Part shown: piece by piece, positions 1 to 64,000 of the stretch | Numbering within the stretch: position 1 is the first letter of the stretch | How the letters are laid out: the number at the start of each line of letters is the position of its first letter | Position numbers and translations under genes: made by a program | From: Patulibacter minatonensis DSM 18081 | GTDB lineage: Bacteria; Actinomycetota; Thermoleophilia; Solirubrobacterales; Solirubrobacteraceae | Assembly (NCBI RefSeq): GCF_000519325.1 | Contig: NZ_KI912613.1 | Location: forward strand, 340,864 to 404,863 | Length of the DNA: 64,000 nucleotides | Direction: 5' to 3' | Notes under the pieces: generated by a model | Told to the model about the DNA's origin: nothing | Seen by the model: the letters and a program-made list of their open reading frames with translations, nothing else | The model's database searches: none

Positions 1-2929
1 CCGTGGCGCGGGCGTTGACCGCGGCGCTCGGGCCGGCGTTGTCGGCCCGCAGCGTGACGGTGGCCGTCCCGCCGACGCCGACCGCGGCGTTCGTCGAGAA
101 GGACTTCGCGATGCCGAGGTCGGCGACGGCGCCGATGGTGGTGACCGCCGTCGCGGTGTTGTTCGCCGTGTTCGGATCGGCGGTCGTCGAGTCGGCGGAC
201 GCCGTGTTCGTGACCAGGCCACCGGCCGCGGAGGTGCCGGTGATGGTGACCGTCGCCGTCGCGCCCGAGGCGAGGGACGCGCCGGTGCAGGCCACGCGGG
301 CGGTGGTCGTGTCGCAGGTCAGACTCCCGGCACCCGACGCCGCCACGTTCGTGACGTTGAAGTTCGCCGGGACCGGATCGATCAAGGTGATGTTCTGCGC
401 GGTGTCCGGGCCGTTGTTCTTCAGCGTGAGCGTGAAGTCGTACGGCGTGCCGGCAGCCGGGGAGGCCGCCGGGGCGACCTTCGTGAGGACCAGGTCGGCG
501 CTCGGCGCGACGACGAGCTGGGACGACGACGTGTTGTTCGCCGCGTTCGGGTCCGTCACCGGGCTGGAGACGGTGGCCGTGTTGGTGACGGTGCGGGGTG
601 CGCCCGAGACGGTCGCGGTGACCGTGACCGTCGCGCCCTCGCCGCTCGGGATCGTCCCGAAGGTGCAGGTGATCGCGTTCGTGCACGTGCCGCGCGTGGA
701 CGTGACGTTCGTGACCGTCAGGCCGGCCGGGACGGTGTCCTGGAGCGTCGCGGCGGTCGCTGCCGACGGGCCGTCGTTGCGGACGTCCATCGTCCACGTC
801 ACGGTGCCGCCGGCGGTCGCCGTGGCCTGCCCGAACTTCTTGACGACGTCGAGGTCGGCGCGGTTCGTGCCGGTGCCCGTCGCGGTGCCGGTGTTGTTCG
901 TCGTGTTGCTGTCGTTCCCGCCGGCCACGGTCGTCGTGTTCTGGACGGTGCCGGGCAGGTTGTCGGCCGCGGTGACGTCGACGATGATCGGCGGGTAGCC
1001 GGCCCCGGCCGCCAGCGCGTCGGAACGGGTGCAGGTGATGGTCGTGCCCGCGACGTTGCAGGTCCACCCGTTGCCGCTGGCGCCCTGGATGCTCTGGAAC
1101 GCCGCCGGGTCCACCACGTCGGTCACGGTGACCGCCGGGGGGCTGCTCGAGGGGGCGCCGCCGGAGTTCGTGACGTTCAGCGAGAAGCGGACGGGCTGGC
1201 CGGCCGTGATCGCGCCGGACGTGACCGTCTTGGAGATCTGGAGGTCGGGGGCGCGGACGAGCGTCGAGGCGATGGGCGTCGGGACGTCGGTGAATCCGAC
1301 GCCGCTGGTCGCGGCGCGGTAGCCGGCCTGCGCCTGGTTGTCGATGCGGGTGTTGTCGCCCACCCCGGCGTTCACCGTGACGTCGAAGGTCATCGTCGCC
1401 GTCTGGCCGACGGCGATCGTCCCGCCGGTCGTGCCGTTGCCGCCCGTGCCGGGCCGGAAGCGGACGGTGCGGTTCGCGGCGTCGTACTCGCCCGCGTCGG
1501 CGTCCGCCGCGTTCGTGATGGTCTGGGTCGCGCCCGGGCTCGTGATCCGCAGTGATCCGTCGACCAGCGTCGTGTTGCCCGGGAGCGGATCGTCGACGCG
1601 CATGCCGGCGGCGGCGTCGCCGCCCGTGTTCTCGTACGAGACCGTGTAGCGGAGCGTGTCGCCGGGCCGCGTGGCGCCGGTCGAGCGCGTGAGGTTCTGG
1701 ACGGTCTTCCGCGGCGTGAACTTCGGCGCGTAGAGCTCCGTCGCGAGAGTCACGACGTGGGGGGCGAAGACGTCCTGCGTCGTGCCGAGCTTGATCGACG
1801 CGCTGGTGGCGCTGTTCCCGAGCCGGCCGGTGGCGTCGAAGATGTCGGCGTCGTAGCCGAAGGTGTTGACGTAGTCCGGGGTCATGCCGCTGCGCCGGAC
1901 GCCGAGCGTGGTCTGCGTGCTGTTGAAGAAGTTGGTCGCCGGGTTCGCCGCGTCCGTGAGGTTCTGCCCGTTGAGCTGCGCGTAGTCGCCCTGGATGCCG
2001 TAGTCGCCCTCGTAGGCGATGATGCCGAGCTTCGTGTTGACCGCGCCGGTCGGGGGCGTGAGGAAGCCGGTGACGTTGATCGTCGGCTGGTTCGTCGTGT
2101 TGACGGTCTCGAAGCCGTCGAAGACCGAGAGGTTGCGCGCCGGCTCGTTCGGGTCCTTCGTGACGATCACGAGCGACCAGCCGCCGTAGGAGTCGTTCAC
2201 CGTGGCGCTCGGCGAGGACGGCGAGAAGATCGGGATGCCGCCCGCCGTGTACACGCCTCCGCCGGCCGCCTTGACGATGCTGGTGACGTCCGCGAAGCCG
2301 GCGTACCCGTTGACGTGTCCCGGAGTGCCGTTGCCCACCGGGGCACCCTGGTCGAACTGGCTCGCGGCGACCGTCTGGAACGCGCCGCCCGGAGCGCGGA
2401 GCTGGATCGTCTGCGCCACGCTCGGGTTGGTCGTACCGCTCGTCGAGCCGGCGTCCCCGCCCCAGTAGAGGCCGGCCCAGAGGACCTGGGCGCCCGTGGG
2501 GAGGTTGAAGGTGGAGCTCGAGGAGTTCGCCGTGTTGCCGGAGCCGATGCCCGCGACGTTGACCAGCTGGTTCGGGACGAGGTTGTTGTAGAGGTTGTTC
2601 GTCCCGCCCCGGCCGGCCGGCTGGCAGGGCAGGCTGCCCGTGGCCGCCGACGAGACCGACCCGTCGGCGCACGTCGACAGCGTGTTGCTGACGTACGTGA
2701 TGTCGCCGGTGTCGTTCGTCTGGAACCGGGGTGTGTTGAACGCGCGCGTCGCGGCTGATGCCTCGGCCGCGGAGACGCCCGCGATGCCCGCGACGAGGGT
2801 GGCGAGGAGCGCGAGGCGCCGGACGAGCGACCTCGAGCCTCGGGACCGGGTCGGGTCGGGATCCGCCTCGGGATCGGTGGACGGGTTGGACGGACGCATG
2901 GCCACACACCACGCACCTGGCTTCTTCAT
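1..2929 (-). CDS. Large secreted DUF11-repeat surface protein (C-terminus beyond window)
   Basis: The reading frame is open from the ATG at 2929 to the window edge, so at least 976 codons are present and the C-terminus is missing. The start follows GGAGGT (2941-2946) at 11 nt. A second in-frame ATG lies at 2899. Residues about 30-58 form a signal peptide (hydrophobic core, then AEASAA). An N-terminal domain of about 300 residues is rich in Gly, Asn, Thr and Ser. From about residue 370 come tandem DUF11/conserved-repeat Ig-like domains, each with a TPGDT-like start, a VTNxGP-like core and a TATVS-like end. Such repeats are known in surface and adhesion proteins. Function is otherwise unknown. 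The call is secure as a family; its anchoring cannot be judged without the C-terminus. Confidence 0.85.
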   Translation of the reverse strand, partial: MKKPGAWCVAMRPSNPSTDPEADPDPTRSRGSRSLVRRLALLATLVAGIAGVSAAEASAATRAFNTPRFQTNDTGDITYVSNTLSTCADGSVSSAATGSLPCQPAGRGGTNNLYNNLVPNQLVNVAGIGSGNTANSSSSTFNLPTGAQVLWAGLYWGGDAGSTSGTTNPSVAQTIQLRAPGGAFQTVAASQFDQGAPVGNGTPGHVNGYAGFADVTSIVKAAGGGVYTAGGIPIFSPSSPSATVNDSYGGWSLVIVTKDPNEPARNLSVFDGFETVNTTNQPTINVTGFLTPPTGAVNTKLGIIAYEGDYGIQGDYAQLNGQNLTDAANPATNFFNSTQTTLGVRRSGMTPDYVNTFGYDADIFDATGRLGNSATSASIKLGTTQDVFAPHVVTLATELYAPKFTPRKTVQNLTRSTGATRPGDTLRYTVSYENTGGDAAAGMRVDDPLPGNTTLVDGSLRITSPGATQTITNAADADAGEYDAANRTVRFRPGTGGNGTTGGTIAVGQTATMTFDVTVNAGVGDNTRIDNQAQAGYRAATSGVGFTDVPTPIASTLVRAPDLQISKTVTSGAITAGQPVRFSLNVTNSGGAPSSSPPAVTVTDVVDPAAFQSIQGASGNGWTCNVAGTTITCTRSDALAAGAGYPPIIVDVTAADNLPGTVQNTTTVAGGNDSNTTNNTGTATGTGTNRADLDVVKKFGQATATAGGTVTWTMDVRNDGPSAATAATLQDTVPAGLTVTNVTSTRGTCTNAITCTFGTIPSGEGATVTVTATVSGAPRTVTNTATVSSPVTDPNAANNTSSSQLVVAPSADLVLTKVAPAASPAAGTPYDFTLTLKNNGPDTAQNITLIDPVPANFNVTNVAASGAGSLTCDTTTARVACTGASLASGATATVTITGTSAAGGLVTNTASADSTTADPNTANNTATAVTTIGAVADLGIAKSFSTNAAVGVGGTATVTLRADNAGPSAAVNARAT

Positions 2930-3772
2930 GGCGGCTTTATACCTCCGGTCCACCACGATCGGGGGAGAAATTGGGATCTGTCTCGGTTCTCCGCGATCGG
3001 GAGATTTCCGGTAGGGCTTGGGTGGTCGACGTGTGACGACCCTCCGGAGCGCGTGCACCGTCGACCGCCCGGACCCGCGAGGATTCGCGGATTCCCCGTG
3101 CCCATCGGACGTTCCCCCGACAGGTGGACCATGGATCGCGACGGCGGCGCGCGCCGCGCGCCGCAACCACGACCGGGCGCGAAGGTCGTCGAACGCGGGC
3201 GTTCCGCACCTGAAACGAGACGCTGCGACCCGTCGTCGGACGCCGCGCGGACGCGGACCGGCCGGACACCCATGCTCCACGCGGGGGAGGTCGGCGGGCC
3301 CTCGGACGGACGCGTCGCCCCTCCCCGGCATGCTTGTTCCGGGGCGGACGGTGCGCCCCGAGGGCCGCACCGACCGGTCCGGCCGACCGCGACGCGGCCG
3401 ATCGCCACACCCGGGTGATACACCTTTTCACCGGGGTGATTCCGAGTCTTCGACCCCACCCATGCAGGCCCCGTGCACGGCGCGACGGCGACGGAAGGCG
3501 CGCGGCACCACCCCGCCCGCCCACACACTGAACCTCGACCTGACATTGATGCATTCGCCCCTCCGGCGCTACCGCCCACCGCGGTCTCCCGGAGCGCGGC
3601 CACGCCGTCCTCTGGAGCTCGCGTCGGCGGCGTGCCCGGAGGACGCGGACCGTGCCCGTCGCCCGCACGCCGCCCTGCTGGCGGACGTCGGCGCCGGGTC
3701 CGTCCGACCGACCCGGCGCGGGACCGGGCCCTGGCGCACCCGGGTCCTCGGCACCGAGCGGCACACGCCCCG
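2930..3772. other. 843-nt gene-free stretch with a cluster of CACC/GGTG palindromes
   Basis: I find no convincing coding sequence here. The open frames are Arg/Pro-rich antisense artefacts with no signal, domain or ribosome binding site. The only ordered signal is at 3408-3438: two 10-bp palindrome-like elements, CACCCGGGTG (3408-3417) and CACCGGGGTG (3429-3438). They start exactly 21 bp apart, with another CACC (3421-3424) between them. The DNA around them is less GC-rich than its surroundings. The nearest start codon is that of the DUF11 gene, about 480 nt away on the minus strand. A long leader, a small RNA or an unrecognised short gene are all possible. Confidence 0.5.
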
Positions 3773-6184
3773 TCAGCCCGCGGCGCGGATGGCGCTCGCG
3801 AGGCCCTGCAGGTCGTAGAGGCCGTCGACCGACGGGACCTGCTTGCCGACCTCCTGGACCAGCGCCATGATCTTCGTCGCGCCGACCCGGCCGCCGCTCG
3901 CGCCGCCGCCGCCCGGGCCGCCCTGGCCCGTGCTCGAGGCGAGGACCCAGCGGATGTTCCCGTTCTCGACCTGCTGGGCGAGCCACTCGGCGGTGACCGC
4001 GCTCTCGCTGCCGGAGAAGCCGCCGATCCCGGCGACCTCCACGGTCGACGACCCGGTGCCCGACAGGATCGAGGCCGCCGCGCTGCTCTGGCTGGAGACG
4101 CCGATCGTGCCGCCGCCCTGGGTCGCCGCGTACGTCACCGCCGCGGTGAGCTCGGTCGAGTTGCCGCCGAACATGCCGCCGCCACCCATCCCGCCGCCGG
4201 GGCCGCCGTTCGTCGCGCCACCGGTCGTCCCGGAGGAGGTGCCCGTGGACGAGGTCGTACCGGGCGGGAGCGCCGAGGCCGAGGCGCCGGACGACGTCCC
4301 GCCGGCTGCCGACGACCCCGCGGGGGAGCCGGTGGCACCCGGCATCGCCGGGGGCGTGCCCATGCTCGACGTGCCGCCGGGGCCGCCCGCGCCGCGCATG
4401 CCGCCCCGCTGACCGCCGGGACCGCCCATGCCGCGCCCGCCGCCCGGACCGCCCATCCCCATGCCGGACGACTCGGGGCCGCCCGCGGGGAAGGTGCTCG
4501 AGGTCGCGTGCCCGAGGGTCTGGACCGCCCAGGCGCCCGGGGCCGTCAGCAGCAGCGCGACGATCGCCGCCAGGACCGCGTTCCGCGCCCGGGCCCCGCC
4601 GCGGCCGACCGCGAGGGCCAGCGACGCCAGGACGCCGCCGACGATCAGGACCGGGGCGATCCACTCCATGTCCGTCGCGCTGTCGTGGAGGACCACCAGC
4701 TCGGTGGCGACGCCGGCGAGGATCAGCGCCGGGCCGAAGGCACGGAGGACGATGCGGTCGGAGGCGGCCGTCCGACGTCCGGCGGCCCGGGAGGCCGGCG
4801 CCGCGTCGCCCGTCGACGCGTGGGCGATGGCCGTCGCCGACCCCGTGATGTCGGTCCCGGCGACACGGTCGCGACCGCGACCGATCCGGACCGCCCCGGC
4901 GCCCTGGGTCGCGACCGTCCCGATGCCGGCGCCGACCATGGCGGCGACGAACGGGGCGAGCAGCGACACGTAGTACGGATGGAAGATGCCCGCGGCGCGG
5001 GAGAACGCGACGGCGGTGACGAGGAAGGCGCCGCCCATCGCCAGCAGGAAGCCGGTGCGGGCGTCCGTGCGTCGCAGGCGGGTCAGGAGCAGGAGCCCCA
5101 GGCCCGCGACGAGCGCGGTCCCGATGAGCCAGCCGGCCTGACCGCCGAGCGCGGCGTTCAGCAGGCGGAACGGTCCGGCGTCCCCGCCGAAGACGCCGCC
5201 CATGCCGCCACCGCCGCCACCCATGCCGCCGGCGTTGCCGGTCGCCGCGGTCGCCGGCCCACCGGACTGCCCGAAGAGGCGGCCCAGGCCGTTGTAGCCG
5301 AAGATCAGCGACCAGATCGAGTTGTCGTTCGTGCCCGAGATCCACGGGCGCGACCCGGCCGGGGTCAACCACATGAGCATCGGCCAGGCCAGGCCGACGA
5401 CTGCGGCGACGGCACCGAAGACACCGAGCTGGCGGACGGCCTTCAGGCGCCCCTGCGGCGCGATCCACATCCACGCGGCGACGATGCCGGGGACGATCGT
5501 CAGCGCGGCGGCCATCTTCGTCTCGAAGCCGAGGCCGATCATGAGACCGGACAGCGCGAGCCAGCGCGTCCTCCCGTCCTCGAGCGCCCGCACCAGGAAC
5601 CACAGCGCGGCGACGGAGCAGAGGATCAGCAGCGCGTCGGGGTTGTTGTGGCGCGAGATCGCGACGGCGATCGGGGTCAGGACGAGTGCGAGGCCCGCGA
5701 CGCCACCGGCGACGCGGCCGAAGACCCGGCGCGCGACGTCGTAGGTCAGGCCGACGGTCGCGACGCCCATCAGCGCCTGCGGCACGAGGTACGACCAGGT
5801 GTTGAAGCCGAACAGCCGGACCGAGAGCGCCTGGACCCAGAGGGCCAGCGGCGGCTTGTCGACCGTCTGGACGCCGGCGGCGTCGAACGAGCCGTAGACG
5901 AACGCGTGCCAGCTCGTCGACATCGACTTGACCGCGGCCGAGTAGTAGTCGTTGGCCTGGCCGTTGATGCCGAGGTTCCAGAGGTTCAGGACGCCCGCGA
6001 GGACGAGGAGCGCGAGGAGCTCGGGGCGTGCGCGCAGGGCGAGGGCGATCCGGGCGAGGCGGCCGCGGTCGGCGTCGTCGGTCGCGTGGGGGGCGGCGAC
6101 CTCGTGGTCGTCGCCCGGGGCGACGGGGTCGTGGTCGTCGCCGGATCGGCGGCGCCAGGGGAGCGGCGGTGTCTGGGTGGCCAT
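3773..6184 (-). CDS. GT39-family membrane glycosyltransferase (ArnT/PMT-like, YkcB type)
   Basis: An 803-residue polytopic protein starting at the ATG of MATQTPPLPW; the frame is open further upstream but that part looks non-coding. The cytoplasmic N-terminus is followed by about 10-12 membrane helices. The first extracytoplasmic loop has the family signature NDYYSAAVKSM...DKPPLALW, typical of lipid-linked-sugar glycosyltransferases of the PMT/ArnT fold, which use polyprenyl-phosphate sugars outside the membrane. A Gly/Met-rich insert sits mid-protein. A long Gly/Pro/Ser/Thr-rich segment (roughly residues 590-690) precedes a C-terminal globular domain. The gene follows the GT2-GtrA gene (6324-7538), which could make the lipid-linked sugar donor. 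Acceptor and sugar are unknown. Phased CCCAG repeats lie upstream (6274-6301). Confidence 0.87.
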   Translation of the reverse strand: MATQTPPLPWRRRSGDDHDPVAPGDDHEVAAPHATDDADRGRLARIALALRARPELLALLVLAGVLNLWNLGINGQANDYYSAAVKSMSTSWHAFVYGSFDAAGVQTVDKPPLALWVQALSVRLFGFNTWSYLVPQALMGVATVGLTYDVARRVFGRVAGGVAGLALVLTPIAVAISRHNNPDALLILCSVAALWFLVRALEDGRTRWLALSGLMIGLGFETKMAAALTIVPGIVAAWMWIAPQGRLKAVRQLGVFGAVAAVVGLAWPMLMWLTPAGSRPWISGTNDNSIWSLIFGYNGLGRLFGQSGGPATAATGNAGGMGGGGGGMGGVFGGDAGPFRLLNAALGGQAGWLIGTALVAGLGLLLLTRLRRTDARTGFLLAMGGAFLVTAVAFSRAAGIFHPYYVSLLAPFVAAMVGAGIGTVATQGAGAVRIGRGRDRVAGTDITGSATAIAHASTGDAAPASRAAGRRTAASDRIVLRAFGPALILAGVATELVVLHDSATDMEWIAPVLIVGGVLASLALAVGRGGARARNAVLAAIVALLLTAPGAWAVQTLGHATSSTFPAGGPESSGMGMGGPGGGRGMGGPGGQRGGMRGAGGPGGTSSMGTPPAMPGATGSPAGSSAAGGTSSGASASALPPGTTSSTGTSSGTTGGATNGGPGGGMGGGGMFGGNSTELTAAVTYAATQGGGTIGVSSQSSAAASILSGTGSSTVEVAGIGGFSGSESAVTAEWLAQQVENGNIRWVLASSTGQGGPGGGGASGGRVGATKIMALVQEVGKQVPSVDGLYDLQGLASAIRAAG

Positions 6185-6273
6185 GAAGAGGTCTCGGGGT
6201 GGGGTTCGGAGGCGATGGGTCGGGGTGCGGCCCGATGTCGTGCGGTCACGATCGCCGGGGGACGCGGGAGCGC

Positions 6274-6301
6274 CCTGGGTGCGTCCAGGGCGATCGCTGG
6301 G
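6274..6301 (-). promoter_or_regulatory. Three 11-bp-phased CCCAGG-like direct repeats upstream of the GT39 gene
   Basis: On the plus strand CCTGGG (6274), CCAGGG (6285) and GCTGGG (6296) start exactly 11 bp apart. In gene orientation they read CCCAGC-N5-CCCTGG-N5-CCCAGG, ending about 90 nt before the ATG. The first two also form an 8-bp inverted repeat (CGCCCTGG/CCAGGGCG, 6271-6292). The same arrangement occurs before the genes at 7538, 14631, 26530 and 51629. Phased direct repeats of this kind are typical of OmpR/PhoP-family response regulators; which regulator binds is unknown. Confidence 0.5.
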
Positions 6302-6323
6302 AGGCGCGGCGCGCCCCCGCGGG

Positions 6324-7538
6324 TCAGCGGCCGGCGCGCTCGGCGACCGGTGCGACGGGGGGCCGGCGGGGGCCGGCCGTCGCCGCGTCCTGCGGTGCCG
6401 GACGCCCGAAGACCCAGAACCGCAGCGCGAGGTACCGCGAGACGGTCGCCAGGACGCCGGCGGCGACGAGGACGGCGAGCTCGACGGCGTGCCCGGGGGC
6501 CCGGTCGACGAGGTGCAGGACGCCCAGGGCACCGCTGGTCAGGAGCACCGTCAGGACGAAGACGGCGCCGCCCTGCGCGTGGTGCTTGACGAGGTTCTCG
6601 CGACCCTTCACGCGGAAGGACCAGCGGCGGTTGGCCTGGGTGTTGCCGACCGCGGTGATCGCGAGGGCCGCGATGTTCGCGACGGCGGCGCCGAGCTCCG
6701 GGCGCAGGACGAGGTAGAGGATCGCGTAGGCGATCGTGGAGACGACGCCGATCGCGAGGAAGCGCACGACCATCGATCCCGCCCACCCCGCGGCCAGGAG
6801 CCGCGCGACGCCCTTGAGGTCGTCGGTCGCGGTGCGGACGATGTCGACGGAGGAGTCGGGGTCGTCGATCCAGTCGACCGGGACCTCGTGGATCCGCAGG
6901 CCGTCGCGCTGGGCGAGGACCAGGAGCTCGGTGTCGAAGAACCACGCCTGGTCCTGGACCTGCGGCAGCAGCTGCTGCGCGGCGTCGCGGCGGATCGCCT
7001 TGAAGCCGCACTGGGCGTCGGAGAACCGGGCCTGCAGCGACATGCGCAGGATCTGGTTGTAGGCGCGGGAGATGAATTCGCGCTTCGGACCGCGGACGAC
7101 GTTGGAGTCCCGCGCCAGGCGCGTGCCGATCGCCAGGTCGCTGTGGCCGGAGATCAGCGGGGCGACCAGGGGCAGCAGCGCGTTGAGGTCCGTCGAGAGG
7201 TCGACGTCCATGTAGCAGAGGACGTCGGCGTCGCTCGAGGACCAGGCGGCGCGCAGCGCGCGGCCCCGGCCCTTCTCGGCGAGGTCGAGCAGCTCGACGC
7301 CCGGGAGGTCGTCGGCCAATGCGCGGGCGACCGCGGCGGTGGCGTCGGTCGACGCGTTGTTCGCCACGACGATCCGCCACGGGAACGGGAACGCGGTGCT
7401 CAGGTGCTCGTGGAGCCGGCGGATCGAGCCCGGCAGCGCCGCGGCCTCGTTGTGGACGGGGACGACGATCTCGACGGCCGGGGGCGTGGCCGGCACGAGA
7501 CCGTCGCGGCGGGCGGCGGGGAGGGTCGCGGAGGTCAT
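6324..7538 (-). CDS. GT2 glycosyltransferase fused to GtrA membrane domain
   Basis: A 404-residue protein. Residues about 20-245 are a GT-A fold of the dolichyl/polyprenyl-phosphate sugar synthase type: EIVVPVHNEA, then the metal/nucleotide site YMDVDLSTD near residue 113, and QCGFKAIRR near 180. Residues about 255-375 form a four-helix GtrA domain (FLAIGVVSTIAYAILY...NRRWSFRVKG...RYLALRFWVFG). Such proteins make lipid-linked sugars on the cytoplasmic face and help move them across. Together with the downstream GT39 enzyme at 3773 this gives a plausible two-step surface glycosylation pathway (inference). Repeats CCCAGG-N5-CTCAGG-N5-CCCAGT lie 33-60 nt upstream of the ATG. Confidence 0.9.
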   Translation of the reverse strand: MTSATLPAARRDGLVPATPPAVEIVVPVHNEAAALPGSIRRLHEHLSTAFPFPWRIVVANNASTDATAAVARALADDLPGVELLDLAEKGRGRALRAAWSSSDADVLCYMDVDLSTDLNALLPLVAPLISGHSDLAIGTRLARDSNVVRGPKREFISRAYNQILRMSLQARFSDAQCGFKAIRRDAAQQLLPQVQDQAWFFDTELLVLAQRDGLRIHEVPVDWIDDPDSSVDIVRTATDDLKGVARLLAAGWAGSMVVRFLAIGVVSTIAYAILYLVLRPELGAAVANIAALAITAVGNTQANRRWSFRVKGRENLVKHHAQGGAVFVLTVLLTSGALGVLHLVDRAPGHAVELAVLVAAGVLATVSRYLALRFWVFGRPAPQDAATAGPRRPPVAPVAERAGR

Positions 7539-7570
7539 GCAGCCAGGGTGCGCCCGGCCCGCGTGAGCGG

Positions 7571-7619
7571 ACTGGGGCGACCCTGAGCGGAACCTGGGAC
7601 CGTCGAAGAGCCGGCGAAG
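7571..7619 (-). promoter_or_regulatory. Phased direct repeats upstream of the GT2-GtrA gene
   Basis: ACTGGG (7571), CCTGAG (7582) and CCTGGG (7593) start exactly 11 bp apart on the plus strand. They read CCCAGG-N5-CTCAGG-N5-CCCAGT towards the gene. Just upstream, CGAAG occurs at 7604 and 7615, again 11 bp apart but shifted by one base from the first register. A response-regulator box is the simplest reading. Confidence 0.5.
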
Positions 7620-7634
7620 AGCCCGGCCCGTGAT

Positions 7635-7649
7635 CCGGCCGCGGGCCGG
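7635..7649 (-). terminator. Small hairpin after the coiled-coil gene
   Basis: CCGGCC (7635-7640), GCG, GGCCGG (7644-7649) can form a 6-bp GC stem 10 nt past the stop of the gene ending at 7659. No T-tract follows, so the call is weak. Confidence 0.3.
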
Positions 7650-7658
7650 TCCGGCGCT

Positions 7659-8279
7659 CTACGGCGTGGTGAGCGTGCCGTCCGGCGGGGTGGTCGTGTC
7701 CGTCCCGCCGTCGGTCGACGTTCCGCCCTGGCTCTGCAGCTGCGAGACCTGGTCCTCGAGGTCGGAGACCTTCGACTTCAGGTCGTCGATGGCGCCCGAC
7801 TGGTCCGAGGACCCGGAGTCGGTGCTCGACGCCTTCTTCACGTCGCCCTCCAACTGGTCGACCTCGTCGGACAGCGAGGAGACGCTGCTCTTCGTCGCCC
7901 GGTCGCCGAGGCGGTCCTCGAGCTTCGTCACGCGGCTGCGCAGCGCGGCCGGCGTGCTGCCGCCGGTGCCCTCGTCGTCGCTCCCGCCCGTCGCCAGCGC
8001 CACGCCGGCGACGACGAGCGCGAGGACCGCCACGAGCGCCATCGCGGTGAGGAGGTTCCGGGTCGTGCGGAGCCGCTCCTCGAGCGTGGTCAGGCGGTGC
8101 TCGTCGGCGTCGCGCCCGCCGGGGCCGCCGAAGTCGCCGCCCCCGCCGCCGCCGCCGTAGTCGCCACCGCCGCCGTAGCCCCCGGGAGGACCCCCGCCGG
8201 CCGGACGGACGGGCTCCCTCGGCCGCGCCGGCACGGGCTCGCGCGGCAGTTGACGCGTGGGCGACTCGTCGTAGCTCAT
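7659..8279 (-). CDS. Single-pass membrane protein with extracytoplasmic coiled coil
   Basis: A 206-residue protein I cannot assign to a named family. The N-terminus (1-55) is Pro/Gly/Arg-rich with a YGGGGDYGGGGGGG stretch and is probably cytoplasmic. One membrane helix lies at about residues 77-97 (LLTAMALVAVLALVVAGVAL). It is followed by heptad-like sequence (about 110-185: LRSRVTKLEDRL, VDQLEGDVKK, IDDLKSKVSDLEDQVSQL) predicted to form a coiled coil outside. The tail is Thr/Gly-rich. The design resembles envelope-spanning scaffold proteins, but no partner is visible. The next minus-strand gene upstream (8332-9207) is separated by a strong hairpin, so this is probably its own transcript. Confidence 0.75.
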   Translation of the reverse strand: MSYDESPTRQLPREPVPARPREPVRPAGGGPPGGYGGGGDYGGGGGGGDFGGPGGRDADEHRLTTLEERLRTTRNLLTAMALVAVLALVVAGVALATGGSDDEGTGGSTPAALRSRVTKLEDRLGDRATKSSVSSLSDEVDQLEGDVKKASSTDSGSSDQSGAIDDLKSKVSDLEDQVSQLQSQGGTSTDGGTDTTTPPDGTLTTP

Positions 8280-8304
8280 GCGGACGCCTTTACCCGTCCG
8301 GGCG

Positions 8305-8330
8305 GGGCGGCCACCGCGCGGTGGCCGCCC
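8305..8330. terminator. Perfect 13-bp GC palindrome, probable terminator
   Basis: Positions 8305-8317 and 8318-8330 are exact inverted repeats (GGGCGGCCACCGC and its complement). In RNA this gives about an 11-bp stem with a 4-nt loop. It lies directly after the stop codon at 8332 of the minus-strand secreted protein gene and before the start of the next minus-strand gene at 8279. Confidence 0.6.
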
Positions 8331-8331
8331 G

Positions 8332-9207
8332 TCAGCCGCCGGGGGTGCCGACCGCGAGGCTGCCGCCGCTGACGATCAGGGGCGTCGGCCCGCCGTGGCC
8401 GCAGCCCACCGTGGGGGCGAGCGCCACCGGGACCGGCGAGAAGCTGAAGTGCCCGAGGCCGCCGTCGGCGTCGCCGTCGACCGTGATCAGGACGCCGCCG
8501 AAGAGCGCGGCGACCGGGGCCGGCGAGGAGTCCTTCAGCGGGTAGTAGATCGTCGCCTGGTCGCCCGCGGCGTCCAGGCACGTCACCGGGCCCTTGAACT
8601 CGAACGGCACGAGGCCGCCGACGCCGATGATCGACGCCAGGGACCCGGTGGCCTTGAACTCACCGGAGACGACGCCGGCCGCGGTCCGCTTCGCGTCGAC
8701 GGAGAACCCGATCGGCCCGGACTCCAGCGTGCCCTTCAGCGTCTGCGACCCGTCGGTGGTCCGCACCGCGTGGATGCCCCGGACGGTGTCGGCCGGAGCG
8801 GACGGACCGGTCGGGGCCGCGGTGGTCGGTCCGACGACCCGCACGTAGGTGCTGCGGCCGCCCAGCGTCACGCGGTAGTCCCCGGCGGCCGAGGTGCCGA
8901 GCTTCCGGCTGGTGGCGACCTTCCGGCGGACCGTCGTCCCGAAGCGCCCGTCGCGGCAGGTCGAGATCCGCAGCGTGACGGCCTTCCTCGACCGCCGGCT
9001 CGCGCCCGTGCGGACGAGCCGCAGCCGGACCGTCGCGCCGCGGGCGACGGTGATCGCGCGGCGCTGGACCCCGCAGACGGTCGTGGCGGCGGCGGTGCCA
9101 CCCGACGCCTTCACGGTCGTCGCGGCCCCCGCCGGCGGCGCGACCGCGGCGAGCGTCCCGGTCGCGATGAGGATGCCGGCGACGCCCGTACGGCGCATGG
9201 AGCCCAT
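8332..9207 (-). CDS. Secreted protein of unknown function
   Basis: A 291-residue protein if translated from the ATG at 9207, which is preceded by GGTGGG; an ATG at 9198 is also possible. Residues 4-26 form a signal peptide (MRRTGVAGILIATGTLAAVAPPAGA). The mature N-terminal half is basic, Thr-rich and beta-like (VKASGGT...VRLRLVRTG...). The C-terminal half (about 150-290) resembles a compact beta domain with AADGSQTLKG-like and FEFKGPVTCL segments. Cysteine pairs (C near 44 and 80, then near 210 and 270) suggest disulfides. I do not recognise a catalytic motif or family. It is divergent from the MBL-fold gene at 9342. Confidence 0.7.
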   Translation of the reverse strand: MGSMRRTGVAGILIATGTLAAVAPPAGAATTVKASGGTAAATTVCGVQRRAITVARGATVRLRLVRTGASRRSRKAVTLRISTCRDGRFGTTVRRKVATSRKLGTSAAGDYRVTLGGRSTYVRVVGPTTAAPTGPSAPADTVRGIHAVRTTDGSQTLKGTLESGPIGFSVDAKRTAAGVVSGEFKATGSLASIIGVGGLVPFEFKGPVTCLDAAGDQATIYYPLKDSSPAPVAALFGGVLITVDGDADGGLGHFSFSPVPVALAPTVGCGHGGPTPLIVSGGSLAVGTPGG

Positions 9208-9341
9208 GACCCACCATACGTCCGGCAGCCCCGACCGGACGCCCATCACACAAGGGCGTCGCCTCGAGAAACCTCCCGCGGCGCCCGTGGGCCGGATACC
9301 GTACGCCCCCGAACGGAATTGCAGCCCGAGGAGTGCATCGC

Positions 9342-10130
9342 GTGACCGACGTGCAGATCACCTACGTGGGCGGCCCGACCGTCCTGATCGAGGTCGGGGG
9401 GTGGCGGATCCTCACGGACCCCACGTTCGACCCGCCCGGCAAGCGGTACTTCTTCGGCTGGGGCACGGCGTCGAAGAAGCTCCAGGGCCCGGCCGTGGCG
9501 TTCGACGACCTCGGCCCGATCGACGCCGTCCTGATCTCGCACGACCACCACGGCGACAACCTCGATCCGACCGGCCGCGAGCTGCTGCCGCGGATGGGGC
9601 AGATCGTCACGACCGCGCCGGGCGCCAAGCGGCTGGGCGGCGATGCGCTCGGCCTGCAGCCGTGGCAGACGACGACGCTGGCCGCCGAGGGCAAGGAGGA
9701 CATCGAGATCACGGCCACCCCGTGCCGGCACGGGCCTCCCGGCTCCAAGCCGATCGTCGGCGAGGTCGTCGGCTTCGCCCTGAAGTGGGCGGGGCAGGAG
9801 CACGGCGTCCTGTGGATCACCGGCGACACCGTGCTCTACGACGGGGTCCGCGAGGTCCCGAAGCGGCTCGACGTCGGCACCGTCGTGGTCCACATGGGCG
9901 GCGTCACGTTCCCGTGGCTGTCCGGCCCGCTGCGGTACACGATGAACGCCCAGGAGGCCGTCGAGCTCTGCGGCGCCCTGGACCCGACGACGATCGTGCC
10001 GATCCACTTCGAGGGCTGGAAGCACTTCCGCCAGGGCCGGTCGGCGGCGAAGACCGTGATCGGGGCGTCCCCGCTGGCGGGGCGCACGCGGTGGCTCGAG
10101 CCGGGGACCGCCGAGAGCATCGCGGTGTGA
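9342..10130 (+). CDS. MBL-fold metallo-hydrolase (UlaG-like/beta-lactamase superfamily)
   Basis: A 262-residue protein starting at GTG 9342, chosen because GAGGAG (9328-9333) sits 8 nt upstream; a GTG at 9333 overlaps that site. The N-terminus ITYVGGPTVLIEVGGWRILTDPTF and the metal motif SHDHHGDN (near residue 70) mark the metallo-beta-lactamase superfamily. The last ligand of the usual HxHxDH motif is Asn here. Later motifs are CRHGPPG (near 130), WITGDTVLY (near 157) and PIHFEGW (near 222), as expected for a di-metal hydrolase of the UlaG/RomA group. The substrate is unknown. The next gene, a TetR regulator, starts 37 nt downstream on the same strand and may be co-transcribed. Confidence 0.85.
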   Translation: MTDVQITYVGGPTVLIEVGGWRILTDPTFDPPGKRYFFGWGTASKKLQGPAVAFDDLGPIDAVLISHDHHGDNLDPTGRELLPRMGQIVTTAPGAKRLGGDALGLQPWQTTTLAAEGKEDIEITATPCRHGPPGSKPIVGEVVGFALKWAGQEHGVLWITGDTVLYDGVREVPKRLDVGTVVVHMGGVTFPWLSGPLRYTMNAQEAVELCGALDPTTIVPIHFEGWKHFRQGRSAAKTVIGASPLAGRTRWLEPGTAESIAV

Positions 10131-10167
10131 TCGGGATCCCCGGAGGCGGCGGCGGACCGACGCCGCG

Positions 10168-10782
10168 GTGCGGGCGGGGCGCGTGAGCCCCGCCGGGCGC
10201 CCGGCCCTGACGTCCCCGGACGCCTGGGCCGCCGCGGCGCTGGACGACATCGAGGAGGCCGGGGTCCGTGGCCTGTCGGTGCAGTCCGTCGCCCGGCGGC
10301 TGGGCGTCAGCAAGGGCGGGCTCTACCACCACTTCGCCGACCGCCGGGCGCTGTTGCGGGCCGCGCTGGAGCGGTGGGAGCGCCGCCAGGTGACCGAGCT
10401 GTCCGTCCGCTTCGACGCCGTGGAGGACCCGCGGCGCCGGCTGCACGAGCTGCTCGTCTACGCCTGCGTCGAGATGGCGCCGACGGTGATCCTCCAGTTC
10501 ATGGCCGGCGCGGAGGACCCGGACGTGGCGGCGGTGCTCGAGCGCTCCGCGGTCGCGCGCGTCGCGCACCTGCGGCGGATCTTCGTCCAGCTCGGCCTGC
10601 CCGAAGACCTCGCCCAGCACCGGGCGGTGATGGCCTACAGCCACTACCTCGGCCTGGCCCAGCTGCGGACCCAGACGCCGGAGGTCCTCGCCACCGAGGA
10701 CCTCGTGCTCGAGCACGTCGCGGTGCTCGAGGCGGCCCTGCTGGCCGGGGTGCCGCCGGGTCAGTCCTGCGGGGTCGTGTAG
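10168..10782 (+). CDS. TetR/AcrR family transcriptional regulator
   Basis: A 204-residue regulator; GTG at 10168 or at 10183 could start it. The N-terminal helix-turn-helix is clear: LTSPDAWAAAALDDIEEAGVRGLSVQSVARRLGVSKGGLYHHFADRRALL (about 15-65). The C-terminal ligand-binding part is helical and contains MAYSHYLGLAQL, typical of regulators with a TetR_C-type dimer domain. It follows the MBL-fold gene. Its last 22 nt overlap the convergent SRPBCC gene, so transcripts of the two genes are complementary at their 3' ends. The effector is unknown. Confidence 0.88.
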   Translation: MRAGRVSPAGRPALTSPDAWAAAALDDIEEAGVRGLSVQSVARRLGVSKGGLYHHFADRRALLRAALERWERRQVTELSVRFDAVEDPRRRLHELLVYACVEMAPTVILQFMAGAEDPDVAAVLERSAVARVAHLRRIFVQLGLPEDLAQHRAVMAYSHYLGLAQLRTQTPEVLATEDLVLEHVAVLEAALLAGVPPGQSCGVV

Positions 10783-11396
10783 GCCGCGATCGTCCGGTCC
10801 GCGCGCCGGCGGGCCTCGGCGGGGTCCGCCCCGCCCTGGACGTCGGCGTCGTGCCACGACTCGCCGCTGACCCGCAGGAACCGCAGGCCGTCGTCCTCCC
10901 CCGCCCACGCCGCCGCCTCGGCCGGGTCGAGCGCGCCGCCCGGCGAGAGGTGGAGCGCCAGTCCGAGGACCGAGAGGTCCCAGCCGATGCCCGTGGCGCC
11001 GGGGCCGTACTGCACCCAGGTGTCGTCGGCGGGATCGGAGTGGTGCTCGAGGACGAGGCGGGCGCGGTCGCCGCCCTCGGCCTCGACCCGCACGACGATC
11101 CGGCTCGTCGCACCGCCGAACTCCCAGGTCGCCGTGAACGTGCGCGGCGCGTCGCACGACTCGATCGTCCCGCCGGCGTTGCCCTGCAGCTGGTACCGGC
11201 CGCCCTCGGCCAGGCGGCCCTCGACGGGCAGGAACCAGCGCGGGATCCGCTCCGGGTTCGTGCAGGCGTCCCACAGGTCGTCGGCCGTGGTCGCGTACGA
11301 CTGCTCGACCGAGAGGACGTGGACCTCGCCCGACGCGGTCGTGCGCCGACCGACCCGGCGCTCCACCGCGTCGATCTGCTCCGTGACGTCGATCAT
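10761..11396 (-). CDS. SRPBCC/AHSA1-type START-like protein
   Basis: A 211-residue protein from the ATG at 11396, which has GAGGAGG upstream at about 11 nt. Residues about 25-160 show the AHSA1/SRPBCC pattern: VEQSYATTADDLWDACTNPERIPRWFLPVEGRLAEGGRY, then GTIESCDAPRTFTATWEF and VLEHH. This fold has a deep hydrophobic cavity and binds lipids or other small ligands. Actinobacterial members often sit beside regulators. The gene is divergent from the AraC gene at 11615 and overlaps the TetR gene at its 3' end. Its role is unknown. Confidence 0.85.
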   Translation of the reverse strand: MIDVTEQIDAVERRVGRRTTASGEVHVLSVEQSYATTADDLWDACTNPERIPRWFLPVEGRLAEGGRYQLQGNAGGTIESCDAPRTFTATWEFGGATSRIVVRVEAEGGDRARLVLEHHSDPADDTWVQYGPGATGIGWDLSVLGLALHLSPGGALDPAEAAAWAGEDDGLRFLRVSGESWHDADVQGGADPAEARRRADRTIAAYTTPQD

Positions 11397-11614
11397 GGGG
11401 TTCCCGTCCTCCTCGTCGTGGTCCGCGCCGGCGCCCCGCCGGCGCGGCGGGCGGGCCGGCGACCGCGGACCCGGCGGCGACCGGCGCCCCGATCCTGCCG
11501 GATCCGCCGTGCCCGCGTCTCGGCGGGTCGGCCGCATCCGCCGCCCGCCGCCCGCCGCTCGCTGACCGCCCGCCGCTCCTGGACAGGGCGCTTCCCAGCG
11601 GCGACGATGGCCCG

Positions 11615-12493
11615 GTGGCTCTCGACGTCGCCACCACCCTCCCCCGCCCGGAGCTCGCCGGCCACGTCGGCCGGCTCTCGGGCGTGCGGTCGAGCGGAGC
11701 GCCCGAGCGGCGCACGGAGCCCGCGATCCCAGGAACCGCGCTGATCCTGGCGCTCGAGCACGAGTGGCGGATCGGCGCGGCGCCGGATGCGCCGCTGCGC
11801 CGCCGGCGCTCGTTCGCGGGCGGGATCGCCCTCGGGCCCGCGGCCTCGGAGCACGCCGGCGACGTCCACGTGCTGCAGGTCGATCTCACGCCGCTCGGGA
11901 CCTCCTCGGTGCTCGGCGTGCCGGGCGCGGCGCTGGCGGGCGAGGTCGTCGCGTTCGAGGACGTCGTCGGGGAGCGCACGGCGGCGGAGCTCGTCGAGCG
12001 CCTGGCGAGCACCGCCGGGTGGCCCGGGCGCTTCGGGCTGATGCAGGACTGGCTCGGCCGACGCGTCCGGGACGCCCGTCCCGGACGCCCCGACGTCGCC
12101 TGGGCCGTCGGGCGCCTGGACCGGACCGGCGGGCTCCTCCCGATCGACGAGCTGCGCCGCGAGCTCGGGTGCTCACGGCGCCATCTGGCGGCGCGGTTCC
12201 GCGAGGAGGTCGGCGTCGGCCCGAAGGCGTACGCCCGCCTCGTCCGCTTCGACCGGGCCCAGCACGCCCTGCGGGAGCGGCCGGACCCGCTCGCCGTCGT
12301 CGCGGCGGCCCACGGGTTCAGCGACCAGGCGCACCTGACCCGCGAGGTGCGCGCGTTCGCCGGCGTGACCCCCACCGCGTTCCGGACGCAGGCGCTTCGG
12401 TCGACGGCGGACGGGATCCCCGGCGACCGCGGCGAGGCCGGCCCCGGCGACCCGGTCACGTCCGTTCAAGACGCGGCCCGGCAGCGGGCGTAG
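11615..12493 (+). CDS. AraC-family transcriptional regulator
   Basis: A 292-residue protein from GTG 11615. The N-terminal half (about 1-160) is an effector/dimerisation region resembling DUF6597-type AraC sensors. The C-terminal half has the two AraC helix-turn-helices: LPIDELRRELGCSRRHLAARFREEVGVGPKAYARLVRFDRA (about 172-212) and VVAAAHGFSDQAHLTREVRAFAGVTPTAFR (about 226-256). The VOC gene begins 10 nt after its stop and the MmcQ-like gene overlaps that one, so the three probably form an operon. The divergent SRPBCC gene is a likely co-regulated neighbour. Confidence 0.88.
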   Translation: MALDVATTLPRPELAGHVGRLSGVRSSGAPERRTEPAIPGTALILALEHEWRIGAAPDAPLRRRRSFAGGIALGPAASEHAGDVHVLQVDLTPLGTSSVLGVPGAALAGEVVAFEDVVGERTAAELVERLASTAGWPGRFGLMQDWLGRRVRDARPGRPDVAWAVGRLDRTGGLLPIDELRRELGCSRRHLAARFREEVGVGPKAYARLVRFDRAQHALRERPDPLAVVAAAHGFSDQAHLTREVRAFAGVTPTAFRTQALRSTADGIPGDRGEAGPGDPVTSVQDAARQRA

Positions 12494-12496
12494 CGT
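12491..12496 (+). promoter_or_regulatory. TAGCGT -10-like box before the VOC gene
   Basis: TAGCGT at 12491-12496 lies 7 nt before the ATG at 12504, the spacing expected for a leaderless transcript. It overlaps the AraC stop codon, so the VOC-MmcQ pair could have its own promoter as well as read-through. There is no clear -35 box. Confidence 0.35.
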
Positions 12497-12503
12497 GGCG
12501 CCC

Positions 12504-12890
12504 ATGACCTTTGTCGTCCCCACCCTGCGCATCCGCGACCGTGCGACCCTGCAGCACTGGATCGACGCGTTCGGCCTCGAGCTGACCGCGGTCTTCCCGG
12601 AGACCGGGGAGCTCGTCGACCACGCCCAGCTGCGACTCGGCGACGGATGGGTGATGGCCGGCTCGGTGCGCGAGGACGGTCCCGGCCAGCCGCCCGGCAC
12701 CGGCGCGATGTACTGGGTGCTGCCCGACGCCGCCGCGGTCGACGCGCTGCACGAGCGGGCCGTCGCCGCGGGCGCTGAGTCGACGCGTCCGCCGAACGAC
12801 CCCGAGTACGGCGGACGCGAGTGCTCGCTGCGCGACCGCGAGGGCAACCTCTGGTCGTTCGGCACGTACGCGCCGGGGGCCGCCGGGTGA
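12504..12890 (+). CDS. VOC-family (glyoxalase-like) protein
   Basis: A 128-residue protein from ATG 12504 (a GTG at 12495 is in frame). It has the two betaalphabetabetabeta modules of the vicinal-oxygen-chelate fold: MTFVVPTLRIRDRATLQHWIDAFGLELTAVF and later AVDALHERAVAAGAESTRPPNDPEYGGRECSLRDREGNLWSFGTY. The pattern is closest to PhnB-like/bleomycin-resistance-like members. The second-half metal position is occupied by E in RDREGNLW-type sequence; catalytic function is not evident. The stop overlaps the GTG of the MmcQ-like gene by 4 nt. Confidence 0.85.
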   Translation: MTFVVPTLRIRDRATLQHWIDAFGLELTAVFPETGELVDHAQLRLGDGWVMAGSVREDGPGQPPGTGAMYWVLPDAAAVDALHERAVAAGAESTRPPNDPEYGGRECSLRDREGNLWSFGTYAPGAAG

Positions 12891-13237
12891 GCACCGAGGC
12901 GGACGTCCGCGAGCTGGCCCTCGCGCTCCCGGAGACGGTCGAGAAGCCGTCGTACGGGACGCCCGGGTTCCGGGTGAAGGACCGCCTGTTCGCACGGATG
13001 TGGGACGGTGAGGACGACGTGCTCGTCGTCTGGACCGGCGGTCCCGAGGAGCAGGAGGGCCTGGTCGCCGCGGACCCCGGCCGCTTCTTCACGACGCCCC
13101 ACTACGACGGGCACCCCCACGTCCTGGTCCGCCTGGGTGCCGTGGACCGCGAGGAGCTGGCCGGCCTGCTCGAGGACTCGTGGCTGCTCCGCGCGCCGAA
13201 GCGGATGCGCGAGGCGTTCGAGGCCGACGCGGGCTGA
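12887..13237 (+). CDS. MmcQ/YjbR-family protein
   Basis: A 116-residue protein from GTG 12887, which overlaps the VOC stop (GTGA), so translation is coupled. The family pattern is clear: DVRELALALPETVEKPSYGTPGFRVKDRLFARM, then FFTTPHYDGHPHVLVRL and a C-terminal helix WLLRAPKRMREAFEA. MmcQ/YjbR proteins have a CyaY-like fold and are described as DNA-binding, but their role is not known. It is the last gene of the AraC-VOC-MmcQ unit. Confidence 0.88.
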   Translation: MSTEADVRELALALPETVEKPSYGTPGFRVKDRLFARMWDGEDDVLVVWTGGPEEQEGLVAADPGRFFTTPHYDGHPHVLVRLGAVDREELAGLLEDSWLLRAPKRMREAFEADAG

Positions 13238-13310
13238 CCGCGCGCCGCACGGGGGGCGCCGGCTGAGCCGGGCGGCGCGGGACGGGGCGGAGCCGGGCGG
13301 GGTGCCGGGG

Positions 13311-13946
13311 TCAGCCCGCCGCGTCCTCCGTCGGCCGCTGGACCAGCCGCGCGATCATCTCGGTCGTCGGGGCCCGCAGGTCGCGGACCGCGTCGGGACC
13401 GTCCTCGGCGGCGCGCAGGACGAGCTCGTTGATCGCGCCGACGACCGCGAGCGAGAGCGTGGGGTCGAGCGAGCGGGCGGACGGGTCGATCTCGGAGAAG
13501 ACGTCGCTCATCCACGCGATCGCGACGGAGAACCGGTCGAGGATGTCGCGGCGGACGAGGCGTCCCTCGGGACCGGCGGACGCGATCTCCAGGAGCGACA
13601 TGCGCTCGCCGGCGGACGCTGCTGCCATCTCGCCCAGGTACGTCGCCATGAGGAGGGAGAGCCGTTCGCGCCAGGGGGTCGTGCGGTCCTGGCCGAACAG
13701 CTCGCGGGCCAGCAGGGTCAGCAGCCGGTCGCTGAGGTCGGAGTACAGCCCGATCAGCGCCTGGTCCTTCTCGGAGAAGTGGTCGTAGACGGTCGTCCGG
13801 GACACGCGGGCGGCCGCCGCGATGTCGGCGATCGTCGTCGCGGCGTACCCCTTCTCGGCCAGTGCGGTCGCGAGCCCCGCCAGGATGCGCGCCCGGTTCT
13901 TGCGGGACCGCTCACCTGGATCGGGGGACGACGCGGACGCTGACAC
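13311..13946 (-). CDS. TetR family transcriptional regulator
   Basis: A 211-residue regulator from GTG 13946; upstream in-frame sequence is Arg-rich and looks non-coding. The DNA-binding domain is ERSRKNRARILAGLATALAEKGYAATTIADIAAAARVSRTTVYDHFSEKDQAL (about 12-65). The C-terminal domain carries a MSLLEIASAGPEGRLVRRDILDRF helix, typical of regulators of drug or fatty-acid genes. The gene lies 97 nt downstream of the lipoprotein gene at 14044 on the same strand. The region between MmcQ and this gene (13238-13310) is GC-rich with possible hairpins. Confidence 0.88.
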   Translation of the reverse strand: MSASASSPDPGERSRKNRARILAGLATALAEKGYAATTIADIAAAARVSRTTVYDHFSEKDQALIGLYSDLSDRLLTLLARELFGQDRTTPWRERLSLLMATYLGEMAAASAGERMSLLEIASAGPEGRLVRRDILDRFSVAIAWMSDVFSEIDPSARSLDPTLSLAVVGAINELVLRAAEDGPDAVRDLRAPTTEMIARLVQRPTEDAAG

Positions 13947-14043
13947 GGTGCGGATCGTCCCAGACCCCGGCCTCCACCGGGAGCCGACCGTCAGGGATTC
14001 GCCGCTGGTGGGACCGGATCGGGACCACCCGGGTGGCCGGCGC

Positions 14044-14631
14044 CTACGTCGTCGGGGCGGTCGTCGACGACGAGGACGACGACCCGCCCTGCGCCGGCGG
14101 CGTGCCCTGGGCGCCGGACGGGGGCGTCCCGCCCTGGCCGCCCGACGGCGGGCCGCCCATGCCGCCGCCCGGCCCGCCCGCGCCGCCCGGACCACCGGTC
14201 GGCAGGACGTCGGCGAGGGCCGTCCTCACCTTCGCGGCGGTCGTGCCGAGCTGCTTCGCGATCGCCGCGTACATCGCCGTCCGCGGGTCGGTGCCCGAGC
14301 CGCCGGCGGACCCGGAGCCCGGCTGCGCGCCGCCGGCCGTCGGACGTGACGGGCGGGCGGCGGTCAGCGCGGCCTGGAGCTCCGTGCTGGTGACGCCGAG
14401 CTCCTTCGCCGCCGCGGCGAGCTTCGTCGTGTCGAGCGCGCCCGGCCCGCCACGGCCCTGCGTCGCGCCCTGGCCGGTGGTGCCGGTGCCCTGCTGGGTG
14501 GTGGCGGTCCCCGGCTGCGCGGCCGCCGCGTTGGTGGTGTCGTCGCCCGACGAGCTGCCGCAGCCGATGACGCCGAGAGCGGCGGCACCGGTGACGAGGA
14601 TCGAGGCGAGCGTCTTCTTGGTGCGGTTCAT
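14044..14631 (-). CDS. Lipoprotein with two LGVTSTELQAAL-type helical repeats
   Basis: A 195-residue protein. The N-terminus MNRTKKTLASILVTGAAALGVIGCGSS has a clear lipobox (GVIG|C, Cys24), so it should be a membrane-anchored lipoprotein. After a Thr/Gln/Gly linker come two similar helical units: LDTTKLAAAAKELGVTSTELQAALTAA (about 66-92) and MYAAIAKQLGTTAAKVRTALADVL (about 120-143). The tail is Gly/Pro/Ser-rich. The secreted protein at 51629 has the same kind of paired unit and the same type of upstream repeats. I do not recognise a named family. Confidence 0.78.
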   Translation of the reverse strand: MNRTKKTLASILVTGAAALGVIGCGSSSGDDTTNAAAAQPGTATTQQGTGTTGQGATQGRGGPGALDTTKLAAAAKELGVTSTELQAALTAARPSRPTAGGAQPGSGSAGGSGTDPRTAMYAAIAKQLGTTAAKVRTALADVLPTGGPGGAGGPGGGMGGPPSGGQGGTPPSGAQGTPPAQGGSSSSSSTTAPTT

Positions 14632-14652
14632 GTCGCCACGATCCCGTCACCG

Positions 14653-14680
14653 GCTGGGAGCACCCTGGGTGGCGTCTGGG
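14653..14680 (-). promoter_or_regulatory. Three 11-bp-phased CCCAG repeats upstream of the lipoprotein gene
   Basis: GCTGGG (14653), CCTGGG (14664) and TCTGGG (14675) begin exactly 11 bp apart. Towards the gene they read CCCAGA-N5-CCCAGG-N5-CCCAGC and end 22 nt before the ATG at 14631. The short distance fits a leaderless or nearly leaderless transcript with the box at the -35 region. Confidence 0.5.
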
Positions 14681-14768
14681 CGCTCACGGAGACCGCGTGA
14701 CGCGGGTGACGAGGGCCCGGGCGGGCAGGCACGGATCCAGGGACGAGGCGACGAGCGCAGGCCCTGGT

Positions 14769-14841
<73 letters not shown>

Positions 14842-14916
14842 CCGGCCCCGGCGCGGCCGCGTTCCGGCCGTAGTCCTGGTCCGCATGCGCACGGGGATCC
14901 GTCGTCCCCGCGACGA

Positions 14917-14954
14917 GTATTCCTGGAACTCGCGATCGTGAGATCCAGGAATAC
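14917..14954. repeat. 38-bp near-perfect palindrome after the electron-transfer operon
   Basis: GTATTCCTGG (14917-14926) is exactly complementary to CCAGGAATAC (14945-14954). The inner part (14929-14942, CTCGCGATCGTGAG) is itself a near palindrome on the same centre. Only two of 19 positions per arm do not pair. It lies 87-124 nt past the ferredoxin stop. It could act as a terminator-like hairpin, although no T-run follows, or as a protein-binding site. Confidence 0.7.
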
Positions 14955-15040
14955 CCAGGCAGGAAGTACGACGTTCCGGGGCGTCGGTACGAACGCTGGA
15001 GGTCGTCGGCGGGGCACCGGCGACCGCCCGCCTCCGCGGT

Positions 15041-15268
15041 TCAGCCGCGGGCGCGCAGGCGCAGCGCGAGCGCCGGGCAGGCCTTCGCCGCCCGGCGGGC
15101 GTGGTCGCGCAGGGCCGGGTCGGACGCCTCGTCGAGCACGATCGGGAAGCCCCAGTCGTCGAGCACGATGCCCTCCGGGAAGAGCTCGGCGCAGAGGCCG
15201 TGGCCGACGCACGCGATCGGGTCGAGGGCGAGCGCCGGCGCGGCCTCGCGGTCCGCTGCCCGCCTCAT
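15041..15268 (-). CDS. [3Fe-4S]-type ferredoxin
   Basis: A 75-residue acidic protein starting at ATG 15268, which overlaps the TGA of the NuoF-like gene (ATGA). Three Cys fit the single-cluster [3Fe-4S] ferredoxin pattern: C20-x5-C26 in IACVGHGLCAELFPEG and C64-P in KACPALAL. The second position of the usual four-Cys set is Gly/His. Such ferredoxins usually serve oxidoreductases. Here, last in a five-gene operon, it probably receives or donates electrons for the NuoF-like flavoprotein and the membrane cytochrome. Confidence 0.85.
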   Translation of the reverse strand: MRRAADREAAPALALDPIACVGHGLCAELFPEGIVLDDWGFPIVLDEASDPALRDHARRAAKACPALALRLRARG

Positions 15269-16515
15269 GCGGCCACCGCCCCGGCGCGACCGTGCGCGGT
15301 CGCCGCCGCCCGCCCCGTGCCCGCGCAGGCCGCGCACCGTCCGTGGTGCGCGTGGTCCTCTAGGTCGACGGCGAACAGGCGGGCCGCGCTCGCGATCATG
15401 CGGACCGTGCCGGTCGGGTGCGCGCAGGCGCCCCGGCCGTCGACCATCGCGGTCCAGCGGTGCAGGAGCCGCAGGTCGTCCGGCGTGCCGTCGCCGTCGG
15501 CCAGGCGCACGAGCACCCCGGCGATCGCCGCGAGACCGTTGACGCACGAGCCGCACTGCCCCGCGGACTGGCCCGACATCCACGACGCGAGGCGCGCCAC
15601 GGTCCGCACCGGGCACGCGGACGCGCCGAGGGCGATCACGACGCCCGCGCCGACGGACGCGCCGTGCGGCCGGAGGTCGCGGTCGGTGAGGGCGGGCCGG
15701 GCCGCCCCGTCGATCCAGGCCCCGAAGTATCCGCCGACGAGGAGCGCGCGGACCGGCTCGCCCGGGCCGCCGGCGAGCCGGAGGACGTCGTCGACGGGGA
15801 CCCCGACCGGGACCTCGTGGACGCCGCGCCGTGCGACGGCCCCGGACACGGAGACGAGCGTCGTCCCCGGGCGCTCCGGGGTGCCGACCGCGCGGAACCA
15901 GTCGGCGCCGTGCCGGACGATCAGCGCCAGGTGGGCGAGCGTCTCGACGTTCTGGACGAGGGTGGGGCGGCCGTCCAGGCCGCGCTCCGCCGGGCGGGGC
16001 GGGGCGAGCCGCGGCACCGGCGGACGACCCTCGACGTGGGCGAGGACGGCGGTCTCCTCCCCCGCGACGTAGCCCTCGGCGGCGGCGACGAGCCGGATCG
16101 CCGGCTCGTCGCGGGCGGCGCGGTCGTCGATCGCGCGGGCGACCGCGTCGTGGGTGGCGGCCGGGGCGACGACCACGACCTCGCCGGCCCCGACCACCCG
16201 TGCGGCGGTCACCGCGCCGTCGAGCACGAGGTGCGGCTGGCGGCCGAGGAGGAGGCGGTCCTTCGAGGAGGCGGGCTCGCCCTCGGTGCCGTTGACCACC
16301 ACGAAGGGGCGCCGCGAGCCCGCGACCGCGGCGAGCTTCCGGGCGGCCGGGAACCCGGCGCCGCCGCGACCGCGCAGGCCGGCGGCCGTCAGCACGTCGA
16401 CGAGCGCGTCGGCGTCGCCGCGGCCGAGCACCGGCAGCGCCCCGTGGACGGCGCGGTGGTGCGCGAGGTCGGTCGTCCCGTGCGGGACGGCGGCGGACAG
16501 CAGGCGGGTGGTCAT
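15265..16515 (-). CDS. NuoF-like NAD(P)H:flavin/Fe-S oxidoreductase subunit
   Basis: A 416-residue protein from ATG 16515, overlapping the stop of the cytochrome gene by 4 nt. It matches the Complex I 51-kDa (NuoF) architecture: GLRGRGGAGFPAARK (47-60) and NGTEGEPASSKDR (75-87) for FMN/NADH binding, EETAVLAHVEGR (153-164) and GRPTLVQNVETLA (182-194), an SLBB-like middle, and a C-terminal Fe-S region. In the Fe-S motif the first Cys of ESCGKCxxC is Ala (QSAGQCGSC, C321 and C324), with C364 as a later ligand. An extra C394-x2-C397 sits in the tail. It is shorter than many NuoF proteins and has no NuoE or NuoG neighbour, so it is not Complex I. Confidence 0.85.
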   Translation of the reverse strand: MTTRLLSAAVPHGTTDLAHHRAVHGALPVLGRGDADALVDVLTAAGLRGRGGAGFPAARKLAAVAGSRRPFVVVNGTEGEPASSKDRLLLGRQPHLVLDGAVTAARVVGAGEVVVVAPAATHDAVARAIDDRAARDEPAIRLVAAAEGYVAGEETAVLAHVEGRPPVPRLAPPRPAERGLDGRPTLVQNVETLAHLALIVRHGADWFRAVGTPERPGTTLVSVSGAVARRGVHEVPVGVPVDDVLRLAGGPGEPVRALLVGGYFGAWIDGAARPALTDRDLRPHGASVGAGVVIALGASACPVRTVARLASWMSGQSAGQCGSCVNGLAAIAGVLVRLADGDGTPDDLRLLHRWTAMVDGRGACAHPTGTVRMIASAARLFAVDLEDHAHHGRCAACAGTGRAAATAHGRAGAVAA

Positions 16516-17210
16516 CGGCGGACCTCGCGGTCGTGGGAGGTGAACGGGGCCGGCGGGACGGGGACGAGCGGCGGTCCGAGGGGGACCGTCTCCCGCCCGG
16601 CGAACGGCATCGCGGTCCCTGCCGATCTCGGCGTCCCCGCGGGCATCGCGGTCCCGGCGGGCACCGTCGGGGCCAGCGGCGCAGCGACCGGCCTGGGCGC
16701 CAGGGTCAGGCGCGCCCAGACGGCGGCGGCGACCGTTGCGGCGCAGGCGACGGACAGCCAGAGCATCCAGCCGGTCGTGCCGACGTCGGTGCCGATCCCC
16801 AGGCCGTGGGCCATCGCGACCGGCCAGCAGACGTAGGTCGCCCAGTGCACGGCGCGCCAGGCGCGGACGCCGATGCGGTCGCGCAGGACGCTCGTGACGA
16901 TCACCGCGATCAGCAGGTCGAACGCGAGGGTGCCCAGACCGAGCCAGAGCGGGTGGTACGAGCCGACGAACGGGACGACCGCGTCGACGAGATCGATCTG
17001 GACGTAGCCGTCGATCACGTTCGTGGCGATGTGGATCGCCAGGACGACGAGCACCAGCAGCGACGTGGAGCGATGCAGGTGGTCGACGACGAACCGCGGG
17101 GTGCGCCGCGGCGCCCAGCGGCGCTCGTTCGCGATGCCCAGCGCGATCGTCAGCGTCAGCAGCACGAGGGTCACGGCGCCGGTGGCGCGCGACAGGTACC
17201 AGAGGGTCAT
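16512..17210 (-). CDS. Ferric-reductase-like two-heme membrane cytochrome b
   Basis: A 232-residue protein with about six membrane helices in the first 165 residues. Histidines H46 and H60 (DHLHRSTSLLVLVVLAIH) on one helix and H122 and H135 (AVHWATYVCWPVAMAHG) on another are spaced 14 and 13 residues apart. This is the bis-His pattern for two stacked b hemes in the ferric reductase/YedZ/NOX fold. A C-terminal 60-residue Pro/Ala/Gly-rich tail (PAGTAMPAGTP...) is probably outside the fold. Its ATG overlaps the ApbE stop by 1 nt (TGATG) and its stop overlaps the NuoF-like start. It likely moves electrons across the membrane. Confidence 0.85.
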   Translation of the reverse strand: MTLWYLSRATGAVTLVLLTLTIALGIANERRWAPRRTPRFVVDHLHRSTSLLVLVVLAIHIATNVIDGYVQIDLVDAVVPFVGSYHPLWLGLGTLAFDLLIAVIVTSVLRDRIGVRAWRAVHWATYVCWPVAMAHGLGIGTDVGTTGWMLWLSVACAATVAAAVWARLTLAPRPVAAPLAPTVPAGTAMPAGTPRSAGTAMPFAGRETVPLGPPLVPVPPAPFTSHDREVRR

Positions 17211-18265
17211 CAGGCGGCCTCGGCGCGGCGGCGGTCGGTCGTCGGTCGGGCGTGCGGGGTGACCGTGGCCGGGTCGGTGTCGAGAAGCCCCTCGCTCGCG
17301 CCGTCACGCGGGTCGGCCGGACCCGCGGCGCGGGCGGCAGCCACCCCGTCCTGTGCATCCGCGTCCGCCGGCCAGCCGCCGACCGTGGTCACGCGGCCGT
17401 CCGCGGCGACCAGGCGCGCGGCGACCCCGGCGCGCCGGAGCGCCTCCGGCGCGGCCGTCCCGAGGACGAGCGCCGCGGTGCTCCAGGTGTTCGCGGCGAC
17501 GCAGGTGGGCGCGGCGACGCTGACGGTCCGCCAGACGACGTCGACCGGGGCGCCGGTGCGGGGGTCGAGCACGTGGTGGACGTCGCGGCCGCCGCGGCGC
17601 CAGCGACGCGCGGTCAGGCCGGACGTGGCGATCGCGCCGCCGTCGATCGCGACGACGTGCTCCGGGCGGCGCTCGCGGTGGTCGTCGGCGATCCCGATCG
17701 CCCACCCGCCGCGCGGCGGTGTCCCGGCGACCGCGACGTCGCCGCCGAGGCTGACGAGGACCCGCCCGCCCGGGACGGCCCGCAGCCCGGCGGCCGCGGC
17801 GCGGTCGGCGGCGAGCGCCTTCGCGGTCGCGCCCAGATCGAGCGCGACGCCCTTCGGCAGGACGACGGTCCCGCCATCGCGGTCGACGACGATCCCGTCG
17901 ATCCCGGGTGCGGGCCGGGGCGCGAAGGCCGGGCCGTCGGCGGGCGCGCGGTGCAGGTCGCGGGCGTAGCCGGCGGCGACCATGGCGCGCCCGACCGTCG
18001 GGTCGACCGCGCCGTCCGTGCGCCGGGCGGCGTCGAGGGCGACCTCGATCGCGGCCAGGAGCAGCGGCTCCGCCGGGCGCGGGCCGTCCCACGCCGCGGC
18101 GTTCAGGCGCGACAGCCCGGAGGTCTCGCGGAACCGGCTGCACGCGCGGTCGATCGCGGCGAGCTCGCGCTCGACGGCGACGCGGGCGGCGAACAGCCGG
18201 GCGGACGGGGCGACGACGAGCTCGACGGTCGTCCCGAGCGCGCGCCAGCGGGTCAGGGCGGTCAT
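17210..18265 (-). CDS. apbE: ApbE-type FAD:protein FMN transferase
   Basis: A 351-residue protein with the ApbE/flavin transferase pattern: ALGTTVELVV near the start, IDRACSRFRETSGLSRLNA (38-56), VALDLGATAKALAADRA (near 137-153), LVSLGGDVAVAG (near 168), AIDGGAIATSG (near 205) and HHVLDPRTGAPVD (near 226-238), with Asp and Thr residues for Mg-FAD. The enzyme attaches FMN by a phosphoester bond to Thr or Ser in an [ST]GA[ST]-type motif. No lipobox or signal peptide is visible, unlike many ApbE proteins, so the mature enzyme may be cytoplasmic, or a start further upstream was lost. ATGA coupling with the gene before it. Confidence 0.9.
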   Translation of the reverse strand: MTALTRWRALGTTVELVVAPSARLFAARVAVERELAAIDRACSRFRETSGLSRLNAAAWDGPRPAEPLLLAAIEVALDAARRTDGAVDPTVGRAMVAAGYARDLHRAPADGPAFAPRPAPGIDGIVVDRDGGTVVLPKGVALDLGATAKALAADRAAAAGLRAVPGGRVLVSLGGDVAVAGTPPRGGWAIGIADDHRERRPEHVVAIDGGAIATSGLTARRWRRGGRDVHHVLDPRTGAPVDVVWRTVSVAAPTCVAANTWSTAALVLGTAAPEALRRAGVAARLVAADGRVTTVGGWPADADAQDGVAAARAAGPADPRDGASEGLLDTDPATVTPHARPTTDRRRAEAA

Positions 18266-18792
18266 GACGCCCCCGAGGTGACGGAGGAGCCCGAGCTCGT
18301 GGACGACGGCGCGCTCGAGCTCGAACTCGAGTCGGACGACGACGTGTCGGCGCTCGAGGTGTCGGCGCTCGAGGAGTCGTCCGTGGTGCCCGAGGAGGTC
18401 GGGTCGCCGGACGACTCCGTGGTGCCGGAGGACGTGTCGTCGGCGGAGGTGTCCGCCGTCGAGCCGGCGTCCGAGGAGCCCGTGGTGCTCGACGACGTGC
18501 TGTCGGTCGCGTCCGCGGCGCCCGACGACGACGTGCCCGAGGACGTCGCCGCGTCGCTGGTGGTCGAGACCGTCGCGCCGGTGGCGGCGGTGCTCGAGCT
18601 CGTGGTGCCGGCCACCAGGACGCTGAGACCGAGGACGAGCGCCGCGGCGCCGCCGGCGAGGGCGGTCGTGAGGCGGCGCGCAGTGCGCCGGCCGCGGTCG
18701 CGGACGGCGCCCGGCCGCTCGCGGTCGGCGTCGCCGGGAGCGGGTCCCCGGTCGACGCGGGTCGTGGGGTCGTCGGGCGGCTCGCGGAACAT
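18262..18792 (-). CDS. Ser/Thr-rich single-pass membrane protein heading the flavin electron-transfer operon
   Basis: A 176-residue protein from ATG 18792. A basic N-terminus (1-40) is followed by one membrane helix (about 41-62, LTTALAGGAAALVLGLSVLV). The remaining 114 residues are almost only Ser, Thr, Asp, Gly and Ala. In related operons the first gene usually encodes an FMN-binding protein with a Ser/Gly-rich linker and a globular FMN_bind domain. Here no globular domain follows. TGATVST (71-77) and the terminal SGAS (173-176) resemble the [ST]GA[ST] sites used by ApbE. With such composition, chance matches are likely. The stop overlaps the ApbE start (ATGA), so the gene is intact as read, not frameshifted. 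Confidence 0.72.
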   Translation of the reverse strand: MFREPPDDPTTRVDRGPAPGDADRERPGAVRDRGRRTARRLTTALAGGAAALVLGLSVLVAGTTSSSTAATGATVSTTSDAATSSGTSSSGAADATDSTSSSTTGSSDAGSTADTSADDTSSGTTESSGDPTSSGTTDDSSSADTSSADTSSSDSSSSSSAPSSTSSGSSVTSGAS

Positions 18793-18835
18793 GGGGACAC
18801 CATCCGCCCGGGTCCTCCGGGGCCGCTCAACGCCG

Positions 18836-18852
18836 GCTGGGGATTTCCCGAG
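18836..18852 (-). promoter_or_regulatory. Weak two-copy phased repeat before the electron-transfer operon
   Basis: GCTGGG (18836) and CCCGAG (18847) begin 11 bp apart, reading CTCGGG-N5-CCCAGC towards the ATG at 18792. It resembles the repeats before 7538 and 14631 but has only two copies and more mismatches. It also lies in the upstream region of the divergent protease gene. Confidence 0.3.
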
Positions 18853-18934
18853 AGCGGGTCGGCCCCGCAGGACTTCGACCCGTCCGATGCGACCGTGAGA
18901 TGGTGTCCGCCGGACGGCGCACGAAGGAGCCCAC

Positions 18935-20284
18935 GTGGACGAGCACAGCACCCCGACGATCAGAGCGACCGGAGCACGCGCCCACCGCGGCGCGCTGACG
19001 GTGCTGGCCGCCCTCGGGGCGCTCGTCGGGGCCGGTGCCTCGGCGATGCCCGCGGCGGCCGCCGAGCAGGCCACGCCGCGCGTGGTCGGGGGAGCCCAGT
19101 CGACGATCGCGTCGCGTCCGTTCCAGGTGGCGCTGTACGACCCCAACCAGGACAACAAGCCGACCAGCCCGTACAACGGGCAGTTCTGCGGCGGCTCGAT
19201 CGTCGACGCGACGCACGTCGTCACGGCCGGGCACTGCGTCTTCGACAGCGCCACCGGCCAGGCGCGCCAGGTCGCCCACGTCCGCGTGCTCGCGGGCACG
19301 GCCCACCTGCGCGACGGCCAGGAGGCCGAGGCCCCGACCGCTCGCGACGTCGCGGTGACCCAGATGGTCGTCCGCCCGGGCTTCACGCTCGCGAACCTCG
19401 ACGGCGACGCCGCCGTCCTGACCCTCGCGTCCCCGCTCTACGAGGGGTCCCCCAAGATCGACGGCACCACGTCGATCGCGCCGATCCCGCTGATCACGGC
19501 CGCCCAGTCCGCGCAGTTCGCGGACCCGGAGGGCAACGGCGTCGTGAAGATCTCCGGCTGGGGCGACCGGCAGGCGCAGACCGGGTCGAGCGTCGGCGGC
19601 ATCCTCGGCGGGGGCGTCACGAACGACTACCCGCGCGACCTCCAGACCGGCGTCACCCACATCTTCAAGCGGTCCTCCTGCCAGAGCGCGTACTCCGGCA
19701 CCGGGGCCAACGTGAACGACCGGACGCTGTGCGCGGGTGAGCCGAGCGGCGGCATCGACTCCTGCCAGGGCGACAGCGGCGGGCCGCTGACGGTCGACGT
19801 CGACGGGTCGCCCGTCCTGGCCGGGATCGTCAGCCTCGGCATCGGCTGTGCCCAGGCGAACCGGCCCGGGCTCTACACCCGCGTGGCGGAGGACTCGGTG
19901 AACCAGTTCATCCGGGCCGGGTCGAACATCCAGACGACCACGACGGCCACCCCGACGCCGCGCACCACCGCGGACACGGGCCGTCCGACGATGAAGCTCG
20001 CATCCCGGAGGTGCACGTCGACCCGCTGCGTCACGCGCGTGACCGTGGCCGACCCCACGCCCAGCGCGGGCGTCCGCTCGATCACGGCGACCCTGCGCTG
20101 GACGGCCGGGGGCCGCACCCGCACGAAGACGGTGAAGGCCAGGACGACGTCGAGCGGCAAGGGCACGATCATCACCTCGGGCCTCGTCCGCGGGCGGCGC
20201 TACACGCTGACGCTGCGCGCGAAGGACAAGGCCGGCAACACGCAGCGCAGGGCCAAGGTCTACGTGCTGACGCCCGGGCGCTAG
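18935..20284 (+). CDS. Secreted trypsin-like serine protease (S1) with C-terminal beta domain
   Basis: A 449-residue pre-pro-protease. GTG 18935 is preceded by AAGGAG at about 6 nt. Signal peptide about 18-44 (GALTVLAALGALVGAGASAMPAAAA); probable activation after Arg49 before VVGG. Catalytic triad: H100 (VTAGHC), D158 (NLDGDAAVL), S281 (CQGDSGGP). D275, six residues before the Ser, predicts Arg/Lys specificity. The protease domain ends near 325. A Thr-rich linker leads to a C-terminal domain (about 345-449) with CTSTRC and fibronectin-like beta strands. It is divergent from the electron-transfer operon and convergent with the lipoprotein gene. The organism has a second S1 protease at 31889. 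Confidence 0.93.
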   Translation: MDEHSTPTIRATGARAHRGALTVLAALGALVGAGASAMPAAAAEQATPRVVGGAQSTIASRPFQVALYDPNQDNKPTSPYNGQFCGGSIVDATHVVTAGHCVFDSATGQARQVAHVRVLAGTAHLRDGQEAEAPTARDVAVTQMVVRPGFTLANLDGDAAVLTLASPLYEGSPKIDGTTSIAPIPLITAAQSAQFADPEGNGVVKISGWGDRQAQTGSSVGGILGGGVTNDYPRDLQTGVTHIFKRSSCQSAYSGTGANVNDRTLCAGEPSGGIDSCQGDSGGPLTVDVDGSPVLAGIVSLGIGCAQANRPGLYTRVAEDSVNQFIRAGSNIQTTTTATPTPRTTADTGRPTMKLASRRCTSTRCVTRVTVADPTPSAGVRSITATLRWTAGGRTRTKTVKARTTSSGKGTIITSGLVRGRRYTLTLRAKDKAGNTQRRAKVYVLTPGR

Positions 20285-20296
20285 GACGACCCCGGG

Positions 20297-21304
20297 TCAG
20301 TCGCCGGGGGCCGTCGCCCCCGGCGCCGCGTCCTCGAACACCGCGCGCCGCGGCAGCGCCTCCGGGAGCCGCAGCACGGTCGTCCCGGCGGAGCGCATCG
20401 CCGGGCAGAGCGCCCGGCCCTCGCCCGCGGGCGGCGGGACGGCCCCGAGCCGCAGGTCGATCGTCGCGCGACCGCCCCGCGCCGCGACCGACGCCCGGGC
20501 GAGCGCCTCGCAGGCGCCGCGCAGGTAGGTGACCATCACCGTCCGGCGGTCCGGTTGGACCGTGACCCGGGCGTAGCGCACGTGCCGGACCGGGCGGACG
20601 TCCGCCCGGGGCTGCTCGAGCGGGTCGTTCCACACGGACGTCGCCGGGTCCCAGTCGTTGCCCGTCCGGACGCGGATCGTCGTCGGAGCGGGCTCGCAGC
20701 CGGCCTCGACGGGGAAGCTCTGGTTCGTCGCCCAGACCCGCACGCTCCGCACCGCGCCGCCGGGAGGACCGACCTGGACGTGGTCGAGCCGCCGGCAGTC
20801 GCCGCCCCAGCGGACGCCCGAGAGCTCGACGGCCCCGCCGACGTAGGCGACCCTGCGCCACGACAGCTCCTCGAGGACCGGGCGACGCCGGCCCGGGAGC
20901 GCCGGGGCGACGGTGCCGAGCGCGACGGTCGTGCCGTACCGCGACGGCTGCGGATGGGTCGGGGTCTGCGTCACGACCGGCAGCTCGTCGCCGTCGTCGG
21001 GCCCGAACGTGACGACGGCGCCCGTCCGCCCCTCGACGCCGTACCGCTGCCCCGGCTCCGGGACGAAGCGGGCCGCCCCGATGCGCAGCCGCGCAGCACG
21101 GACCGGCATGCCGATGACGCTCGGGGCGTGCACGAACTCGGCGGGCGGGCCGGCGGAGCGCGCGGGGAGGTCGCCCGTCGAGGTCGTCGTGGCGCGTCCG
21201 CCGTCGCCGATCACCGTGCCGGACGTGTCGACGCCGCATCCCGCGGCGGCCAGGGCGAGGACGACGGCCGACGTCGCCGCGGTGGAGGTTCGGGGTGGAG
21301 GCAC
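20297..21304 (-). CDS. Lipoprotein with PASTA-like domain
   Basis: A 335-residue protein from GTG 21304, chosen because it gives a short signal peptide with lipobox LAAAGC (Cys near 23). Earlier in-frame codons would add about 70 unlikely residues. After a Thr/Ser linker, residues about 60-125 (APSVIGMPVRAARLRIGAARFVPEPGQ...GAVVTFGPDDGDELPVVTQTP) look like one PASTA module, a domain that binds peptidoglycan or muropeptides in other proteins. The rest (about 150-330) contains beta strands and Cys-containing loops (GDCRRLDHVQV, AGCEPAPTTIRV, GACEALARA). No enzyme motif is evident. The gene is convergent with the protease gene, 12 nt apart. Confidence 0.75.
   Translation of the reverse strand: MPPPRTSTAATSAVVLALAAAGCGVDTSGTVIGDGGRATTTSTGDLPARSAGPPAEFVHAPSVIGMPVRAARLRIGAARFVPEPGQRYGVEGRTGAVVTFGPDDGDELPVVTQTPTHPQPSRYGTTVALGTVAPALPGRRRPVLEELSWRRVAYVGGAVELSGVRWGGDCRRLDHVQVGPPGGAVRSVRVWATNQSFPVEAGCEPAPTTIRVRTGNDWDPATSVWNDPLEQPRADVRPVRHVRYARVTVQPDRRTVMVTYLRGACEALARASVAARGGRATIDLRLGAVPPPAGEGRALCPAMRSAGTTVLRLPEALPRRAVFEDAAPGATAPGD
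20303..20324. terminator. Bidirectional hairpin between protease and lipoprotein genes
   Basis: GCCGGGGGC (20303-20311) and GCCCCCGGC (20316-20324) form a 9-bp GC stem with a 4-nt loop, 19 nt after the protease stop. It lies inside the last codons of the convergent lipoprotein gene. No T-run is present. Confidence 0.5.
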
Positions 21305-21462
21305 AGCGCAGGGCGGGGACCGCGGGACCCCACCGTAGTCGGCGGCCCGGAGGTCGCGGGTTCCGCGCGGCCCCACCGACCGGCCCGCCGGGTGCGGCGC
21401 GTGCCGTCGGACGGCCGGGTGCCGTTGCGGGGCCGAGACGCCGGATCCCCAGTGCCAGTCGG

Positions 21463-21495
21463 CTATACACTCTGTGAATACTCGGTGTGTATAGT
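21463..21495 (+). promoter_or_regulatory. PadR operator and leaderless promoter
   Basis: CTATACAC (21463-21470) and GTGTATAG (21487-21494) are exact inverted repeats with a 16-nt spacer, directly upstream of the PadR gene. TATAGT (21490-21495) is a good -10 box only 8 nt before the ATG at 21504, so the transcript is probably leaderless. PadR repressors usually control their own operon through such AT-richer palindromes, so autoregulation of PadR and the ABC transporter is likely. Confidence 0.65.
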
Positions 21496-21503
21496 CATCG
21501 TCC

Positions 21504-22028
21504 ATGTCCATCGCCAAGACGTTCCTCGGGCTGCTCGAGGGCGGCCCGAGCCACGGCTACGACCTCAAGCGGGCCTACGACGAGAAGTTCGGCCAGGACC
21601 GCCCTCTCGCCTACGGGCAGGTCTACGCGACCCTCTCCCGGCTGCTGAAGCACGGGCTCGTGGAGCTCGACGGCGTCGAGCAGGGCGGCGGGCCCGACCG
21701 CAAGCGCTACGCGATCACCGATGCCGGCGTCGCGGACGTCGACCTCTGGCTCGCCCAGCCGGAGCGCCCCGAGCAGTACCTGCAGACGACGCTCTACGCG
21801 AAGGTCGTCCTCGCGCTCCTCACCGACCGCCCGGCGACGGACGTGCTCGACACGCAGCGGGCCGAGCACCTGCGGACGATGCGCGAGCTGACCCGGCGCA
21901 AGACGGGCGGCGACCTCGCCGACCAGCTCGTCTGCGACCACGCGCTGTTCCACCTCGAGGCCGACCTGCGGTGGCTGGAGCTGACCGCCGCCCGGCTCGA
22001 CCAGCTCCGGACGGAGGTCGCGTCGTGA
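21504..22028 (+). CDS. PadR-family transcriptional regulator
   Basis: A 174-residue regulator of the PadR-s1/Vir type. The winged helix is at about 1-80: KTFLGLLEGGPSHGYDLKRAYDEKF and YGQVYATLSRLLKHGLVELDGVEQGGGPDRKRYAITDAG. The C-terminal half is a helical dimerisation arm (about 95-170). It heads a three-gene operon: the ABC ATPase GTG overlaps its TGA (GTGA at 22025-22028). PadR-ABC combinations commonly respond to toxic compounds or antimicrobial peptides and control the pump. An inverted repeat operator lies just upstream. Confidence 0.92.
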   Translation: MSIAKTFLGLLEGGPSHGYDLKRAYDEKFGQDRPLAYGQVYATLSRLLKHGLVELDGVEQGGGPDRKRYAITDAGVADVDLWLAQPERPEQYLQTTLYAKVVLALLTDRPATDVLDTQRAEHLRTMRELTRRKTGGDLADQLVCDHALFHLEADLRWLELTAARLDQLRTEVAS

Positions 22029-22792
22029 GCCTCCTCCCTCGCCGCCCGTCGTCGCGCACCGGCGGGACGGACGACGTCCGCCCGACCGACGGCTCCCCGG
22101 GGCAGGACGAAGCCGCCGGGCCGCTGCTCCGGGGTGTCGACCTGCACAAGGCCTTCGGCTCGACCGCCGCGCTCGAGGGCGCGAGCTTCTCCGTCTCCCC
22201 CGGCGAGATCGTCGCCGTCATGGGCCCCTCGGGCTCCGGCAAGTCGACGCTGCTGCACTGCCTGGCGGGCATCGTCCCGCCCGACCGCGGCAGCGTCACG
22301 TTCGACGGCCGCGACGTCGCGGCGCTGTCCGACGCGGAGCGCGGGGCGCTCCGCCGATCGGCGTTCGGGTTCGTCTTCCAGTTCGGGCAGCTCGTGCCCG
22401 AGCTCAGCTGCCGCGAGAACGTGGCGCTGCCGCTGCGCCTGAACGGCGTGCGCCGGAAGGACGCCGAGCGCCGCGCCGACGAGTGGCTCGAGCGCCTCGA
22501 GGTCGCGGGTGTCGCCCGGCAGACCCCCGGCCGCGTCTCCGGCGGGCAGGGGCAGCGCGTCGCCGTCGCGCGGGCGCTGGCGACCGAGCCCCGCGTCCTC
22601 TTCGCCGACGAGCCCACCGGCGCGCTGGACTCGCTCAACGGCGAGCGCGTCATGGAGCTCCTCAGCGGCGCGGCGCGCGAGACCGGGGCGGCCGTCGTCC
22701 TCGTCACCCACGAGGCGCGCGTCGCCGCGTACTCCGACCGCGAGGTCGTCGTCCGCGACGGCCGCACCCGCACGACCGAGGTCGTGGCGTGA
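22025..22792 (+). CDS. ABC transporter ATP-binding protein (MacB/FtsE-like)
   Basis: A 255-residue ATPase from GTG 22025. After a disordered N-terminus of about 38 residues come Walker A MGPSGSGKST (near 72), Q-loop VFQFGQLVPELS (near 119), signature VSGGQGQRVAVARAL (near 173), Walker B VLFADEPTGALDS (near 194) and the switch His VLVTHEARVAA (near 227). It belongs to the LolD/MacB-type group that pairs with FtsX-like permeases. Its stop overlaps the permease start by 4 nt (GTGA). Confidence 0.94.
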   Translation: MSLLPRRPSSRTGGTDDVRPTDGSPGQDEAAGPLLRGVDLHKAFGSTAALEGASFSVSPGEIVAVMGPSGSGKSTLLHCLAGIVPPDRGSVTFDGRDVAALSDAERGALRRSAFGFVFQFGQLVPELSCRENVALPLRLNGVRRKDAERRADEWLERLEVAGVARQTPGRVSGGQGQRVAVARALATEPRVLFADEPTGALDSLNGERVMELLSGAARETGAAVVLVTHEARVAAYSDREVVVRDGRTRTTEVVA

Positions 22793-25086
22793 GCACCGGG
22801 TCGTGGCTGCGCGAGCTCGGGCTCGGTGCGCGGCTGGCCGCCGCCGGGGGCCGCGCCTCGTGGTCGCGCACGGTGATGACCGCCGTCGGGGTCGGGCTGG
22901 GCGTCGCGCTCCTGCTCCTCGCCGCGTCGGCCCCCAACGCGCTCGACGGCCGCGACGACCGCAACGCGGCGCGCTCCGAGTTCCAGCTCGGCGCCCCCGA
23001 GCGGCGGGCGAGCGCGGACACGGCCCTGGTCGCGAGCGCCGACACGAACTTCCGCGACGGCAACGTCCGCGCCCGGCTCGTCCGCGCGGAGGGGCCCGAC
23101 GCGCCGGTCCCGCCCGGCGTCTCGCGACTCCCCGGACCCGGCGAGGTCGTGGTCTCCCCCCGGCTGCGCGACCTGCTCGCGTCGTCCGACGGCGCGCTGC
23201 TGCGCCCACGGGTGCCCGGCCGGATCGTCGGCACGATCGCGGACACCGGCCTCGCCGGTCCCCGCGAGCTCGCGTACTACGCGGGCGACGCCACGCTCCG
23301 CCCCGGACCCGCCGTCCAGCGGATCGACCACTTCGGGTCGGGGGACCAGCGGGAGGGCCTGCCGCCCGCGCTGGCGCTGCTCGTGGTGATCGCCGTCGTC
23401 GTGATGCTGCTGCCGGTCGCGGTGTTCGTCGCCGCCGCGGTGCGGTTCGGCGGCGAGGAGCGCGACCGGCGGCTCGCGGCGTTGTCGCTCGTCGGCGCCG
23501 ACCGCCGGATGGTGCGGCGGATCGCGGCCGGCGAGGCCCTGCTGGGCGCGCTCCTCGGGCTCGCCCTCGGCGGCGCGCTGTTCCTCGGGGCGCGGCAGCT
23601 CGCCCGGAGCGTCGAGATCGACGGGCTCAGCGTCTTCCCGTCGGACCTGCGTCCGGCGACCGCCCTCGTCGTGCTCGTCGCGCTCGCGGTCCCGGTCGTC
23701 GCGGTCGTCGTGACCCAGCTCGCGCTCGGCCGGGTGGCGATCGATCCGCTCGGGGTCGTGCGCCGCGGCACCGAGCGTCGCCGCCGCGTGTGGTGGCGCC
23801 TGCTGCTGCCGGTGGCCGGGCTGGCGCTGCTGTTCCCGCTCCTGGGCGTCGACGTCGGGGGCGGCGAGTCCGTCGACCCCGCGCAGGTGTCCGTGGGCGT
23901 GACGCTGCTGCTGCTCGGGGTCACCGCGATCCTCCCCTGGCTCGTCGAGACGGTGGTCCACCGCCTCGGCGGCGGGGGCGTCTCGTGGCAGCTCGCCGTC
24001 CGCCGCCTGCAGGCCGACAGCGGCACCTCAGCGCGCGTCGTCTCCGCCATCGCCGTGGCGGTGGCCGGCGCGATCGCGCTGCAGATGCTGTTCTCGAGCG
24101 TCGAGGACCGCAGCAGCACGGCCACCGGCAAGGACGTCGAGCGCGTGCAGGCCCAGGTCCTCCTGCCGTCGGGGCCCGGGGGACCGGACCGCGCGCGGGT
24201 CGCCGCGGCGCTCCGGTCGGCCGACGGCGTCCGGCCGGGCCTCGTCGTGTCGACCGTGTTCGTCGCCACCCGCGGGGAGGACACGTCCACGGTCACCGTC
24301 GCGCCGTGCGCGACGCTGCGGCGCCTCGTGCGGACCGGCCCGTGCCGGGACGGCAGCGTCTTCCTCGCCCGCGGGGACGACGCCGCGCCGCGCGCGGGCT
24401 CCGTCGTCCGCGACGCCTCCGCGCCAGGGGAGGAGGGCAGCGCCGGCGCGCGCTGGCGGGTGCCCGCCGACGCACGCCGGGTCGCGTCGCGCGTCGCGCC
24501 GGACGGCTCCGAGGCCGGCGGGATCCTCGCGACCCCCGGGGCCGTCGGGGACGCCCTGCCCGGGCTCGCCGTGCGCGCCGACGTCCGGCTGGACCGGAGC
24601 GCCGACGCCGCCGAGCGGCTGCGCAACGTCGCGGCCGGGCTCGGGCCGCTGACGCGGGTCGACGAGCTCCAGGTCGTCAAGCAGGACCGGAAGTTCGTGG
24701 CGATCCGCCGCGGCATCGTCGTCGCGGCGGTCCTCGTGCTCCTGATGATCGGCGCCAGCATGCTGGTGGCGGCGCTCGAGCAGCTGCACGCCCGGCGCCG
24801 GCTGCTCGCGTCGCTCGTCGCGTTCGGCACGCCGCCCGCGACCATCAGCCGCTCGATCCTGCTGCAGACCGCGGTGCCGGTCGTCCTGGGACTGGCGCTC
24901 GCCGTGGTGGCGGGGATCGGCCTGGGCGCCGTGCTCCTGCGCCTCGTCGACGCGCCGCTCCACGTCGACGCGGGACCGCTCCTCGTGATCACCGGCGTCG
25001 GCGCGGCGGTCGTCCCGCTGGTGACCGCCCTGAGCACCCCCGCGCTGCGCCGGATCCTGCGACCCGGCGGGCTGCGGACAGAGTGA
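22789..25086 (+). CDS. FtsX-like ABC transporter permease
   Basis: A 765-residue membrane protein from GTG 22789. Membrane helices are near residues 22-45, then three in about 185-310 (LALLVVIAVVVMLLPVAVFVAAAV, the GEALLGALLGLALGGALF region, TALVVLVALAVPVVAVVV), further helices in 340-430, and three at the C-terminus (IVVAAVLVLLMIGASMLVAAL to LLVITGVGAAVVPLVTAL). Two large outside loops lie at about 50-180 and 455-635. The two FtsX-like core sections are in one chain, so with two ATPase subunits it forms a full transporter. Such systems act in antimicrobial-peptide resistance or lipid/protein release. The substrate is unknown. Confidence 0.88.
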   Translation: MSTGSWLRELGLGARLAAAGGRASWSRTVMTAVGVGLGVALLLLAASAPNALDGRDDRNAARSEFQLGAPERRASADTALVASADTNFRDGNVRARLVRAEGPDAPVPPGVSRLPGPGEVVVSPRLRDLLASSDGALLRPRVPGRIVGTIADTGLAGPRELAYYAGDATLRPGPAVQRIDHFGSGDQREGLPPALALLVVIAVVVMLLPVAVFVAAAVRFGGEERDRRLAALSLVGADRRMVRRIAAGEALLGALLGLALGGALFLGARQLARSVEIDGLSVFPSDLRPATALVVLVALAVPVVAVVVTQLALGRVAIDPLGVVRRGTERRRRVWWRLLLPVAGLALLFPLLGVDVGGGESVDPAQVSVGVTLLLLGVTAILPWLVETVVHRLGGGGVSWQLAVRRLQADSGTSARVVSAIAVAVAGAIALQMLFSSVEDRSSTATGKDVERVQAQVLLPSGPGGPDRARVAAALRSADGVRPGLVVSTVFVATRGEDTSTVTVAPCATLRRLVRTGPCRDGSVFLARGDDAAPRAGSVVRDASAPGEEGSAGARWRVPADARRVASRVAPDGSEAGGILATPGAVGDALPGLAVRADVRLDRSADAAERLRNVAAGLGPLTRVDELQVVKQDRKFVAIRRGIVVAAVLVLLMIGASMLVAALEQLHARRRLLASLVAFGTPPATISRSILLQTAVPVVLGLALAVVAGIGLGAVLLRLVDAPLHVDAGPLLVITGVGAAVVPLVTALSTPALRRILRPGGLRTE

Positions 25087-25204
25087 CGGCGGTCCTGCCC
25101 GCCCGCGGCGCACCGGCCGACGCGGCCCGGGCGGTCACCGTCGGCGGGCAGGCGACCGGCGTCCGTCCCTCGTCCCGGCACCCAAAGCCGCGGACGGCGT
25201 GGGC

Positions 25205-26530
25205 TCAGGCCTTCTTCGGCACCGTCACCGTGCGGCGGACGCTCTTGACGGCACCGCTCGCGTCGGTGAACGCGACCGCGAGGCGGGCCTTGCCGCGCGC
25301 CGAGCGGACGGGGATCCGCAGGTCGAGGGTGCGGTCGCCCTTCTTCATCCCGCTCCTGCTCTTCCGCACGATCGTCTTCCCGTCGCGCGCCAGGCGGGCG
25401 ACGACGGCGACGGTCTCGTCGAGGTCGAGCGTCAGGCGCAGGATCCGGCGGCCGGTCGACGTGCGGACCCACTTGGCGGATTTGACGGTCGCCTCGACGG
25501 CGGACGAGGACGCCGTGGTGCCCGTGGTGGTCCCGGTCGTCGTGCCCGTGGTGGTGCCCGTCGTCGTCCCGGTGGTGGTCCCGGTCGTCGTCGTGCTCGA
25601 GGGCGCGCCCGACAGGCCGATGACGTGGGTGCCGGCCAGCGACGTGGACGGGCTGCCGGTCAGCGCGACGACCAGCGTCCCGCCGTCGGAGCCGTAGATG
25701 CCGTCCTTGCTGTTCGGCGTGTCCGGCGTCCCGCGGTTCCCGTAGGCGCTCGTGGCGACGACCTGGTTCTCGAGCGTCGGGTCGAAGAACAGCTGCGACG
25801 TGAACTCGTACGTCGTGCTCGTGCCGTCGTAGAGGCGGACCTTGAAGTGGACGTGGATCGCGCGGCCGGAGTACCAGCCGGGGAAGATCGTCGTGAAGGT
25901 GACCTCGCCGTCGGCGTCGGAGGTCTGCGAGCCGCGGAGGTACTTCTTGCCCTTCGTGCCCTCGGACTGGATGTCGGAGTACGTGCCCAGGGCGTTGGCG
26001 TGCCAGACGTCGACGGTCGCGCCGGCCACGGGCGTGCATCCGTCCGCGCCGTCGACGACGACGAGCGTGAGGGCGAGCGGCACGCCGGCCTGCGTCGTCC
26101 CGTCGCTCGGGTCGATGCGGATGTCGGAGCGGTTCAGGCCCTCCTCGACGAAGTAGGGCCCCTCGGTCTTCGCGGGCGTCAGGACGCACGCGGCGGTGGC
26201 GGCCTGGGCCTCCTCGTCGAGCCCGAGCCGGTCGAGCAGGCCGCCGGTGACGCCGATCTTGGACAGCATCGCCGTGGCGCCCACCGCACCGGCGACCGTC
26301 ATGAGGGTCCGGCGGGTGTGGCCGTGGTCGTGGTCGGCGTGGGCGGTGTCGGCGTGCGGGGTGTCGGCGTGCGCGGTGGCGTCCGGCGTTCCGGCGGCGG
26401 CAGGCGCGGCGGCGTGGGCGTGCGCGGTGGCGTCCGGCGTTCCGGCGGCGGAAGGCGCGGCGGAGGTGGCGGACGCACCGGCGGCGTCGATCGGGGCGGT
26501 CGTGGTGTCGTCGTGGTGATCGGTGTGCAT
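25205..26530 (-). CDS. Tat-exported intradiol ring-cleavage dioxygenase-like protein
   Basis: A 441-residue protein. Residues 1-70 are His/Ala/Thr-rich with repeats (AGTPDATAHAHA...). A twin-arginine-like signal HTRRTLMTVAGAVGATAML is at 72-89. The catalytic domain (about 112-300) has the intradiol dioxygenase non-heme Fe(III) ligands: Y184 (WHANALGTYS), Y220, H226 and H228 (YSGRAIHVHFKV). A GTTT-type repeat linker (about 320-345) joins a basic beta domain (about 350-441) also seen in other secreted proteins here. Secreted members act on catechols or protect against aromatics, but the substrate is unknown. Phased CTCAGG repeats lie 63-101 nt upstream. Confidence 0.88.
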   Translation of the reverse strand: MHTDHHDDTTTAPIDAAGASATSAAPSAAGTPDATAHAHAAAPAAAGTPDATAHADTPHADTAHADHDHGHTRRTLMTVAGAVGATAMLSKIGVTGGLLDRLGLDEEAQAATAACVLTPAKTEGPYFVEEGLNRSDIRIDPSDGTTQAGVPLALTLVVVDGADGCTPVAGATVDVWHANALGTYSDIQSEGTKGKKYLRGSQTSDADGEVTFTTIFPGWYSGRAIHVHFKVRLYDGTSTTYEFTSQLFFDPTLENQVVATSAYGNRGTPDTPNSKDGIYGSDGGTLVVALTGSPSTSLAGTHVIGLSGAPSSTTTTGTTTGTTTGTTTGTTTGTTTGTTASSSAVEATVKSAKWVRTSTGRRILRLTLDLDETVAVVARLARDGKTIVRKSRSGMKKGDRTLDLRIPVRSARGKARLAVAFTDASGAVKSVRRTVTVPKKA

Positions 26531-26592
26531 CTCGTCGGCTCCTGGCTCGGTGCCGGAGAGGGATCCGGCGCACGAGGAGGATCGGCGCGGCC

Positions 26593-26631
26593 GCTGGGAC
26601 CGGACCCAGGACTACCTGAGAGGACCCTGAG
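26593..26631 (-). promoter_or_regulatory. 11-bp-phased CTCAGG repeats upstream of the dioxygenase gene
   Basis: CCTGAG at 26626 and 26615 and GCTGGG at 26593 lie on one 11-bp register; the fourth position (26604, ACCCAG) does not match. Towards the gene it reads CTCAGG-N5-CTCAGG-N16-CCCAGC, ending 63 nt before the ATG at 26530. It is the same motif as before 6184, 7538, 14631 and 51629. Confidence 0.5.
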
Positions 26632-26716
26632 CGTGATCGGGGACGCGTCACGCGGACGCGGCGGGGTCGCGGAGTCAGGGCGGTGGGGCGGGGCCGGGTG
26701 GGGCCGCGGCGGCTCG

Positions 26717-26867
26717 CGTTCCTGATCCGGCACCGCCCGGGTACCAGATCGGGAACGCACCACCCCGGCACGACCACCGCCGCGCCGCAGCACCTCACGT
26801 TCCGGATTCGGCACCGCCCAGGTACCAGATCGGGAACGCGACGCCCCAGCACGACCACCGCCGCGCC
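26717..26867. repeat. Two 70-bp direct repeats with internal hairpin potential
   Basis: Copies at 26717-26786 and 26798-26867 start 81 bp apart and differ at about eight positions. Each begins with CGTTCC and has GATCGGGAACG about 30 nt later, so each can fold as a hairpin (10 of 11 paired in copy 1). The loop holds GGCACCGCCC and GGTACC. They fill the intergenic space between the divergent dioxygenase and SnoaL-like genes. I see no protein coding in them. Confidence 0.8.
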
Positions 26868-26909
26868 ACCCGACCGATGAGCCGCGCCCGACCGGCCGGT
26901 CCCTGCCTC

Positions 26910-27308
26910 ATGACCACCACGGAGACCGAGATCCGCGACCAGGTCACACGGTGGGTGGCCGCCGTGAACGCCCACGACCTCGAAGGGGTCGCGGCCGACC
27001 GGACGTCCGACGTCGTCATGTTCGACGTGCCCGAGCCGCACGCCGGGGTGCGCGGCATCGACGCCTACCGCGCGACGTGGCCGCCGTTCTTCCGCTGGTT
27101 GGCCACGGGCGCGCTGTTCGAGCTCGCGTCGCTCGAGGTGACCGCCGGCACCGACGTCGCCTGGGCCTCCGCGCTCGTGCGGTGCGGCACCACGGATGAG
27201 CTCGCGGAGCACCCCGACCGCCGGCTGCGACTCACCCTCGGTCTGCGCCGGGAGGACGGCCGGTGGCGGGTCGCGCACGAGCACCACTCGTTCGTCCACG
27301 AGGCCTGA
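26910..27308 (+). CDS. SnoaL/NTF2-like (DUF4440-type) protein
   Basis: A 132-residue protein; ATG 26910 is preferred to an upstream ATG at 26877 because the added residues are not conserved-looking. The pattern EIRDQVTRWVAAVNAHDLEGVAADRTSDVVMFDVPEP...GVRGIDAYRATWPPFFRWL, then FELASLEVTAGTDVAWASALVRC and LRLTLGLRREDGRWRVAHEHHSF is typical of the NTF2-like superfamily (ketosteroid isomerase-like). It may bind or isomerise a small molecule; the function is unknown. No close operon partner is present. Confidence 0.85.
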   Translation: MTTTETEIRDQVTRWVAAVNAHDLEGVAADRTSDVVMFDVPEPHAGVRGIDAYRATWPPFFRWLATGALFELASLEVTAGTDVAWASALVRCGTTDELAEHPDRRLRLTLGLRREDGRWRVAHEHHSFVHEA

Positions 27309-27320
27309 GGCTGCGGACCC

Positions 27321-27384
27321 CGCACGCCCGCCGGACGACCGTTCGCGGCCCGCGCACGCCCGTCGGATCGGCGTTCTCGGCCCG
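27321..27384. repeat. Adjacent pair of 32-bp direct repeats
   Basis: Copies at 27321-27352 and 27353-27384 abut exactly. Each starts CGCACGCCCG and ends CGGCCCG, with 26 of 32 positions identical. They begin 13 nt after the SnoaL-like stop. Function unknown. Confidence 0.75.
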
Positions 27385-27429
27385 TGCGCACCCTCCTGAT
27401 TCCGCATCCTGGCCACCTCCCGCGGGAAC

Positions 27430-27843
27430 ATGGACCCCACCATGACCGGCCGCAAGCCGCACGACACGAGCATGGAGTCCTGGATCGAGCGCCGGATCCG
27501 GGAGGCCGCGGAGCGCGGGGCGTTCGACGACCTGCCGGGCCACGGGGAGCCGATCCGTGACCTCGGCCGGCACCGCGACGAGGGCTGGTGGCTCAAGCGG
27601 AAGATGCGGGCGGAGGGGCTCTCCTACCTGCCGCCGTCGCTGATCCTGCGCAAGGACGTCGAGGACGCGCTCGCCCTCGCGCGGGACGCGGCGAGCGAGG
27701 ACGACGCGCGCGCGATCCTCGAGGACGTCAACGCCCGCATCCGCGCGGCGATCCGCACGCCGCCGGAGGGCCCACCGCTGAACCGCCGACCGGTCGACGT
27801 CGAGGGCGCCATCGGCCAGTGGCGCGCGCGGCGCGGGCGATGA
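27430..27843 (+). CDS. DUF1992 (DnaJ-homologue subfamily C member 28-like) protein
   Basis: A 137-residue protein; ATG at 27430 or 27442. It has the DUF1992 pattern MESWIERRIREAAERGAFDDLPGHGEPIRDL (about 15-45) followed by WWLKRKMRAEGLSYLPPSLILRKDVEDALALARDAASEDDARAILEDVNARIRAAI. This domain is found alone in bacteria and fused to J-domains in eukaryotes. Its molecular role is not established. It stands alone between repeats and the convergent lipoprotein gene. Confidence 0.9.
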   Translation: MDPTMTGRKPHDTSMESWIERRIREAAERGAFDDLPGHGEPIRDLGRHRDEGWWLKRKMRAEGLSYLPPSLILRKDVEDALALARDAASEDDARAILEDVNARIRAAIRTPPEGPPLNRRPVDVEGAIGQWRARRGR

Positions 27844-27995
27844 CCCGGGGCCGACGCGGAGCCGGGCGGCACGTTCGCGTCGCATCGCGACGAGAACGTG
27901 CGTCCGATCGCGCGCCGCCGCCGCGAGGCGCTCCCGCCGGCCGTCCGCCACCCGGCCACCGCCACCGTCCGATCCCGGTGATCAGCCACTCGCCC

Positions 27996-28490
27996 TCACC
28001 GTCCGATCCCGGTGATCACCCACTCGCCGTCCCGGCGCACCAGCTGCACCGCCGGGCCGCGGCCGCGCCGCGTGGCCTCGAAGGTCGCGACGCTCGTCCC
28101 GCCGGTGCTGGTCGCGAGCGTGCTCAGGTAGGCGGGGTGCTCGAGCTTCGGGTACCGCCGGTGGAAGCGCTCGAGCGCGCGTGCGCAGACGTCGCCGTCG
28201 TGCAGGGAGCGCACGGCGGCGGTGGTCAGCACGTTGCACGCCCCGTCGAAGTCGCCGTCCTCGAGCGCGGAGCGCCAGGCGTCGACCGTGGCGTCCGGCG
28301 TCCGGCCGGGGCTGACCGCCGGGCGATCGTCGCCGCAGCCGGCCGCCCCGAGCGCGAGTGCGGTGAGCACGAGCGACGCGGCGCGACGGCCACCACGCGC
28401 GACCGCCACCGGTCGCCGGGCCCCGCCGTCCACGGAGGACCCGGGCGCGAACCGCCCATCGGTCGCCCCGCCCGGTCCGCACGCCACCAC
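27996..28490 (-). CDS. Small lipoprotein with NTF2-like (DUF4878-type) domain
   Basis: A 164-residue protein from GTG 28490, 3 nt after the stop of the upstream gene; a GTG at 28433 would shorten the N-terminus by 19 residues. A basic stretch and hydrophobic segment RRAASLVLTALALGAAGC give a lipobox (Cys52). The domain after it, DATVDAWRSALEDGDFDGACNVLTTAAVRSL...GTSVATFEATRRGRGPAVQLVRRDGEWVITGIG, fits the NTF2-like DUF4878 group of secreted or lipid-anchored proteins. It probably forms a two-gene unit with the gene at 28494. Confidence 0.78.
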   Translation of the reverse strand: MVACGPGGATDGRFAPGSSVDGGARRPVAVARGGRRAASLVLTALALGAAGCGDDRPAVSPGRTPDATVDAWRSALEDGDFDGACNVLTTAAVRSLHDGDVCARALERFHRRYPKLEHPAYLSTLATSTGGTSVATFEATRRGRGPAVQLVRRDGEWVITGIGR

Positions 28491-28493
28491 CGT

Positions 28494-29270
28494 TCAGCAC
28501 CCGCCCGCCAGCCCGCGGACACTGCGCACCCACCGGCCGAGCGTCCGCGCGTCCACGCCGTCGGGGCGGATCCCGTCCGCCACGAAGCCGAGCGCGGCCT
28601 GCCGGCGCCGCGCGACCTCCCGGGCCGAGATCCGCGGGACCGCCACCCCCCGCAGCGCCTTCCCCGGGAGCAGCGCGACGACCCGCAGCCGCACGCGGAC
28701 GGTGGCCTTCGACAGGCCCAGCGCGCGGCCGGTCGCCGCGACCGTGGGGGTCCGGCGGTGCTGCGCCTGGACCCGGCGGAGCTCGCCGAGCACGGCCCGG
28801 GGGAAGACGGGCGGCGGCAGCGTCGACGTCGCCGTGGCCTGCGTCCGGGGGCGCAGGCCACGGCGGGCCTCCAGGGCGAGCGCCCTCGCGTCGGCGTAGA
28901 TCTTCAGCGTCCGGCGCCCGGTGTTGACGCTCTGCTCCGCGCCGCGGTCGGTGCCGATCGCACCCCCGGGAAGCCGGTGCAGCCCGCGCGGGTCCACACC
29001 GTCGAGCGCGACCGGGTTCTCGCCGCACGTCGTCTGCGTCTGGATTTGGAGCGGTGGGAAGCACCCGCCCTCGTCGCCCGGACCCGGGTCGCAGTCCCCG
29101 TAGACGGCGAGGCCCGCCTGCGGCTCCGTGAACGGCAGTCCGCCGACGGTGGGGCCGGCCCACCAGGCCGCCGGCGCCGGGCCCTCGGCGGCGGTCGCGG
29201 CGTCCGTCCCCCGAAGGACGACCAGCGCCGCGACGACCGCGAGCAGGATCCAGAGCGACACGCGGCGCAT
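28494..29270 (-). CDS. Membrane-anchored secreted protein with C-terminal HTH-like region
   Basis: A 258-residue protein. MRRVSLWILLAVVAALVVLRGTDAATA is a signal/anchor. The first part (about 30-130) resembles proteins I know from Thermoleophilia: AAWWAGPTVGGLPFT, VYGDCDPG...GGCFPPLQIQTQTTC with three Cys, then ALDGVDPRGLHRLPGGAIG and LKIYADARALALEA. After a linker, residues about 150-258 are basic and helical and contain TPTVAATGRALGLSKATVRVRLRVVALLP. This looks like a helix-turn-helix of the ParB/DUF-type, unexpected in a protein that should lie outside the membrane. It is followed by the lipoprotein gene 3 nt later. Confidence 0.7.
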   Translation of the reverse strand: MRRVSLWILLAVVAALVVLRGTDAATAAEGPAPAAWWAGPTVGGLPFTEPQAGLAVYGDCDPGPGDEGGCFPPLQIQTQTTCGENPVALDGVDPRGLHRLPGGAIGTDRGAEQSVNTGRRTLKIYADARALALEARRGLRPRTQATATSTLPPPVFPRAVLGELRRVQAQHRRTPTVAATGRALGLSKATVRVRLRVVALLPGKALRGVAVPRISAREVARRRQAALGFVADGIRPDGVDARTLGRWVRSVRGLAGGC

Positions 29271-29355
29271 GACGCGATGATGCCCTGCCGCGCCGACGGT
29301 GTACAGGCACGGGTCACGGGCGGTCCGGCGATGCGTCGCAGGCCCGTCCCCCGGG

Positions 29356-29361
29356 TAGGGT
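29356..29361 (+). promoter_or_regulatory. TAGGGT -10-like box before the DNA ligase gene
   Basis: TAGGGT lies 9 nt before GTG 29371; no ribosome binding site is seen, which fits a leaderless transcript. Confidence 0.4.
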
Positions 29362-29370
29362 CGCCCCACC

Positions 29371-30429
29371 GTGACCCTGCCGCTGCAGCCCCCGTTCGCC
29401 CCGCAGCTCGCCCGCGGCCGCGCGACCCTCCCGACCGGCGGCGGCTGGTCGTACGAGCCGAAGTGGGACGGGTTCCGCGCGATCGCGTTCGTCGACAGCG
29501 AGACGCCGGTCGGCGGGCTCCCCTCCGCGCCGGACGCGGACGCCGCGGGCGAGACCGACGACCCGACCGCCACCGCCGGCGGGGCCTCGCTCGTCCTCCT
29601 GTCCCGCGGCGGCAAGCCCCTGCAGCGGTACTTCCCGGAGCTCCGGTTCCCGCCAGGCCGGTACGTGCTCGACGGCGAGATCGTCGTCGACCCCGACGGC
29701 CTGGACGGCGACAGCGCCCCCGACTTCGACGCGCTGTCGCAGCGCATCCACCCCGCGGCGTCCCGGATCGCGAGGCTCGCGGTCGAGGTCCCCGCCCGGT
29801 ACGTCGCGTTCGACCTGCTCGCGGTCGGCGACCTGTCGCTGCTGGACCGCCCGTTCTCCGCGCGCCGCGACGCCCTGGAGCGCTTCGTCGGCGACGCCGC
29901 GTTCACCGGCACCAGCGTCGCCCTCACCCCCGCCGTCCGCACGCCGGAGGAGGCCGAGGGCTGGCTCGTGGACACCGAGGGCGTCGTCGCCAAGGAGCTC
30001 GAGGCCGCCTACCTGCCGGGCGAGCGCAAGGGCATGGTGAAGATCAAGCGCAAGCGGACGATCGACGCCGTCGTCCAGGGCTGGCGCCACGGCAAGGAGG
30101 AGGGCACCGTCGGGTCGCTGATCCTCGCGCTCTACGCCGAGGGCGGCGAGCTGCGCACCGTCGGGCACTGCTCGAGCTTCACCGCCAAGCGCAAGCGGGA
30201 GCTCATCGAGGAGCTCGCGCCCTACGGCACCGGCGAGGTGATCGCCGGCGAGCCGAGCCGCTGGAAGTCCGACAAGGAGCTCGAGATCAACGCGCTGCGC
30301 CCCGAGCTCGTCGTCGAGGTGAGCTTCGACCAGGTCTCCGCCGGCCGGATCCGCCACGGCACGAAGCTCGAGCGCTGGCGCGACGACAAGCCGCCCGAGG
30401 CCTGCACGATCGACCAGCTCGACGCCTGA
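29371..30429 (+). CDS. ATP-dependent DNA ligase (LigC/LigD-ligase-domain type)
   Basis: A 352-residue ligase from GTG 29371. The nucleotidyltransferase motifs are present in order: motif I EPKWDGFRA with Lys31, LLSRGGKPLQRYFPEL (77-91), motif III YVLDGEIVV (98-106), IIIa YVAFDLLAV (near 149), IV EGVVAKE (near 206) and V MVKIKRKRTIDAVV (near 221). The OB-fold follows (about 240-340: TVGHCSSFTAKRK...EVSFDQVSAGRIRHG). An acidic insert of about 28 residues (44-71) lies between motif I and the SRGG motif. With the polymerase domain at 33136 it supplies two of the three enzyme activities of bacterial end-joining as separate proteins. Confidence 0.92.
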   Translation: MTLPLQPPFAPQLARGRATLPTGGGWSYEPKWDGFRAIAFVDSETPVGGLPSAPDADAAGETDDPTATAGGASLVLLSRGGKPLQRYFPELRFPPGRYVLDGEIVVDPDGLDGDSAPDFDALSQRIHPAASRIARLAVEVPARYVAFDLLAVGDLSLLDRPFSARRDALERFVGDAAFTGTSVALTPAVRTPEEAEGWLVDTEGVVAKELEAAYLPGERKGMVKIKRKRTIDAVVQGWRHGKEEGTVGSLILALYAEGGELRTVGHCSSFTAKRKRELIEELAPYGTGEVIAGEPSRWKSDKELEINALRPELVVEVSFDQVSAGRIRHGTKLERWRDDKPPEACTIDQLDA

Positions 30430-30485
30430 GCGGCCGCTCGCCGGCTGCCCTGGCGCCACCTCCCGGACCGGCTCGGCCCACGCGG

Positions 30486-30491
30486 TAGCGT
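30486..30491 (+). promoter_or_regulatory. TAGCGT -10-like box before the BioF2/GNAT-like gene
   Basis: TAGCGT ends 7 nt before GTG 30499; no Shine-Dalgarno sequence is present, consistent with a leaderless start. Confidence 0.4.
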
Positions 30492-30498
30492 CCCGCCC

Positions 30499-31611
30499 GT
30501 GCGCGTGGACGTCCGGACCGACCGGCTGAGGATCGCCGACGTCGGGACCGCCGATCGCGCGGCGTGGGCGGCCCTGGCGGGACGGGCGCTGGAGCCCAAC
30601 CCGTTCTTCGAGCCCGGCCTCGCGATGCCCGCCGCGCGGCACCTGCCCGGCGGCGGACGCGCCGAGCTCCTGGTCGTCCGCACGGACGAGCGCTGGCTCG
30701 CGTGCGTCCCGGTGCGCCGCCGGCCGAAGTGGTCGGATCTCCTGCTGCCGTGCGTCCGGGCCTGGAACCACGACTACTGCTTCCTCTCGACGCCGCTCGT
30801 CGACCGGGACGCGCTCGACGTCGCCGCGCACGCCCTGCGGGCCGCCCCGCGACGCTGGCCCGGCCGCGCGTTCCTGGCGCTCGAGGCCATGGGCGACGGC
30901 CCGCTCGCCGGTGCGCTGCCGACGCACGCCGCTCCGGGTCGCCCCGCGCCCGCGGTCCACAGCGGCTTCGACCGCGCGGTCCTGCGGCGGCGTCCGGACG
31001 ACACGTACGTGGACGGGGCGGCCTCAGGCAGGCGTCGCCGCGAGCGCCGCCGCACCCGCCGGATCCTCGAGCGGGAGCTCGGTGGCACCGCGACGCTCGT
31101 CGACGCGACCGAGGACCCCGCGGCGCTGGACCGCCTCCTCGCCCTCGAGGCCGCCGGCTGGAAGGGGGCCGCCGGGACCGCGCTGACGTCGGACCCCGAG
31201 CACGAGGCGTTCGTCCGCGAGACGTGGGACGACTTCCACGGGCGTGGCCGTGGGCACCTGCTGGAGCTCCGCGTCGGGGACCGGATCGCCGCGTCCGTCC
31301 TCTGCCTGTCGGCCGGCGACGTGGTCTTCTCGCTGAAGATGGGGCACGACGAGACGCTGCGGGCCGGGGCGCCGGGCGTCCACCTGATGGCCGACGCCGC
31401 GACGTGGTTCCACGGCCGTCCGGAGTTCGCGCTGTTCGACTCGTGCGCGGTGCGGGACAACGCGATGATCAACGCGCTCTGGCCCGATCGCCGGCGGATC
31501 GTCAGCCCGGTGCTGCCCGCCGGAGGCCTCCCGGGACGGGCGGCGCAGGCCGCACTGCGACGGCACGCGCTCCGGGCGGGTCCGCCGGGCGGGGACACCA
31601 TCCGGCCCTGA
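30499..31611 (+). CDS. BioF2-like (CelD/FemAB-type) GNAT acetyltransferase
   Basis: A 370-residue protein from GTG 30499. The family pattern is AWAALAGRALEPNPFFEPGLAMPAARHL near the start, an RRRERRRTRRILERELGG segment (about 175-195), DRLLALEAAGWKGAAGTAL, and the acetyl-CoA-fold strand-helix HLLELRVGDRIAASVLCLSAGDVVFSLKMGHDETLRAGAPGVHLMADAATWF (about 250-303). Members of this group modify cell-envelope polymers or peptides, but the substrate here is unknown. It stands alone 69 nt after the ligase gene. Confidence 0.85.
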   Translation: MRVDVRTDRLRIADVGTADRAAWAALAGRALEPNPFFEPGLAMPAARHLPGGGRAELLVVRTDERWLACVPVRRRPKWSDLLLPCVRAWNHDYCFLSTPLVDRDALDVAAHALRAAPRRWPGRAFLALEAMGDGPLAGALPTHAAPGRPAPAVHSGFDRAVLRRRPDDTYVDGAASGRRRRERRRTRRILERELGGTATLVDATEDPAALDRLLALEAAGWKGAAGTALTSDPEHEAFVRETWDDFHGRGRGHLLELRVGDRIAASVLCLSAGDVVFSLKMGHDETLRAGAPGVHLMADAATWFHGRPEFALFDSCAVRDNAMINALWPDRRRIVSPVLPAGGLPGRAAQAALRRHALRAGPPGGDTIRP

Positions 31612-31751
31612 GGGGTCCTCCGGGCGGTCCACCCCCGAGGCGCACGGCCGACCGGACGCCACGCGCCACGGGACGCCCCGTCGGGCGAGGACCGCCGCCC
31701 GTGCGCGTCCCGACGGACGGTCGCCACGGGCGATCGCCGGGCCGAGCGCCC

Positions 31752-31778
31752 CGAAGCGCCACCGAAGACGGCGCGAAG
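31752..31778 (+). promoter_or_regulatory. Three 11-bp-phased CGAAG repeats upstream of the second S1 protease
   Basis: CGAAG begins at 31752, 31763 and 31774, exactly 11 bp apart, 111-137 nt before the ATG at 31889. A pair with the same spacing (7604, 7615) lies next to the GT2 gene. It may be a second type of phased regulator box. Confidence 0.4.
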
Positions 31779-31888
31779 AATCGCGCCCGAGCGGCCGGGG
31801 ACCGCGACGCCGGCCCCACGACCCGGCTACGGTGCCCCGACGGCGACGCATCCGGCCGCCGGCCCCGGGTACCGAGGACCACCTGACC

Positions 31889-33139
31889 ATGACGCTCCCC
31901 CGCCCCCGTCCCCTCCGCCTGGCGCTCTGCACCGCCGGCGCCCTCGTCGCGGGGCTCGGGGCCGTCGCCCCGGCCCAGTCGGCCGAGTGGCGGACGGACG
32001 TCACGACCTCGTCCGTCGCCCACGCGTCCACGGCGACGGAGTCCGCCCCGGCGTCGTCGCCGCGGATCGCCGGCAGCACGTCGGGCCCGGGCAGCGCCGC
32101 GACCCCGCGCATCGTCGGCGGGACCACCCTGCCCGACACGACGACCGCCCCGTACACCGTCGCGATCCAGACGGTCTTCGGCGACGACGCCGTCGGCGGC
32201 TGCAGCGGCACGATCCTCGACGCCACCCACGTCCTCACGGCGGCGCACTGCGTCGTCGAGGAGAACGGCACGCGGGCGACGCCGGACCAGGTCGCAGTCG
32301 CGTCGGGCACCACGGACGCGACGACCAAGGCCGGGCTCGCGCAGGGCACCGTGTCGAGCGTCGCGACGATCCGCGTGCACCCGCGCCACAAGGCCGGCGG
32401 CTTCTTCGACGACGTCGCCGTCCTCACGCTCTCCGCGCCGCTGAACCTCGCCGACGGGAAGACCGCGGCGCTGCCGATGGCGCCGAGCGGCACGATCGTC
32501 TCGCCGGGCCGCCTGGTCCGGATCACCGGATACGGGATCACTGGCGGCTCCGCGGACGACTTCGGCACGCTCCGGTTCGTGAACGTCCGCGCGGTGATCG
32601 GTGGCAGCAGCTGCAGCACGTCCGCCCCGGGCGCGTTCCTGTGCACGGAGGGCACGAGCAAGGGCGCGTGCTCCGGCGACAGCGGCGGCACCGCCACGAT
32701 CGGCTCCGCGAGCGCGCGGCGCCTGATCGGCGTCACCGACATCGCGGACTCCAACTGCCGCGGTCTGAACCTCTTCGCGAACGTCGCCGCCCCCGAGATC
32801 CGGATCTTCATCGACGCCGCCCTCGCCGAGCAGGACGTCACGGCCGCCCAGACGCCGCTGGCGCCCCGCGGCGGCACGAAGGCGAAGATCACCGGCAGCG
32901 CCCGGGTCGGCCGCACCGTCACGTGCAAGCGCGGCTCGTGGACCTCCGGGACGAAGTTCCGCTACGCCTTCCTGCTCGAGAACGGCTCCCGCCAGATCAA
33001 CCGCGGGTTCCGCAGCAAGAACACCTACAAGCTGCGCTCCGCCGACCGCGGCCGGCGCGTCTTCTGCGCGGTCGAGGCCCGGAGCGCCGGCGGCCAGGGC
33101 ATCGCGGTCGGGCGGAACGTGAAGACGGTCTCCCGCTAG
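31889..33139 (+). CDS. Secreted S1-family serine protease with C-terminal beta domain
   Basis: A 416-residue pre-pro-protease; ATG 31889 has GAGGA about 10 nt upstream. Signal peptide about 10-32; probable activation after Arg74 before IVGG. The triad is H120 (LTAAHC), D175 (FFDDVAVL) and S265 (CSGDSGGT). The last Pro of GDSGGP is Thr. Residue 259, six before the Ser, is Gly rather than Asp, so specificity is likely chymotrypsin- or elastase-like, unlike the first protease. A C-terminal domain (about 340-416) contains ITGSARVGRTVTCKRGSW, an Ig-like fold seen in actinobacterial surface proteins. Its TAG stop shares the palindrome CTAG with the convergent LigD-like gene. Confidence 0.92.
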   Translation: MTLPRPRPLRLALCTAGALVAGLGAVAPAQSAEWRTDVTTSSVAHASTATESAPASSPRIAGSTSGPGSAATPRIVGGTTLPDTTTAPYTVAIQTVFGDDAVGGCSGTILDATHVLTAAHCVVEENGTRATPDQVAVASGTTDATTKAGLAQGTVSSVATIRVHPRHKAGGFFDDVAVLTLSAPLNLADGKTAALPMAPSGTIVSPGRLVRITGYGITGGSADDFGTLRFVNVRAVIGGSSCSTSAPGAFLCTEGTSKGACSGDSGGTATIGSASARRLIGVTDIADSNCRGLNLFANVAAPEIRIFIDAALAEQDVTAAQTPLAPRGGTKAKITGSARVGRTVTCKRGSWTSGTKFRYAFLLENGSRQINRGFRSKNTYKLRSADRGRRVFCAVEARSAGGQGIAVGRNVKTVSR

Positions 33140-34200
33140 TCCTTCGGCTTCTTCGCCCGGCTGGGCGCCACGCGCTTGGGCTCGTTCTCGCCCTTCGCGA
33201 AGTTCGGCGGCCACGGCGCGTCGCCGAGGCCCTCCTCCTCGTCGCGCCGGGCCAGGTCCAGCAGGCCCGCGAGCGCTCCGGGGTGCTCGTCGATCGCCGC
33301 GTGCGGGTCGCCGTGCTCGCGCAGCAGCGCCGGGACGGTCGCGAGGGTGAAGTCGCCGAGCTCCGCGTCGGGGACCTGGTCCCACGTCAGCGGCATGGAG
33401 ACGCGGGCGTCCGGGGTCGGGCGGACCGACCAGGCCGACGCGACGGTGCGGTCGCGCGCGTTCTGGTTGTAGTCGAGGAAGACGCCCTCGCGCTCCTCCT
33501 TCCACCACTTCGACGTCGCGCGGCCGGGCATCCGGCGCTCGACCTCCCGGGCCAGGGCGAGCGCGGCGCGACGGACGCCGGTGAAGTCGTGCTCCGGGTG
33601 GATCCGCACGTTGACGTGGATCCCGCGCGAGCCGGAGGTCTTCGGCCATCCGATCAGGTCGTGCTCGTCGAGGACGTCCTTGACGCAGAGCGCGACCGCC
33701 CGGACCTCGTCCCACCCGACGTCAGGCTGGGGATCGAGGTCGATCCGCAGCTCGTCGGGCCGGTCGAGGTCGGCGCGGCGGACCGGCCACGGGTTGAAGT
33801 CGATCGTCCCGAGCTGGACGGCCCAGACGAGGTGCGCGGCGTCGTTGACGACGAGCTCGCGAGCCGTGCGGCCGCTCGGGAACGACACCGTCGCGGTCTG
33901 CAGCCAGTCCGGCGCGGTGTCGGCGATCCGCTTCTGGAAGAACGGCTCCTTCGTGATCCCATTCGTGAACCGCTTGAGCGCACCGGGGCGCTCCTGCAGG
34001 TGGAGGACCGCCGGGCCGACGCCGCTGTCCGCGGCCTCGCCGACCGCCACGTAGTACTCGGCGAGGTCGAGCTTCGTGATCGCCTTCTCGGGGCCCAGCC
34101 CGTCGCCGCGCTCGGCCCGCGCGGGGAAGAAGACCTTGCTCGGGCTCGACAGCCGCACGTCGCGCCCGGCCGCGTGGACCTGGGTCTCCTCCTTCGCCAT
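33136..34200 (-). CDS. ligD: LigD-type polymerase/primase (PolDom), stand-alone
   Basis: A 354-residue protein from ATG 34200. It is an archaeo-eukaryotic primase-type NHEJ polymerase: LSSPSKVFFPARA (18-30), HLQERPGALKRF, LVVNDAAHLVWAVQLG (near 117-131), catalytic LRIDLDPQPDVGW (D154 and D156), TSGSRGIHVNV (188-198) and VASAWSVRPTPDARVSMPLTWDQV near 300. There is no ligase or nuclease domain in the chain. The ATP-dependent ligase at 29371 is separate. Ku is not in the window. The last four bases overlap the protease stop in a shared CTAG. Confidence 0.92.
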   Translation of the reverse strand: MAKEETQVHAAGRDVRLSSPSKVFFPARAERGDGLGPEKAITKLDLAEYYVAVGEAADSGVGPAVLHLQERPGALKRFTNGITKEPFFQKRIADTAPDWLQTATVSFPSGRTARELVVNDAAHLVWAVQLGTIDFNPWPVRRADLDRPDELRIDLDPQPDVGWDEVRAVALCVKDVLDEHDLIGWPKTSGSRGIHVNVRIHPEHDFTGVRRAALALAREVERRMPGRATSKWWKEEREGVFLDYNQNARDRTVASAWSVRPTPDARVSMPLTWDQVPDAELGDFTLATVPALLREHGDPHAAIDEHPGALAGLLDLARRDEEEGLGDAPWPPNFAKGENEPKRVAPSRAKKPKD

Positions 34201-34361
34201 GCGCGGACGGTACCCGCGGGAGCCCGGCGCCACCACGAGGTCGTCCGACCGACCGGCGTCGCGACGGGCGCGTGCTGGGAACATGGGACGGGTGCTCGCG
34301 ACGTCCCCGCCGGCCCGGCCCGCCGCCACGACGCCCCTCGGCCCCCGGCCGGCGCGGATCC

Positions 34362-34685
34362 GTGGCTGAGGCCCCGTACCAGCGCGACTGGGCGCCGATC
34401 GGCGCCCGACACGGTCTGCGCATCAGCCACGCGACGACCGAATCGGCGTCTGACTCGTGGGACGACGTCTGGGACGTGACGTTCACCGTGGTGGCGGAGG
34501 ACGGGTCCCTCGTGCTCCGCCACGCGGTGCCCCGCTCGCTGGCCGGCGAATGGGTCGCTGCGCTGATCGCGGTGCTCGACGTCCCCGCGGGAGCGCTCCC
34601 CGACGCCTCGACGTGGGGCGCGCAGGCCGACGCCCTCCGCGTCCACCGCCGGCAGCTGCGGGCTCTCCCCGGGACCGACGCCTGA
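34362..34685 (+). CDS. Small hypothetical protein
   Basis: A 107-residue protein from GTG 34362, divergent from the LigD-like gene. Sequence such as YQRDWAPIGARHGLRISHATTESASDSWDDVWDVTFTVVAEDGSLVLRHAVPRSLAGEWVAALIAVLDVP is acidic and looks like a real folded domain with beta strands. I do not recognise it. No signal peptide or membrane segment is visible. The start is uncertain. Confidence 0.55.
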   Translation: MAEAPYQRDWAPIGARHGLRISHATTESASDSWDDVWDVTFTVVAEDGSLVLRHAVPRSLAGEWVAALIAVLDVPAGALPDASTWGAQADALRVHRRQLRALPGTDA

Positions 34686-34854
34686 CGGTCGTCGTCGGGC
34701 CTCCGCCGGACCGGGCCGTCGTGGCGCGGCGGCGCGCACGACGTCAGTCCGGTCGTCTGCTGTCCGCAGGCCCCGCGTCGGGACCGTGTCGATCAGGGGC
34801 GGCGGGGTCCGGACCCTCGCGAACGGCCTCACCCTGACGGGCCCGAGCTGATCG

Positions 34855-34873
34855 CCGGCCCGCCGCGGGCCGG
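34855..34873 (-). terminator. Hairpin after the carboxypeptidase-regulatory-like gene
   Basis: CCGGCCCG (34855-34862), loop CCG, CGGGCCGG (34866-34873): an 8-bp GC stem 23 nt after the stop at 34897. No T-run is visible. Confidence 0.45.
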
Positions 34874-34896
34874 GCCGTTGTGGGGTTGCGCGCCGG

Positions 34897-36153
34897 TCAG
34901 CGCGCCGGCATCACCCGCACGCGCGGGCCGGTGCTCGACCGGCCACCGGCCCCGGGCACGGTCCAGCGCAGCGTGACGACGACGCCCGACCGCGTCGCCG
35001 CGACCGCCCGACGTCCGGCCCCGGTGAGCCGCAGCCGGACCGGCCGCGTCCCGGTGCCCGGCGCCACGTTCCCGGACGCCACGACGACGTCCGCCGCGCG
35101 ACGACCTCTCGTGCCGGCGCGGCGGGCGACGGCCACCACGCGACCGCCGCACGACGCGCTGCAGCTCGTGGTCACGGCGAAGGCGCCCCGCGCGGCCCGC
35201 ACCCTGGACGGGCCCCGGAGCGTCCCGACGCCGACCGTCGCCGGGCGGGGCGCCGCCAGGGGCTTCGCCGCGGCCGGTCGTGGCAGCGGCGCCATCGGGA
35301 CACCGACCCGTGCGGGCGCCTCGACCGCGCCCCGGTACGGCCGGTCGTCGGTGTCGACGCACAGGTGCTCGGCGTACGGGAACGCCGGCGGCGTCGCGGC
35401 GACGACCTGGGTCCAGTTCCCGTCGGCGTCGCGCACGTCCCGGTGCCCACCGGCGGGCGTCCAGCTGCCGTCCTGCCCCCAGCAGTCCTCGGTCGGCACG
35501 CGCCGCAGGCGCAGGAGCACGCCGTCGACCGTCTGCCCGTGCTCCGTCCGCACGACGACGCGGTCCTCCCACGGCGTCCCGCCTTCGCGCAGCGGCAGGT
35601 AGTCGTCGGCGGAGGCGGTCATCACGACGTCGCCGGGGAACACGCGCCCCGAGAACGCCCCGGTGCGGTCCGCCGGACCGAACGGCGTGGTCGCACCCGC
35701 GATCCCGGCGCCCGAGAAGTCGACGACCCGTCCACGGATCGTGACCGACAGCTCGACGATGGCGAGGTCCTCCGTGACCGTCTGCCCGGCCCCGACGGAG
35801 AAGGTCCGCGTCTGCAGGCGGGTGCCCGCCGGGTGCGACTCGGCGCTCGCGTACCCGTCCTTGCTCGCGCGGAGGACGTAGTCGTCGCGCGCCGGCACGT
35901 CCGGGGCGACGTAGCGCCCGAGCGCATCGGTGCGGGTCGACGCCACGACGGGGTCGTAGCCGGAGGGCCACGGCGCCTGCGTCGCGGCGACGTGCACCGA
36001 CGCGTCGGCGACGGGGCGCCCGAGGTCGTCCACGACGTGGCCGACGAGCGTGCCCGTCGGCGGCGCGGCCGACGCAGTGCCCGGCACGACGACGCCGACC
36101 AGCACCACCAGCAGCAGGATCAGCCGGCCGACCGGCGTGCGCCGGGCGCTCAC
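34897..36153 (-). CDS. Secreted carboxypeptidase-regulatory-like domain protein
   Basis: A 418-residue protein from GTG 36153, which overlaps the stop of the upstream gene (GTGA). Signal peptide SARRTPVGRLILLLVVLVGVVVPGTASA. Two carboxypeptidase-regulatory-like Ig folds follow: GTLVGHVVDDLGRPVADASVHV...TDALGRYVAPDVPARDDYVLRASKDGY (about 33-100) and VTIRGRVVDFSGAGIAGATTPFG...TGAFSGRVFPGDVVMTASADDY. A Cys/Trp segment (TEDCWGQDGSWTPAG) and a C-terminal beta domain (about 320-418) with TTSCSASCGGRVV complete it. It shares layout with the paralogue just upstream, so the two may be a duplication. Function unknown; likely envelope-associated or free. Confidence 0.8.
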   Translation of the reverse strand: MSARRTPVGRLILLLVVLVGVVVPGTASAAPPTGTLVGHVVDDLGRPVADASVHVAATQAPWPSGYDPVVASTRTDALGRYVAPDVPARDDYVLRASKDGYASAESHPAGTRLQTRTFSVGAGQTVTEDLAIVELSVTIRGRVVDFSGAGIAGATTPFGPADRTGAFSGRVFPGDVVMTASADDYLPLREGGTPWEDRVVVRTEHGQTVDGVLLRLRRVPTEDCWGQDGSWTPAGGHRDVRDADGNWTQVVAATPPAFPYAEHLCVDTDDRPYRGAVEAPARVGVPMAPLPRPAAAKPLAAPRPATVGVGTLRGPSRVRAARGAFAVTTSCSASCGGRVVAVARRAGTRGRRAADVVVASGNVAPGTGTRPVRLRLTGAGRRAVAATRSGVVVTLRWTVPGAGGRSSTGPRVRVMPAR

Positions 36154-37535
36154 CGGGACTCCAGACGCACGCTGCGGACGGTGGCCTTCGTGGACCCCGC
36201 GGGCGCCCAGCGCAGGGTCGCGGCGAGTCGCCCGTGCGCCGAGCGGAGCATCCGCGTGCCCGTCGACGTGAGGCGGAGCGTGGTGCGGTGCGTGCCCCTC
36301 GTGGTACGGGTCCCGGTCGACGCGATCGTCAGGGACGCCGCCTTCCGGCCCCGGGTGGACACGCGCGGCACGGTGACGGTCAGCGCGCCCCTGCACGTCG
36401 CGTGCGCCGGACAGCTGGTGGTGGCCACGAGCCGGCCCCGCCGGACGGGGACGCGGCGGGTGCCGACCAGCGACGCCGCGACGGGCGCCGCGGAGCCCGA
36501 CGGCCTGGCGACGGCCGGCGGCGGGGTCGGCGTGCCCTGCGCGATCCCGGTGTAGCCGTCGCTCACCAGCCGGACCGTCGGCGGGTTCCGACCGCTCCAG
36601 GTCGCCGGCATCATCACCGCCTCCATCTGCTCGATCATGTCCATGTGCTGGCCGCCGACGAGGAAGGGGCCCTGGTCGCGGACGATCAGCGGGGCCTTCG
36701 GCGCCAGCGGCCCCGAGCAGTAGTCGCCGGCGTCGGGCGGGAACGACGGCGCGGGCCGGTCGGCCGTCCCGGCGATCCAGTAGCCGCCGTCGGCCCAGCA
36801 GCTCCGGGCCGGCCGGGGCGGCAGGCGGAAGTCCACGCCGTCGACCGTCTGACCGGGGGCGATCTCCACGGCACCGGCGCCGTTCAGGCTCGGGCGGTCC
36901 CCGATCCAGTGGCGGACGAGGTCCGGTCGCTCGGCGAGCAGGTACCACCAGCCCGCGTAGACGGGGAGGTCGTAGCGCCCGTTTGCGTCGGTCGTCGCCG
37001 TCGGCTCGGCGATCGCCGCCGGACCCGTCCCGCGACTTCCGTGGTCGAGGCTCTGGAGGACGTTCACGCCCGCCAGCGGGGCGCCGTTCAGGTCGACGAC
37101 GCGGCCGCGGATGTGCCCGTCGAGCCGGTTGAGCGTGAAGTCGAACGGGTACGTCTCGCCGATGCGCAGGTCGAAGGTGAAGGGCGTGAAGACGTCCGAG
37201 CCGCGGAGGTAGCCGAGCGTCGTCTCGTACCCGGGCGCGCTCATGCGCACCGTGTAGTCCGAGCGCGAGGGCAGCCCGGTGATGGCGTAGTGCCCGGCGA
37301 GGTCGGCGCGGGCGGATCCGACGGTCGTGTCGCCGGAGACCGCCTCGACGAGGGCCAGCGGCACCGGGGCACCGCCCTGCGCCGCGGTGACCGTCCCGGC
37401 GATCGTGGCCGAGACGGGCACCCCGAGCCCGTCGGCTCCCGCGGGACCCGCCGCCCCGAGGGCGAGCAGGCCGGCGACCAGTGGGAGCAGCGCCGCACGG
37501 CGGAGGGACGGGCAGGGGGACGGGAACGCACGCAT
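36150..37535 (-). CDS. Secreted carboxypeptidase-regulatory-like domain protein (paralogue)
   Basis: A 461-residue protein from ATG 37535 (GAGGGG upstream); an ATG at 37580 is also in frame. Signal peptide LRRAALLPLVAGLLALGAAGPAGADG. CarboxypepD-reg-like modules: ATIAGTVTAAQGGAPVPLALVEAVSGD...ADLAGHYAITGLPSRSDYTVRMSAPGY, and HIRGRVVDLNGAPLAGVNVLQ...TTDANGRYDLPVYAGWWYLLAERPDL. A segment PARSCWADGGYWIAG parallels the Cys/Trp element of the downstream gene. A basic C-terminal beta domain with TTSCPAHATCRGALTVTV ends the protein. The two genes are translationally coupled. No catalytic motif is visible. Confidence 0.8.
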   Translation of the reverse strand: MRAFPSPCPSLRRAALLPLVAGLLALGAAGPAGADGLGVPVSATIAGTVTAAQGGAPVPLALVEAVSGDTTVGSARADLAGHYAITGLPSRSDYTVRMSAPGYETTLGYLRGSDVFTPFTFDLRIGETYPFDFTLNRLDGHIRGRVVDLNGAPLAGVNVLQSLDHGSRGTGPAAIAEPTATTDANGRYDLPVYAGWWYLLAERPDLVRHWIGDRPSLNGAGAVEIAPGQTVDGVDFRLPPRPARSCWADGGYWIAGTADRPAPSFPPDAGDYCSGPLAPKAPLIVRDQGPFLVGGQHMDMIEQMEAVMMPATWSGRNPPTVRLVSDGYTGIAQGTPTPPPAVARPSGSAAPVAASLVGTRRVPVRRGRLVATTSCPAHATCRGALTVTVPRVSTRGRKAASLTIASTGTRTTRGTHRTTLRLTSTGTRMLRSAHGRLAATLRWAPAGSTKATVRSVRLESR

Positions 37536-37658
37536 GTCCGTCCCCTCGGCAGGGCCGCCGTCCGGCGCGAGTGCGGTCAACGTTCGTCGGACGCCCTGCG
37601 CGCCACCGGCGGACGTCCGGGCCGGCGGACGGACGACAGCGGGTGCCGGTGGTGCCCC

Positions 37659-39389
37659 TCAGCCGCTCAGCGCGGCCCGCTCGACGTCCGCGGTCGTGAG
37701 GATCCGCATCGCCGCCGCGTCGGGCGTGGTGCCGCCGGAGAGCAGCCGGTCGGCCTGCGACGAGATCACGTCGTCGAACAGGTTGCGGACCGCGCGGGCG
37801 TTCGCGAAGCGGTCGTCGCGCTCGGCGTGCCAGCGCCCCAGCACCTCCGCCGCGTAGGTCCGGGCCGCGTCGTCGAGGGCGTAGTCGCTCTCGGTGCAGA
37901 AGCGCTCCAGGATCGCGAGCAGCTCGCCGGGGCCGTAGTCGTCGAACGTGATCGTCTCCGCGAAGCGGCTGGCGAGCCCCGAGTTCGAGCACAGGAACTC
38001 GTCCATCTCCCGCGGGTAGCCGGCGCAGATCACGGCCAGGCGCTCGCGGTCGTCCTCCATCCGCTTCAGGAGCGTGGAGATCGCCTCCTGCCCGAAGTCC
38101 TTCGGGCCGCCGGACGCCAGGGCGTACGCCTCGTCGACGAACAGGACGCCGTCCAGCGCGGAGTCGACGACGGTGTTCACGAGCGTCGCGGTCTGCCCGA
38201 GATAGCCCGAGACCAGGCCGGAGCGGTCAACCTCGACGAGCCGGTCGGTCCCGAGCAGCCCGAGCGCGTGGTAGAGCCGGCCGTAGAGGCGCGCGACCGT
38301 CGTCTTGCCGGTGCCGGGCCCGCCGCAGAACACGAGGTGCAGGGATACGTCGGCGACCTTCAGCCCGGCGGCCTTGCGCAGCGCGCGCATTCGCAGCAGC
38401 TGGCCGGTGCGGTGGACCTCCGCCTTCACGCCGCCGAGGCCGATCAGCCCGTCGAGGTCGGCCATGACCGCGGCGAACGCCTGCTCGTCGACGACGCCCG
38501 ACGCCGGGACGGCCTCCGGCGTCGCGTCGCCCTTCCGCGCCGCCGTGCCGGGCGGGCCCTCGGGATCGCCGTCCCGTGACGGGACGCCGCCGCCGGCGCG
38601 CCCGGGGCCGCGTCCGTCCCGGCCGACCGTCCGCAGGTCCGGGCGCCCGTCGTCGCGGGGCAGTCCGCGCGCCGGGCGCCCGGGGGAGCGCGGAGCCGGC
38701 GCGTCGCCGCGCGGGTCGCTCGAGCGGTGGGCCGCCCGGTCCGCGCCGGTTCCGTCGCCGGTGCCCGGACCACCGGACGACGTCCCGCTCCCCGCGGGGC
38801 CACCGGTCGTGAGCGACGCGTCGCCCGCGCCGGGCGACGCCGCGCCGGTCCCCGGCGTCGGCGGCGGTGCGGAGAACGGCTCGCGCAGCGCCTCCAGCAG
38901 CGCTGCCGGCGGGTTCGGCGTGCCGGCCAGGCGATCGCGTCCCTGCGACCGCGACGCCGCGGCACCCTTCGCGTCACCGGCCCGGTCGCGTGCACGCGCC
39001 TGCAGGGCGAAGGCCCGCGCCATCGGCCAGTTCGCGCGCCCCTGGGCGAGCCCCTCGGTGACGACCGCGTCGACCGCCGTCCCGGCGCCCGGGTCGTTCG
39101 TCGCCAGGAGCAGGCGGGCCTCGTCGAGCCGCAGCGCGAAGGTCTCGTTCGCACCGTCGGTGAGCGTCAGGGCCTCGCGCGTGGCGGCGAGCGCCCCGGC
39201 GTGGTCGGCCTGGCGGACCAGGCGGTCGGACCGCAGCGCCAGGACCGCGCCGCGCTCCTCGCGTCCGCCACCGGGGACCATCTCGGCGAACATCAGCGCC
39301 TGGCGCTCGAGGCCCTCGGCCTCCGCCGTGCGGCCGGCCGACAGCTTCCGCCGGGCGTGGTCGAGGTACGAGGCGACGCGGGCGTCCAT
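37659..39389 (-). CDS. CbxX/CfxQ-type AAA+ ATPase
   Basis: A 576-residue protein. Residues 1-160 are helical and TPR-like (MDARVASYLDHARRKLSAGRTAEAEGLERQALMFAEM...). A Pro/Gly/Arg/Asp-rich linker (about 170-290) is probably disordered. The AAA+ domain follows: LDGLIGLGGVKAEVHRTGQLLRM, Walker A CGGPGTGKTTVARLYGRLYHALG, pore-type SGLVSGYLGQTATLVNTVVDSALDG, Walker B VLFVDEAYALASGG, sensor VICAGYPREMDEFLCSNSGLASRF and a lid domain. This matches the RuBisCO-activase CbxX group and the ESX EccA ATPases, which share the TPR-AAA layout. No ESX genes or RuBisCO are nearby, so the client is unknown. Confidence 0.9.
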   Translation of the reverse strand: MDARVASYLDHARRKLSAGRTAEAEGLERQALMFAEMVPGGGREERGAVLALRSDRLVRQADHAGALAATREALTLTDGANETFALRLDEARLLLATNDPGAGTAVDAVVTEGLAQGRANWPMARAFALQARARDRAGDAKGAAASRSQGRDRLAGTPNPPAALLEALREPFSAPPPTPGTGAASPGAGDASLTTGGPAGSGTSSGGPGTGDGTGADRAAHRSSDPRGDAPAPRSPGRPARGLPRDDGRPDLRTVGRDGRGPGRAGGGVPSRDGDPEGPPGTAARKGDATPEAVPASGVVDEQAFAAVMADLDGLIGLGGVKAEVHRTGQLLRMRALRKAAGLKVADVSLHLVFCGGPGTGKTTVARLYGRLYHALGLLGTDRLVEVDRSGLVSGYLGQTATLVNTVVDSALDGVLFVDEAYALASGGPKDFGQEAISTLLKRMEDDRERLAVICAGYPREMDEFLCSNSGLASRFAETITFDDYGPGELLAILERFCTESDYALDDAARTYAAEVLGRWHAERDDRFANARAVRNLFDDVISSQADRLLSGGTTPDAAAMRILTTADVERAALSG

Positions 39390-39445
39390 GGGGGGACGAG
39401 CCTACGTCGGGCGCCCCGGCCGGTGGGCCGGACGGGGCGATCCGG

Positions 39446-40459
39446 TCAGCGCGCCAGCCCGACGGTGCTCGGTGCCGCGGGGTCGGCCACGGACGCGGCG
39501 ACGGTCTGCGCGGCTCCGGCCGCCGCGGGGGCGGCGACCACGGCGCCGCGCCCGGTCGACCCCACCGCGCCGGCCGCCCCGGTCCCGGGAGCGACGTCCT
39601 CGTCCCGGGCCGCCCGCACCTCGGGGCTCCAGCCGGGCCCGTGGAACAGGTAGCCGGCGCGGTCCCGCCAGGACGACGCGCGCCGGACGTCGCCGATCAG
39701 CGCCGCCCACTCGTGGTAGGCGACCCGCACCGGGTTGTGCGTGTCGATGTTCGTCGTCAGGCCGTACACGACCCGCTCGCCCTCGGGCTCGAACGTCCGG
39801 AACAGGCGGTCCCAGACGATGAAGATGCCGCCGTAGTTCTTGTCGAGGTACTGGTCCTGGACGCCGTGGTGCACGCGGTGGTGGCTCGGCGTGTTCATCA
39901 CGAGCTCGATCGGGCGCGGGAGCTTCCGGACGGCCTCGGTGTGCAGGAGGAACTGGTAGAGCAGGTTCCAGCTCTGCGCCAGGAGGATCGCCCACGGCGG
40001 GAAGCCGATCACGGCGAGCCAGACCCAGAAGACCGGCGCGGTGAACGGCGACCAGTCCTGCCGGACGGCGGTCGAGAGGTTGTAGTGCTGCGAGGAGTGG
40101 TGGACGACGTGGGTCGCCCAGAGCATCCGGATCCGGTGGTGCCCGCGGTGGTACGCGTAGAACGACAGGTCCTCCGCGAACAGCAGGAGCAGCCAGGGCC
40201 ACCAGGTGTCCATCGGCATCTTCAGCGGCGAGAGCTCGTAGATCGCGGCGAAGACGACGAGCGCGCCGAGCTTCAGGACGAACTTGAAGCCGAGGCTCCC
40301 GAAGCCCATCGCGATGCTCGTCGCGGAGTCCTTCGTGTCGTAGCCGACCGGCGTCGACGGGTCCTCCGCGTGCTCGTGCGCGGCGTGGCGGAGCGTGAAG
40401 ACCTCCACCGCCATGAACAGCACGAAGAAGGGGATGGCGAAGATGATCGGATCGTTCAT
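39446..40459 (-). CDS. Sterol desaturase/fatty acid hydroxylase superfamily protein
   Basis: A 337-residue membrane enzyme. Four or more helices in the first 190 residues, with the three-His-box di-iron pattern: YHRGHHRIRMLWATHVVHHSSQHYN (boxes HRGHH and HVVHH) and MNTPSHHRVHHGVQDQYLDKNYGGIFIVWDRLFRTFE (box HHRVHH). Members hydroxylate or desaturate lipids, sterols or carotenoids. The C-terminal about 60 residues are Ala/Pro/Val-rich and probably disordered. Two FadR-type operators lie just upstream, which suggests acyl-CoA or lipid control. Confidence 0.92.
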   Translation of the reverse strand: MNDPIIFAIPFFVLFMAVEVFTLRHAAHEHAEDPSTPVGYDTKDSATSIAMGFGSLGFKFVLKLGALVVFAAIYELSPLKMPMDTWWPWLLLLFAEDLSFYAYHRGHHRIRMLWATHVVHHSSQHYNLSTAVRQDWSPFTAPVFWVWLAVIGFPPWAILLAQSWNLLYQFLLHTEAVRKLPRPIELVMNTPSHHRVHHGVQDQYLDKNYGGIFIVWDRLFRTFEPEGERVVYGLTTNIDTHNPVRVAYHEWAALIGDVRRASSWRDRAGYLFHGPGWSPEVRAARDEDVAPGTGAAGAVGSTGRGAVVAAPAAAGAAQTVAASVADPAAPSTVGLAR

Positions 40460-40473
40460 GCGGCGGCGCTCCT

Positions 40474-40509
40474 CACTGGTTGGACCAGATGCGTCACTGG
40501 TTGTACCAG
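40474..40509. promoter_or_regulatory. Tandem FadR-type operators, 21 bp apart
   Basis: CACTGGTTGGACCAG (40474-40488) and CACTGGTTGTACCAG (40495-40509) are almost identical and each holds the palindrome CTGGT-N3-ACCAG. Starts are 21 bp apart, two helical turns. The pattern TGGT-N3-ACCA matches the core bound by GntR/FadR-family proteins. A FadR-type gene lies at 42058. The sites begin 15 nt upstream of the desaturase ATG and lie between it and the divergent peptidase gene. Confidence 0.62.
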
Positions 40510-40628
40510 TTGGTCGCCGGGGTCGTCAACCCGCGCCGACGCACGTCCCGGCCTCCTCCCCGGCCGCGGCCCGTGCCGCCGGAGGACCCGACGGGCGGCG
40601 ACCGGGCGACGACCGCGGTCCCGCCCGC

Positions 40629-40634
40629 TAGGTT
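40629..40634 (+). promoter_or_regulatory. TAGGTT -10-like box before the M1 peptidase gene
   Basis: TAGGTT ends 6 nt before ATG 40641, with no ribosome binding site, as expected for a leaderless mRNA. Confidence 0.5.
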
Positions 40635-40640
40635 GCGCCG

Positions 40641-42050
40641 ATGCGTGTCCCGTCCCGATCCGTGTCCTCGCCCCTCCTCGTCGCCCTGCTCGGCCTCTCG
40701 GGGGTCGCCGCGGGGTCAGCCGCGGCGGCACCGTCCCCCGGCGCGGAGTCCGCGAAGGACCGGATCTATCCGACGATCGGCAACGGCGGGTACGACGTCC
40801 AGCACTACGACCTGGCGCTCGACTACCGGCCCGCCGCGAAGCGCCTGTCGGGGACCGCGACGATCACGGCGCGGGCGACCCAGGACCTCAGCCGGTTCAC
40901 GCTCGACTACGCGGGGCCGGCCGTCTCGGCGGTGACCGTCGACGGCCGCCCCGCCCCGGTGCTGCGGGTGCGGCGGACGAGGAAGCTGCGGATCACGCCC
41001 CCGGTGCCGATCACCTCGGGCGCGCCGTTCGTCGTGGCGGTGACGTACGCCGGCCGACCGCGCCCGACGTCGACGGCGGGCCCCGACGAGGGCTTCATCC
41101 CGACGCGTCGCGGGGCGGTCGTGACGTCCGAGCCCGTCGGCGCGAAGACGTGGTTCCCCGGCAACGACGTGCCGTTCGACAAGGCCGCGTACACGCTCCG
41201 GATGACCGTCCCGCGCGGCCTCGACGTCGTCGGCAACGGCGTACTGCGGTCGAAGGTGCCGGGCGCGACGGGCACGACCTTCACCTGGGTCGAGGACCAG
41301 CCGCTCTCGACGTACCTCATGACCGCGAACGTCGGGCGGTTCCGGGTCTCCACGTCGACCGGCCCGGGCGGCATCCCGATCTACGACGCGGTCGCGCCGG
41401 CCGCGGCGGAGCAGACCCGGGAGGAGGGCGGGATCGCGGCGCAGCCGGACATCCTGGCCGTGTTCTCGAAGCGCTTCGGCGCCTACCCGTTCACGACCTC
41501 GGGGAGCACCGTCTTCGACGAACCCGCGCTCGGGTTCGCGCTCGAGAACCAGTCGCGCCCGACGTACTCCTCCGCGCCCGACGCCTCGACGGTCGCCCAC
41601 GAGCTGGCGCACCAGTGGTTCGGCGACGCGGTCACCCTGCGCCGCTGGAGCGACATCTGGCTCAACGAGGGGTTCGCGACGTGGGCGCAGTGGTACTACG
41701 ACGCGCACCGCAAGTATTACTTCCCGACCCGCGCGAACCTGCGCGGTGTGCTCCGCATCGAGGATCGCGCCTTCTGGAACGTCGCCCCGGCCGCCCCGCG
41801 CAGCCGTGCGGAGCTGTTCGACGGCGCCGTGTACTTCCGGGGCGCGGCGACGCTCGAGGCCCTCCGGGGGCGCATCGGCGACGCGCGCTTCACGACTCTC
41901 CTGCGGCGCTGGTACGCCGAGCACCGCGCGGCACCGACGACGACGCGGCAGTTCACGGCGCTGGCCGAGGAGGTCGCCGGGCGCGACCTGACCCCGTTCT
42001 TCCGGGCGTGGCTCTACGCCCACCGGAAGCCGGCGAAGCGCTTCCGCTGA
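40641..42050 (+). CDS. Secreted M1-family metallopeptidase (short form)
   Basis: A 469-residue protein with signal peptide about 8-30. It has an N-terminal beta-sandwich domain (YDVQHYDLALDYRPAAKRLSGTATI) and a thermolysin-like catalytic domain: GFALEN (298-303, in place of GAMEN), zinc motif HELAHQWFGD (320-329, H320, E321, H324) and the third ligand NEGFA (E343), 19 residues after the last His. It is about half the length of classic aminopeptidase N because the C-terminal helical domain is missing, as in other short actinobacterial secreted M1 peptidases. Substrate unknown. Confidence 0.92.
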   Translation: MRVPSRSVSSPLLVALLGLSGVAAGSAAAAPSPGAESAKDRIYPTIGNGGYDVQHYDLALDYRPAAKRLSGTATITARATQDLSRFTLDYAGPAVSAVTVDGRPAPVLRVRRTRKLRITPPVPITSGAPFVVAVTYAGRPRPTSTAGPDEGFIPTRRGAVVTSEPVGAKTWFPGNDVPFDKAAYTLRMTVPRGLDVVGNGVLRSKVPGATGTTFTWVEDQPLSTYLMTANVGRFRVSTSTGPGGIPIYDAVAPAAAEQTREEGGIAAQPDILAVFSKRFGAYPFTTSGSTVFDEPALGFALENQSRPTYSSAPDASTVAHELAHQWFGDAVTLRRWSDIWLNEGFATWAQWYYDAHRKYYFPTRANLRGVLRIEDRAFWNVAPAAPRSRAELFDGAVYFRGAATLEALRGRIGDARFTTLLRRWYAEHRAAPTTTRQFTALAEEVAGRDLTPFFRAWLYAHRKPAKRFR

Positions 42051-42057
42051 CGCCGGG

Positions 42058-42774
42058 TCACGCGGGCGGGACGTCGCCCTCGAGCTGCGCTGCGACGACC
42101 GCCGCGGCCACCCCCACGTCCCCGTCGCGCACGGCCGCCGCGAGCGCCAGCAGCGCGGCAGGATCGTCGGGAGCGAGCGCGATCGCGAGCTCGGGGAATG
42201 CGGCGACGGCCTGGTTCAGCGAGTTGAGCATCAGCCGGTAGGCGACGTTCCCGGACCCGGCGACGACGGCGCGCCAGAGGTCCTCGTACGCGGTGGCGAC
42301 CAGGGCCGGGCCCTCTCCGCGGTCGACCGCGACCGCCACGGCCTCGACGAGCACGGACACGTGCGCGCGCTCGTCGGCGTCCGCGAGGTCGACGAACCGG
42401 CGCACCGCGTCGACGCCGATCAGGGCCCGCAGCTCGAGCACGGAGCGGACCACCTCGGCGGGTGGCCCGGCGTCGCCGCCGGTGTCGCGGACGAGGTCGA
42501 GGAGCAGGTCGAGCCCGCCGGTCTCGCGCCAGTCCTGGACGCGCGTCGCGCCGCCCTGCGTGATGCGGACCAGCCCGGCCTGCTCGAGCCGCTTGAGCGC
42601 CTCGCGGACGGCGTGGCGGTTGACGCCGTGGCGCTCGGCCAGCGTGCGCTCGGACGACATCGCGTCGCCGGGGGCCAGGTCGCCGGCCAGGATCTCGGCC
42701 CGCAGCCGGTCGTGGAGGACGTCGGACACCCGGCGTCCCGGGCCCGTCCCTCCGTCGACCACGCGCGTCGCCAT
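42058..42774 (-). CDS. GntR/FadR-family transcriptional regulator
   Basis: A 238-residue regulator from ATG 42774. The winged HTH is VSDVLHDRLRAEILAGDLAPGDAMSSERTLAERHGVNRHAVREALKRLEQAGLVRITQGGATRV (about 18-80). A C-terminal all-helical FCD/FadR-like ligand domain follows (about 95-238), with VLELRALIGVDAVRRFVDLA near its start. FadR-type proteins usually sense acyl-CoA or carboxylates. The tandem TGGT-N3-ACCA sites at 40474-40509 are candidate targets. It ends 7 nt from the peptidase stop (convergent) and is divergent from the dodecin gene. Confidence 0.87.
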   Translation of the reverse strand: MATRVVDGGTGPGRRVSDVLHDRLRAEILAGDLAPGDAMSSERTLAERHGVNRHAVREALKRLEQAGLVRITQGGATRVQDWRETGGLDLLLDLVRDTGGDAGPPAEVVRSVLELRALIGVDAVRRFVDLADADERAHVSVLVEAVAVAVDRGEGPALVATAYEDLWRAVVAGSGNVAYRLMLNSLNQAVAAFPELAIALAPDDPAALLALAAAVRDGDVGVAAAVVAAQLEGDVPPA

Positions 42775-42858
42775 GCCGGGATTCTGCCATCGCGCGCCGG
42801 GTAGACGCCGCTCGAGGCGCCGGACGGCGCGTTCGTTCCCCGATCCACGAGGTCCAAG

Positions 42859-43071
42859 ATGTCCGACAACGTCTACCGCACGATCAAGGTCACCGGCAGC
42901 TCCACCGAGAGCGTCGCCGAGGCGATCCGCAAGGGCGTGTCCGCCACCGCCTCCTCGGTGGAGAACGTCGAGTGGTTCGAGGTCACCTCGATCCGCGGTC
43001 ACGTCACCGACGGCAGCGTCGAGCACTTCCAGGTGACGATGGACATCGGGCACCAGGTCACCGAGAAGTAG
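42859..43071 (+). CDS. Dodecin (flavin-storage protein)
   Basis: A 70-residue protein with the complete dodecin pattern: NVYRTIKVTGSSTESVAEAIRKGVSATASSVENVEWFEVTSIRGHV...EHFQVTMDIG. Trp39 and Gln58 occupy the flavin-stacking and binding positions known from dodecins. Dodecins form hollow 12-mers that store FMN, riboflavin or CoA. In this window, flavin also matters for the ApbE-NuoF operon, but no direct link is visible. Preceded by a weak upstream region (42775-42858) shared with the divergent FadR gene. Confidence 0.93.
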   Translation: MSDNVYRTIKVTGSSTESVAEAIRKGVSATASSVENVEWFEVTSIRGHVTDGSVEHFQVTMDIGHQVTEK

Positions 43072-43076
43072 CGGCC

Positions 43077-43104
43077 CGGTAGGCCGGCCCAGGGCCGCCT
43101 ACCG
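43077..43104. terminator. Bidirectional hairpin between dodecin and thioesterase genes
   Basis: CGGTAGGC (43077-43084) and GCCTACCG (43097-43104) form an 8-bp stem around a GC-rich 12-nt loop. It begins 6 nt after the dodecin stop and overlaps the last codons of the convergent thioesterase gene. Confidence 0.5.
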
Positions 43105-43509
43105 CTCGAACGGGACGTTCTGGAGTCGCACCCGCCCCTGCGCGACGAGCTTGCCGTCCTCGCGCGTCAGGTCGCACTGCCAGAGCTGGCCGGTCCGCCC
43201 CTGGTGGATCGGCCACGCGCGCACGTCCAGGCGCCCCTCCGTGTGGGCGCGGACGAAGTCGGTGTGGTTCGACAGGCCGACCGCGTACATCCCCTGGTCC
43301 AGCACGGCCGCGGACGCGCCGATGCTGCACGCCGACTCGACCGCGGTCGCGTGGACGCCGCCGTGCACGACGCCCCACGGGGTGTGGTGGTCGACGCCGG
43401 CGTCGATGTGGCCGGTCACCTCGGTGCCGGTCGCGACGTCGGTCTCGAACCCGGCGCCCTTCAGGAACGCGTTGGCGGCGGCGAGCGACAGGTCGGGTGT
43501 CTGGGTCAT
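43099..43509 (-). CDS. Hotdog-fold thioesterase (PaaI-like)
   Basis: A 136-residue protein from ATG 43509, which overlaps the MFS stop (ATGA). The hotdog signature is DAGVDHHTPWGVVHGGVHATAVESACSIGAS (about 37-67), followed by YAVGLSNHTDFVRAHTEGRLDVRAWPIHQGRTGQLWQCDLTREDGKLVAQGRVRLQNV. Such enzymes hydrolyse acyl- or aryl-CoA thioesters. It shares an mRNA with the MFS transporter, controlled in all likelihood by the divergent HxlR regulator. Confidence 0.9.
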   Translation of the reverse strand: MTQTPDLSLAAANAFLKGAGFETDVATGTEVTGHIDAGVDHHTPWGVVHGGVHATAVESACSIGASAAVLDQGMYAVGLSNHTDFVRAHTEGRLDVRAWPIHQGRTGQLWQCDLTREDGKLVAQGRVRLQNVPFER

Positions 43510-44945
43510 GCGAGGGCCTTCTCGGTGCTGGGGGTCGTGCGGTCCCGGGCGGGCCGCAGCAGGATCAGGACGGCGAGCGCGCCGCCGAGCGCGATGCCGG
43601 CCACGACGAGCAGCAGGCTGTTCATCGCGCCGGTCGCGGCGGAGGCGGCCGACTGGCCGAGGTCGACGCGGTCGGCGGTGCCGGTCCGCAGCAGGCCGAC
43701 GACGAGCGGGACGCCGAGCGCCGCGCCGAGGTAGCGCGCGGTGTTGTTCGCGCCCGCGCCCATGCCGCTCCTCGAGGGCGGGACGACGGAGACGGCGGCC
43801 TGCGCCAGCGCGGCGTTGAGGAACCCCGTCCCGACGCCCAGGACCGCGAGTCCGGGCGCGAAGTGGCCCGCCCCGGAGTCTGCGTCCAGGCCGCGCATGA
43901 GGAGCAGGCCGACACCGCAGACCACGAGCCCGATCGCGGTCTGCACGCGCGGCGTGAGGAAGCGCCCCAGCACGCGTGCGCGCATCGAGACGCCGAACGC
44001 GACGACCGACCACGGGAGCCCCCAGAGGGCCGCGCCGACGACGGTCGCCCCGAGCGCTATGTGCATCCACGTCATCACGTAGCTCATGAACGACAGGACG
44101 GCGAGGCCCAGGACGAACGAGCCGACGAGCGCGCCGGTGAACGCCGGTCGGGCCAGCAGGCGGACGTCGAAGAGCGGCGCGGCGGAGCGCAGCTCCCACC
44201 GCGCGAAGGCGGCGAGCAGCACGACCGTGACGGCGAACGCGACGAGCGGGACGGCCCCGCCCCAGCCGGCCGCGTTCCCCTGGACCACCGCGGCGGTGAG
44301 CGCCGTCAGGCCGCCGGCCAGGAGCGCGGCGCCCACCGGGTCGACCGCGCGGCGCTCGGGGGCGCGCGACTCCTCGAGGCCCCGGCCTGCCGGGACGAGC
44401 GCGGCGAGGGCCACCACCCCGAGGACCGCGTAGGCGACGCGCCAGTCCGCAGCGTCGGCGATCAGCGCCCCGGCGAGCGGGCCGATCGCGATCCCGGCGC
44501 CGATCATCGCGCCCCACACGCCGGTGGCGTGGACGCGCGACGGGCCGGCCGGGAACGCGTGGGCGATCAGGGAGAGCGACGACGCGAGGAGCGCGGCGCC
44601 GCCGATCCCCTGCAGGGCGCGGGCGAGGCTGAGGACGAGCACGCTCGGGGCGGCCGCGGCGACGAGGCTCCCGACGCCGTAGACGGCGAGGCCACCGAGG
44701 AAGATCCGCCGCCGCCCGAGGTCGTCCGCGAGGCTGCCGGCCACCAGGAGCGCGCCGGCGAGCCCGACGGACATCGACGAGACGATCCAGGTCCGCCCGA
44801 CGTCGCCGGCCGACAGGTCGGGGACGATCGTCGCGAGCATCCCGAGCGGGAGCGTGAACGCGACGAGGACGAGCGCGGTCGCGGCGCCCGCGATCCGGAG
44901 GGTGGCCCGGGCCCGTGGGCTGGGTTCGTCGGACGGACCGTGCAT
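43506..44945 (-). CDS. MFS drug:proton antiporter (DHA2/EmrB-like)
   Basis: A 479-residue transporter from ATG 44945; an ATG at 44957 gives 483. I prefer 44945 because TATGGT (44953-44958, minus strand) would be a -10 box 7 nt upstream and gives a leaderless mRNA. Twelve to fourteen helices; motif A GSLADDLGRRRIFLGGL (near 75-91) and a motif-C-like GVWGAMIGAGIAIGPLAGALI (near 140-160). It ends with DRTTPSTEKALA. The family exports drugs or small metabolites. Coupled with the thioesterase gene and divergent from hxlR-type gene at 45001. Confidence 0.9.
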   Translation of the reverse strand: MHGPSDEPSPRARATLRIAGAATALVLVAFTLPLGMLATIVPDLSAGDVGRTWIVSSMSVGLAGALLVAGSLADDLGRRRIFLGGLAVYGVGSLVAAAAPSVLVLSLARALQGIGGAALLASSLSLIAHAFPAGPSRVHATGVWGAMIGAGIAIGPLAGALIADAADWRVAYAVLGVVALAALVPAGRGLEESRAPERRAVDPVGAALLAGGLTALTAAVVQGNAAGWGGAVPLVAFAVTVVLLAAFARWELRSAAPLFDVRLLARPAFTGALVGSFVLGLAVLSFMSYVMTWMHIALGATVVGAALWGLPWSVVAFGVSMRARVLGRFLTPRVQTAIGLVVCGVGLLLMRGLDADSGAGHFAPGLAVLGVGTGFLNAALAQAAVSVVPPSRSGMGAGANNTARYLGAALGVPLVVGLLRTGTADRVDLGQSAASAATGAMNSLLLVVAGIALGGALAVLILLRPARDRTTPSTEKALA

Positions 44946-44964
44946 GGCGGGCACCATAGCGCGC

Positions 44965-44994
44965 TTGGGTTCTTCGCGCGAACTCAGCTAGGAT
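44965..44994. promoter_or_regulatory. HxlR operator and divergent leaderless promoters
   Basis: TTGGGTTC (44965-44972) and GAACTCAG (44980-44987) are near inverted repeats (6 of 8) with a 7-nt spacer, between the divergent MFS and HxlR starts. TAGGAT (44989-44994) is a -10 box 6 nt before GTG 45001, with TTGGGT (44965-44970) as a -35 at 18 nt. The arrangement suggests HxlR controls both directions. Confidence 0.55.
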
Positions 44995-45000
44995 CGTCCC

Positions 45001-45477
45001 GTGGACCTCCGCCAGTACGACTCGGCGACGTGCTCCGTCGCCCGCGCCCTCGACATCGTCGGGCAGCCGTGGGTGCTGCTCGTGCTCCGCGAGGCGTTCT
45101 ACGGCCTGCGCCGCTTCTCCGACATCCAGGACCATCTCGGCGTGTCGCGCTCGGTGCTCGCGTCCCGGCTGGAGGCGATGGTCCGGGAGGACCTGCTGGA
45201 GCGCCGTCCCTACCGCGAGCCCGGGCAGCGCGAGCGCACCGAGTACGTCCTCACCGACAAGGGCCGTGGGCTCTACCCCGTCATCGTCGCGTTGCGCCAG
45301 TGGGGCGACGAGCACCTCACGGGCGACGCCGGCGTCCCCGTCCACACCGAGCACGAGGGCTGCGGCGCGACGGTCCGCGCCGCCCTGGTCTGCGACGCGG
45401 GGCACGTCGTCGGGGTCGACGAGGTGGAGCGCCGCCCCGGGCCGGGACACCGCCTCCGCGCGACCGCCGCGCACTGA
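45001..45477 (+). CDS. HxlR-family transcriptional regulator
   Basis: A 158-residue regulator from GTG 45001, probably leaderless. The HxlR winged helix is CSVARALDIVGQPWVLLVLREAFYGLRRFSDIQDHLGVSRSVLASRLEAMVREDLLERRPYREPGQRERTEYVLTDKGRGLYPVIVALRQWGDEHL (about 10-105). A short Cys-containing C-terminal part (HEGCGATVRAALVCDAGH) could bind metal or react with electrophiles. HxlR proteins often respond to reactive aldehydes, quinones or drugs. The divergent MFS-thioesterase operon is the likely target. Confidence 0.92.
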   Translation: MDLRQYDSATCSVARALDIVGQPWVLLVLREAFYGLRRFSDIQDHLGVSRSVLASRLEAMVREDLLERRPYREPGQRERTEYVLTDKGRGLYPVIVALRQWGDEHLTGDAGVPVHTEHEGCGATVRAALVCDAGHVVGVDEVERRPGPGHRLRATAAH

Positions 45478-45506
45478 CCGGTGGGCCGGTGACCGCGCCG
45501 CTCGCG

Positions 45507-45512
45507 TAGCGT
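45507..45512 (+). promoter_or_regulatory. TAGCGT box before the DUF6629 gene
   Basis: TAGCGT lies 12 nt before ATG 45525. It has the same sequence as the boxes at 12491 and 30486 but is slightly further from the start, so a very short leader is possible. Confidence 0.35.
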
Positions 45513-45524
45513 CCCCGGCGCCCC

Positions 45525-46220
45525 ATGTGTCTCTCCCCCGAGGTCGACTTCGTCGGCGGCACCGCGATCGCCGCGATCGGCGTGGCGACCCTCACCCAGG
45601 TCCGCCGACCACGCGACCTCGTGATCGCCGCCCTGCCGCTCGGCTTCGGCGTGCACCAGTTCGTCGAGGGGTTCGTGTGGCTCGGCCTGCGCGGCCAGGT
45701 CTCGGCCGGCGTCGGGAACGCCGCCCGGGACGCCTACGTGATCTACGCGCAGGCGGTCCTCCCGATGCTCGTGCCGCTCGGCTTCGCCCTGCTGGAGCCC
45801 GAGCGGCGGCGCCGCATGCTCGTCTGGCCGTTCGCGGTCCTCGGGCTCGTCACCGGACTCTTCCTGCTGTGGCAGGTCACGCAGTGGCCGATCGTCGCCG
45901 AGGAGCGCGCCCACTGCGTCGCCTACACCACGCACACGCCCTACGCGATCCCCAGCGCCACCGCCTACGTCCTGGCGGTCTGCGCCCCGGCGCTGCTCTC
46001 GAGCCGCCGGTACCTGCGCTGGTTCGGCGTCCTGAACGTCGTCGGCCTGCTGGGCGCGGCGACGATGCAGGAGGAGGAGTTCACCTCGGTCTGGTGCCTC
46101 TACGCCGCCGTCATGAGCGTGCTGATCCTCGTGCACTTCCGGCGCGAGCGACGCGGCCCGCCGGGCGCCGGCGCCCGCGCGGCGCCCGCCGCGGCCGACG
46201 GGACGCCGACCGCGACCTGA
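45525..46220 (+). CDS. DUF6629-type seven-helix membrane protein
   Basis: A 231-residue protein starting MCLSPEVDFVGGTAIAAIGVATL, which is the start pattern I associate with the DUF6629 family. About seven membrane helices alternate with short loops; LGFGVHQFVEGFVWLG (helix 2) and WCLYAAVMSVLILVHF (helix 7) are typical. The C-terminus is a short Pro/Ala tail. Function unknown. The cupin gene starts 31 nt after its stop on the same strand. Confidence 0.78.
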   Translation: MCLSPEVDFVGGTAIAAIGVATLTQVRRPRDLVIAALPLGFGVHQFVEGFVWLGLRGQVSAGVGNAARDAYVIYAQAVLPMLVPLGFALLEPERRRRMLVWPFAVLGLVTGLFLLWQVTQWPIVAEERAHCVAYTTHTPYAIPSATAYVLAVCAPALLSSRRYLRWFGVLNVVGLLGAATMQEEEFTSVWCLYAAVMSVLILVHFRRERRGPPGAGARAAPAAADGTPTAT

Positions 46221-46251
46221 CGCCGTCCGCGGCCCCGGGGACACTCGGCGG

Positions 46252-46806
46252 ATGACCCAGCTCGGCGGCGTCCCGGAGGCCCGGATCCTCGACACGGAGC
46301 ACGGTCGCGTGCCCGCGGACGGCGGGTGGTGGGCGATGAACGTCGGCGACCTGGCCTGGCGGACCGTCGAGGGCACGGGCGCGTGGTGCGTGTTCGAGTC
46401 GCCCGACGCCCGGTCGGCGACCCTCGGGATCGGCGTGCACGTCCTCTGGCCCAGGGACACGCCCGGGAAGTACCACGCGGAGGACCAGCAGGAGGGCTTC
46501 CTCGTGCTCGAGGGCCGGTGCATCGCGATCGTCGAGGGGCAGGAGCGGCGGCTCGGGCGCTGGGACTACCTGCACTGCCCGCCCGGGACGGCGCACATCA
46601 CCGTGGGTGCGGAGGGCGGTCCCTGCGCGATCCTCATGGTCGGCACCCGCGGACCGGACGAGCACACCCGCTACCTGACCGACCCGGCCGCCGCGCGGCA
46701 CGGGGCGGCGGTGGACGTCGAGACGGACTCGTCGGCCGAGGCGTACGCGGGCCGACCGCCGATCCGCGACGTCCGCGCGCCGTGGCCCGCGGCGCCGGAC
46801 GTCTGA
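46252..46806 (+). CDS. Cupin-domain protein
   Basis: A 184-residue protein with one double-stranded beta-helix: GIGVHVLWPRDTPGKYHAEDQQEGFLVLEGRCIAIVEGQERRLGRWDYLHCPPGTAHITVGAEGGPCAILMVG (about 60-130). The metal ligands of motif 1 are partly present (H-A-E-D-Q-Q-E) and motif 2 gives H (GTAHI). The N-terminal WWAMNVGDLAWR and C-terminal regions resemble cupins annotated as quercetin- or sugar-binding, but I cannot name a substrate. It is probably co-transcribed with the DUF6629 gene. Confidence 0.85.
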   Translation: MTQLGGVPEARILDTEHGRVPADGGWWAMNVGDLAWRTVEGTGAWCVFESPDARSATLGIGVHVLWPRDTPGKYHAEDQQEGFLVLEGRCIAIVEGQERRLGRWDYLHCPPGTAHITVGAEGGPCAILMVGTRGPDEHTRYLTDPAAARHGAAVDVETDSSAEAYAGRPPIRDVRAPWPAAPDV

Positions 46807-46839
46807 GCCGCCGGGGCGCGGACGCCCGCCCGGCGCCCG

Positions 46840-48717
46840 TCAGCCCGTGCCGAGGATCCGCGCGAGCAGCGAGTCCGCGTCGTAGCCGCAGTCGAGCCGC
46901 TCGCCGTCGAGGAAGACCGTCGGCGTGCCGGTGACGCCGCTGCGCGCCGCACCGTCGACGTCCGCGCGCACCGCCGGGAGCCGCACGTGGTGGCGCAGGT
47001 CGTCGGCGACGCGGTCGGGGTCGAGCCCGGCGTCGCCCGCGATCGCCAGCAGGTCGGCGGGCCCGAGGTCGTCGCCCACCGGGTGGTGGAGCAGCCGGCG
47101 GTGCATCTCCCAGAAGCGCCCCTGCGCGGCGGCCGACAGCGCCGCCTCGGCCGCCAGCGTGGCGCCCGGGTGGACGTCCTCGTTCGGGAGGTGCCGCGGC
47201 ACGTAGCGCAGCAGGTGCCCGGCGCGCTCGCGCACGACCTCGAGCTCGGCCGCCAGCGCCCGGGTGTGCGGATCCTCGTAGTCGCCGTAGACCACCAGCG
47301 TCCGCGGAGCGTCCGGTGCGCCGAGGATCCGGTCGTGCATCGGATCGACGGGCGGGTCGAGCGGCACCGCCTCCCCGGTGTCGTCCGCGTCGTCGGTCCC
47401 CCGCCGGACGAGCAGCACCGTGCCCGCGACCGCGGCCAGCACGGACGCGACCAGCACGCCGATCTTCGCCTCGTCGCGCAGGGCCTCGTCGTCGAACGCG
47501 AGCTCCGCGACGAACAGCGAGACGGTGAAGCCGATCCCCGCCAGGGTCGCGGCCCCGGGGAGATGCCCGCCCCGCATGCCGTGCGGCAGCGGCCCGACGC
47601 GCGACCGGACGGCGAGCGCCGTGCTCAGCCCGATCCCCAGCAGCTTGCCGAGGACGAGCCCGGCCACGACGCCGATCGTCACCGGGGACGTGAGGGCGCG
47701 GTCCAGCGCGTCGCCGTCGAGTGCGACCCCCGCGTTGGCGAGCGCGAACAGCGGGACGACGACGTAGCTCGTCCAGGGATGGATGCCGGTCTGGAAGCGC
47801 TCGTTCGGCGAGACCGCCGAGGCGAGCTCGAGGACCGCCGCCCGCCCGCCCGCCGGCGTCGGGGTCCGCCGGAAGAGCCGGGTGACGCTCGCGGCCCGCT
47901 CGACGTCCGCGCGCCGCGGCGGGTGGACCGCGGTGATCAGGCCCATCGCCACACCGGCGATCGTCGGGTGGATGCCGGACTTCAGGGTCGCGTACCAGAG
48001 GACGACGCCCGCGACGAGGTACGCGGGCCCGCGCCAGGTCGGCCCGTAGCGCCGGGCCAGCACGATCGCGACGAGGATTCCACCGGCCGCGGCGAGCGCC
48101 GTCAGGTCGATCCCGGACGAGTAGAAGAGCGCGATCACGGCGATCGCGCCGACGTCGTCGACGATCGCCAGCGTCAGCAGGAAGACGCGGACGCCCGGCG
48201 GGACGCGGGGCCCCAGCAGCGCGAGCGCCCCGAGGACGAACGCGATGTCGGTCGCCATCACGATGCCCCAGCCGTGGGCGCCCTCCCCGCCGGCGTTGAT
48301 CGCGGTGAAGACGAGCGCCGGCGCGACCATGCCGGCGAACGCGGCGATCGCGGGGACGGCGGCGGCGCGGCGGTCGCGGAGCTCGCCGAGCTCGAGCTCG
48401 CGCCGGATCTCGAGGCCGACGACGTAGAAGAAGAGCGCCATCAGGCCGTCGTTGACCCAGTGCCGGAGGTCCTCGTCGACGCCGGTCCCGGAGAGCTCGA
48501 TCCGCAGGTGCGCTCCCCACAGGTCGTCGTAGGCGTCCGAGAGCGGGGAGTTCGCCCAGACGAGGGCGACGATCGTCGCGACGAGCAGGAGGCCCGCGCT
48601 TCCGGTCTCGGTCGCGAGGAACTGCCGGAGCGTCCGCGAGCCGCGGTCGGTCCACGGCGTGCGGGCCGGTGGGCCCGACGCCGGGGCGGCGACGGGTGGC
48701 GAGTGCTCGGAGGTCAT
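46840..48717 (-). CDS. nhaA: NhaA Na+/H+ antiporter fused to a cysteine-less thioredoxin-like domain
   Basis: A 625-residue protein. Residues about 30-430 are NhaA with 11-12 helices: MATDIAFVLGALALLG (D157) and LTLAIVDDVGAIAVIALFY (D187, D188) correspond to the ion-binding aspartates of NhaA. Residues about 450-625 are a DsbA/thioredoxin-like fold: TLVVYGDYEDPHTRALAAELEVVRE, RFWEMHRRLLHH, SGVTGTPTVFLDGERLDCGYD. The cis-Pro is kept (GTPT), but the active site CxxC is EDPHT, without Cys, so it cannot be redox-active by the usual chemistry. NhaA-thioredoxin fusions are known in actinobacteria. Two copies of GTCGACGAC (48730, 48743) lie upstream. Confidence 0.92.
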   Translation of the reverse strand: MTSEHSPPVAAPASGPPARTPWTDRGSRTLRQFLATETGSAGLLLVATIVALVWANSPLSDAYDDLWGAHLRIELSGTGVDEDLRHWVNDGLMALFFYVVGLEIRRELELGELRDRRAAAVPAIAAFAGMVAPALVFTAINAGGEGAHGWGIVMATDIAFVLGALALLGPRVPPGVRVFLLTLAIVDDVGAIAVIALFYSSGIDLTALAAAGGILVAIVLARRYGPTWRGPAYLVAGVVLWYATLKSGIHPTIAGVAMGLITAVHPPRRADVERAASVTRLFRRTPTPAGGRAAVLELASAVSPNERFQTGIHPWTSYVVVPLFALANAGVALDGDALDRALTSPVTIGVVAGLVLGKLLGIGLSTALAVRSRVGPLPHGMRGGHLPGAATLAGIGFTVSLFVAELAFDDEALRDEAKIGVLVASVLAAVAGTVLLVRRGTDDADDTGEAVPLDPPVDPMHDRILGAPDAPRTLVVYGDYEDPHTRALAAELEVVRERAGHLLRYVPRHLPNEDVHPGATLAAEAALSAAAQGRFWEMHRRLLHHPVGDDLGPADLLAIAGDAGLDPDRVADDLRHHVRLPAVRADVDGAARSGVTGTPTVFLDGERLDCGYDADSLLARILGTG

Positions 48718-48940
48718 GGGGTTCCCGGGGTCGACGACGTGTGTCGACGACCAGGCTTCCCGTCACACCGTGGCCCATCGTAGAGGGCCATGCCTCGAGG
48801 GGCCCCGGCGCGACGGTCGCCGACGGCCCGCTCGACCCGGGTGGGAGCGGTCGTGCACCGTCCGCACAGCGCTTCTCGCGCCGGATAGGGTCGGCCGAAA
48901 CGTCCGCCGTGTGGGGCGGAACGCATCGAGGAGCAGCACG

Positions 48941-51031
48941 TTGCCGCAGGAATCGCAGGTGGTCGACTGGCCGGGCCGGAAGATGGTCGATCGCGCGGGC
49001 GCGCGCATCGGCGTGGTCCAGGACGTCTTCGCGGACGAACGCACCGGCGAGGCCGCGTGGGCGACCGTGAAGACCGGCCGGTTCGGCGGGACCACGCGCC
49101 TGATCCCGATCGACCGCGCGCGGGCGGTGAAGAAGACCGTCGAGGTCCCGTTCACCGTCGACCAGGTCGAGTCGGCGCCCGACGTCGGCGGGGACGGCGA
49201 GATGTCGCTCCAGGAGGAGCGCGCGCTGCTCGACCACTACGCGCCGCCGGCCGAGGCCGCGGCGGCGGCCCCGTCGGCGATCGCCGACGACGCGCCGGGG
49301 TCGGCGGTGGCCGAGGACGCCCCGGACGACACCGCCGAGGACGAGCCGGACGCCGCGCCGGCGGACGCCCCCGCGTCGACCGCGCCGGCCGATCCCGCGC
49401 CGGCGGACCCCTCCGCCGAGCCCGAGGATCCCGCCGACGACGTGGACGCGGGCGCCTCCCCCACGGACGCCGACACCCCGGTGGCCGCGGTCGCGACGGC
49501 TCCGCCGGAGGACGACGCGCCTGCGGACGAGGTCCCGCCCACGGCCGACGCGCCGGTCACGGCCGACGCACCGGTGGCCGTCCCGGTGGCCGCGGCGACC
49601 GAGCCCGAAGCGGAACCCGCGCCGGAGGCAGAACCCGAGCGCGCCCCGGAGCCGGACCCCGAGCCCGAGCCCGAACCGGAGCCCGAGCCTGCAGCGGCGT
49701 CGGCGACCGGGGCACCCTCGGACGACGAGGCGGCGGCCACGGCGCCCCTGGACCCGAACGACCTGTTCGCCGGGGCGCACGGCGCCTCGGCCCTCGGACG
49801 CTCGGAACCCGCGCTCGAGCGGCGGACCGCCGTCCCCGAGGCCCCGCCCCGCGAGCCCGCGACCGAACCGACGGCCCCCGAGGCGCCCGCCGCCGAGGTC
49901 GAGGAGCCGGCCGCCGAGGCCGAGACGCCGGCCGCCGAACCCGAGGTCGCGTCCGTCGACCCGGCGCTGGAGGACGAGCCCACGGGCGACGACGACGCAC
50001 CCGCCCCGGGCATCGCGTCCTCGTCGTTCGACCCGCCCGGCGCGGCCGCCGGCCCGGACGCCGACGACGATCCCGCCGACGACGATTCGTGGAGCACCGG
50101 GACGACCGACGCCGACCCGCCGTCCACCGGCACGGACGACCCGGCCGCCCCGGACGAGCCGGCCGGTTCCGCGACGCCGGGGTTCCCGGACCTCCTGCCG
50201 TCGCGCGGTGACGCGTCCTCCGACGCCCCCGCCCCGCCGGCGGACGAGACGTCCGGCGAGCCCACGGAGACCCCGCACGCGGCGGACATGCCGTCCGACG
50301 GGACGCCCGAGGTCCCCGAGGCGGCCGACGAGGACCCGATCCTCGCCGCTCTCGTGGGTCGCGACCCCGGCGCGGACTCCCCGGCCGCGGACGACGGGAC
50401 CGACGACGAGCCCGTGACCGGCACCCCCGCGCCCGACGGCGCGGCGGACGAGTCCGACGCGAGCCCGGCGCCCGAGCCGATCGAGGCGATCGAGCCCGAC
50501 GAGGACCCGGAGGAGGAGGAGCCCGAGGAGACCGCGGGAGGACCGGAGCCGATCGAGGCCCTCGAGCGCGACGAGACGGGCACGGATCCCGCACCGGCGG
50601 ACGAGGAGCCCGAGGTCGCCGAGGAGCCCGAGGAGCCCGAGGACTCCGACGCCTCCGCGGCCGACGACGGGACCGGCACGCCGGAGCCCGAGCCGGACGA
50701 GATACCGGACCCCGAGTCCGAGTCCGAGTCCGAGCCGGACGTGACACCGGACCCCGAGTCCGAATCCGAGCCGGAGCCGGCGACGGACCCCGAGCCCGAG
50801 CCGGACCAGGCCGAGGAGCCCGAGCCGGCCCCGGAGCCCGCGGCCACCGCGACACCGCGCGCCGCGACGTCCGCGCCGCGGGACGCCCCGGCCGGCGGGA
50901 CGACGCCCGGGGCGCAGGAGCAGGACGGCGGGACGTCCTTCCGCCCGGTCGGCCTGGCGATCGGCGCCGCCGGCCTCGGGTTCCGCGTCGCCCGCGGGAT
51001 CCTCCGCGCGCGCCGCGGCCGCAAGGACTGA
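48941..51031 (+). CDS. PRC-barrel protein with very long acidic Pro/Ala/Glu region
   Basis: A 696-residue protein from TTG 48941, which has GAGGAG (48928-48933) 7 nt upstream; no better ATG or GTG with a binding site exists nearby. Residues about 5-85 form a PRC-barrel: VDWPGRKMVDRAGARIGVVQDVFADERTGEAAWATVKTGRFGGTTRLIPIDRAR. From about 100 to 655 the protein is a low-complexity chain of Ala, Pro, Asp, Glu, Ser and Thr with runs like PEPEPEPEPEP. The C-terminus PVGLAIGAAGLGFRVARGILRARRGRKD is short, hydrophobic and basic. PRC-barrels bind RNA, tRNA-related or photosystem partners; here function is unknown. The acidic chain could be an entropic bristle. Confidence 0.82.
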   Translation: MPQESQVVDWPGRKMVDRAGARIGVVQDVFADERTGEAAWATVKTGRFGGTTRLIPIDRARAVKKTVEVPFTVDQVESAPDVGGDGEMSLQEERALLDHYAPPAEAAAAAPSAIADDAPGSAVAEDAPDDTAEDEPDAAPADAPASTAPADPAPADPSAEPEDPADDVDAGASPTDADTPVAAVATAPPEDDAPADEVPPTADAPVTADAPVAVPVAAATEPEAEPAPEAEPERAPEPDPEPEPEPEPEPAAASATGAPSDDEAAATAPLDPNDLFAGAHGASALGRSEPALERRTAVPEAPPREPATEPTAPEAPAAEVEEPAAEAETPAAEPEVASVDPALEDEPTGDDDAPAPGIASSSFDPPGAAAGPDADDDPADDDSWSTGTTDADPPSTGTDDPAAPDEPAGSATPGFPDLLPSRGDASSDAPAPPADETSGEPTETPHAADMPSDGTPEVPEAADEDPILAALVGRDPGADSPAADDGTDDEPVTGTPAPDGAADESDASPAPEPIEAIEPDEDPEEEEPEETAGGPEPIEALERDETGTDPAPADEEPEVAEEPEEPEDSDASAADDGTGTPEPEPDEIPDPESESESEPDVTPDPESESEPEPATDPEPEPDQAEEPEPAPEPAATATPRAATSAPRDAPAGGTTPGAQEQDGGTSFRPVGLAIGAAGLGFRVARGILRARRGRKD

Positions 51032-51222
51032 GCGACTCCCGGTGGGGCGCCGACGACGGCGCCCCACCCCCGCCGAGGCACCGCCGGATGGACGGACCAC
51101 CCCCGACGCGCCAGGTTGCCCCGTACACGCATCTGATGCCCCCGAGGCGTCGTACCCTGAGGTCGAGACGCGCCACCCGGCGCCGGCGCCGCGCCGCGGC
51201 GCAGACCCTCTCGGAGGCACCC

Positions 51223-51456
51223 ATGGGATCCGGACTGCTGCAGCCCACACACATCATCGTCCTGCTCGTCATCGCGCTGCTCGTGCTCGGGCCGAAGCGC
51301 CTGCCCGAGGTCGGCAAGTCGCTCGGCGAGGGCCTGAAGAGCTTCAAGTCGTCGCTCGACGGCCACGACGACGAGCCCCAGGTCCGCCGCGCGAGCGCCG
51401 AGCCGACGCCCGCGCCGACCGAGGCGACCGCCGCCCCGGCGCGCACCGAGGACTGA
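51223..51456 (+). CDS. tatA: TatA/TatB-like twin-arginine translocase component
   Basis: A 77-residue protein from ATG 51223 with GGAGG 5 nt upstream. One N-terminal helix (IIVLLVIALLVLG) is followed by the hinge GPKRLPEVGKSLGEGLKSFKSSL amphipathic helix and an Ala/Pro/Thr-rich acidic tail, which is TatA-like. TatC is not in the window. It could help export the Tat-type dioxygenase encoded at 25205. TatA and TatB cannot be separated by sequence alone at this length. Confidence 0.85.
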   Translation: MGSGLLQPTHIIVLLVIALLVLGPKRLPEVGKSLGEGLKSFKSSLDGHDDEPQVRRASAEPTPAPTEATAAPARTED

Positions 51457-51472
51457 GTCCCGGCGACGCCCC

Positions 51473-51495
51473 GCGCCCCGCGAGCGCCGGGGCGC
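51473..51495 (+). terminator. Hairpin after tatA
   Basis: GCGCCCCG (51473-51480) and CGGGGCGC (51488-51495) form an 8-bp GC stem with a 7-nt loop, 16 nt after the tatA stop. No T-run. Confidence 0.5.
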
Positions 51496-51534
51496 CATCG
51501 CTGAAGCGCGGCTCTGCGGGCCCGAAACGGCCCT

Positions 51535-51562
51535 CTTAGCCCGGGCTCAGCGTCCCCTCACC
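51535..51562 (+). promoter_or_regulatory. Three 11-bp-phased CTCAGC-like repeats upstream of the secreted protein gene
   Basis: CTTAGC (51535), CTCAGC (51546) and CTCACC (51557) begin exactly 11 bp apart, 67 nt before ATG 51629, in the same orientation relative to the gene as the repeats before 7538, 14631 and 26530. It is the only member of the group on the plus strand. Confidence 0.45.
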
Positions 51563-51628
51563 GGCGGCCCCTAGCGTCGTCAGGCGCCCGCGCCCCCCAG
51601 CGCACGGCGACCCGACCCGGGAGGCCCC

Positions 51629-52099
51629 ATGCCCGTACACCGCAGGATCACCGCGCTCCTGGCCACGCTGACCACGCTGGCCGGCGGGTCGTTCGTGACG
51701 AGCGCCGCCGCCGACACCGACGGCGACGCCGGCGAGCGCGGCGCCAGGACCACGCTCCAGAGCGCGCCGCGCGACCACGCGAACGCCCACGTCCACCACG
51801 CTCGGACGCTCGCCGGCGCCCTGGGCGTCAGCGACCGGCACCTCGCCGTGGTCCTGCGCGAGCTCCGCGCCGAACGGCCGGCGTCGGACCTCGTCGGTGC
51901 CCGCCCGGCGGTCCGCTCCGCCGCCGAGCGCGCGCGGGAGCGCGCGGCCTACGCCGCGGCCCTGGCGGCGAAGGTGGGCGTCCCCGTCGACGTCGCCGTC
52001 GCGGCGCTCGACGGGACGTCGCGCCCCGCTCCCGCCGGCGGACCGCAGGGGCCTCCGACCGCCCTGCCCGTGCCCGCGACCCCTCCGCCGGGTACCTGA
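51629..52099 (+). CDS. Secreted protein with two LGV-type helical repeats
   Basis: A 156-residue protein with signal peptide about 6-28 (ITALLATLTTLAGGSFVTSAAA). The mature part has two similar helical units: HHARTLAGALGVSDRHLAVVLRELRAE (about 56-82) and AYAAALAAKVGVPVDVAVAALDG (about 106-128), then a Pro-rich tail. The same paired-unit design occurs in the lipoprotein at 14044. Family unknown. The SDR gene starts 6 nt after its stop and may share the transcript. Confidence 0.72.
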   Translation: MPVHRRITALLATLTTLAGGSFVTSAAADTDGDAGERGARTTLQSAPRDHANAHVHHARTLAGALGVSDRHLAVVLRELRAERPASDLVGARPAVRSAAERARERAAYAAALAAKVGVPVDVAVAALDGTSRPAPAGGPQGPPTALPVPATPPPGT

Positions 52100-52105
52100 C
52101 AGGAG

Positions 52106-53101
52106 ATGCTCCGCCTCGCCGGCCCGATCGACACGCTGCTGGACCGGACGATCGCCCCCGGCTACACCCGGCTCGGCCTCGCCGTCCGCCGGCGGTTGCC
52201 GACCTGGCCGTCGGAGCTGCCGCGGATGGAGGGTCGGACCGTCCTGATCACCGGCCCGACCTCCGGGATCGGCGAGGCCGCGGCGCTCGATCTCGCGCTG
52301 CTGGGCGCCCGCGTCGTGCTCCTCGCCCGCAACGTCGACAAGGCGGCCGCGACCCGGGAGCGGATCGCCGCCGCCGTCCACGCCGCCGACGCGTCCCGCA
52401 CCGCCGACCTCGCGGTCGTCCGCTGCGACGTCTCGTCGCTGCGGTCGGTGCGGGAGGCCGTCGCCACGCTCGAGGAGCGCGAGCCCCACATCGACGTCCT
52501 GATCCACAACGCCGGGGCGATGCCCGCGGAACGGACGGTCACGGACGAGGGGTTCGAGCTGGCGTTCGCGACGAACGTCCTCGGGCCGTTCCTCCTCACC
52601 GCGCTGCTCGAGCCGCGCCTGAAGGCCGACGCGCCGACCCGCGTCATCACGGTCTCCTCGGGCGGCATGTACGGCCAGAAGCTCGACGCGGAGGACCCGC
52701 AGCACGCGCACCGGAAGTACTCGCCCGCCGCCGTCTACGCGCGCAACAAGCGGGCGCAGGTGGTGCTGAACGAGCAGTGGGCACAGCGGCTGGCCGGCAC
52801 CGGGGTCGTCGTCCACACGATGCACCCGGGCTGGGCGGACACCCCCGGCGTCGAGGAGTCCCTCCCCGGCTTCCACCGCGTGACGAAGCGGGTGCTGCGC
52901 TCGTCCGCCGAGGGTGCGGACACGATCGTCTGGCTCGCCGCGGCCGACGGGGCGCTCAGGGACTCGGGCGGCTTCTGGCACGACCGCAGCGAGCGCCCGA
53001 CCCACTACGGCCCGTGGACGCACGAGACCCCGGACGCACGCCGGCGGATCTGGGAGACGTGCGCCGAGCTGGCGGGCGTCGAGGTCGCTGTCCCGGCGTA
53101 G
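52106..53101 (+). CDS. Short-chain dehydrogenase/reductase (DHRS12-like)
   Basis: A 331-residue SDR from ATG 52106, with CAGGAG directly before it; an ATG at 52226 would remove the N-terminal about 40 residues. I keep the long form because similar SDRs have such an N-terminus (IDTLLDRTIAPGYTRLGLAVRRRL). NAD(P) motif TGPTSGIG (near 50), HNAGA (near 134), catalytic Ser SSGG (near 188) and YARNK (near 211-215). Substrate unknown; DHRS12-like enzymes act on hydrophobic alcohols or ketones. Convergent with the TetR gene, 2 nt apart. Confidence 0.88.
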   Translation: MLRLAGPIDTLLDRTIAPGYTRLGLAVRRRLPTWPSELPRMEGRTVLITGPTSGIGEAAALDLALLGARVVLLARNVDKAAATRERIAAAVHAADASRTADLAVVRCDVSSLRSVREAVATLEEREPHIDVLIHNAGAMPAERTVTDEGFELAFATNVLGPFLLTALLEPRLKADAPTRVITVSSGGMYGQKLDAEDPQHAHRKYSPAAVYARNKRAQVVLNEQWAQRLAGTGVVVHTMHPGWADTPGVEESLPGFHRVTKRVLRSSAEGADTIVWLAAADGALRDSGGFWHDRSERPTHYGPWTHETPDARRRIWETCAELAGVEVAVPA

Positions 53102-53103
53102 CG

Positions 53104-53787
53104 TCAGTCGACGCCCGGCGCGTCGCCCTGCAGCGACCGGATCCCGGCGTCGACGAACCGCAGCGCGCGGTCGAGGAGCTGCAGGACCACGGGCTCGCCC
53201 GGCGCCTCGCAGACCGCGGCCTTCGACATCTGGCCCTTCGTGTCGTGCTCCGCGCCGAGGATGCCGAAGATCGCGAAGGTCGCCGCGGCCGCCATCCGCG
53301 GCTCGAGGTCGTCCGGCGACGCGCCCAGGTCCTCCGCGATCGAGGCGGCGATCAGCTCCTCGCCGAACGCGCGGAACCGCTGCTCGACCGCCTTCAGCCC
53401 GTCGTCGGAGTCGACCACCCGGCGCTGCATCCGCATCTCGGCGTCGCGCTCCGCCCAGCGCGGCAGCTCGGTGCGGATCCATCCGCGCAGCGCGTCGGCG
53501 GTCGTCTCCGCCGTCGTCCGGGAGCGCAGGCGGTCGGCCAGGCGGGCGAACGAGTCCTCCTGGTCCGGGAAGACGAGGTCCTCCTTCGCCGGGAAGTACG
53601 CCGACACGGTGCGCGGCGAGACGTCGGCCGCGGCGGCGATCGCGGGGATCGTCGTCTCGTGGAAGCCGTCCCGGTCGAAGAGCTCGAGCGCGGCACGGGC
53701 GATCGTCTCGCGCGTTCGCTGCTTCTTGCGCTCGCGGAGCCCGGGCTCGGGAGTCGAACCCGCCGCGGTCGCGGTGCCGTTCACCAT
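53104..53787 (-). CDS. TetR family regulator, likely repressor of the MMPL gene
   Basis: A 227-residue regulator. HTH: GLRERKKQRTRETIARAALELFDRDGFHETTIPAIAAAADVSPRTVSAYFPAKEDLVF (about 16-72). The C-terminal domain (about 85-225) resembles TetR proteins that control MMPL-type or efflux pumps. A 20-bp palindrome at 53791-53810 lies immediately upstream of its ATG, in the shared promoter with the divergent MMPL gene, so it likely represses both. No ligand is known. Confidence 0.88.
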   Translation of the reverse strand: MVNGTATAAGSTPEPGLRERKKQRTRETIARAALELFDRDGFHETTIPAIAAAADVSPRTVSAYFPAKEDLVFPDQEDSFARLADRLRSRTTAETTADALRGWIRTELPRWAERDAEMRMQRRVVDSDDGLKAVEQRFRAFGEELIAASIAEDLGASPDDLEPRMAAAATFAIFGILGAEHDTKGQMSKAAVCEAPGEPVVLQLLDRALRFVDAGIRSLQGDAPGVD

Positions 53788-53790
53788 GCC

Positions 53791-53810
53791 GTGACAGTAG
53801 CGCCTGTCAC
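53791..53810. promoter_or_regulatory. TetR operator GTGACAG-N6-CTGTCAC
   Basis: GTGACAG (53791-53797) and CTGTCAC (53804-53810) are exact inverted repeats around TAGCGC, 4 nt before the TetR start codon. The 20-bp size is typical for TetR-family operators. Confidence 0.68.
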
Positions 53811-53820
53811 ACGGTCATGC

Positions 53821-53876
53821 TGCAGGAGCCGCAAGTTCGCGCTTCCTGCATTTCTGCAAGACATGCAATTTTGCAG
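53821..53876. promoter_or_regulatory. TGCA-rich inverted repeats in the MMPL promoter
   Basis: TGCAGGA (53821-53827) and TCCTGCA (53844-53850) form an exact inverted repeat. TTGCA/TGCAA motifs continue to 53876 (for example TGCAA at 53855 and 53864, TTGCAG at 53871). The stretch is the most AT-rich of the region. TATCTT (53886-53891) could be the -10 box of the MMPL gene. A second regulator may bind here. Confidence 0.4.
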
Positions 53877-53942
53877 TGGCGGTGCTATCTTGCGACGCGG
53901 CGCCGGTCCCCCTGCGCCGGACCGACCCGTTCAGGAGCCCCC

Positions 53943-56165
53943 ATGTCCTCCCTGTTGGCGCGCTATTCGCGCTCCCTGATCCACCACTGGAAGCGAACGC
54001 TCGGTGTCGCGTTCCTGGTGCTCGTCCTCCTCGGCGTCGCCTCCGGCGTCGCCGGCGGCCCGTCGGCCGACAACAACAAGATCCCCGGCGCCGAGTCGCA
54101 GAAGGCGATCGACCTCTTCCAGGCGCACGGCCAGGCGAACCTCGCCGGTGCCGACGCCGACGTCGTCTTCCAGGCGAAGTCGGGCAAGCTGACCGACCCG
54201 AAGGCCCGCGCCGACATCGAGAAGACCCTCGCCGCGGTCCGCAAGGTCGATCACGTCGCGAAGGCCGACTCGCCGTTCGCCAAGGGCGGCCTGGTGTCGA
54301 AGGACGGCACGATCGCCCAGGCGAAGGTGCAGTACGACGTCGAGGCGATCAAGCTCGACAAGAAGGACGGCACGAAGCTCGAGGACGCGCTGAAGACGGT
54401 GAAGGACCCAGCCGTCCAGATCTCCTCGCGTGGCCAGGTGGTGGACCTCGCGGCCGAAGAGAGCTTCCCGGTCGGTGAGCTCGCGGGCGTCGCCATCGCG
54501 ATGGTCCTCCTGACGGTCCTGTTCGGCTCGAAGGCCGCGATGGGCGCCACGCTGCTCGGCGCGGTCGCCGGGGTGATCTTCGGCCAGGTGCTGATCGCCG
54601 CACTGGCCAAGCCGCTCGGACTGCCGAGCTTCGCGAGCCAGATCGCCCTGATGCTCGGCCTCGGCGCCGGCATCGACTACGCGCTCCTGATCGTCGGCAG
54701 ATACCGGGAGCAGCTCGCGGCGGGCGACTCCAAACGCGACGCGGCGGCGAAGGCGGCGGCGACCTCCGGCGCGTCCGTCGTGGCCGCCGGCGCGATCGTC
54801 ATCGTCGCGATCCTCGGCCTCTACGCCACCGGCATCCCGCTGATCGGCGCCATGGGTCTCGGCACCGCGCTCGGCGTCCTCGCCGTCGTCCTCGCCGCGC
54901 TGTTCGTGCTGCCGGGCATGCTCGGCGCGTGGGGCGAGAAGCTGCGCCCGCGGAAGATCGAGCACGTCCAGCCGTCGCCGTTCTTCGCCCGCTGGGGCGA
55001 GAGGATCACCCGTCGCCCGTGGCTGTCGATCGGCGCCGGCGTCGTGATCCTGCTCGTCTTCGCCGCGCCGCTGACGCAGATGCGCCTCGGTCAGCCCGAC
55101 GACGGCAACAAGGGCGCCGACAAGACGCAGCGGATCGCCTACGACGCACAGGCGAAGGCGTTCGGCAAGGGGTCCAACGGCACGTTCCTCCTCGCCGTCG
55201 ACATCGGGAACAAGAACGACCCGGCCCTCAAGGACCAGCTCGCGAAGATCGCGTCGGACGTCAAGAAGACGCCGGGCGTGGCGTCCGCGTCCCCCGCCGT
55301 GACGAGCCCCGACGGCGAGATCGCCACGATCGGCGCCGTCCCGACGACCGCGCCGCAGGACCAGAAGACCAGCGACCTCCTCTCGACGCTCCGCGACGAC
55401 GTGCTGCCGCAGGCGACGAAGGGCACGGAGCTGAAGGTCTACGTCGGCGGACAGACGGCCGGGTTCGAGGACTTCTCCGACAAGGTCGCCAGCCGCATCC
55501 CGCTGTTCATCGCGCTCGTGATCGGGCTGTCGGTGATCCTCCTGATCGCGGCCTTCCGCTCGCTCTGGATCCCGCTGGTGTCCGCCGTCTTCAACCTGTT
55601 GTCGGTCGGCGCGGCCTACGGCGCGGTCGTCGCGGTCTTCCAGCAGGGCTTCGGGTCGAGCCTGATCGGGGTCGAGAACGGGGTGCCGATCATCTCGTTC
55701 CTGCCGGTGATGCTGTTCGCGATCCTCTTCGGGCTGAGCATGGACTACAACGTCTTCCTGCTCTCCCGCATCCAGGAGGCCCACCACGAGGGCGAGAAGC
55801 CCCGGCAGGCGGTGATCATCGGCCTCTCCCGGATCGGCAAGGTGATCCTCGTGGCCGGCCTCGTGATGGCGTCGGTGTTCCTGTTCTTCGCCACGGCGGA
55901 CGACGTGATCGCCAAGATGTTCGGCGTCGGGCTCGGCGTGGCGATCCTCGTCGACGTGCTGATCGTCCGGCTCGTCGTCGCCCCGGCGGTCGTGCTCCTG
56001 CTCGGCGAGAAGGCCTGGTGGCTGCCGAAGTGGCTGGACCGGATCCTCCCGAACGTGTCGCTCGAGGGGCACCTGGTCAAGAACGAGGACCCGAAGGGCG
56101 AGCCGCTCCAGGGCTTCGAGGCGCCGCAGCCCCAGCGGGAGCACGCGGTGGCCGCGGGCGACTGA
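53943..56165 (+). CDS. MMPL/RND-family transporter
   Basis: A 740-residue protein from ATG 53943 with CAGGAG upstream. Twelve helices in the MMPL layout: helix 1 near 15-35, an outside domain of about 130 residues, helices 2-6 near 170-320 with GLGAGIDYALLIVGRYRE (about 238-255), a second outside domain (about 360-510) and helices 8-12 with LFGLSMDYNVFLLSRIQEAHHEG (about 596-618). The two DY pairs are the proton-relay positions of MMPL proteins. It should export lipids or drugs using the proton gradient. Divergent from the TetR gene; followed by a strong terminator hairpin. Confidence 0.93.
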   Translation: MSSLLARYSRSLIHHWKRTLGVAFLVLVLLGVASGVAGGPSADNNKIPGAESQKAIDLFQAHGQANLAGADADVVFQAKSGKLTDPKARADIEKTLAAVRKVDHVAKADSPFAKGGLVSKDGTIAQAKVQYDVEAIKLDKKDGTKLEDALKTVKDPAVQISSRGQVVDLAAEESFPVGELAGVAIAMVLLTVLFGSKAAMGATLLGAVAGVIFGQVLIAALAKPLGLPSFASQIALMLGLGAGIDYALLIVGRYREQLAAGDSKRDAAAKAAATSGASVVAAGAIVIVAILGLYATGIPLIGAMGLGTALGVLAVVLAALFVLPGMLGAWGEKLRPRKIEHVQPSPFFARWGERITRRPWLSIGAGVVILLVFAAPLTQMRLGQPDDGNKGADKTQRIAYDAQAKAFGKGSNGTFLLAVDIGNKNDPALKDQLAKIASDVKKTPGVASASPAVTSPDGEIATIGAVPTTAPQDQKTSDLLSTLRDDVLPQATKGTELKVYVGGQTAGFEDFSDKVASRIPLFIALVIGLSVILLIAAFRSLWIPLVSAVFNLLSVGAAYGAVVAVFQQGFGSSLIGVENGVPIISFLPVMLFAILFGLSMDYNVFLLSRIQEAHHEGEKPRQAVIIGLSRIGKVILVAGLVMASVFLFFATADDVIAKMFGVGLGVAILVDVLIVRLVVAPAVVLLLGEKAWWLPKWLDRILPNVSLEGHLVKNEDPKGEPLQGFEAPQPQREHAVAAGD

Positions 56166-56222
56166 GCGCCCGGTCGGGCCGACACCCGGGCTCCGCAAGC
56201 GGGGCTCGACCCCCACGCAGCA

Positions 56223-56250
56223 CCGCGACCCGGCTCAGGCCGGGTCGCGG
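56223..56250 (+). terminator. 12-bp stem terminator after the MMPL gene
   Basis: CCGCGACCCGGC (56223-56234), loop TCAG, GCCGGGTCGCGG (56239-56250): perfect stem, followed by TCGTTCC. Strongest terminator candidate on the plus strand of the window. Confidence 0.75.
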
Positions 56251-56317
56251 TCGTTCCGCACCGGGGCGCGACGGCCCCGCGGAGCGCCAGGACCCGGCCC
56301 CCGACGGGATCGTCGCG

Positions 56318-56725
56318 CTACGTCGCCTCGCGCTCCGGCGCCGTGAACGTCGCGGCGGTGACGACGCACGCGATGCCCAGCAGCAGCAGGTTCCGGAGCG
56401 TCGGGCCGTTGTCGTGAGCGACGCTCATGAGGAGCACGAGCGCGACTCCGCAGGCGATCCACGTGATCGCCGCGGGCCACGCGACGGCGGGCCGCCCCGA
56501 CTTCGCCGCCCACCACAGGACGATCGACAGCACGAGCAGCGCGACGCCCAGGGCGACGATCGCGGTCCACTGCCACGCGTCCGCCGAATCCGTCCACGCG
56601 GCGGCCGGACCACCGCACGACTCGTCGCACGCCAGCCCGCCGACGATCCACGCGACCCAGGCGGCGCAGGTCGACCACCCCACCGCGAGGGATGCGGCGA
56701 TCATCGACGCCAGGCGACCGGGCAT
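56318..56725 (-). CDS. Small four-helix membrane protein
   Basis: A 135-residue protein from ATG 56725, whose A overlaps the TGA of the previous gene (TGATG). Four hydrophobic segments: about 6-28, 55-72, 78-100 and 108-128. A Cys-containing loop (ACDESCGGPAAAWTDSADAW) between helices 1 and 2 is probably outside. It is the last gene of the DUF2339 operon. I do not recognise the family. Confidence 0.75.
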   Translation of the reverse strand: MPGRLASMIAASLAVGWSTCAAWVAWIVGGLACDESCGGPAAAWTDSADAWQWTAIVALGVALLVLSIVLWWAAKSGRPAVAWPAAITWIACGVALVLLMSVAHDNGPTLRNLLLLGIACVVTAATFTAPEREAT

Positions 56726-57081
56726 CACCGGCCCCCGCGCGTCGCGAACCACCCGGACACGGCCCGGAGGACGTGGGCGGTCACCGCACAGAGGAGCAGC
56801 ACGGCGGCCAGCGGCCCACCGAGGACCACCGCGATGAACGGCCAGTCCTGCGCGCGGGTGCAGCCGGTCGCACCCGGTCCACCGCACACGCCGTCCGGGT
56901 CCGCGGGCTCCCCCGGGAACCACGTCCCGAGGAGCGCGAACACGAGGGCAGCCACGACGACCAGCGCGGTGGCGGCGTAGAGCACGCGCACGGCGTCCCA
57001 CCGCCCGCTCGACGCAGCGTGCGCACCACGCTCCCGCCACTCGCGCGGGCTCCGGGGTGCCCCGGTGTCCAGACCGGTCAC
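56725..57081 (-). CDS. Small two-helix membrane protein
   Basis: A 118-residue protein from GTG 57081, overlapping the stop of the preceding gene (GTGA). Two helices at about 30-50 (VLYAATALVVVAALVFALLG) and about 80-105, joined by a loop PADPDGVCGGPGATGCTRAQDWPF with two Cys. The N-terminus is basic and cytoplasmic. Family unknown; its position inside the coupled DUF2339 operon suggests a subunit or accessory role. Confidence 0.72.
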   Translation of the reverse strand: MTGLDTGAPRSPREWRERGAHAASSGRWDAVRVLYAATALVVVAALVFALLGTWFPGEPADPDGVCGGPGATGCTRAQDWPFIAVVLGGPLAAVLLLCAVTAHVLRAVSGWFATRGGR

Positions 57082-57359
57082 GACACGCCCCCGTCCCCGC
57101 CCGGCAGGCCGTCGAGCGCGCCGACGCCGAGCAGCACGACCAGCAGGGCGACGAAGCCGACGCTCGCGGCGGCGACGCAGAGCACGAGCGGCGAGAACCA
57201 CAGGCCGTGCCGGGCGGCCCGGACGCCGATCGCGGCGATCGCCAGCGCAAGGACCACGAGGACCGCTCCGACCGCGAGGGTCCCGAGCGCCGTGCCCGTG
57301 CTCGCGACGACCGGGGATGCAGCCGCGAGGCCCGCCGCCGCGGGCACCACCCCGGTCAT
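57078..57359 (-). CDS. Small two- to three-helix membrane protein
   Basis: A 93-residue protein from ATG 57359, which overlaps the DUF2339 stop (ATGA). Hydrophobic segments at about 5-45 (LAAASPVVASTGTALGTLAVGAVLVVLALAIAAIGV) and about 58-84 (FSPLVLCVAAASVGFVALLVVLLGVG). It ends GLPGGDGGVS. No known domain. Like its neighbours it is coupled by overlap, so the four proteins are made together. Confidence 0.72.
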   Translation of the reverse strand: MTGVVPAAAGLAAASPVVASTGTALGTLAVGAVLVVLALAIAAIGVRAARHGLWFSPLVLCVAAASVGFVALLVVLLGVGALDGLPGGDGGVS

Positions 57360-59677
57360 CGGATGCTCCCGGTGCGGTCGGAGAAGCGCGCGACGTCGGC
57401 CGATGCGCCTGCGGACCGGAGGTCGTCGACCGACGGTCCGTGGTCGCCGACGTCCTCGGAGGAGGTGGGCTTCAGCCGCGCGTAGAGGCCCGCACCGACG
57501 AGGAGCAGCGCGCCGAGGACGGCCCACGCGACGACGCGGCCGGCGGTGTCGACGTCGGCGAGGTCGATCAGGGCGATCTTCACGCCGATGCCCGCGAGGA
57601 ACGAGAGCCCGACCATGCGGACCGGCGCCTCGGCGCGGACCAGGCCGGCGGCGAGGAGGCCGAGTCCGGTCGTGGCCCAGAGCACGTCGCGGGCGACCGC
57701 CGAGGCGTCCGCACCGCCGCCGAGGGCGCCGGCGACGTGGCCCGCGAGGATCGAGGAGGCCAGCAGCAGGGCGCCGCCGGCGGTCGCGACGAGCGTGGTC
57801 CGGAGTCCGGGGCCCAGCGGGCGCGGACCCGTCTCCTCGTCGGCGTCCGTGTCGGTCGCCGCGTCGCGCTCGTCGGTGTTCGCGTCGCCCGGGCCGCCTG
57901 CGTCGGCGTCGAACGCGTGGAGGACCAGCGTGTGCGCGCCGCGGAGCGCGAAGGCCCCGACCGCCGCGGCCGCGGCGACGGCCAGGATCGGCAGGACGAG
58001 GTCGCCGACCGTGCCCGCCGGGACGACGTCCCAGGTGGCCTGGGCCGGCGCACCCTCGTCGTGGAGCAGCGCGATCGCCGCCGAGATCGCGAGCACGGCG
58101 AGGCCGGCACCGCGGGCCACGAGGTCCGGGGCGCGGCGGTCGAGCAGCAGCAGCCCGGCGGCCTGCGCGGCGAGGACGAGCGACAGGTCGACGCCGTCGA
58201 GCGTCACGGCGGTCCAGACGAAGGCGACAGCGAGCGCCGACAGGTCGAGGATCATCCGGGCGTCCTCGCTGCGGGGCGCGATGACGCGGGCGGACACGCC
58301 GCAGACGGCGGCCAGGACGGCGCAGGCGACGACGAAGCTGTCGGGCCCTTGGCCGTAGGCGCCCGCGGTCTCGATCAGCGCCAGGCCGGCGTGCAGTCCG
58401 AGGCCGCCGATCAGGACCGGCATCTGCTGGCGGGCGGCGTGGCGGGCCAGGAGCGCGAAACCGACGGCGGTGACGGCCCAGCCGAGCAGCTGCAGCAGGC
58501 CGGACGCGGCGATCGCGAAGCCGAGGTCGAGGATCAGGACCGACGTCGAGAGGAGGACGAGCTCGACCGGCGTCGCGGTGCGGGCGCTGCGCCGGACCCG
58601 CAGGGCGGAGCCGGCGAGCAGCCCCGCCGCGAGGACGAGGGTCACGACCGCCGCGGCGGGCCGGTCGACGAGCGCGTAGCCGCCCGCCAGCGCCGCGGCG
58701 GCGCCGGCGTGGACGACGAGCAGCAGCGGCATGGTCCAGCGCTCACGGGCCTCCGGGTTGCGGAGCTCCCAGCCGGCGACCATCGCCAAGCCGGCGCCGA
58801 GGGTCGCGAGGATCGCGACGCCCGGGGCGACGAGCGTCCCGGAGGACGGGTCGGTCGACTGCAGGTCGTCGAGCAGGACGACGACGTGCCAGGCGATCTG
58901 CGGCAGCGCGAGCGCCGTGGCGGCGGCGGCGAGCCACGTCCAGGGACGGTGGCGCAGCAGCAGGCCCGTGGCGGCCATGGCGAGGACGACGACCGGCAGG
59001 ACCAGGCCGTCGACCGGCGCGATGATCGGCGCCGCGAGCGCGCCGAGCAGGCCGATGCCGGCCAGCGGCGGGGCGTCCCAGCGGAGCGCGAGGGCCGCGG
59101 ATGCGACGCCGAGCGCCGCGAGGGCCGGCAGGCCGAGGAGCGTCGGGACGAGCTCGTAGGTCGCGGTCGACACGGCGACCGTGGCGTAGAGCCCGGCCAG
59201 GCCGGTGCCCGCCATCGCCCAGGAGGCCTCGCGGGCGACCCCGTTCCGGGCGTTCCGCAGGCCGGCGGCGAGCAGTCCGACCGAGGCGGCGGCGCCGAGC
59301 AGGCAGCGCAGCGGCTCGCTCAGCCAGCCGTCGCGGACGCCGAGCCAGAAGAGGGTCCCGAGCGCGAACAGCAGCGCGGCGCCGCCGGCCCAGGCGAGCA
59401 GCCGGCCGCCGACGAGGGCCTCGTCGAGCCGGACGCGGACCGGAGCGGGTGGGGCCTCGACGGGGCGTGGGGCGACGAGCGGCCCGTCGACGCGCTCGAC
59501 GACGGTCGGCCGCGCGACGGGTCGGGGCTCGGGCCGCGGCTCCGGGGCCGGTCGGCGGGGCTGGGAGCCCGCGGTCGGGACGCCGACGTAGGCCTCCACG
59601 CGGCTGAGCCGTCGCTGGAGGTCGGCGATCACGTCCGGCGGGACGCTCGGGGCTTCGGGGGTGGCGGTGCGGGACAC
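57356..59677 (-). CDS. DUF2339-family polytopic membrane protein
   Basis: A 773-residue protein from GTG 59677 with AAGAGG 7 nt upstream. A cytoplasmic N-terminus of about 95 residues has a short coiled-coil (VIADLQRRLSRVEAYVG) and a Pro-rich linker. More than 20 helices then follow in the DUF2339 pattern, starting VGGRLLAWAGGAALLFALGTLFWLGVRDGWL. An acidic cytoplasmic loop (about 610-650, DADAGGPGDANTDERDAATDTDADEE) interrupts them. The family is widespread, with unknown function. It heads a four-gene overlapping operon, whose promoter carries seven palindromic sites shared with the divergent TetR gene. Confidence 0.88.
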   Translation of the reverse strand: MSRTATPEAPSVPPDVIADLQRRLSRVEAYVGVPTAGSQPRRPAPEPRPEPRPVARPTVVERVDGPLVAPRPVEAPPAPVRVRLDEALVGGRLLAWAGGAALLFALGTLFWLGVRDGWLSEPLRCLLGAAASVGLLAAGLRNARNGVAREASWAMAGTGLAGLYATVAVSTATYELVPTLLGLPALAALGVASAALALRWDAPPLAGIGLLGALAAPIIAPVDGLVLPVVVLAMAATGLLLRHRPWTWLAAAATALALPQIAWHVVVLLDDLQSTDPSSGTLVAPGVAILATLGAGLAMVAGWELRNPEARERWTMPLLLVVHAGAAAALAGGYALVDRPAAAVVTLVLAAGLLAGSALRVRRSARTATPVELVLLSTSVLILDLGFAIAASGLLQLLGWAVTAVGFALLARHAARQQMPVLIGGLGLHAGLALIETAGAYGQGPDSFVVACAVLAAVCGVSARVIAPRSEDARMILDLSALAVAFVWTAVTLDGVDLSLVLAAQAAGLLLLDRRAPDLVARGAGLAVLAISAAIALLHDEGAPAQATWDVVPAGTVGDLVLPILAVAAAAAVGAFALRGAHTLVLHAFDADAGGPGDANTDERDAATDTDADEETGPRPLGPGLRTTLVATAGGALLLASSILAGHVAGALGGGADASAVARDVLWATTGLGLLAAGLVRAEAPVRMVGLSFLAGIGVKIALIDLADVDTAGRVVAWAVLGALLLVGAGLYARLKPTSSEDVGDHGPSVDDLRSAGASADVARFSDRTGSIR

Positions 59678-59710
59678 GGTACGGCCTCTTCGGGACGATC
59701 TTCGGGGCCC

Positions 59711-59933
59711 TGTCGACCCCCGGTCAGGAGCGACCGTAGCAACGCTGCTGACCAAGAGTCAACACTTCTTGACCTCGGGTCTACAAGCTCCTGACCTCCG
59801 GTCGACACGGAATCGCCGTCCCCGACGGCGTTTCGCGTCGACCGGAGGTCGACAAGAAGACGTGCGTTCGTCGACCCGCGGTCGACAGGATTCGGCCGTC
59901 CTGCGGGGTCGTTCTGTCGACCACGGGTCGACA
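59711..59933. promoter_or_regulatory. Array of seven 19-bp operators (TGTCGACC-N3-GGTCGACA)
   Basis: Seven sites of the form TGTCGACC-N3-GGTCGACA lie between the DUF2339 and TetR starts. They are at 59711-59729, 59746-59764, 59767-59785, 59789-59807, 59836-59854, 59869-59887 and 59915-59933. The last is perfect and sites 5 and 6 have one mismatch each. Site 4 has lost about three matches in its left arm; sites 1-3 are weaker, with at least one arm degraded. Centres are 35, 21, 22, 47, 33 and 46 bp apart. The last site overlaps the -35 region of the TetR promoter and the first lies 34 nt from the DUF2339 start. The neighbouring TetR protein is the obvious ligand. Confidence 0.78.
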
Positions 59934-59937
59934 GCGC

Positions 59938-59943
59938 TATCCT
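59938..59943 (+). promoter_or_regulatory. -10 box TATCCT before the TetR gene
   Basis: TATCCT lies 6 nt before GTG 59950, with TGTCGA (59915-59920, part of operator 7) at 17 nt as a possible -35. A leaderless, autoregulated transcript is likely. Confidence 0.5.
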
Positions 59944-59949
59944 CGTCGG

Positions 59950-60630
59950 GTGCCCCTGCCCCGCAAGGACCAGGCCGCCCGCACGAAGGGCGCGCGGTCG
60001 TACCGCCGCATGACCGTCGACGACCGTCGCGCGGAGCTCCTGGAGCGCGGCACCGCGCTGTTCACCGAGCACGAGTACGGCGATCTGACGATGTCGAAGA
60101 TCGCCAAGGCGGCCGGCGTCTCCAAGCCGCTGCTCTACCACTACTTCCCCACGAAGCAGGCGTTCTTCCTCGCGACCGTGTCGGCGGCGACGGAGGAGCT
60201 CGCCGGCAAGGTCCGCCCGCGACAGGACATCCCGCTGGGCGACGCCGCGGTCGAGGCGCTCGGCGCCTACCTCGAGTGGATCGACGAGCGCCCGCTGGCG
60301 TTCCGCCGCCTGCTGACCGCCGCGGCGGCCGAGCCGGGGGTGCGGGAGATCCTCGCCGGCGTCCGCAACGACACGGTCGCGCGGATCGCCGACTCGCTCG
60401 GGCACCCCGACGTCCACGCGGCCCCGCCGGCACTCCGCGCCGCGCTCCACGGCTGGCTGCTGTTCATCGACGGCGCGATCCTCGTGCGCCTGGACCTCGG
60501 CGCCCCGACCCGCGAGGCGCTCGTCGAGCAGCTCCTCGGCACGCTCGCCGGCGCGATCCTGGCGGCGGGCGACGAGACGGCCGCGGCGAAGCTGCTCGAG
60601 GCCGACCCCGTCGGCGACCTGGCCGGCTGA
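59950..60630 (+). CDS. TetR family regulator of the DUF2339 operon
   Basis: A 226-residue regulator from GTG 59950. HTH: RSYRRMTVDDRRAELLERGTALFTEHEYGDLTMSKIAKAAGVSKPLLYHYFPTKQAFFLATV (about 16-77). The C-terminal domain contains YLEWIDERPLAFRRLLTAAAAEPGVREILAGVRNDTVARIADSL, the pattern of a large group of actinobacterial TetR regulators. The binding sites around it (seven palindromes) are unusually numerous for one TetR. Effector unknown. Confidence 0.9.
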   Translation: MPLPRKDQAARTKGARSYRRMTVDDRRAELLERGTALFTEHEYGDLTMSKIAKAAGVSKPLLYHYFPTKQAFFLATVSAATEELAGKVRPRQDIPLGDAAVEALGAYLEWIDERPLAFRRLLTAAAAEPGVREILAGVRNDTVARIADSLGHPDVHAAPPALRAALHGWLLFIDGAILVRLDLGAPTREALVEQLLGTLAGAILAAGDETAAAKLLEADPVGDLAG

Positions 60631-60698
60631 GCGTGGCCCGCCGCCCCGTCGCGGGCCCGTCCCGGCACGCGGACGCCCGCGCCGCCGGCGCCTGATCG

Positions 60699-61496
60699 GT
60701 GGCGCGGCGCCGGAGCACCCGGGGCACCCGGCCCGTCGATCCCGTCCGCGTGGAGTCGGGGGTCGGCGTCCTCGAGCTGCAGCCCGACCGCGCGCGCCCC
60801 GGCGGCCGCCTCCTCCTCATCGACGGGCTCGCCCACGGCTACGTCGATCTCGACGATCCGACGCACCTGGAGCTGGACTACGTCGCCCGGATCGGCGCGG
60901 CGCTCGAGGTGCTCGTGCCGCGCGGCGCGGAGGCCGACGTCCTGCACCTCGGCGGCGGCGCGTTCAGCCTCCCCCGGTTCCTCGCCAGCACCCGCCCCGG
61001 GGTCCGGCAGACGGTCGTCGAACGCTCCGGCGCGGTCGTCCGGCTCGCCGAGAAGCACCTCCGGCTGCGCCGCGGCCCGGGCCTGAAGGTGCTGCAGGCG
61101 GACGGGCGCCGCGTCGTCGGGGAGGGCGCGGACGACGCGTTCGACCTCGTCCTCGGCGACGCCTTCGTCGGCACCGAGACCCCGGAGCCGATGGCCACCG
61201 CGGCCTTCGCGGCGCAGGTCGCGCGGGTGCTCCGTCCCGGCGGGCGGTACCTCCTCAACACGGTGGACCAGCCCCCGTGGCCGTTCGCCGCCGAGCAGGC
61301 GTCGCACCTCCGCGGCGCCTTCGCCCATGTCCTCGCGTTCGGTGGACGGGACGTCGTCCGCGGTCGGCACGCCGGCAACGTCCTCTTCCTCGCCTCCGAC
61401 GCGCCCCTCCCCCGCGAGGCGCTCGCCCGCCGGATCGCGGGCGGCGCCCACCCGGCCGAGATCGTGCCGGCCGAGCGGCTCGCCGGCTGGGGCTGA
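60699..61496 (+). CDS. Spermidine synthase-like methyltransferase-fold protein
   Basis: A 265-residue protein from GTG 60699. The Rossmann fold of the spermidine synthase superfamily is clear: ELDYVARIGAALEVLVPRGAEADVLHLGGGAFSLPRFLASTRPGVRQTVVERSGAVVRLAEKHLRLRRGPGLKVLQADGRRVVGEGADDAFDLVLGDAFVG (about 55-155), then VARVLRPGGRYLLNTVD. Members may not make spermidine; many lack the polyamine-binding residues, and I cannot confirm them here. The function is open. It follows the TetR gene by 68 nt on the same strand. Confidence 0.8.
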   Translation: MARRRSTRGTRPVDPVRVESGVGVLELQPDRARPGGRLLLIDGLAHGYVDLDDPTHLELDYVARIGAALEVLVPRGAEADVLHLGGGAFSLPRFLASTRPGVRQTVVERSGAVVRLAEKHLRLRRGPGLKVLQADGRRVVGEGADDAFDLVLGDAFVGTETPEPMATAAFAAQVARVLRPGGRYLLNTVDQPPWPFAAEQASHLRGAFAHVLAFGGRDVVRGRHAGNVLFLASDAPLPREALARRIAGGAHPAEIVPAERLAGWG

Positions 61497-61589
61497 GCGG
61501 CAGGCCGGGAGCCGACGCCGGCCCGCCGACCGCGACGGGCCCACCGCGCGGCGGGCGGGCCCGGGTCCCCGGTCCGCTAGGAATGAGCC

Positions 61590-61894
61590 ATGCCGCGAGC
61601 GATCCCCCGTGACGAGGCCCTCGAGCTCCTGGAGTCCTGGGTGCAGGAGCCGAGCTCAGCGGGTTCATCACGGCGTGCGCGAAGGTCCGGCCGCAGGGCA
61701 TCCACGGCCTGAACCCGAAGTCGGTGCGCAAGAAGCTGAAGACCGCGTCCTTCGCCGCGGCGGTCGACCGCGACGACGTGACGCAGGGCGCCGAGGAGAT
61801 CGGCGTCGACCTCGCCGAGCTGATCACGACGATCGTCGACGCGCTCGAGCCGCTGGCGGACGAGCTGGGGATCGCGGGCCAGGAGGCCGGCTGA
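61590..61894 (+). pseudogene. Broken HD-domain hydrolase gene (internal deletion with frameshift)
   Basis: The ATG at 61590 opens a frame MPRAIPRDEALELLESWVQEP and then shifts. From 61652 a second frame reads ELSGFITACAKVRPQGIHGLNPKSVRKKLKTASFAAAVDRDDVTQGAEEIGVDLAELITTIVDALEPLADELGI and ends at TGA 61894. In intact HDIG-type HD hydrolases that I know, the first piece is the N-terminus and the second the C-terminus, with about 100 residues including the catalytic HD motif between. Those are absent here and the pieces are out of frame (305 nt). The join has CGAGC (61651-61655), which fits both original flanks, so microhomology deletion is likely. Confidence 0.6.
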
Positions 61895-61947
61895 CGGCGA
61901 CCCCGGTCGGCCGGCGCGCCCGGCGCCGGCGCCACGCGCGCCGGCCG

Positions 61948-62634
61948 TCAGCGCGGCGGCAGCGTCTCCGCGATCCAGGCGGCGATCGCCGGGACGTGCT
62001 CCGGGGCGATGTGGTGCCCGCCGTCGTGGTCGAGGACCGTCAGGTCGAGCCCACCGGAGGTCACGAGCTCCCGTGCCGCGACCGCGAAGTCGAACCCGAT
62101 GACCGGGTCCCCGTGCCCGTGGGCGTTCAGCACCCGCGTCGCGCTCCGCGGCGCCAGGTCCGGCGCCCAGCCTCCGACCGTCGGGACGAAGCCGGACATC
62201 CCGAGCACACCCGCGACGACCGGGCGCGCCGGCAACCCGCCGTCGGCCGCGAGCGGCCCGAGCCCGGTCGCGTGGCTCATCACCGAGCCCATCGAGAAGC
62301 CACCCAGGATCGTCCGCTCCGGCGCGACGCCCGTGCGCTCCCAGAGCGCGTCGTGGAACGCGGCGAGCGCCCGGAAGCTGCCCGCGAACGAGTCGGGGTC
62401 GGGGTAGCCGACGCGCGGGACCACGTACCAGTGCTTCCCCGGCCAGCCCTGGACCCGCAGCGGCGCCCCGGGGGTGACGACGTGGAGGCGCCGCTCCGGG
62501 TCGAGGACGTCGGCGAGGCCGACGAGGTCGTGCTCGTCCGCACCGCGCCCGTGATGGAGGACCAGGAGGCCGTCGGGGTCGCCGGCGGCGGGGCGCTCGC
62601 GGAAGACGAGCTGCGGGGTCTGGGAGTCGGGCAC
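61948..62634 (-). CDS. Alpha/beta hydrolase (phospholipase/carboxylesterase family)
   Basis: A 228-residue protein from GTG 62634. It has the compact carboxylesterase pattern: LLVLHHGRGADEHDLVGLADVLDPERRLHVVTPGAPL (about 23-60), the nucleophile elbow GGFSMGSVM (Ser near 114), the acid NAHGHGDPVI (near 180) and the base DGGHHIAPEHV (near 206). The fold and short length match the YpfH/lysophospholipase-carboxylesterase group. The substrate is unknown. A TetR-type palindrome (62652-62669) lies just upstream. Confidence 0.9.
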   Translation of the reverse strand: MPDSQTPQLVFRERPAAGDPDGLLVLHHGRGADEHDLVGLADVLDPERRLHVVTPGAPLRVQGWPGKHWYVVPRVGYPDPDSFAGSFRALAAFHDALWERTGVAPERTILGGFSMGSVMSHATGLGPLAADGGLPARPVVAGVLGMSGFVPTVGGWAPDLAPRSATRVLNAHGHGDPVIGFDFAVAARELVTSGGLDLTVLDHDGGHHIAPEHVPAIAAWIAETLPPR

Positions 62635-62651
62635 GATCGAAACCGTTCAGG

Positions 62652-62669
62652 TAGTTGTTTACGCAACTA
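62652..62669. promoter_or_regulatory. Palindromic operator TAGTTG-N6-CAACTA upstream of the esterase
   Basis: TAGTTG (62652-62657) and CAACTA (62664-62669) are exact inverted repeats around TTTACG, 18 nt upstream of GTG 62634. Its size fits TetR-family repressors, but no regulator gene is adjacent in the window. Confidence 0.6.
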
Positions 62670-62903
62670 GCGTAGCGCGTCGCGGGCTGCCCCCGTCGGC
62701 GAGGGTGCGGAACCCCCGGCGGAGCGCGCCGCCACGACCCGACCCGGACGGCCCGGGCGCCCGGCGGGCAGGGCGCGATGCGCCATCAGGGCGCCGCGGC
62801 GCCCAAAGATGCGGGTGGCCACCTGGATGCGGACACCGCACACGAGGACGAACGTCGCGGTACTCGCGCCGCCGTCGGGGCGGCGCACCACCGGAAGGCA
62901 CCC

Positions 62904-63548
62904 ATGCCCCGCATCAGCAGGCCCTCACCATCGATGGCCGTCGGCCTCACCGCGTTGTTCGTCGCCCTGGGCGGCACCAGCTACGCCGCGGTCTCGCTCC
63001 CGAAGAACAGCGTCGGCAGCAAGCAGATCAAGAGCTCGGCCGTCACCAGCGCGAAGGTCAAGGACGGCTCCCTCCTGACCAAGGACTTCAAGACGGGCCA
63101 GCTCCCGAAGGGCGCGACCGGGGCCACGGGAGCAGCGGGCGCCGCAGGCCCGGCCGGCCCGAAGGGCGACACGGGCGCGAAGGGCGACACCGGGGCCAAG
63201 GGCGACACCGGCGCGCCCGGCGCGCCCCCGGCCGTCGAGGCCCCGACGACCATCACCGGCTTCACCAACGGCTGGGTCGGCAGCTTCGCGAAGTACTACA
63301 AGGACCCCTTCGGCGTCGTCCACCTGGAGGGCCTGATGACGTCGGGCACGCTGAACACGACCGCGTTCGTCCTGCCGGCGGGCTACCGACCCGACATCAC
63401 GAAGTACTTCGCGCCGCTCGTGACCTCCGCCGGCGACACGCCGATCCTCTCGGAGCTCCGCATCTCGCCGGACGGCTCGGTCGCGCCGGTCAAGGGCAGC
63501 AACTTCTACTACTCGCTGGAGGGCGTGACCTTCCGCGCCGCGCCGTAG
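62904..63548 (+). CDS. Short collagen-like secreted protein
   Basis: A 214-residue protein from ATG 62904 with GGAAGG upstream. A signal peptide/anchor at about 8-30 (SPSMAVGLTALFVALGGTSYAAVSL) precedes KNSVGSKQIKSSAVTSAKVKDGSLLTKDFKTGQLP. A Gly-X-Y collagen-like stretch (about 69-107: GATGATGAAGAAGPAGPKGDTGAKGDT...) follows, then a C-terminal beta domain of about 105 residues. This whole layout is one I know from Thermoleophilia proteins and is the best taxonomic hint in the window. It is likely exposed outside the cell. Function unknown. Confidence 0.88.
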   Translation: MPRISRPSPSMAVGLTALFVALGGTSYAAVSLPKNSVGSKQIKSSAVTSAKVKDGSLLTKDFKTGQLPKGATGATGAAGAAGPAGPKGDTGAKGDTGAKGDTGAPGAPPAVEAPTTITGFTNGWVGSFAKYYKDPFGVVHLEGLMTSGTLNTTAFVLPAGYRPDITKYFAPLVTSAGDTPILSELRISPDGSVAPVKGSNFYYSLEGVTFRAAP

Positions 63549-63554
63549 CCGACG

Positions 63555-63585
63555 GGTGTCGCGCCGGCCCGGCCGGCGCGACACC
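63555..63585. terminator. 15-bp inverted repeat, bidirectional terminator
   Basis: Positions 63555-63569 and 63571-63585 are perfect inverted repeats (GGTGTCGCGCCGGCC and complement) with one central base. In RNA a stem of about 13 bp with a short loop forms. It separates the convergent collagen-like and acyl-CoA ligase genes. Confidence 0.75.
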
Positions 63586-63650
63586 GCAGCCCCCACCGGG
63601 GCGCTGCGGCCCCGCCGGGCGCCGACCGTCCGCGGCCGACGCCGAGCCGG

Positions 63651-64000
63651 TCAGACCTGCTCCGGGACCTCGATCTCGCGCTTGAGGATCTTGCCCGTCG
63701 GCCCCTTCGGGAGCGCGTCGACGATCCACACGTGGCGCGGGTACTTGTACGCGGCGACCTGGCCCTTGACGTACTCCTGCAGCTCGTCGGGCGTCACCGA
63801 CTGGCCGTCCTTCAGCCCGACGGCGGCGGCGATCTCCTCGCCGAGCTCCTCGTGCGGGACGCCGATCACGGCGGCCTCGGCGACGGCGGGATGCTCGTAG
63901 AGGACCTCCTCGATCTCGCGCGGGTAGACGTTGTAGCCGCCGCGGATGATGAGGTCCTTCTTGCGGTCGACGATGAAGTAGAAGTCGTCCTCGTCGACCT
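63651..64000 (-). CDS. Acyl-CoA/AMP-forming ligase, C-terminal part
   Basis: Only the C-terminal 115 codons are inside the window. They contain the A8 hinge [55 protein letters not shown] and the A10 motif [14 protein letters not shown], with the catalytic Lys of the ANL (acyl/aryl-CoA synthetase) superfamily. The pattern [13 protein letters not shown] is that of medium/long-chain fatty-acyl-CoA ligases. The start and substrate pocket lie beyond 64000. Confidence 0.93.

What the first reader, a model, noticed from the sequence alone, without database searches (positions are those of the whole stretch)
59711..59933. Seven palindromic operators packed in one divergent promoter of a TetR gene
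Most TetR repressors have one or two operators. Here seven 19-bp sites matching TGTCGACC-N3-GGTCGACA (one perfect, two with one mismatch, four weaker) lie in 223 bp between the DUF2339 membrane operon and its TetR. The copies degrade towards the DUF2339 side. It may give graded or cooperative control, or act as a titration array. The function of DUF2339 proteins is unknown, so the ligand of this TetR would be informative.
Basis: partly seen in the sequence, partly recalled or inferred. Interest (0 to 1): 0.7.

Follow-up and report, generated by a model that had tools for sequence, protein, structure and literature searches.

The report
Expanded operator array of lipid-linked repressor
Seven copies of one repressor-binding DNA site really do lie between a repressor gene and a membrane-protein gene; they enlarge a two-site switch found in many relatives, in which the binding site doubles as part of the promoter, and the same switch also marks phospholipid-making genes.

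Summary
The seven sites are real. A motif model built only from other genomes picks exactly these seven in the 64 kb window (19-26 bits; next best 10.5), and no shuffle of the intergenic region gives more than one. In about 40 related loci the same TetR gene sits beside the motif, usually as two sites 31-35 bp apart, with DUF2339 divergent from it. In 26 of 34 loci the operator half-site (mostly TTGACC) lies 17-18 bp from a TANNNT -10: the operator is the predicted -35 of the DUF2339 promoter, and in two-site relatives the same operator can serve tetR too. Patulibacter has 2-7 sites. The 'weaker' DUF2339-side sites are the conserved ones, not decayed copies. The motif also precedes a CDP-alcohol phosphatidyltransferase (8 of 9 genomes with the TetR, 0 of 3 without), small membrane proteins and, in two genomes, ino1. 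DUF2339 is not fully unknown: it is the Arc3A family, which stops lysophospholipid build-up. Most likely this is an autoregulated TetR repressor of a membrane-lipid regulon whose shared operator was multiplied, separating the two promoters. Binding, ligand and cooperativity are inferred, not shown.

The parts
59711..59729 (.). operator 1 (A), TGTCGACCCCCGGTCAGGA; covers the predicted DUF2339 transcription start
   Evidence: position conserved in Patulibacter relatives
59733..59738 (-). predicted -10 (TACGGT, minus strand) of the DUF2339 promoter, between operators 1 and 2
   Evidence: same element at offset 25-26 in 26 of 34 loci
59746..59764 (.). operator 2 (B), TGCTGACCAAGAGTCAACA; its minus-strand half TTGACT (59762-59757) is the predicted -35 of DUF2339, 18 bp from the -10
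59767..59785 (.). operator 3 (C), TCTTGACCTCGGGTCTACA, 21 bp from operator 2
59789..59807 (.). operator 4 (D), TCCTGACCTCCGGTCGACA, 22 bp from operator 3
59836..59854 (.). operator 5, CGTCGACCGGAGGTCGACA; not matched in the other Patulibacter loci compared
59869..59887 (.). operator 6 (Z'), CGTCGACCCGCGGTCGACA; matches the site 45 bp upstream of Z in G007 and G002
59915..59933 (.). operator 7 (Z), perfect TGTCGACCACGGGTCGACA, over the tetR promoter
59938..59943 (+). predicted tetR -10 (TATCCT); start point would be near the GTG, i.e. a leaderless message
59950..60630 (+). TetR-family regulator, 226 aa
   Evidence: PF00440 1.2e-15; AlphaFold2 pLDDT 87; PDB 2qib TM 0.74
57356..59677 (-). DUF2339 (PF10101, Arc3A-family) multi-pass membrane protein, 773 aa; GTG start inferred
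   Evidence: PF10101 1.8e-26; about 20 predicted helices, modest confidence
56318..56725 (-). small membrane protein downstream of DUF2339 (start inferred); homologous to a gene in another genome that has its own operator pair (L079)
   Evidence: alignment score 100, z 8.9
60699..61496 (+). spermidine-synthase-like methyltransferase gene just after tetR, syntenic in the genus
   Evidence: NF037959 2.9e-31

Best explanation
The TetR at 59950-60630 is an autoregulated regulator, most likely a repressor, whose dimers bind TGTYGACC-N3-GGTCRACA. In most relatives two operators 31-35 bp apart control both divergent promoters: the TTGACC half-site of the tetR-side operator is the -35 of the DUF2339 promoter, the -10 lies between the two operators, the DUF2339-side operator covers the start point, and the other half of the tetR-side operator can act as -35 for tetR. 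In Patulibacter the operator was multiplied (2, 4, 4, 5 and here 7 copies) so that the DUF2339 promoter (operators 1-2) and the tetR promoter (operator 7) became separate, joined by extra operators in spacing classes of about 21, 33 and 45 bp that would allow neighbouring dimers to bind cooperatively and give a tighter or steeper response. The regulator also controls a CDP-alcohol phosphatidyltransferase in relatives that have it, small membrane proteins and, in part of Patulibacter, perhaps ino1, so it is a membrane-lipid regulator. Shown by sequence: sites, conservation, promoter overlap (consensus level), regulon co-occurrence. Inferred: binding by this TetR, repression, cooperativity, and a lipid-derived ligand such as an acyl-CoA, fatty acid or lysophospholipid.
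For: Motif from other genomes recovers exactly the seven sites; shuffles give at most one. Motif travels with the TetR: 34 of 40 homologous loci have sites, 27 with exactly two; in the genus, G001 and G003 without the TetR lack the array. DUF2339 occurs in 19 of 101 relatives, always with the TetR, adjacent and divergent. Operator half-site 17-18 bp from TANNNT on the DUF2339 side in 26 of 34 loci; TANNNT 15-18 bp from the half-site on the tetR side in 23 of 34. Sites upstream of the CDP-alcohol phosphatidyltransferase in 8 of 9 TetR genomes, 0 of 3 without (Pfam). Operator pairs before small membrane proteins in L077, L079, L080, L082, one homologous to a gene of the window operon. Spacings fall in 21-24, 31-35, 44-47 and 57 with empty gaps between.
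Against: No binding or expression data. The spacing classes come from related genomes and are not independent; 33-35 and 45-47 bp are not whole turns at 10.5 bp. The -35/-10 gap of tetR in Patulibacter is only 15 bp, so that promoter is weak or differently built. ino1 sites are in two genomes only and lie 280-460 bp upstream of the gene, so that target is uncertain. One TetR genome (G080) has sites about 700 bp rather than directly upstream of the phosphatidyltransferase. Six of 40 homologous TetR loci have no site (at least one is cut by a contig end).
Confidence: 0.78

Rival explanations
1. Titration array: most copies are decoys that soak up the TetR and set its free level, with only one or two sites regulating.
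For: Seven copies in one place, far more than elsewhere in the genome; operator 5 is found only here.
Against: Four to five of the sites are conserved in position in other Patulibacter species, and sites 1, 2 and 7 lie on predicted promoter elements. Seven sites on a chromosome are few against the usual number of regulator molecules (inference).
Confidence: 0.08
2. The TetR is an activator, like mycobacterial FasR (three inverted repeats upstream of fas, activated by binding), and the extra upstream sites recruit polymerase.
For: FasR is the best NCBIfam hit (52.7 bits, far below its cut-off of 330) and binds three inverted repeats (PMC7382501); sites 3-6 lie upstream of both promoters.
Against: Operators overlap the predicted -35 and start point of the target promoters throughout the family, which suits repression.
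Confidence: 0.1
3. Neutral tandem duplication: only operators 2 and 7 (and perhaps 1) matter, the rest are drifting copies.
For: Copy number varies 2-7 within one genus.
Against: Core positions of all seven sites are kept (19 bits or more), spacing is confined to classes, and a four-site array with the same spacings is found in Conexibacter CPCC 206217 (L221).
Confidence: 0.15
4. The palindromes are transcription terminators or other hairpin or repeat elements, not operators.
For: Each site is an inverted repeat.
Against: No T run follows, no Rfam match, the motif is tied to one TetR gene and placed on -35 elements.
Confidence: 0.02

Closest known systems
Tn10 TetR/tetA and similar divergent, autoregulated TetR repressors (own knowledge)
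   Same: divergent target gene, operators over both promoters, palindromic sites
   Different: two operators there; here up to seven, with the -35 inside the operator and further unlinked targets
Mycobacterium tuberculosis FasR (PMC7382501)
   Same: TetR fold, several inverted repeats at one promoter, lipid gene targets
   Different: FasR is an activator of fas-acpS; NCBIfam score far below cut-off
Thermus thermophilus SbtR (TGACYRNNYRGTCA) and PfmR/TTHB023 (PMC7022988)
   Same: TGACC-type half-sites; TTHB023 sites lie at fatty-acid genes; some of its promoters carry two sites
   Different: their spacer is even, here it is odd (TGACC-N3-GGTCA); no protein comparison made here
Streptomyces coelicolor TetR regulator 2qib
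   Same: best solved-structure match by sequence (5e-23) and fold (TM 0.74)
   Different: 27% identity; the entry carries no functional name, so no ligand is suggested
Arc3A (DUF2339, PF10101) of Pseudomonas aeruginosa (PMC8926400)
   Same: the target gene belongs to this Pfam family
   Different: there it is under Gac/Rsm control; here beside a TetR, and its activity in this lineage is untested

Membership tests
TetR family of regulators | N-terminal TetR_N helix-turn-helix and helical C-terminal ligand domain | tested here: met
   PF00440 57.5 bits; AlphaFold2 model and Foldseek matches to TetR proteins
TetR family of regulators | palindromic operator in the regulator's own promoter region | tested here: met
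   seven sites, motif conserved with the gene
TetR family of regulators | binding relieved by a small ligand | not testable with these tools
   needs purified protein
FasR (NCBIfam NF053731) | score above the curated cut-off of 330 bits | tested here: not met
   52.7 bits
FasR (NCBIfam NF053731) | activates a fas operon | not tested
   fas promoters were not searched
DUF2339 / Arc3A (PF10101) | PF10101 match above gathering score | tested here: met
   93.6 bits against cut-off 33.6
DUF2339 / Arc3A (PF10101) | very many transmembrane helices | tested here: met
   about 20 long helices predicted, pLDDT 67
DUF2339 / Arc3A (PF10101) | prevents lysophospholipid accumulation after phospholipase attack | not testable with these tools
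   shown in P. aeruginosa; homologues of other Gram-negative species complement (PMC8926400)

The most novel reading that the evidence does not exclude
The TetR is a dedicated sensor of membrane damage (lysophospholipid, free fatty acid or acyl-CoA) that switches on a regulon of lysophospholipid protection (DUF2339/Arc3A) together with phospholipid head-group synthesis in Thermoleophilia, and the multiplied, phased operators make that switch steep: a non-Gac/Rsm answer to how Arc3-type defence is controlled outside gamma-Proteobacteria.
Probability: 0.3. Interest if true: 0.75.

Novelty: new variant of a known kind. Interest (0 to 1): 0.52.

Why it matters
DUF2339/Arc3A proteins occur in most bacterial phyla, but their control is known only through Gac/Rsm in Pseudomonas, and the authors asked which other systems do it. 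Here a regulator, its operator and a lipid regulon are defined by comparison and can be tested directly. The set of relatives with 2, 3, 4, 5 and 7 operators at one promoter is also a natural series for asking what extra operators do.

Tried and rejected
The first named-genome scan with the single protein found nothing; the alignment-based scan worked. ino1 as a general target was rejected: sites only in G000 and G007 among 30 loci checked. FasR membership was rejected on score. No RNA family in 56000-62000. The original FasR operator paper is not held, so that operator was not compared. One search failed at the server and was replaced. Hits of the 17-bp core with 1-2 mismatches in the genome were not pursued as targets because the relaxed pattern gives 240 hits. 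DUF2339 structure prediction was of modest confidence and was not searched further.

Full report
Observation. A weight matrix made only from sites beside the homologous TetR gene in other genomes scores these seven at 19-26 bits; the next best place in the 64 kb window has 10.5 bits, and Markov-generated sequence of the same length gives 0.125 hits at 16 bits. In 20,000 dinucleotide shuffles of the 272-bp intergenic stretch, 92 gave one site of 14 bits and none gave two; of 200 column-scrambled matrices one found a single site and the rest none. Genome-wide, ten places match TGTYGACC-N3-GGTCRACA with at most two mismatches, seven of them here.

Genes. To the right lies a TetR regulator (59950-60630; PF00440; AlphaFold2 pLDDT 87; best solved match 2qib). 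To the left, on the minus strand, a DUF2339 protein (PF10101) starts near 59677, followed by small membrane proteins. An MMPL transporter gene (53943-56162) faces the operon. The genome belongs to Patulibacter or very near it: the nearest relatives of the TetR in named records are an Actinomycetota MAG (UFOp-RH-23may17-358), Patulibacter sp. E1 bin.19, P. americanus and P. medicamentivorans.

Conservation. Of 101 related genomes 42 have the TetR or a near homologue; DUF2339 is found in 19, always in a genome with the TetR and always next to it and divergent. In named genomes 34 of 40 homologous TetR loci carry the motif, 27 of them exactly twice, mostly 31-35 bp apart. Some more distant homologues in delta-proteobacterial, Polyangia and Chloroflexi MAGs also have two sites 30-33 bp apart (L246, L247, L260, L264, L269, L271, L272, L273). 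Patulibacter relatives have 2 (G002, where DUF2339 is absent and an MMPL gene lies there instead), 4, 4 and 5 sites, the window 7. The block on the DUF2339 side, A-33/35-B-21-C, with the -10 between A and B, is shared by four genomes (D only by G000 and G004); Z over the tetR promoter and Z' 45 bp before it are shared by several; operator 5 is particular to this genome. So the sites nearest DUF2339 are the old ones and are not degraded: they use the TGCTGACC/GGTCAACA variants that are normal in the family.

Promoters. In 26 of 34 loci the operator half TTGACC (or a close variant) on the minus strand is followed after 17-18 bp by TANNNT, with the other operator just beyond it over the start point; towards tetR, 23 of 34 loci have TANNNT at 15-18 bp from the half-site of the last operator. 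In two-site relatives both readings use the same operator, so one palindrome can act as -35 for both divergent promoters. In the window these roles are split: operator 2 (-35 TTGACT, -10 TACGGT at 59738-59733) for DUF2339 and operator 7 (-10 TATCCT at 59938-59943, probably leaderless) for tetR. The multiplication of operators in Patulibacter therefore seems to have separated two promoters that overlap in the relatives. This is an inference from comparison, not a shown history.

Regulon. Sites also lie upstream of a CDP-alcohol phosphatidyltransferase: 8 of 9 genomes with the TetR, 0 of 3 without; the ninth, G080, has two sites about 700 bp upstream. Operator pairs precede small membrane proteins in L077, L079, L080 and L082, and the L079 protein is homologous to a gene of the window's DUF2339 operon (z 8.9). 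In G000 and G007 three to four sites lie upstream of ino1, myo-inositol-1-phosphate synthase, but not in 28 other ino1 loci (one weak hit), so this is at most a lineage-specific target.

Function of the target. DUF2339 is the Arc3A family. In Pseudomonas it protects against phospholipase toxins and stops lysophospholipid accumulation, is driven there by Gac/Rsm, and the authors noted that other signalling systems should be looked for elsewhere (PMC8926400); a second study confirms protection against lipase effectors (PMC12663445). Together with the phospholipid-synthesis targets this points to a membrane-lipid regulator. The ligand is unknown; an acyl or lysolipid ligand is a guess from the regulon.

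Spacing. Neighbouring sites across the family are 21-24, 31-35, 44-47 or 57 bp apart, with no cases between (also 30 and 56). The steps of about 12 bp suggest that dimers keep a fixed relation round the helix. The loci are related, so the p-values printed must not be taken at face value.

Verdict. Real, conserved and functional-looking; a many-site variant of a common kind of autoregulated TetR switch. The strongest new points are the operator acting as -35, the regulon that ties DUF2339 to phospholipid synthesis, and the graded series of operator numbers. Binding, direction of control, cooperativity and ligand remain to be tested.

Noticed in passing
G000:C1:2019495-2019648 (L076:5496-5649): Three copies of the same operator between a CDP-alcohol phosphatidyltransferase and ino1, 290-430 bp upstream of ino1; four copies at the same place in G007.
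   Followed up: partly
window 53943-56162 (+): MMPL transporter gene convergent with the DUF2339 operon; in G002 an MMPL homologue stands directly upstream of tetR with two operators between, in place of DUF2339.
   Followed up: partly
window 60699-61496 (+): Spermidine-synthase-like methyltransferase gene directly after tetR, syntenic in the Patulibacter loci seen, probably co-transcribed.
   Followed up: no
window 62778-63548 (+): Protein with a short collagen-like Gly-X-Y stretch after a signal-like N-terminus.
   Followed up: no
L221 (Conexibacter sp. CPCC 206217), 48-161 bp upstream of the tetR match: A four-operator array with spacings 47, 22, 44: the same spacing classes, apparently gained independently.
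   Followed up: partly
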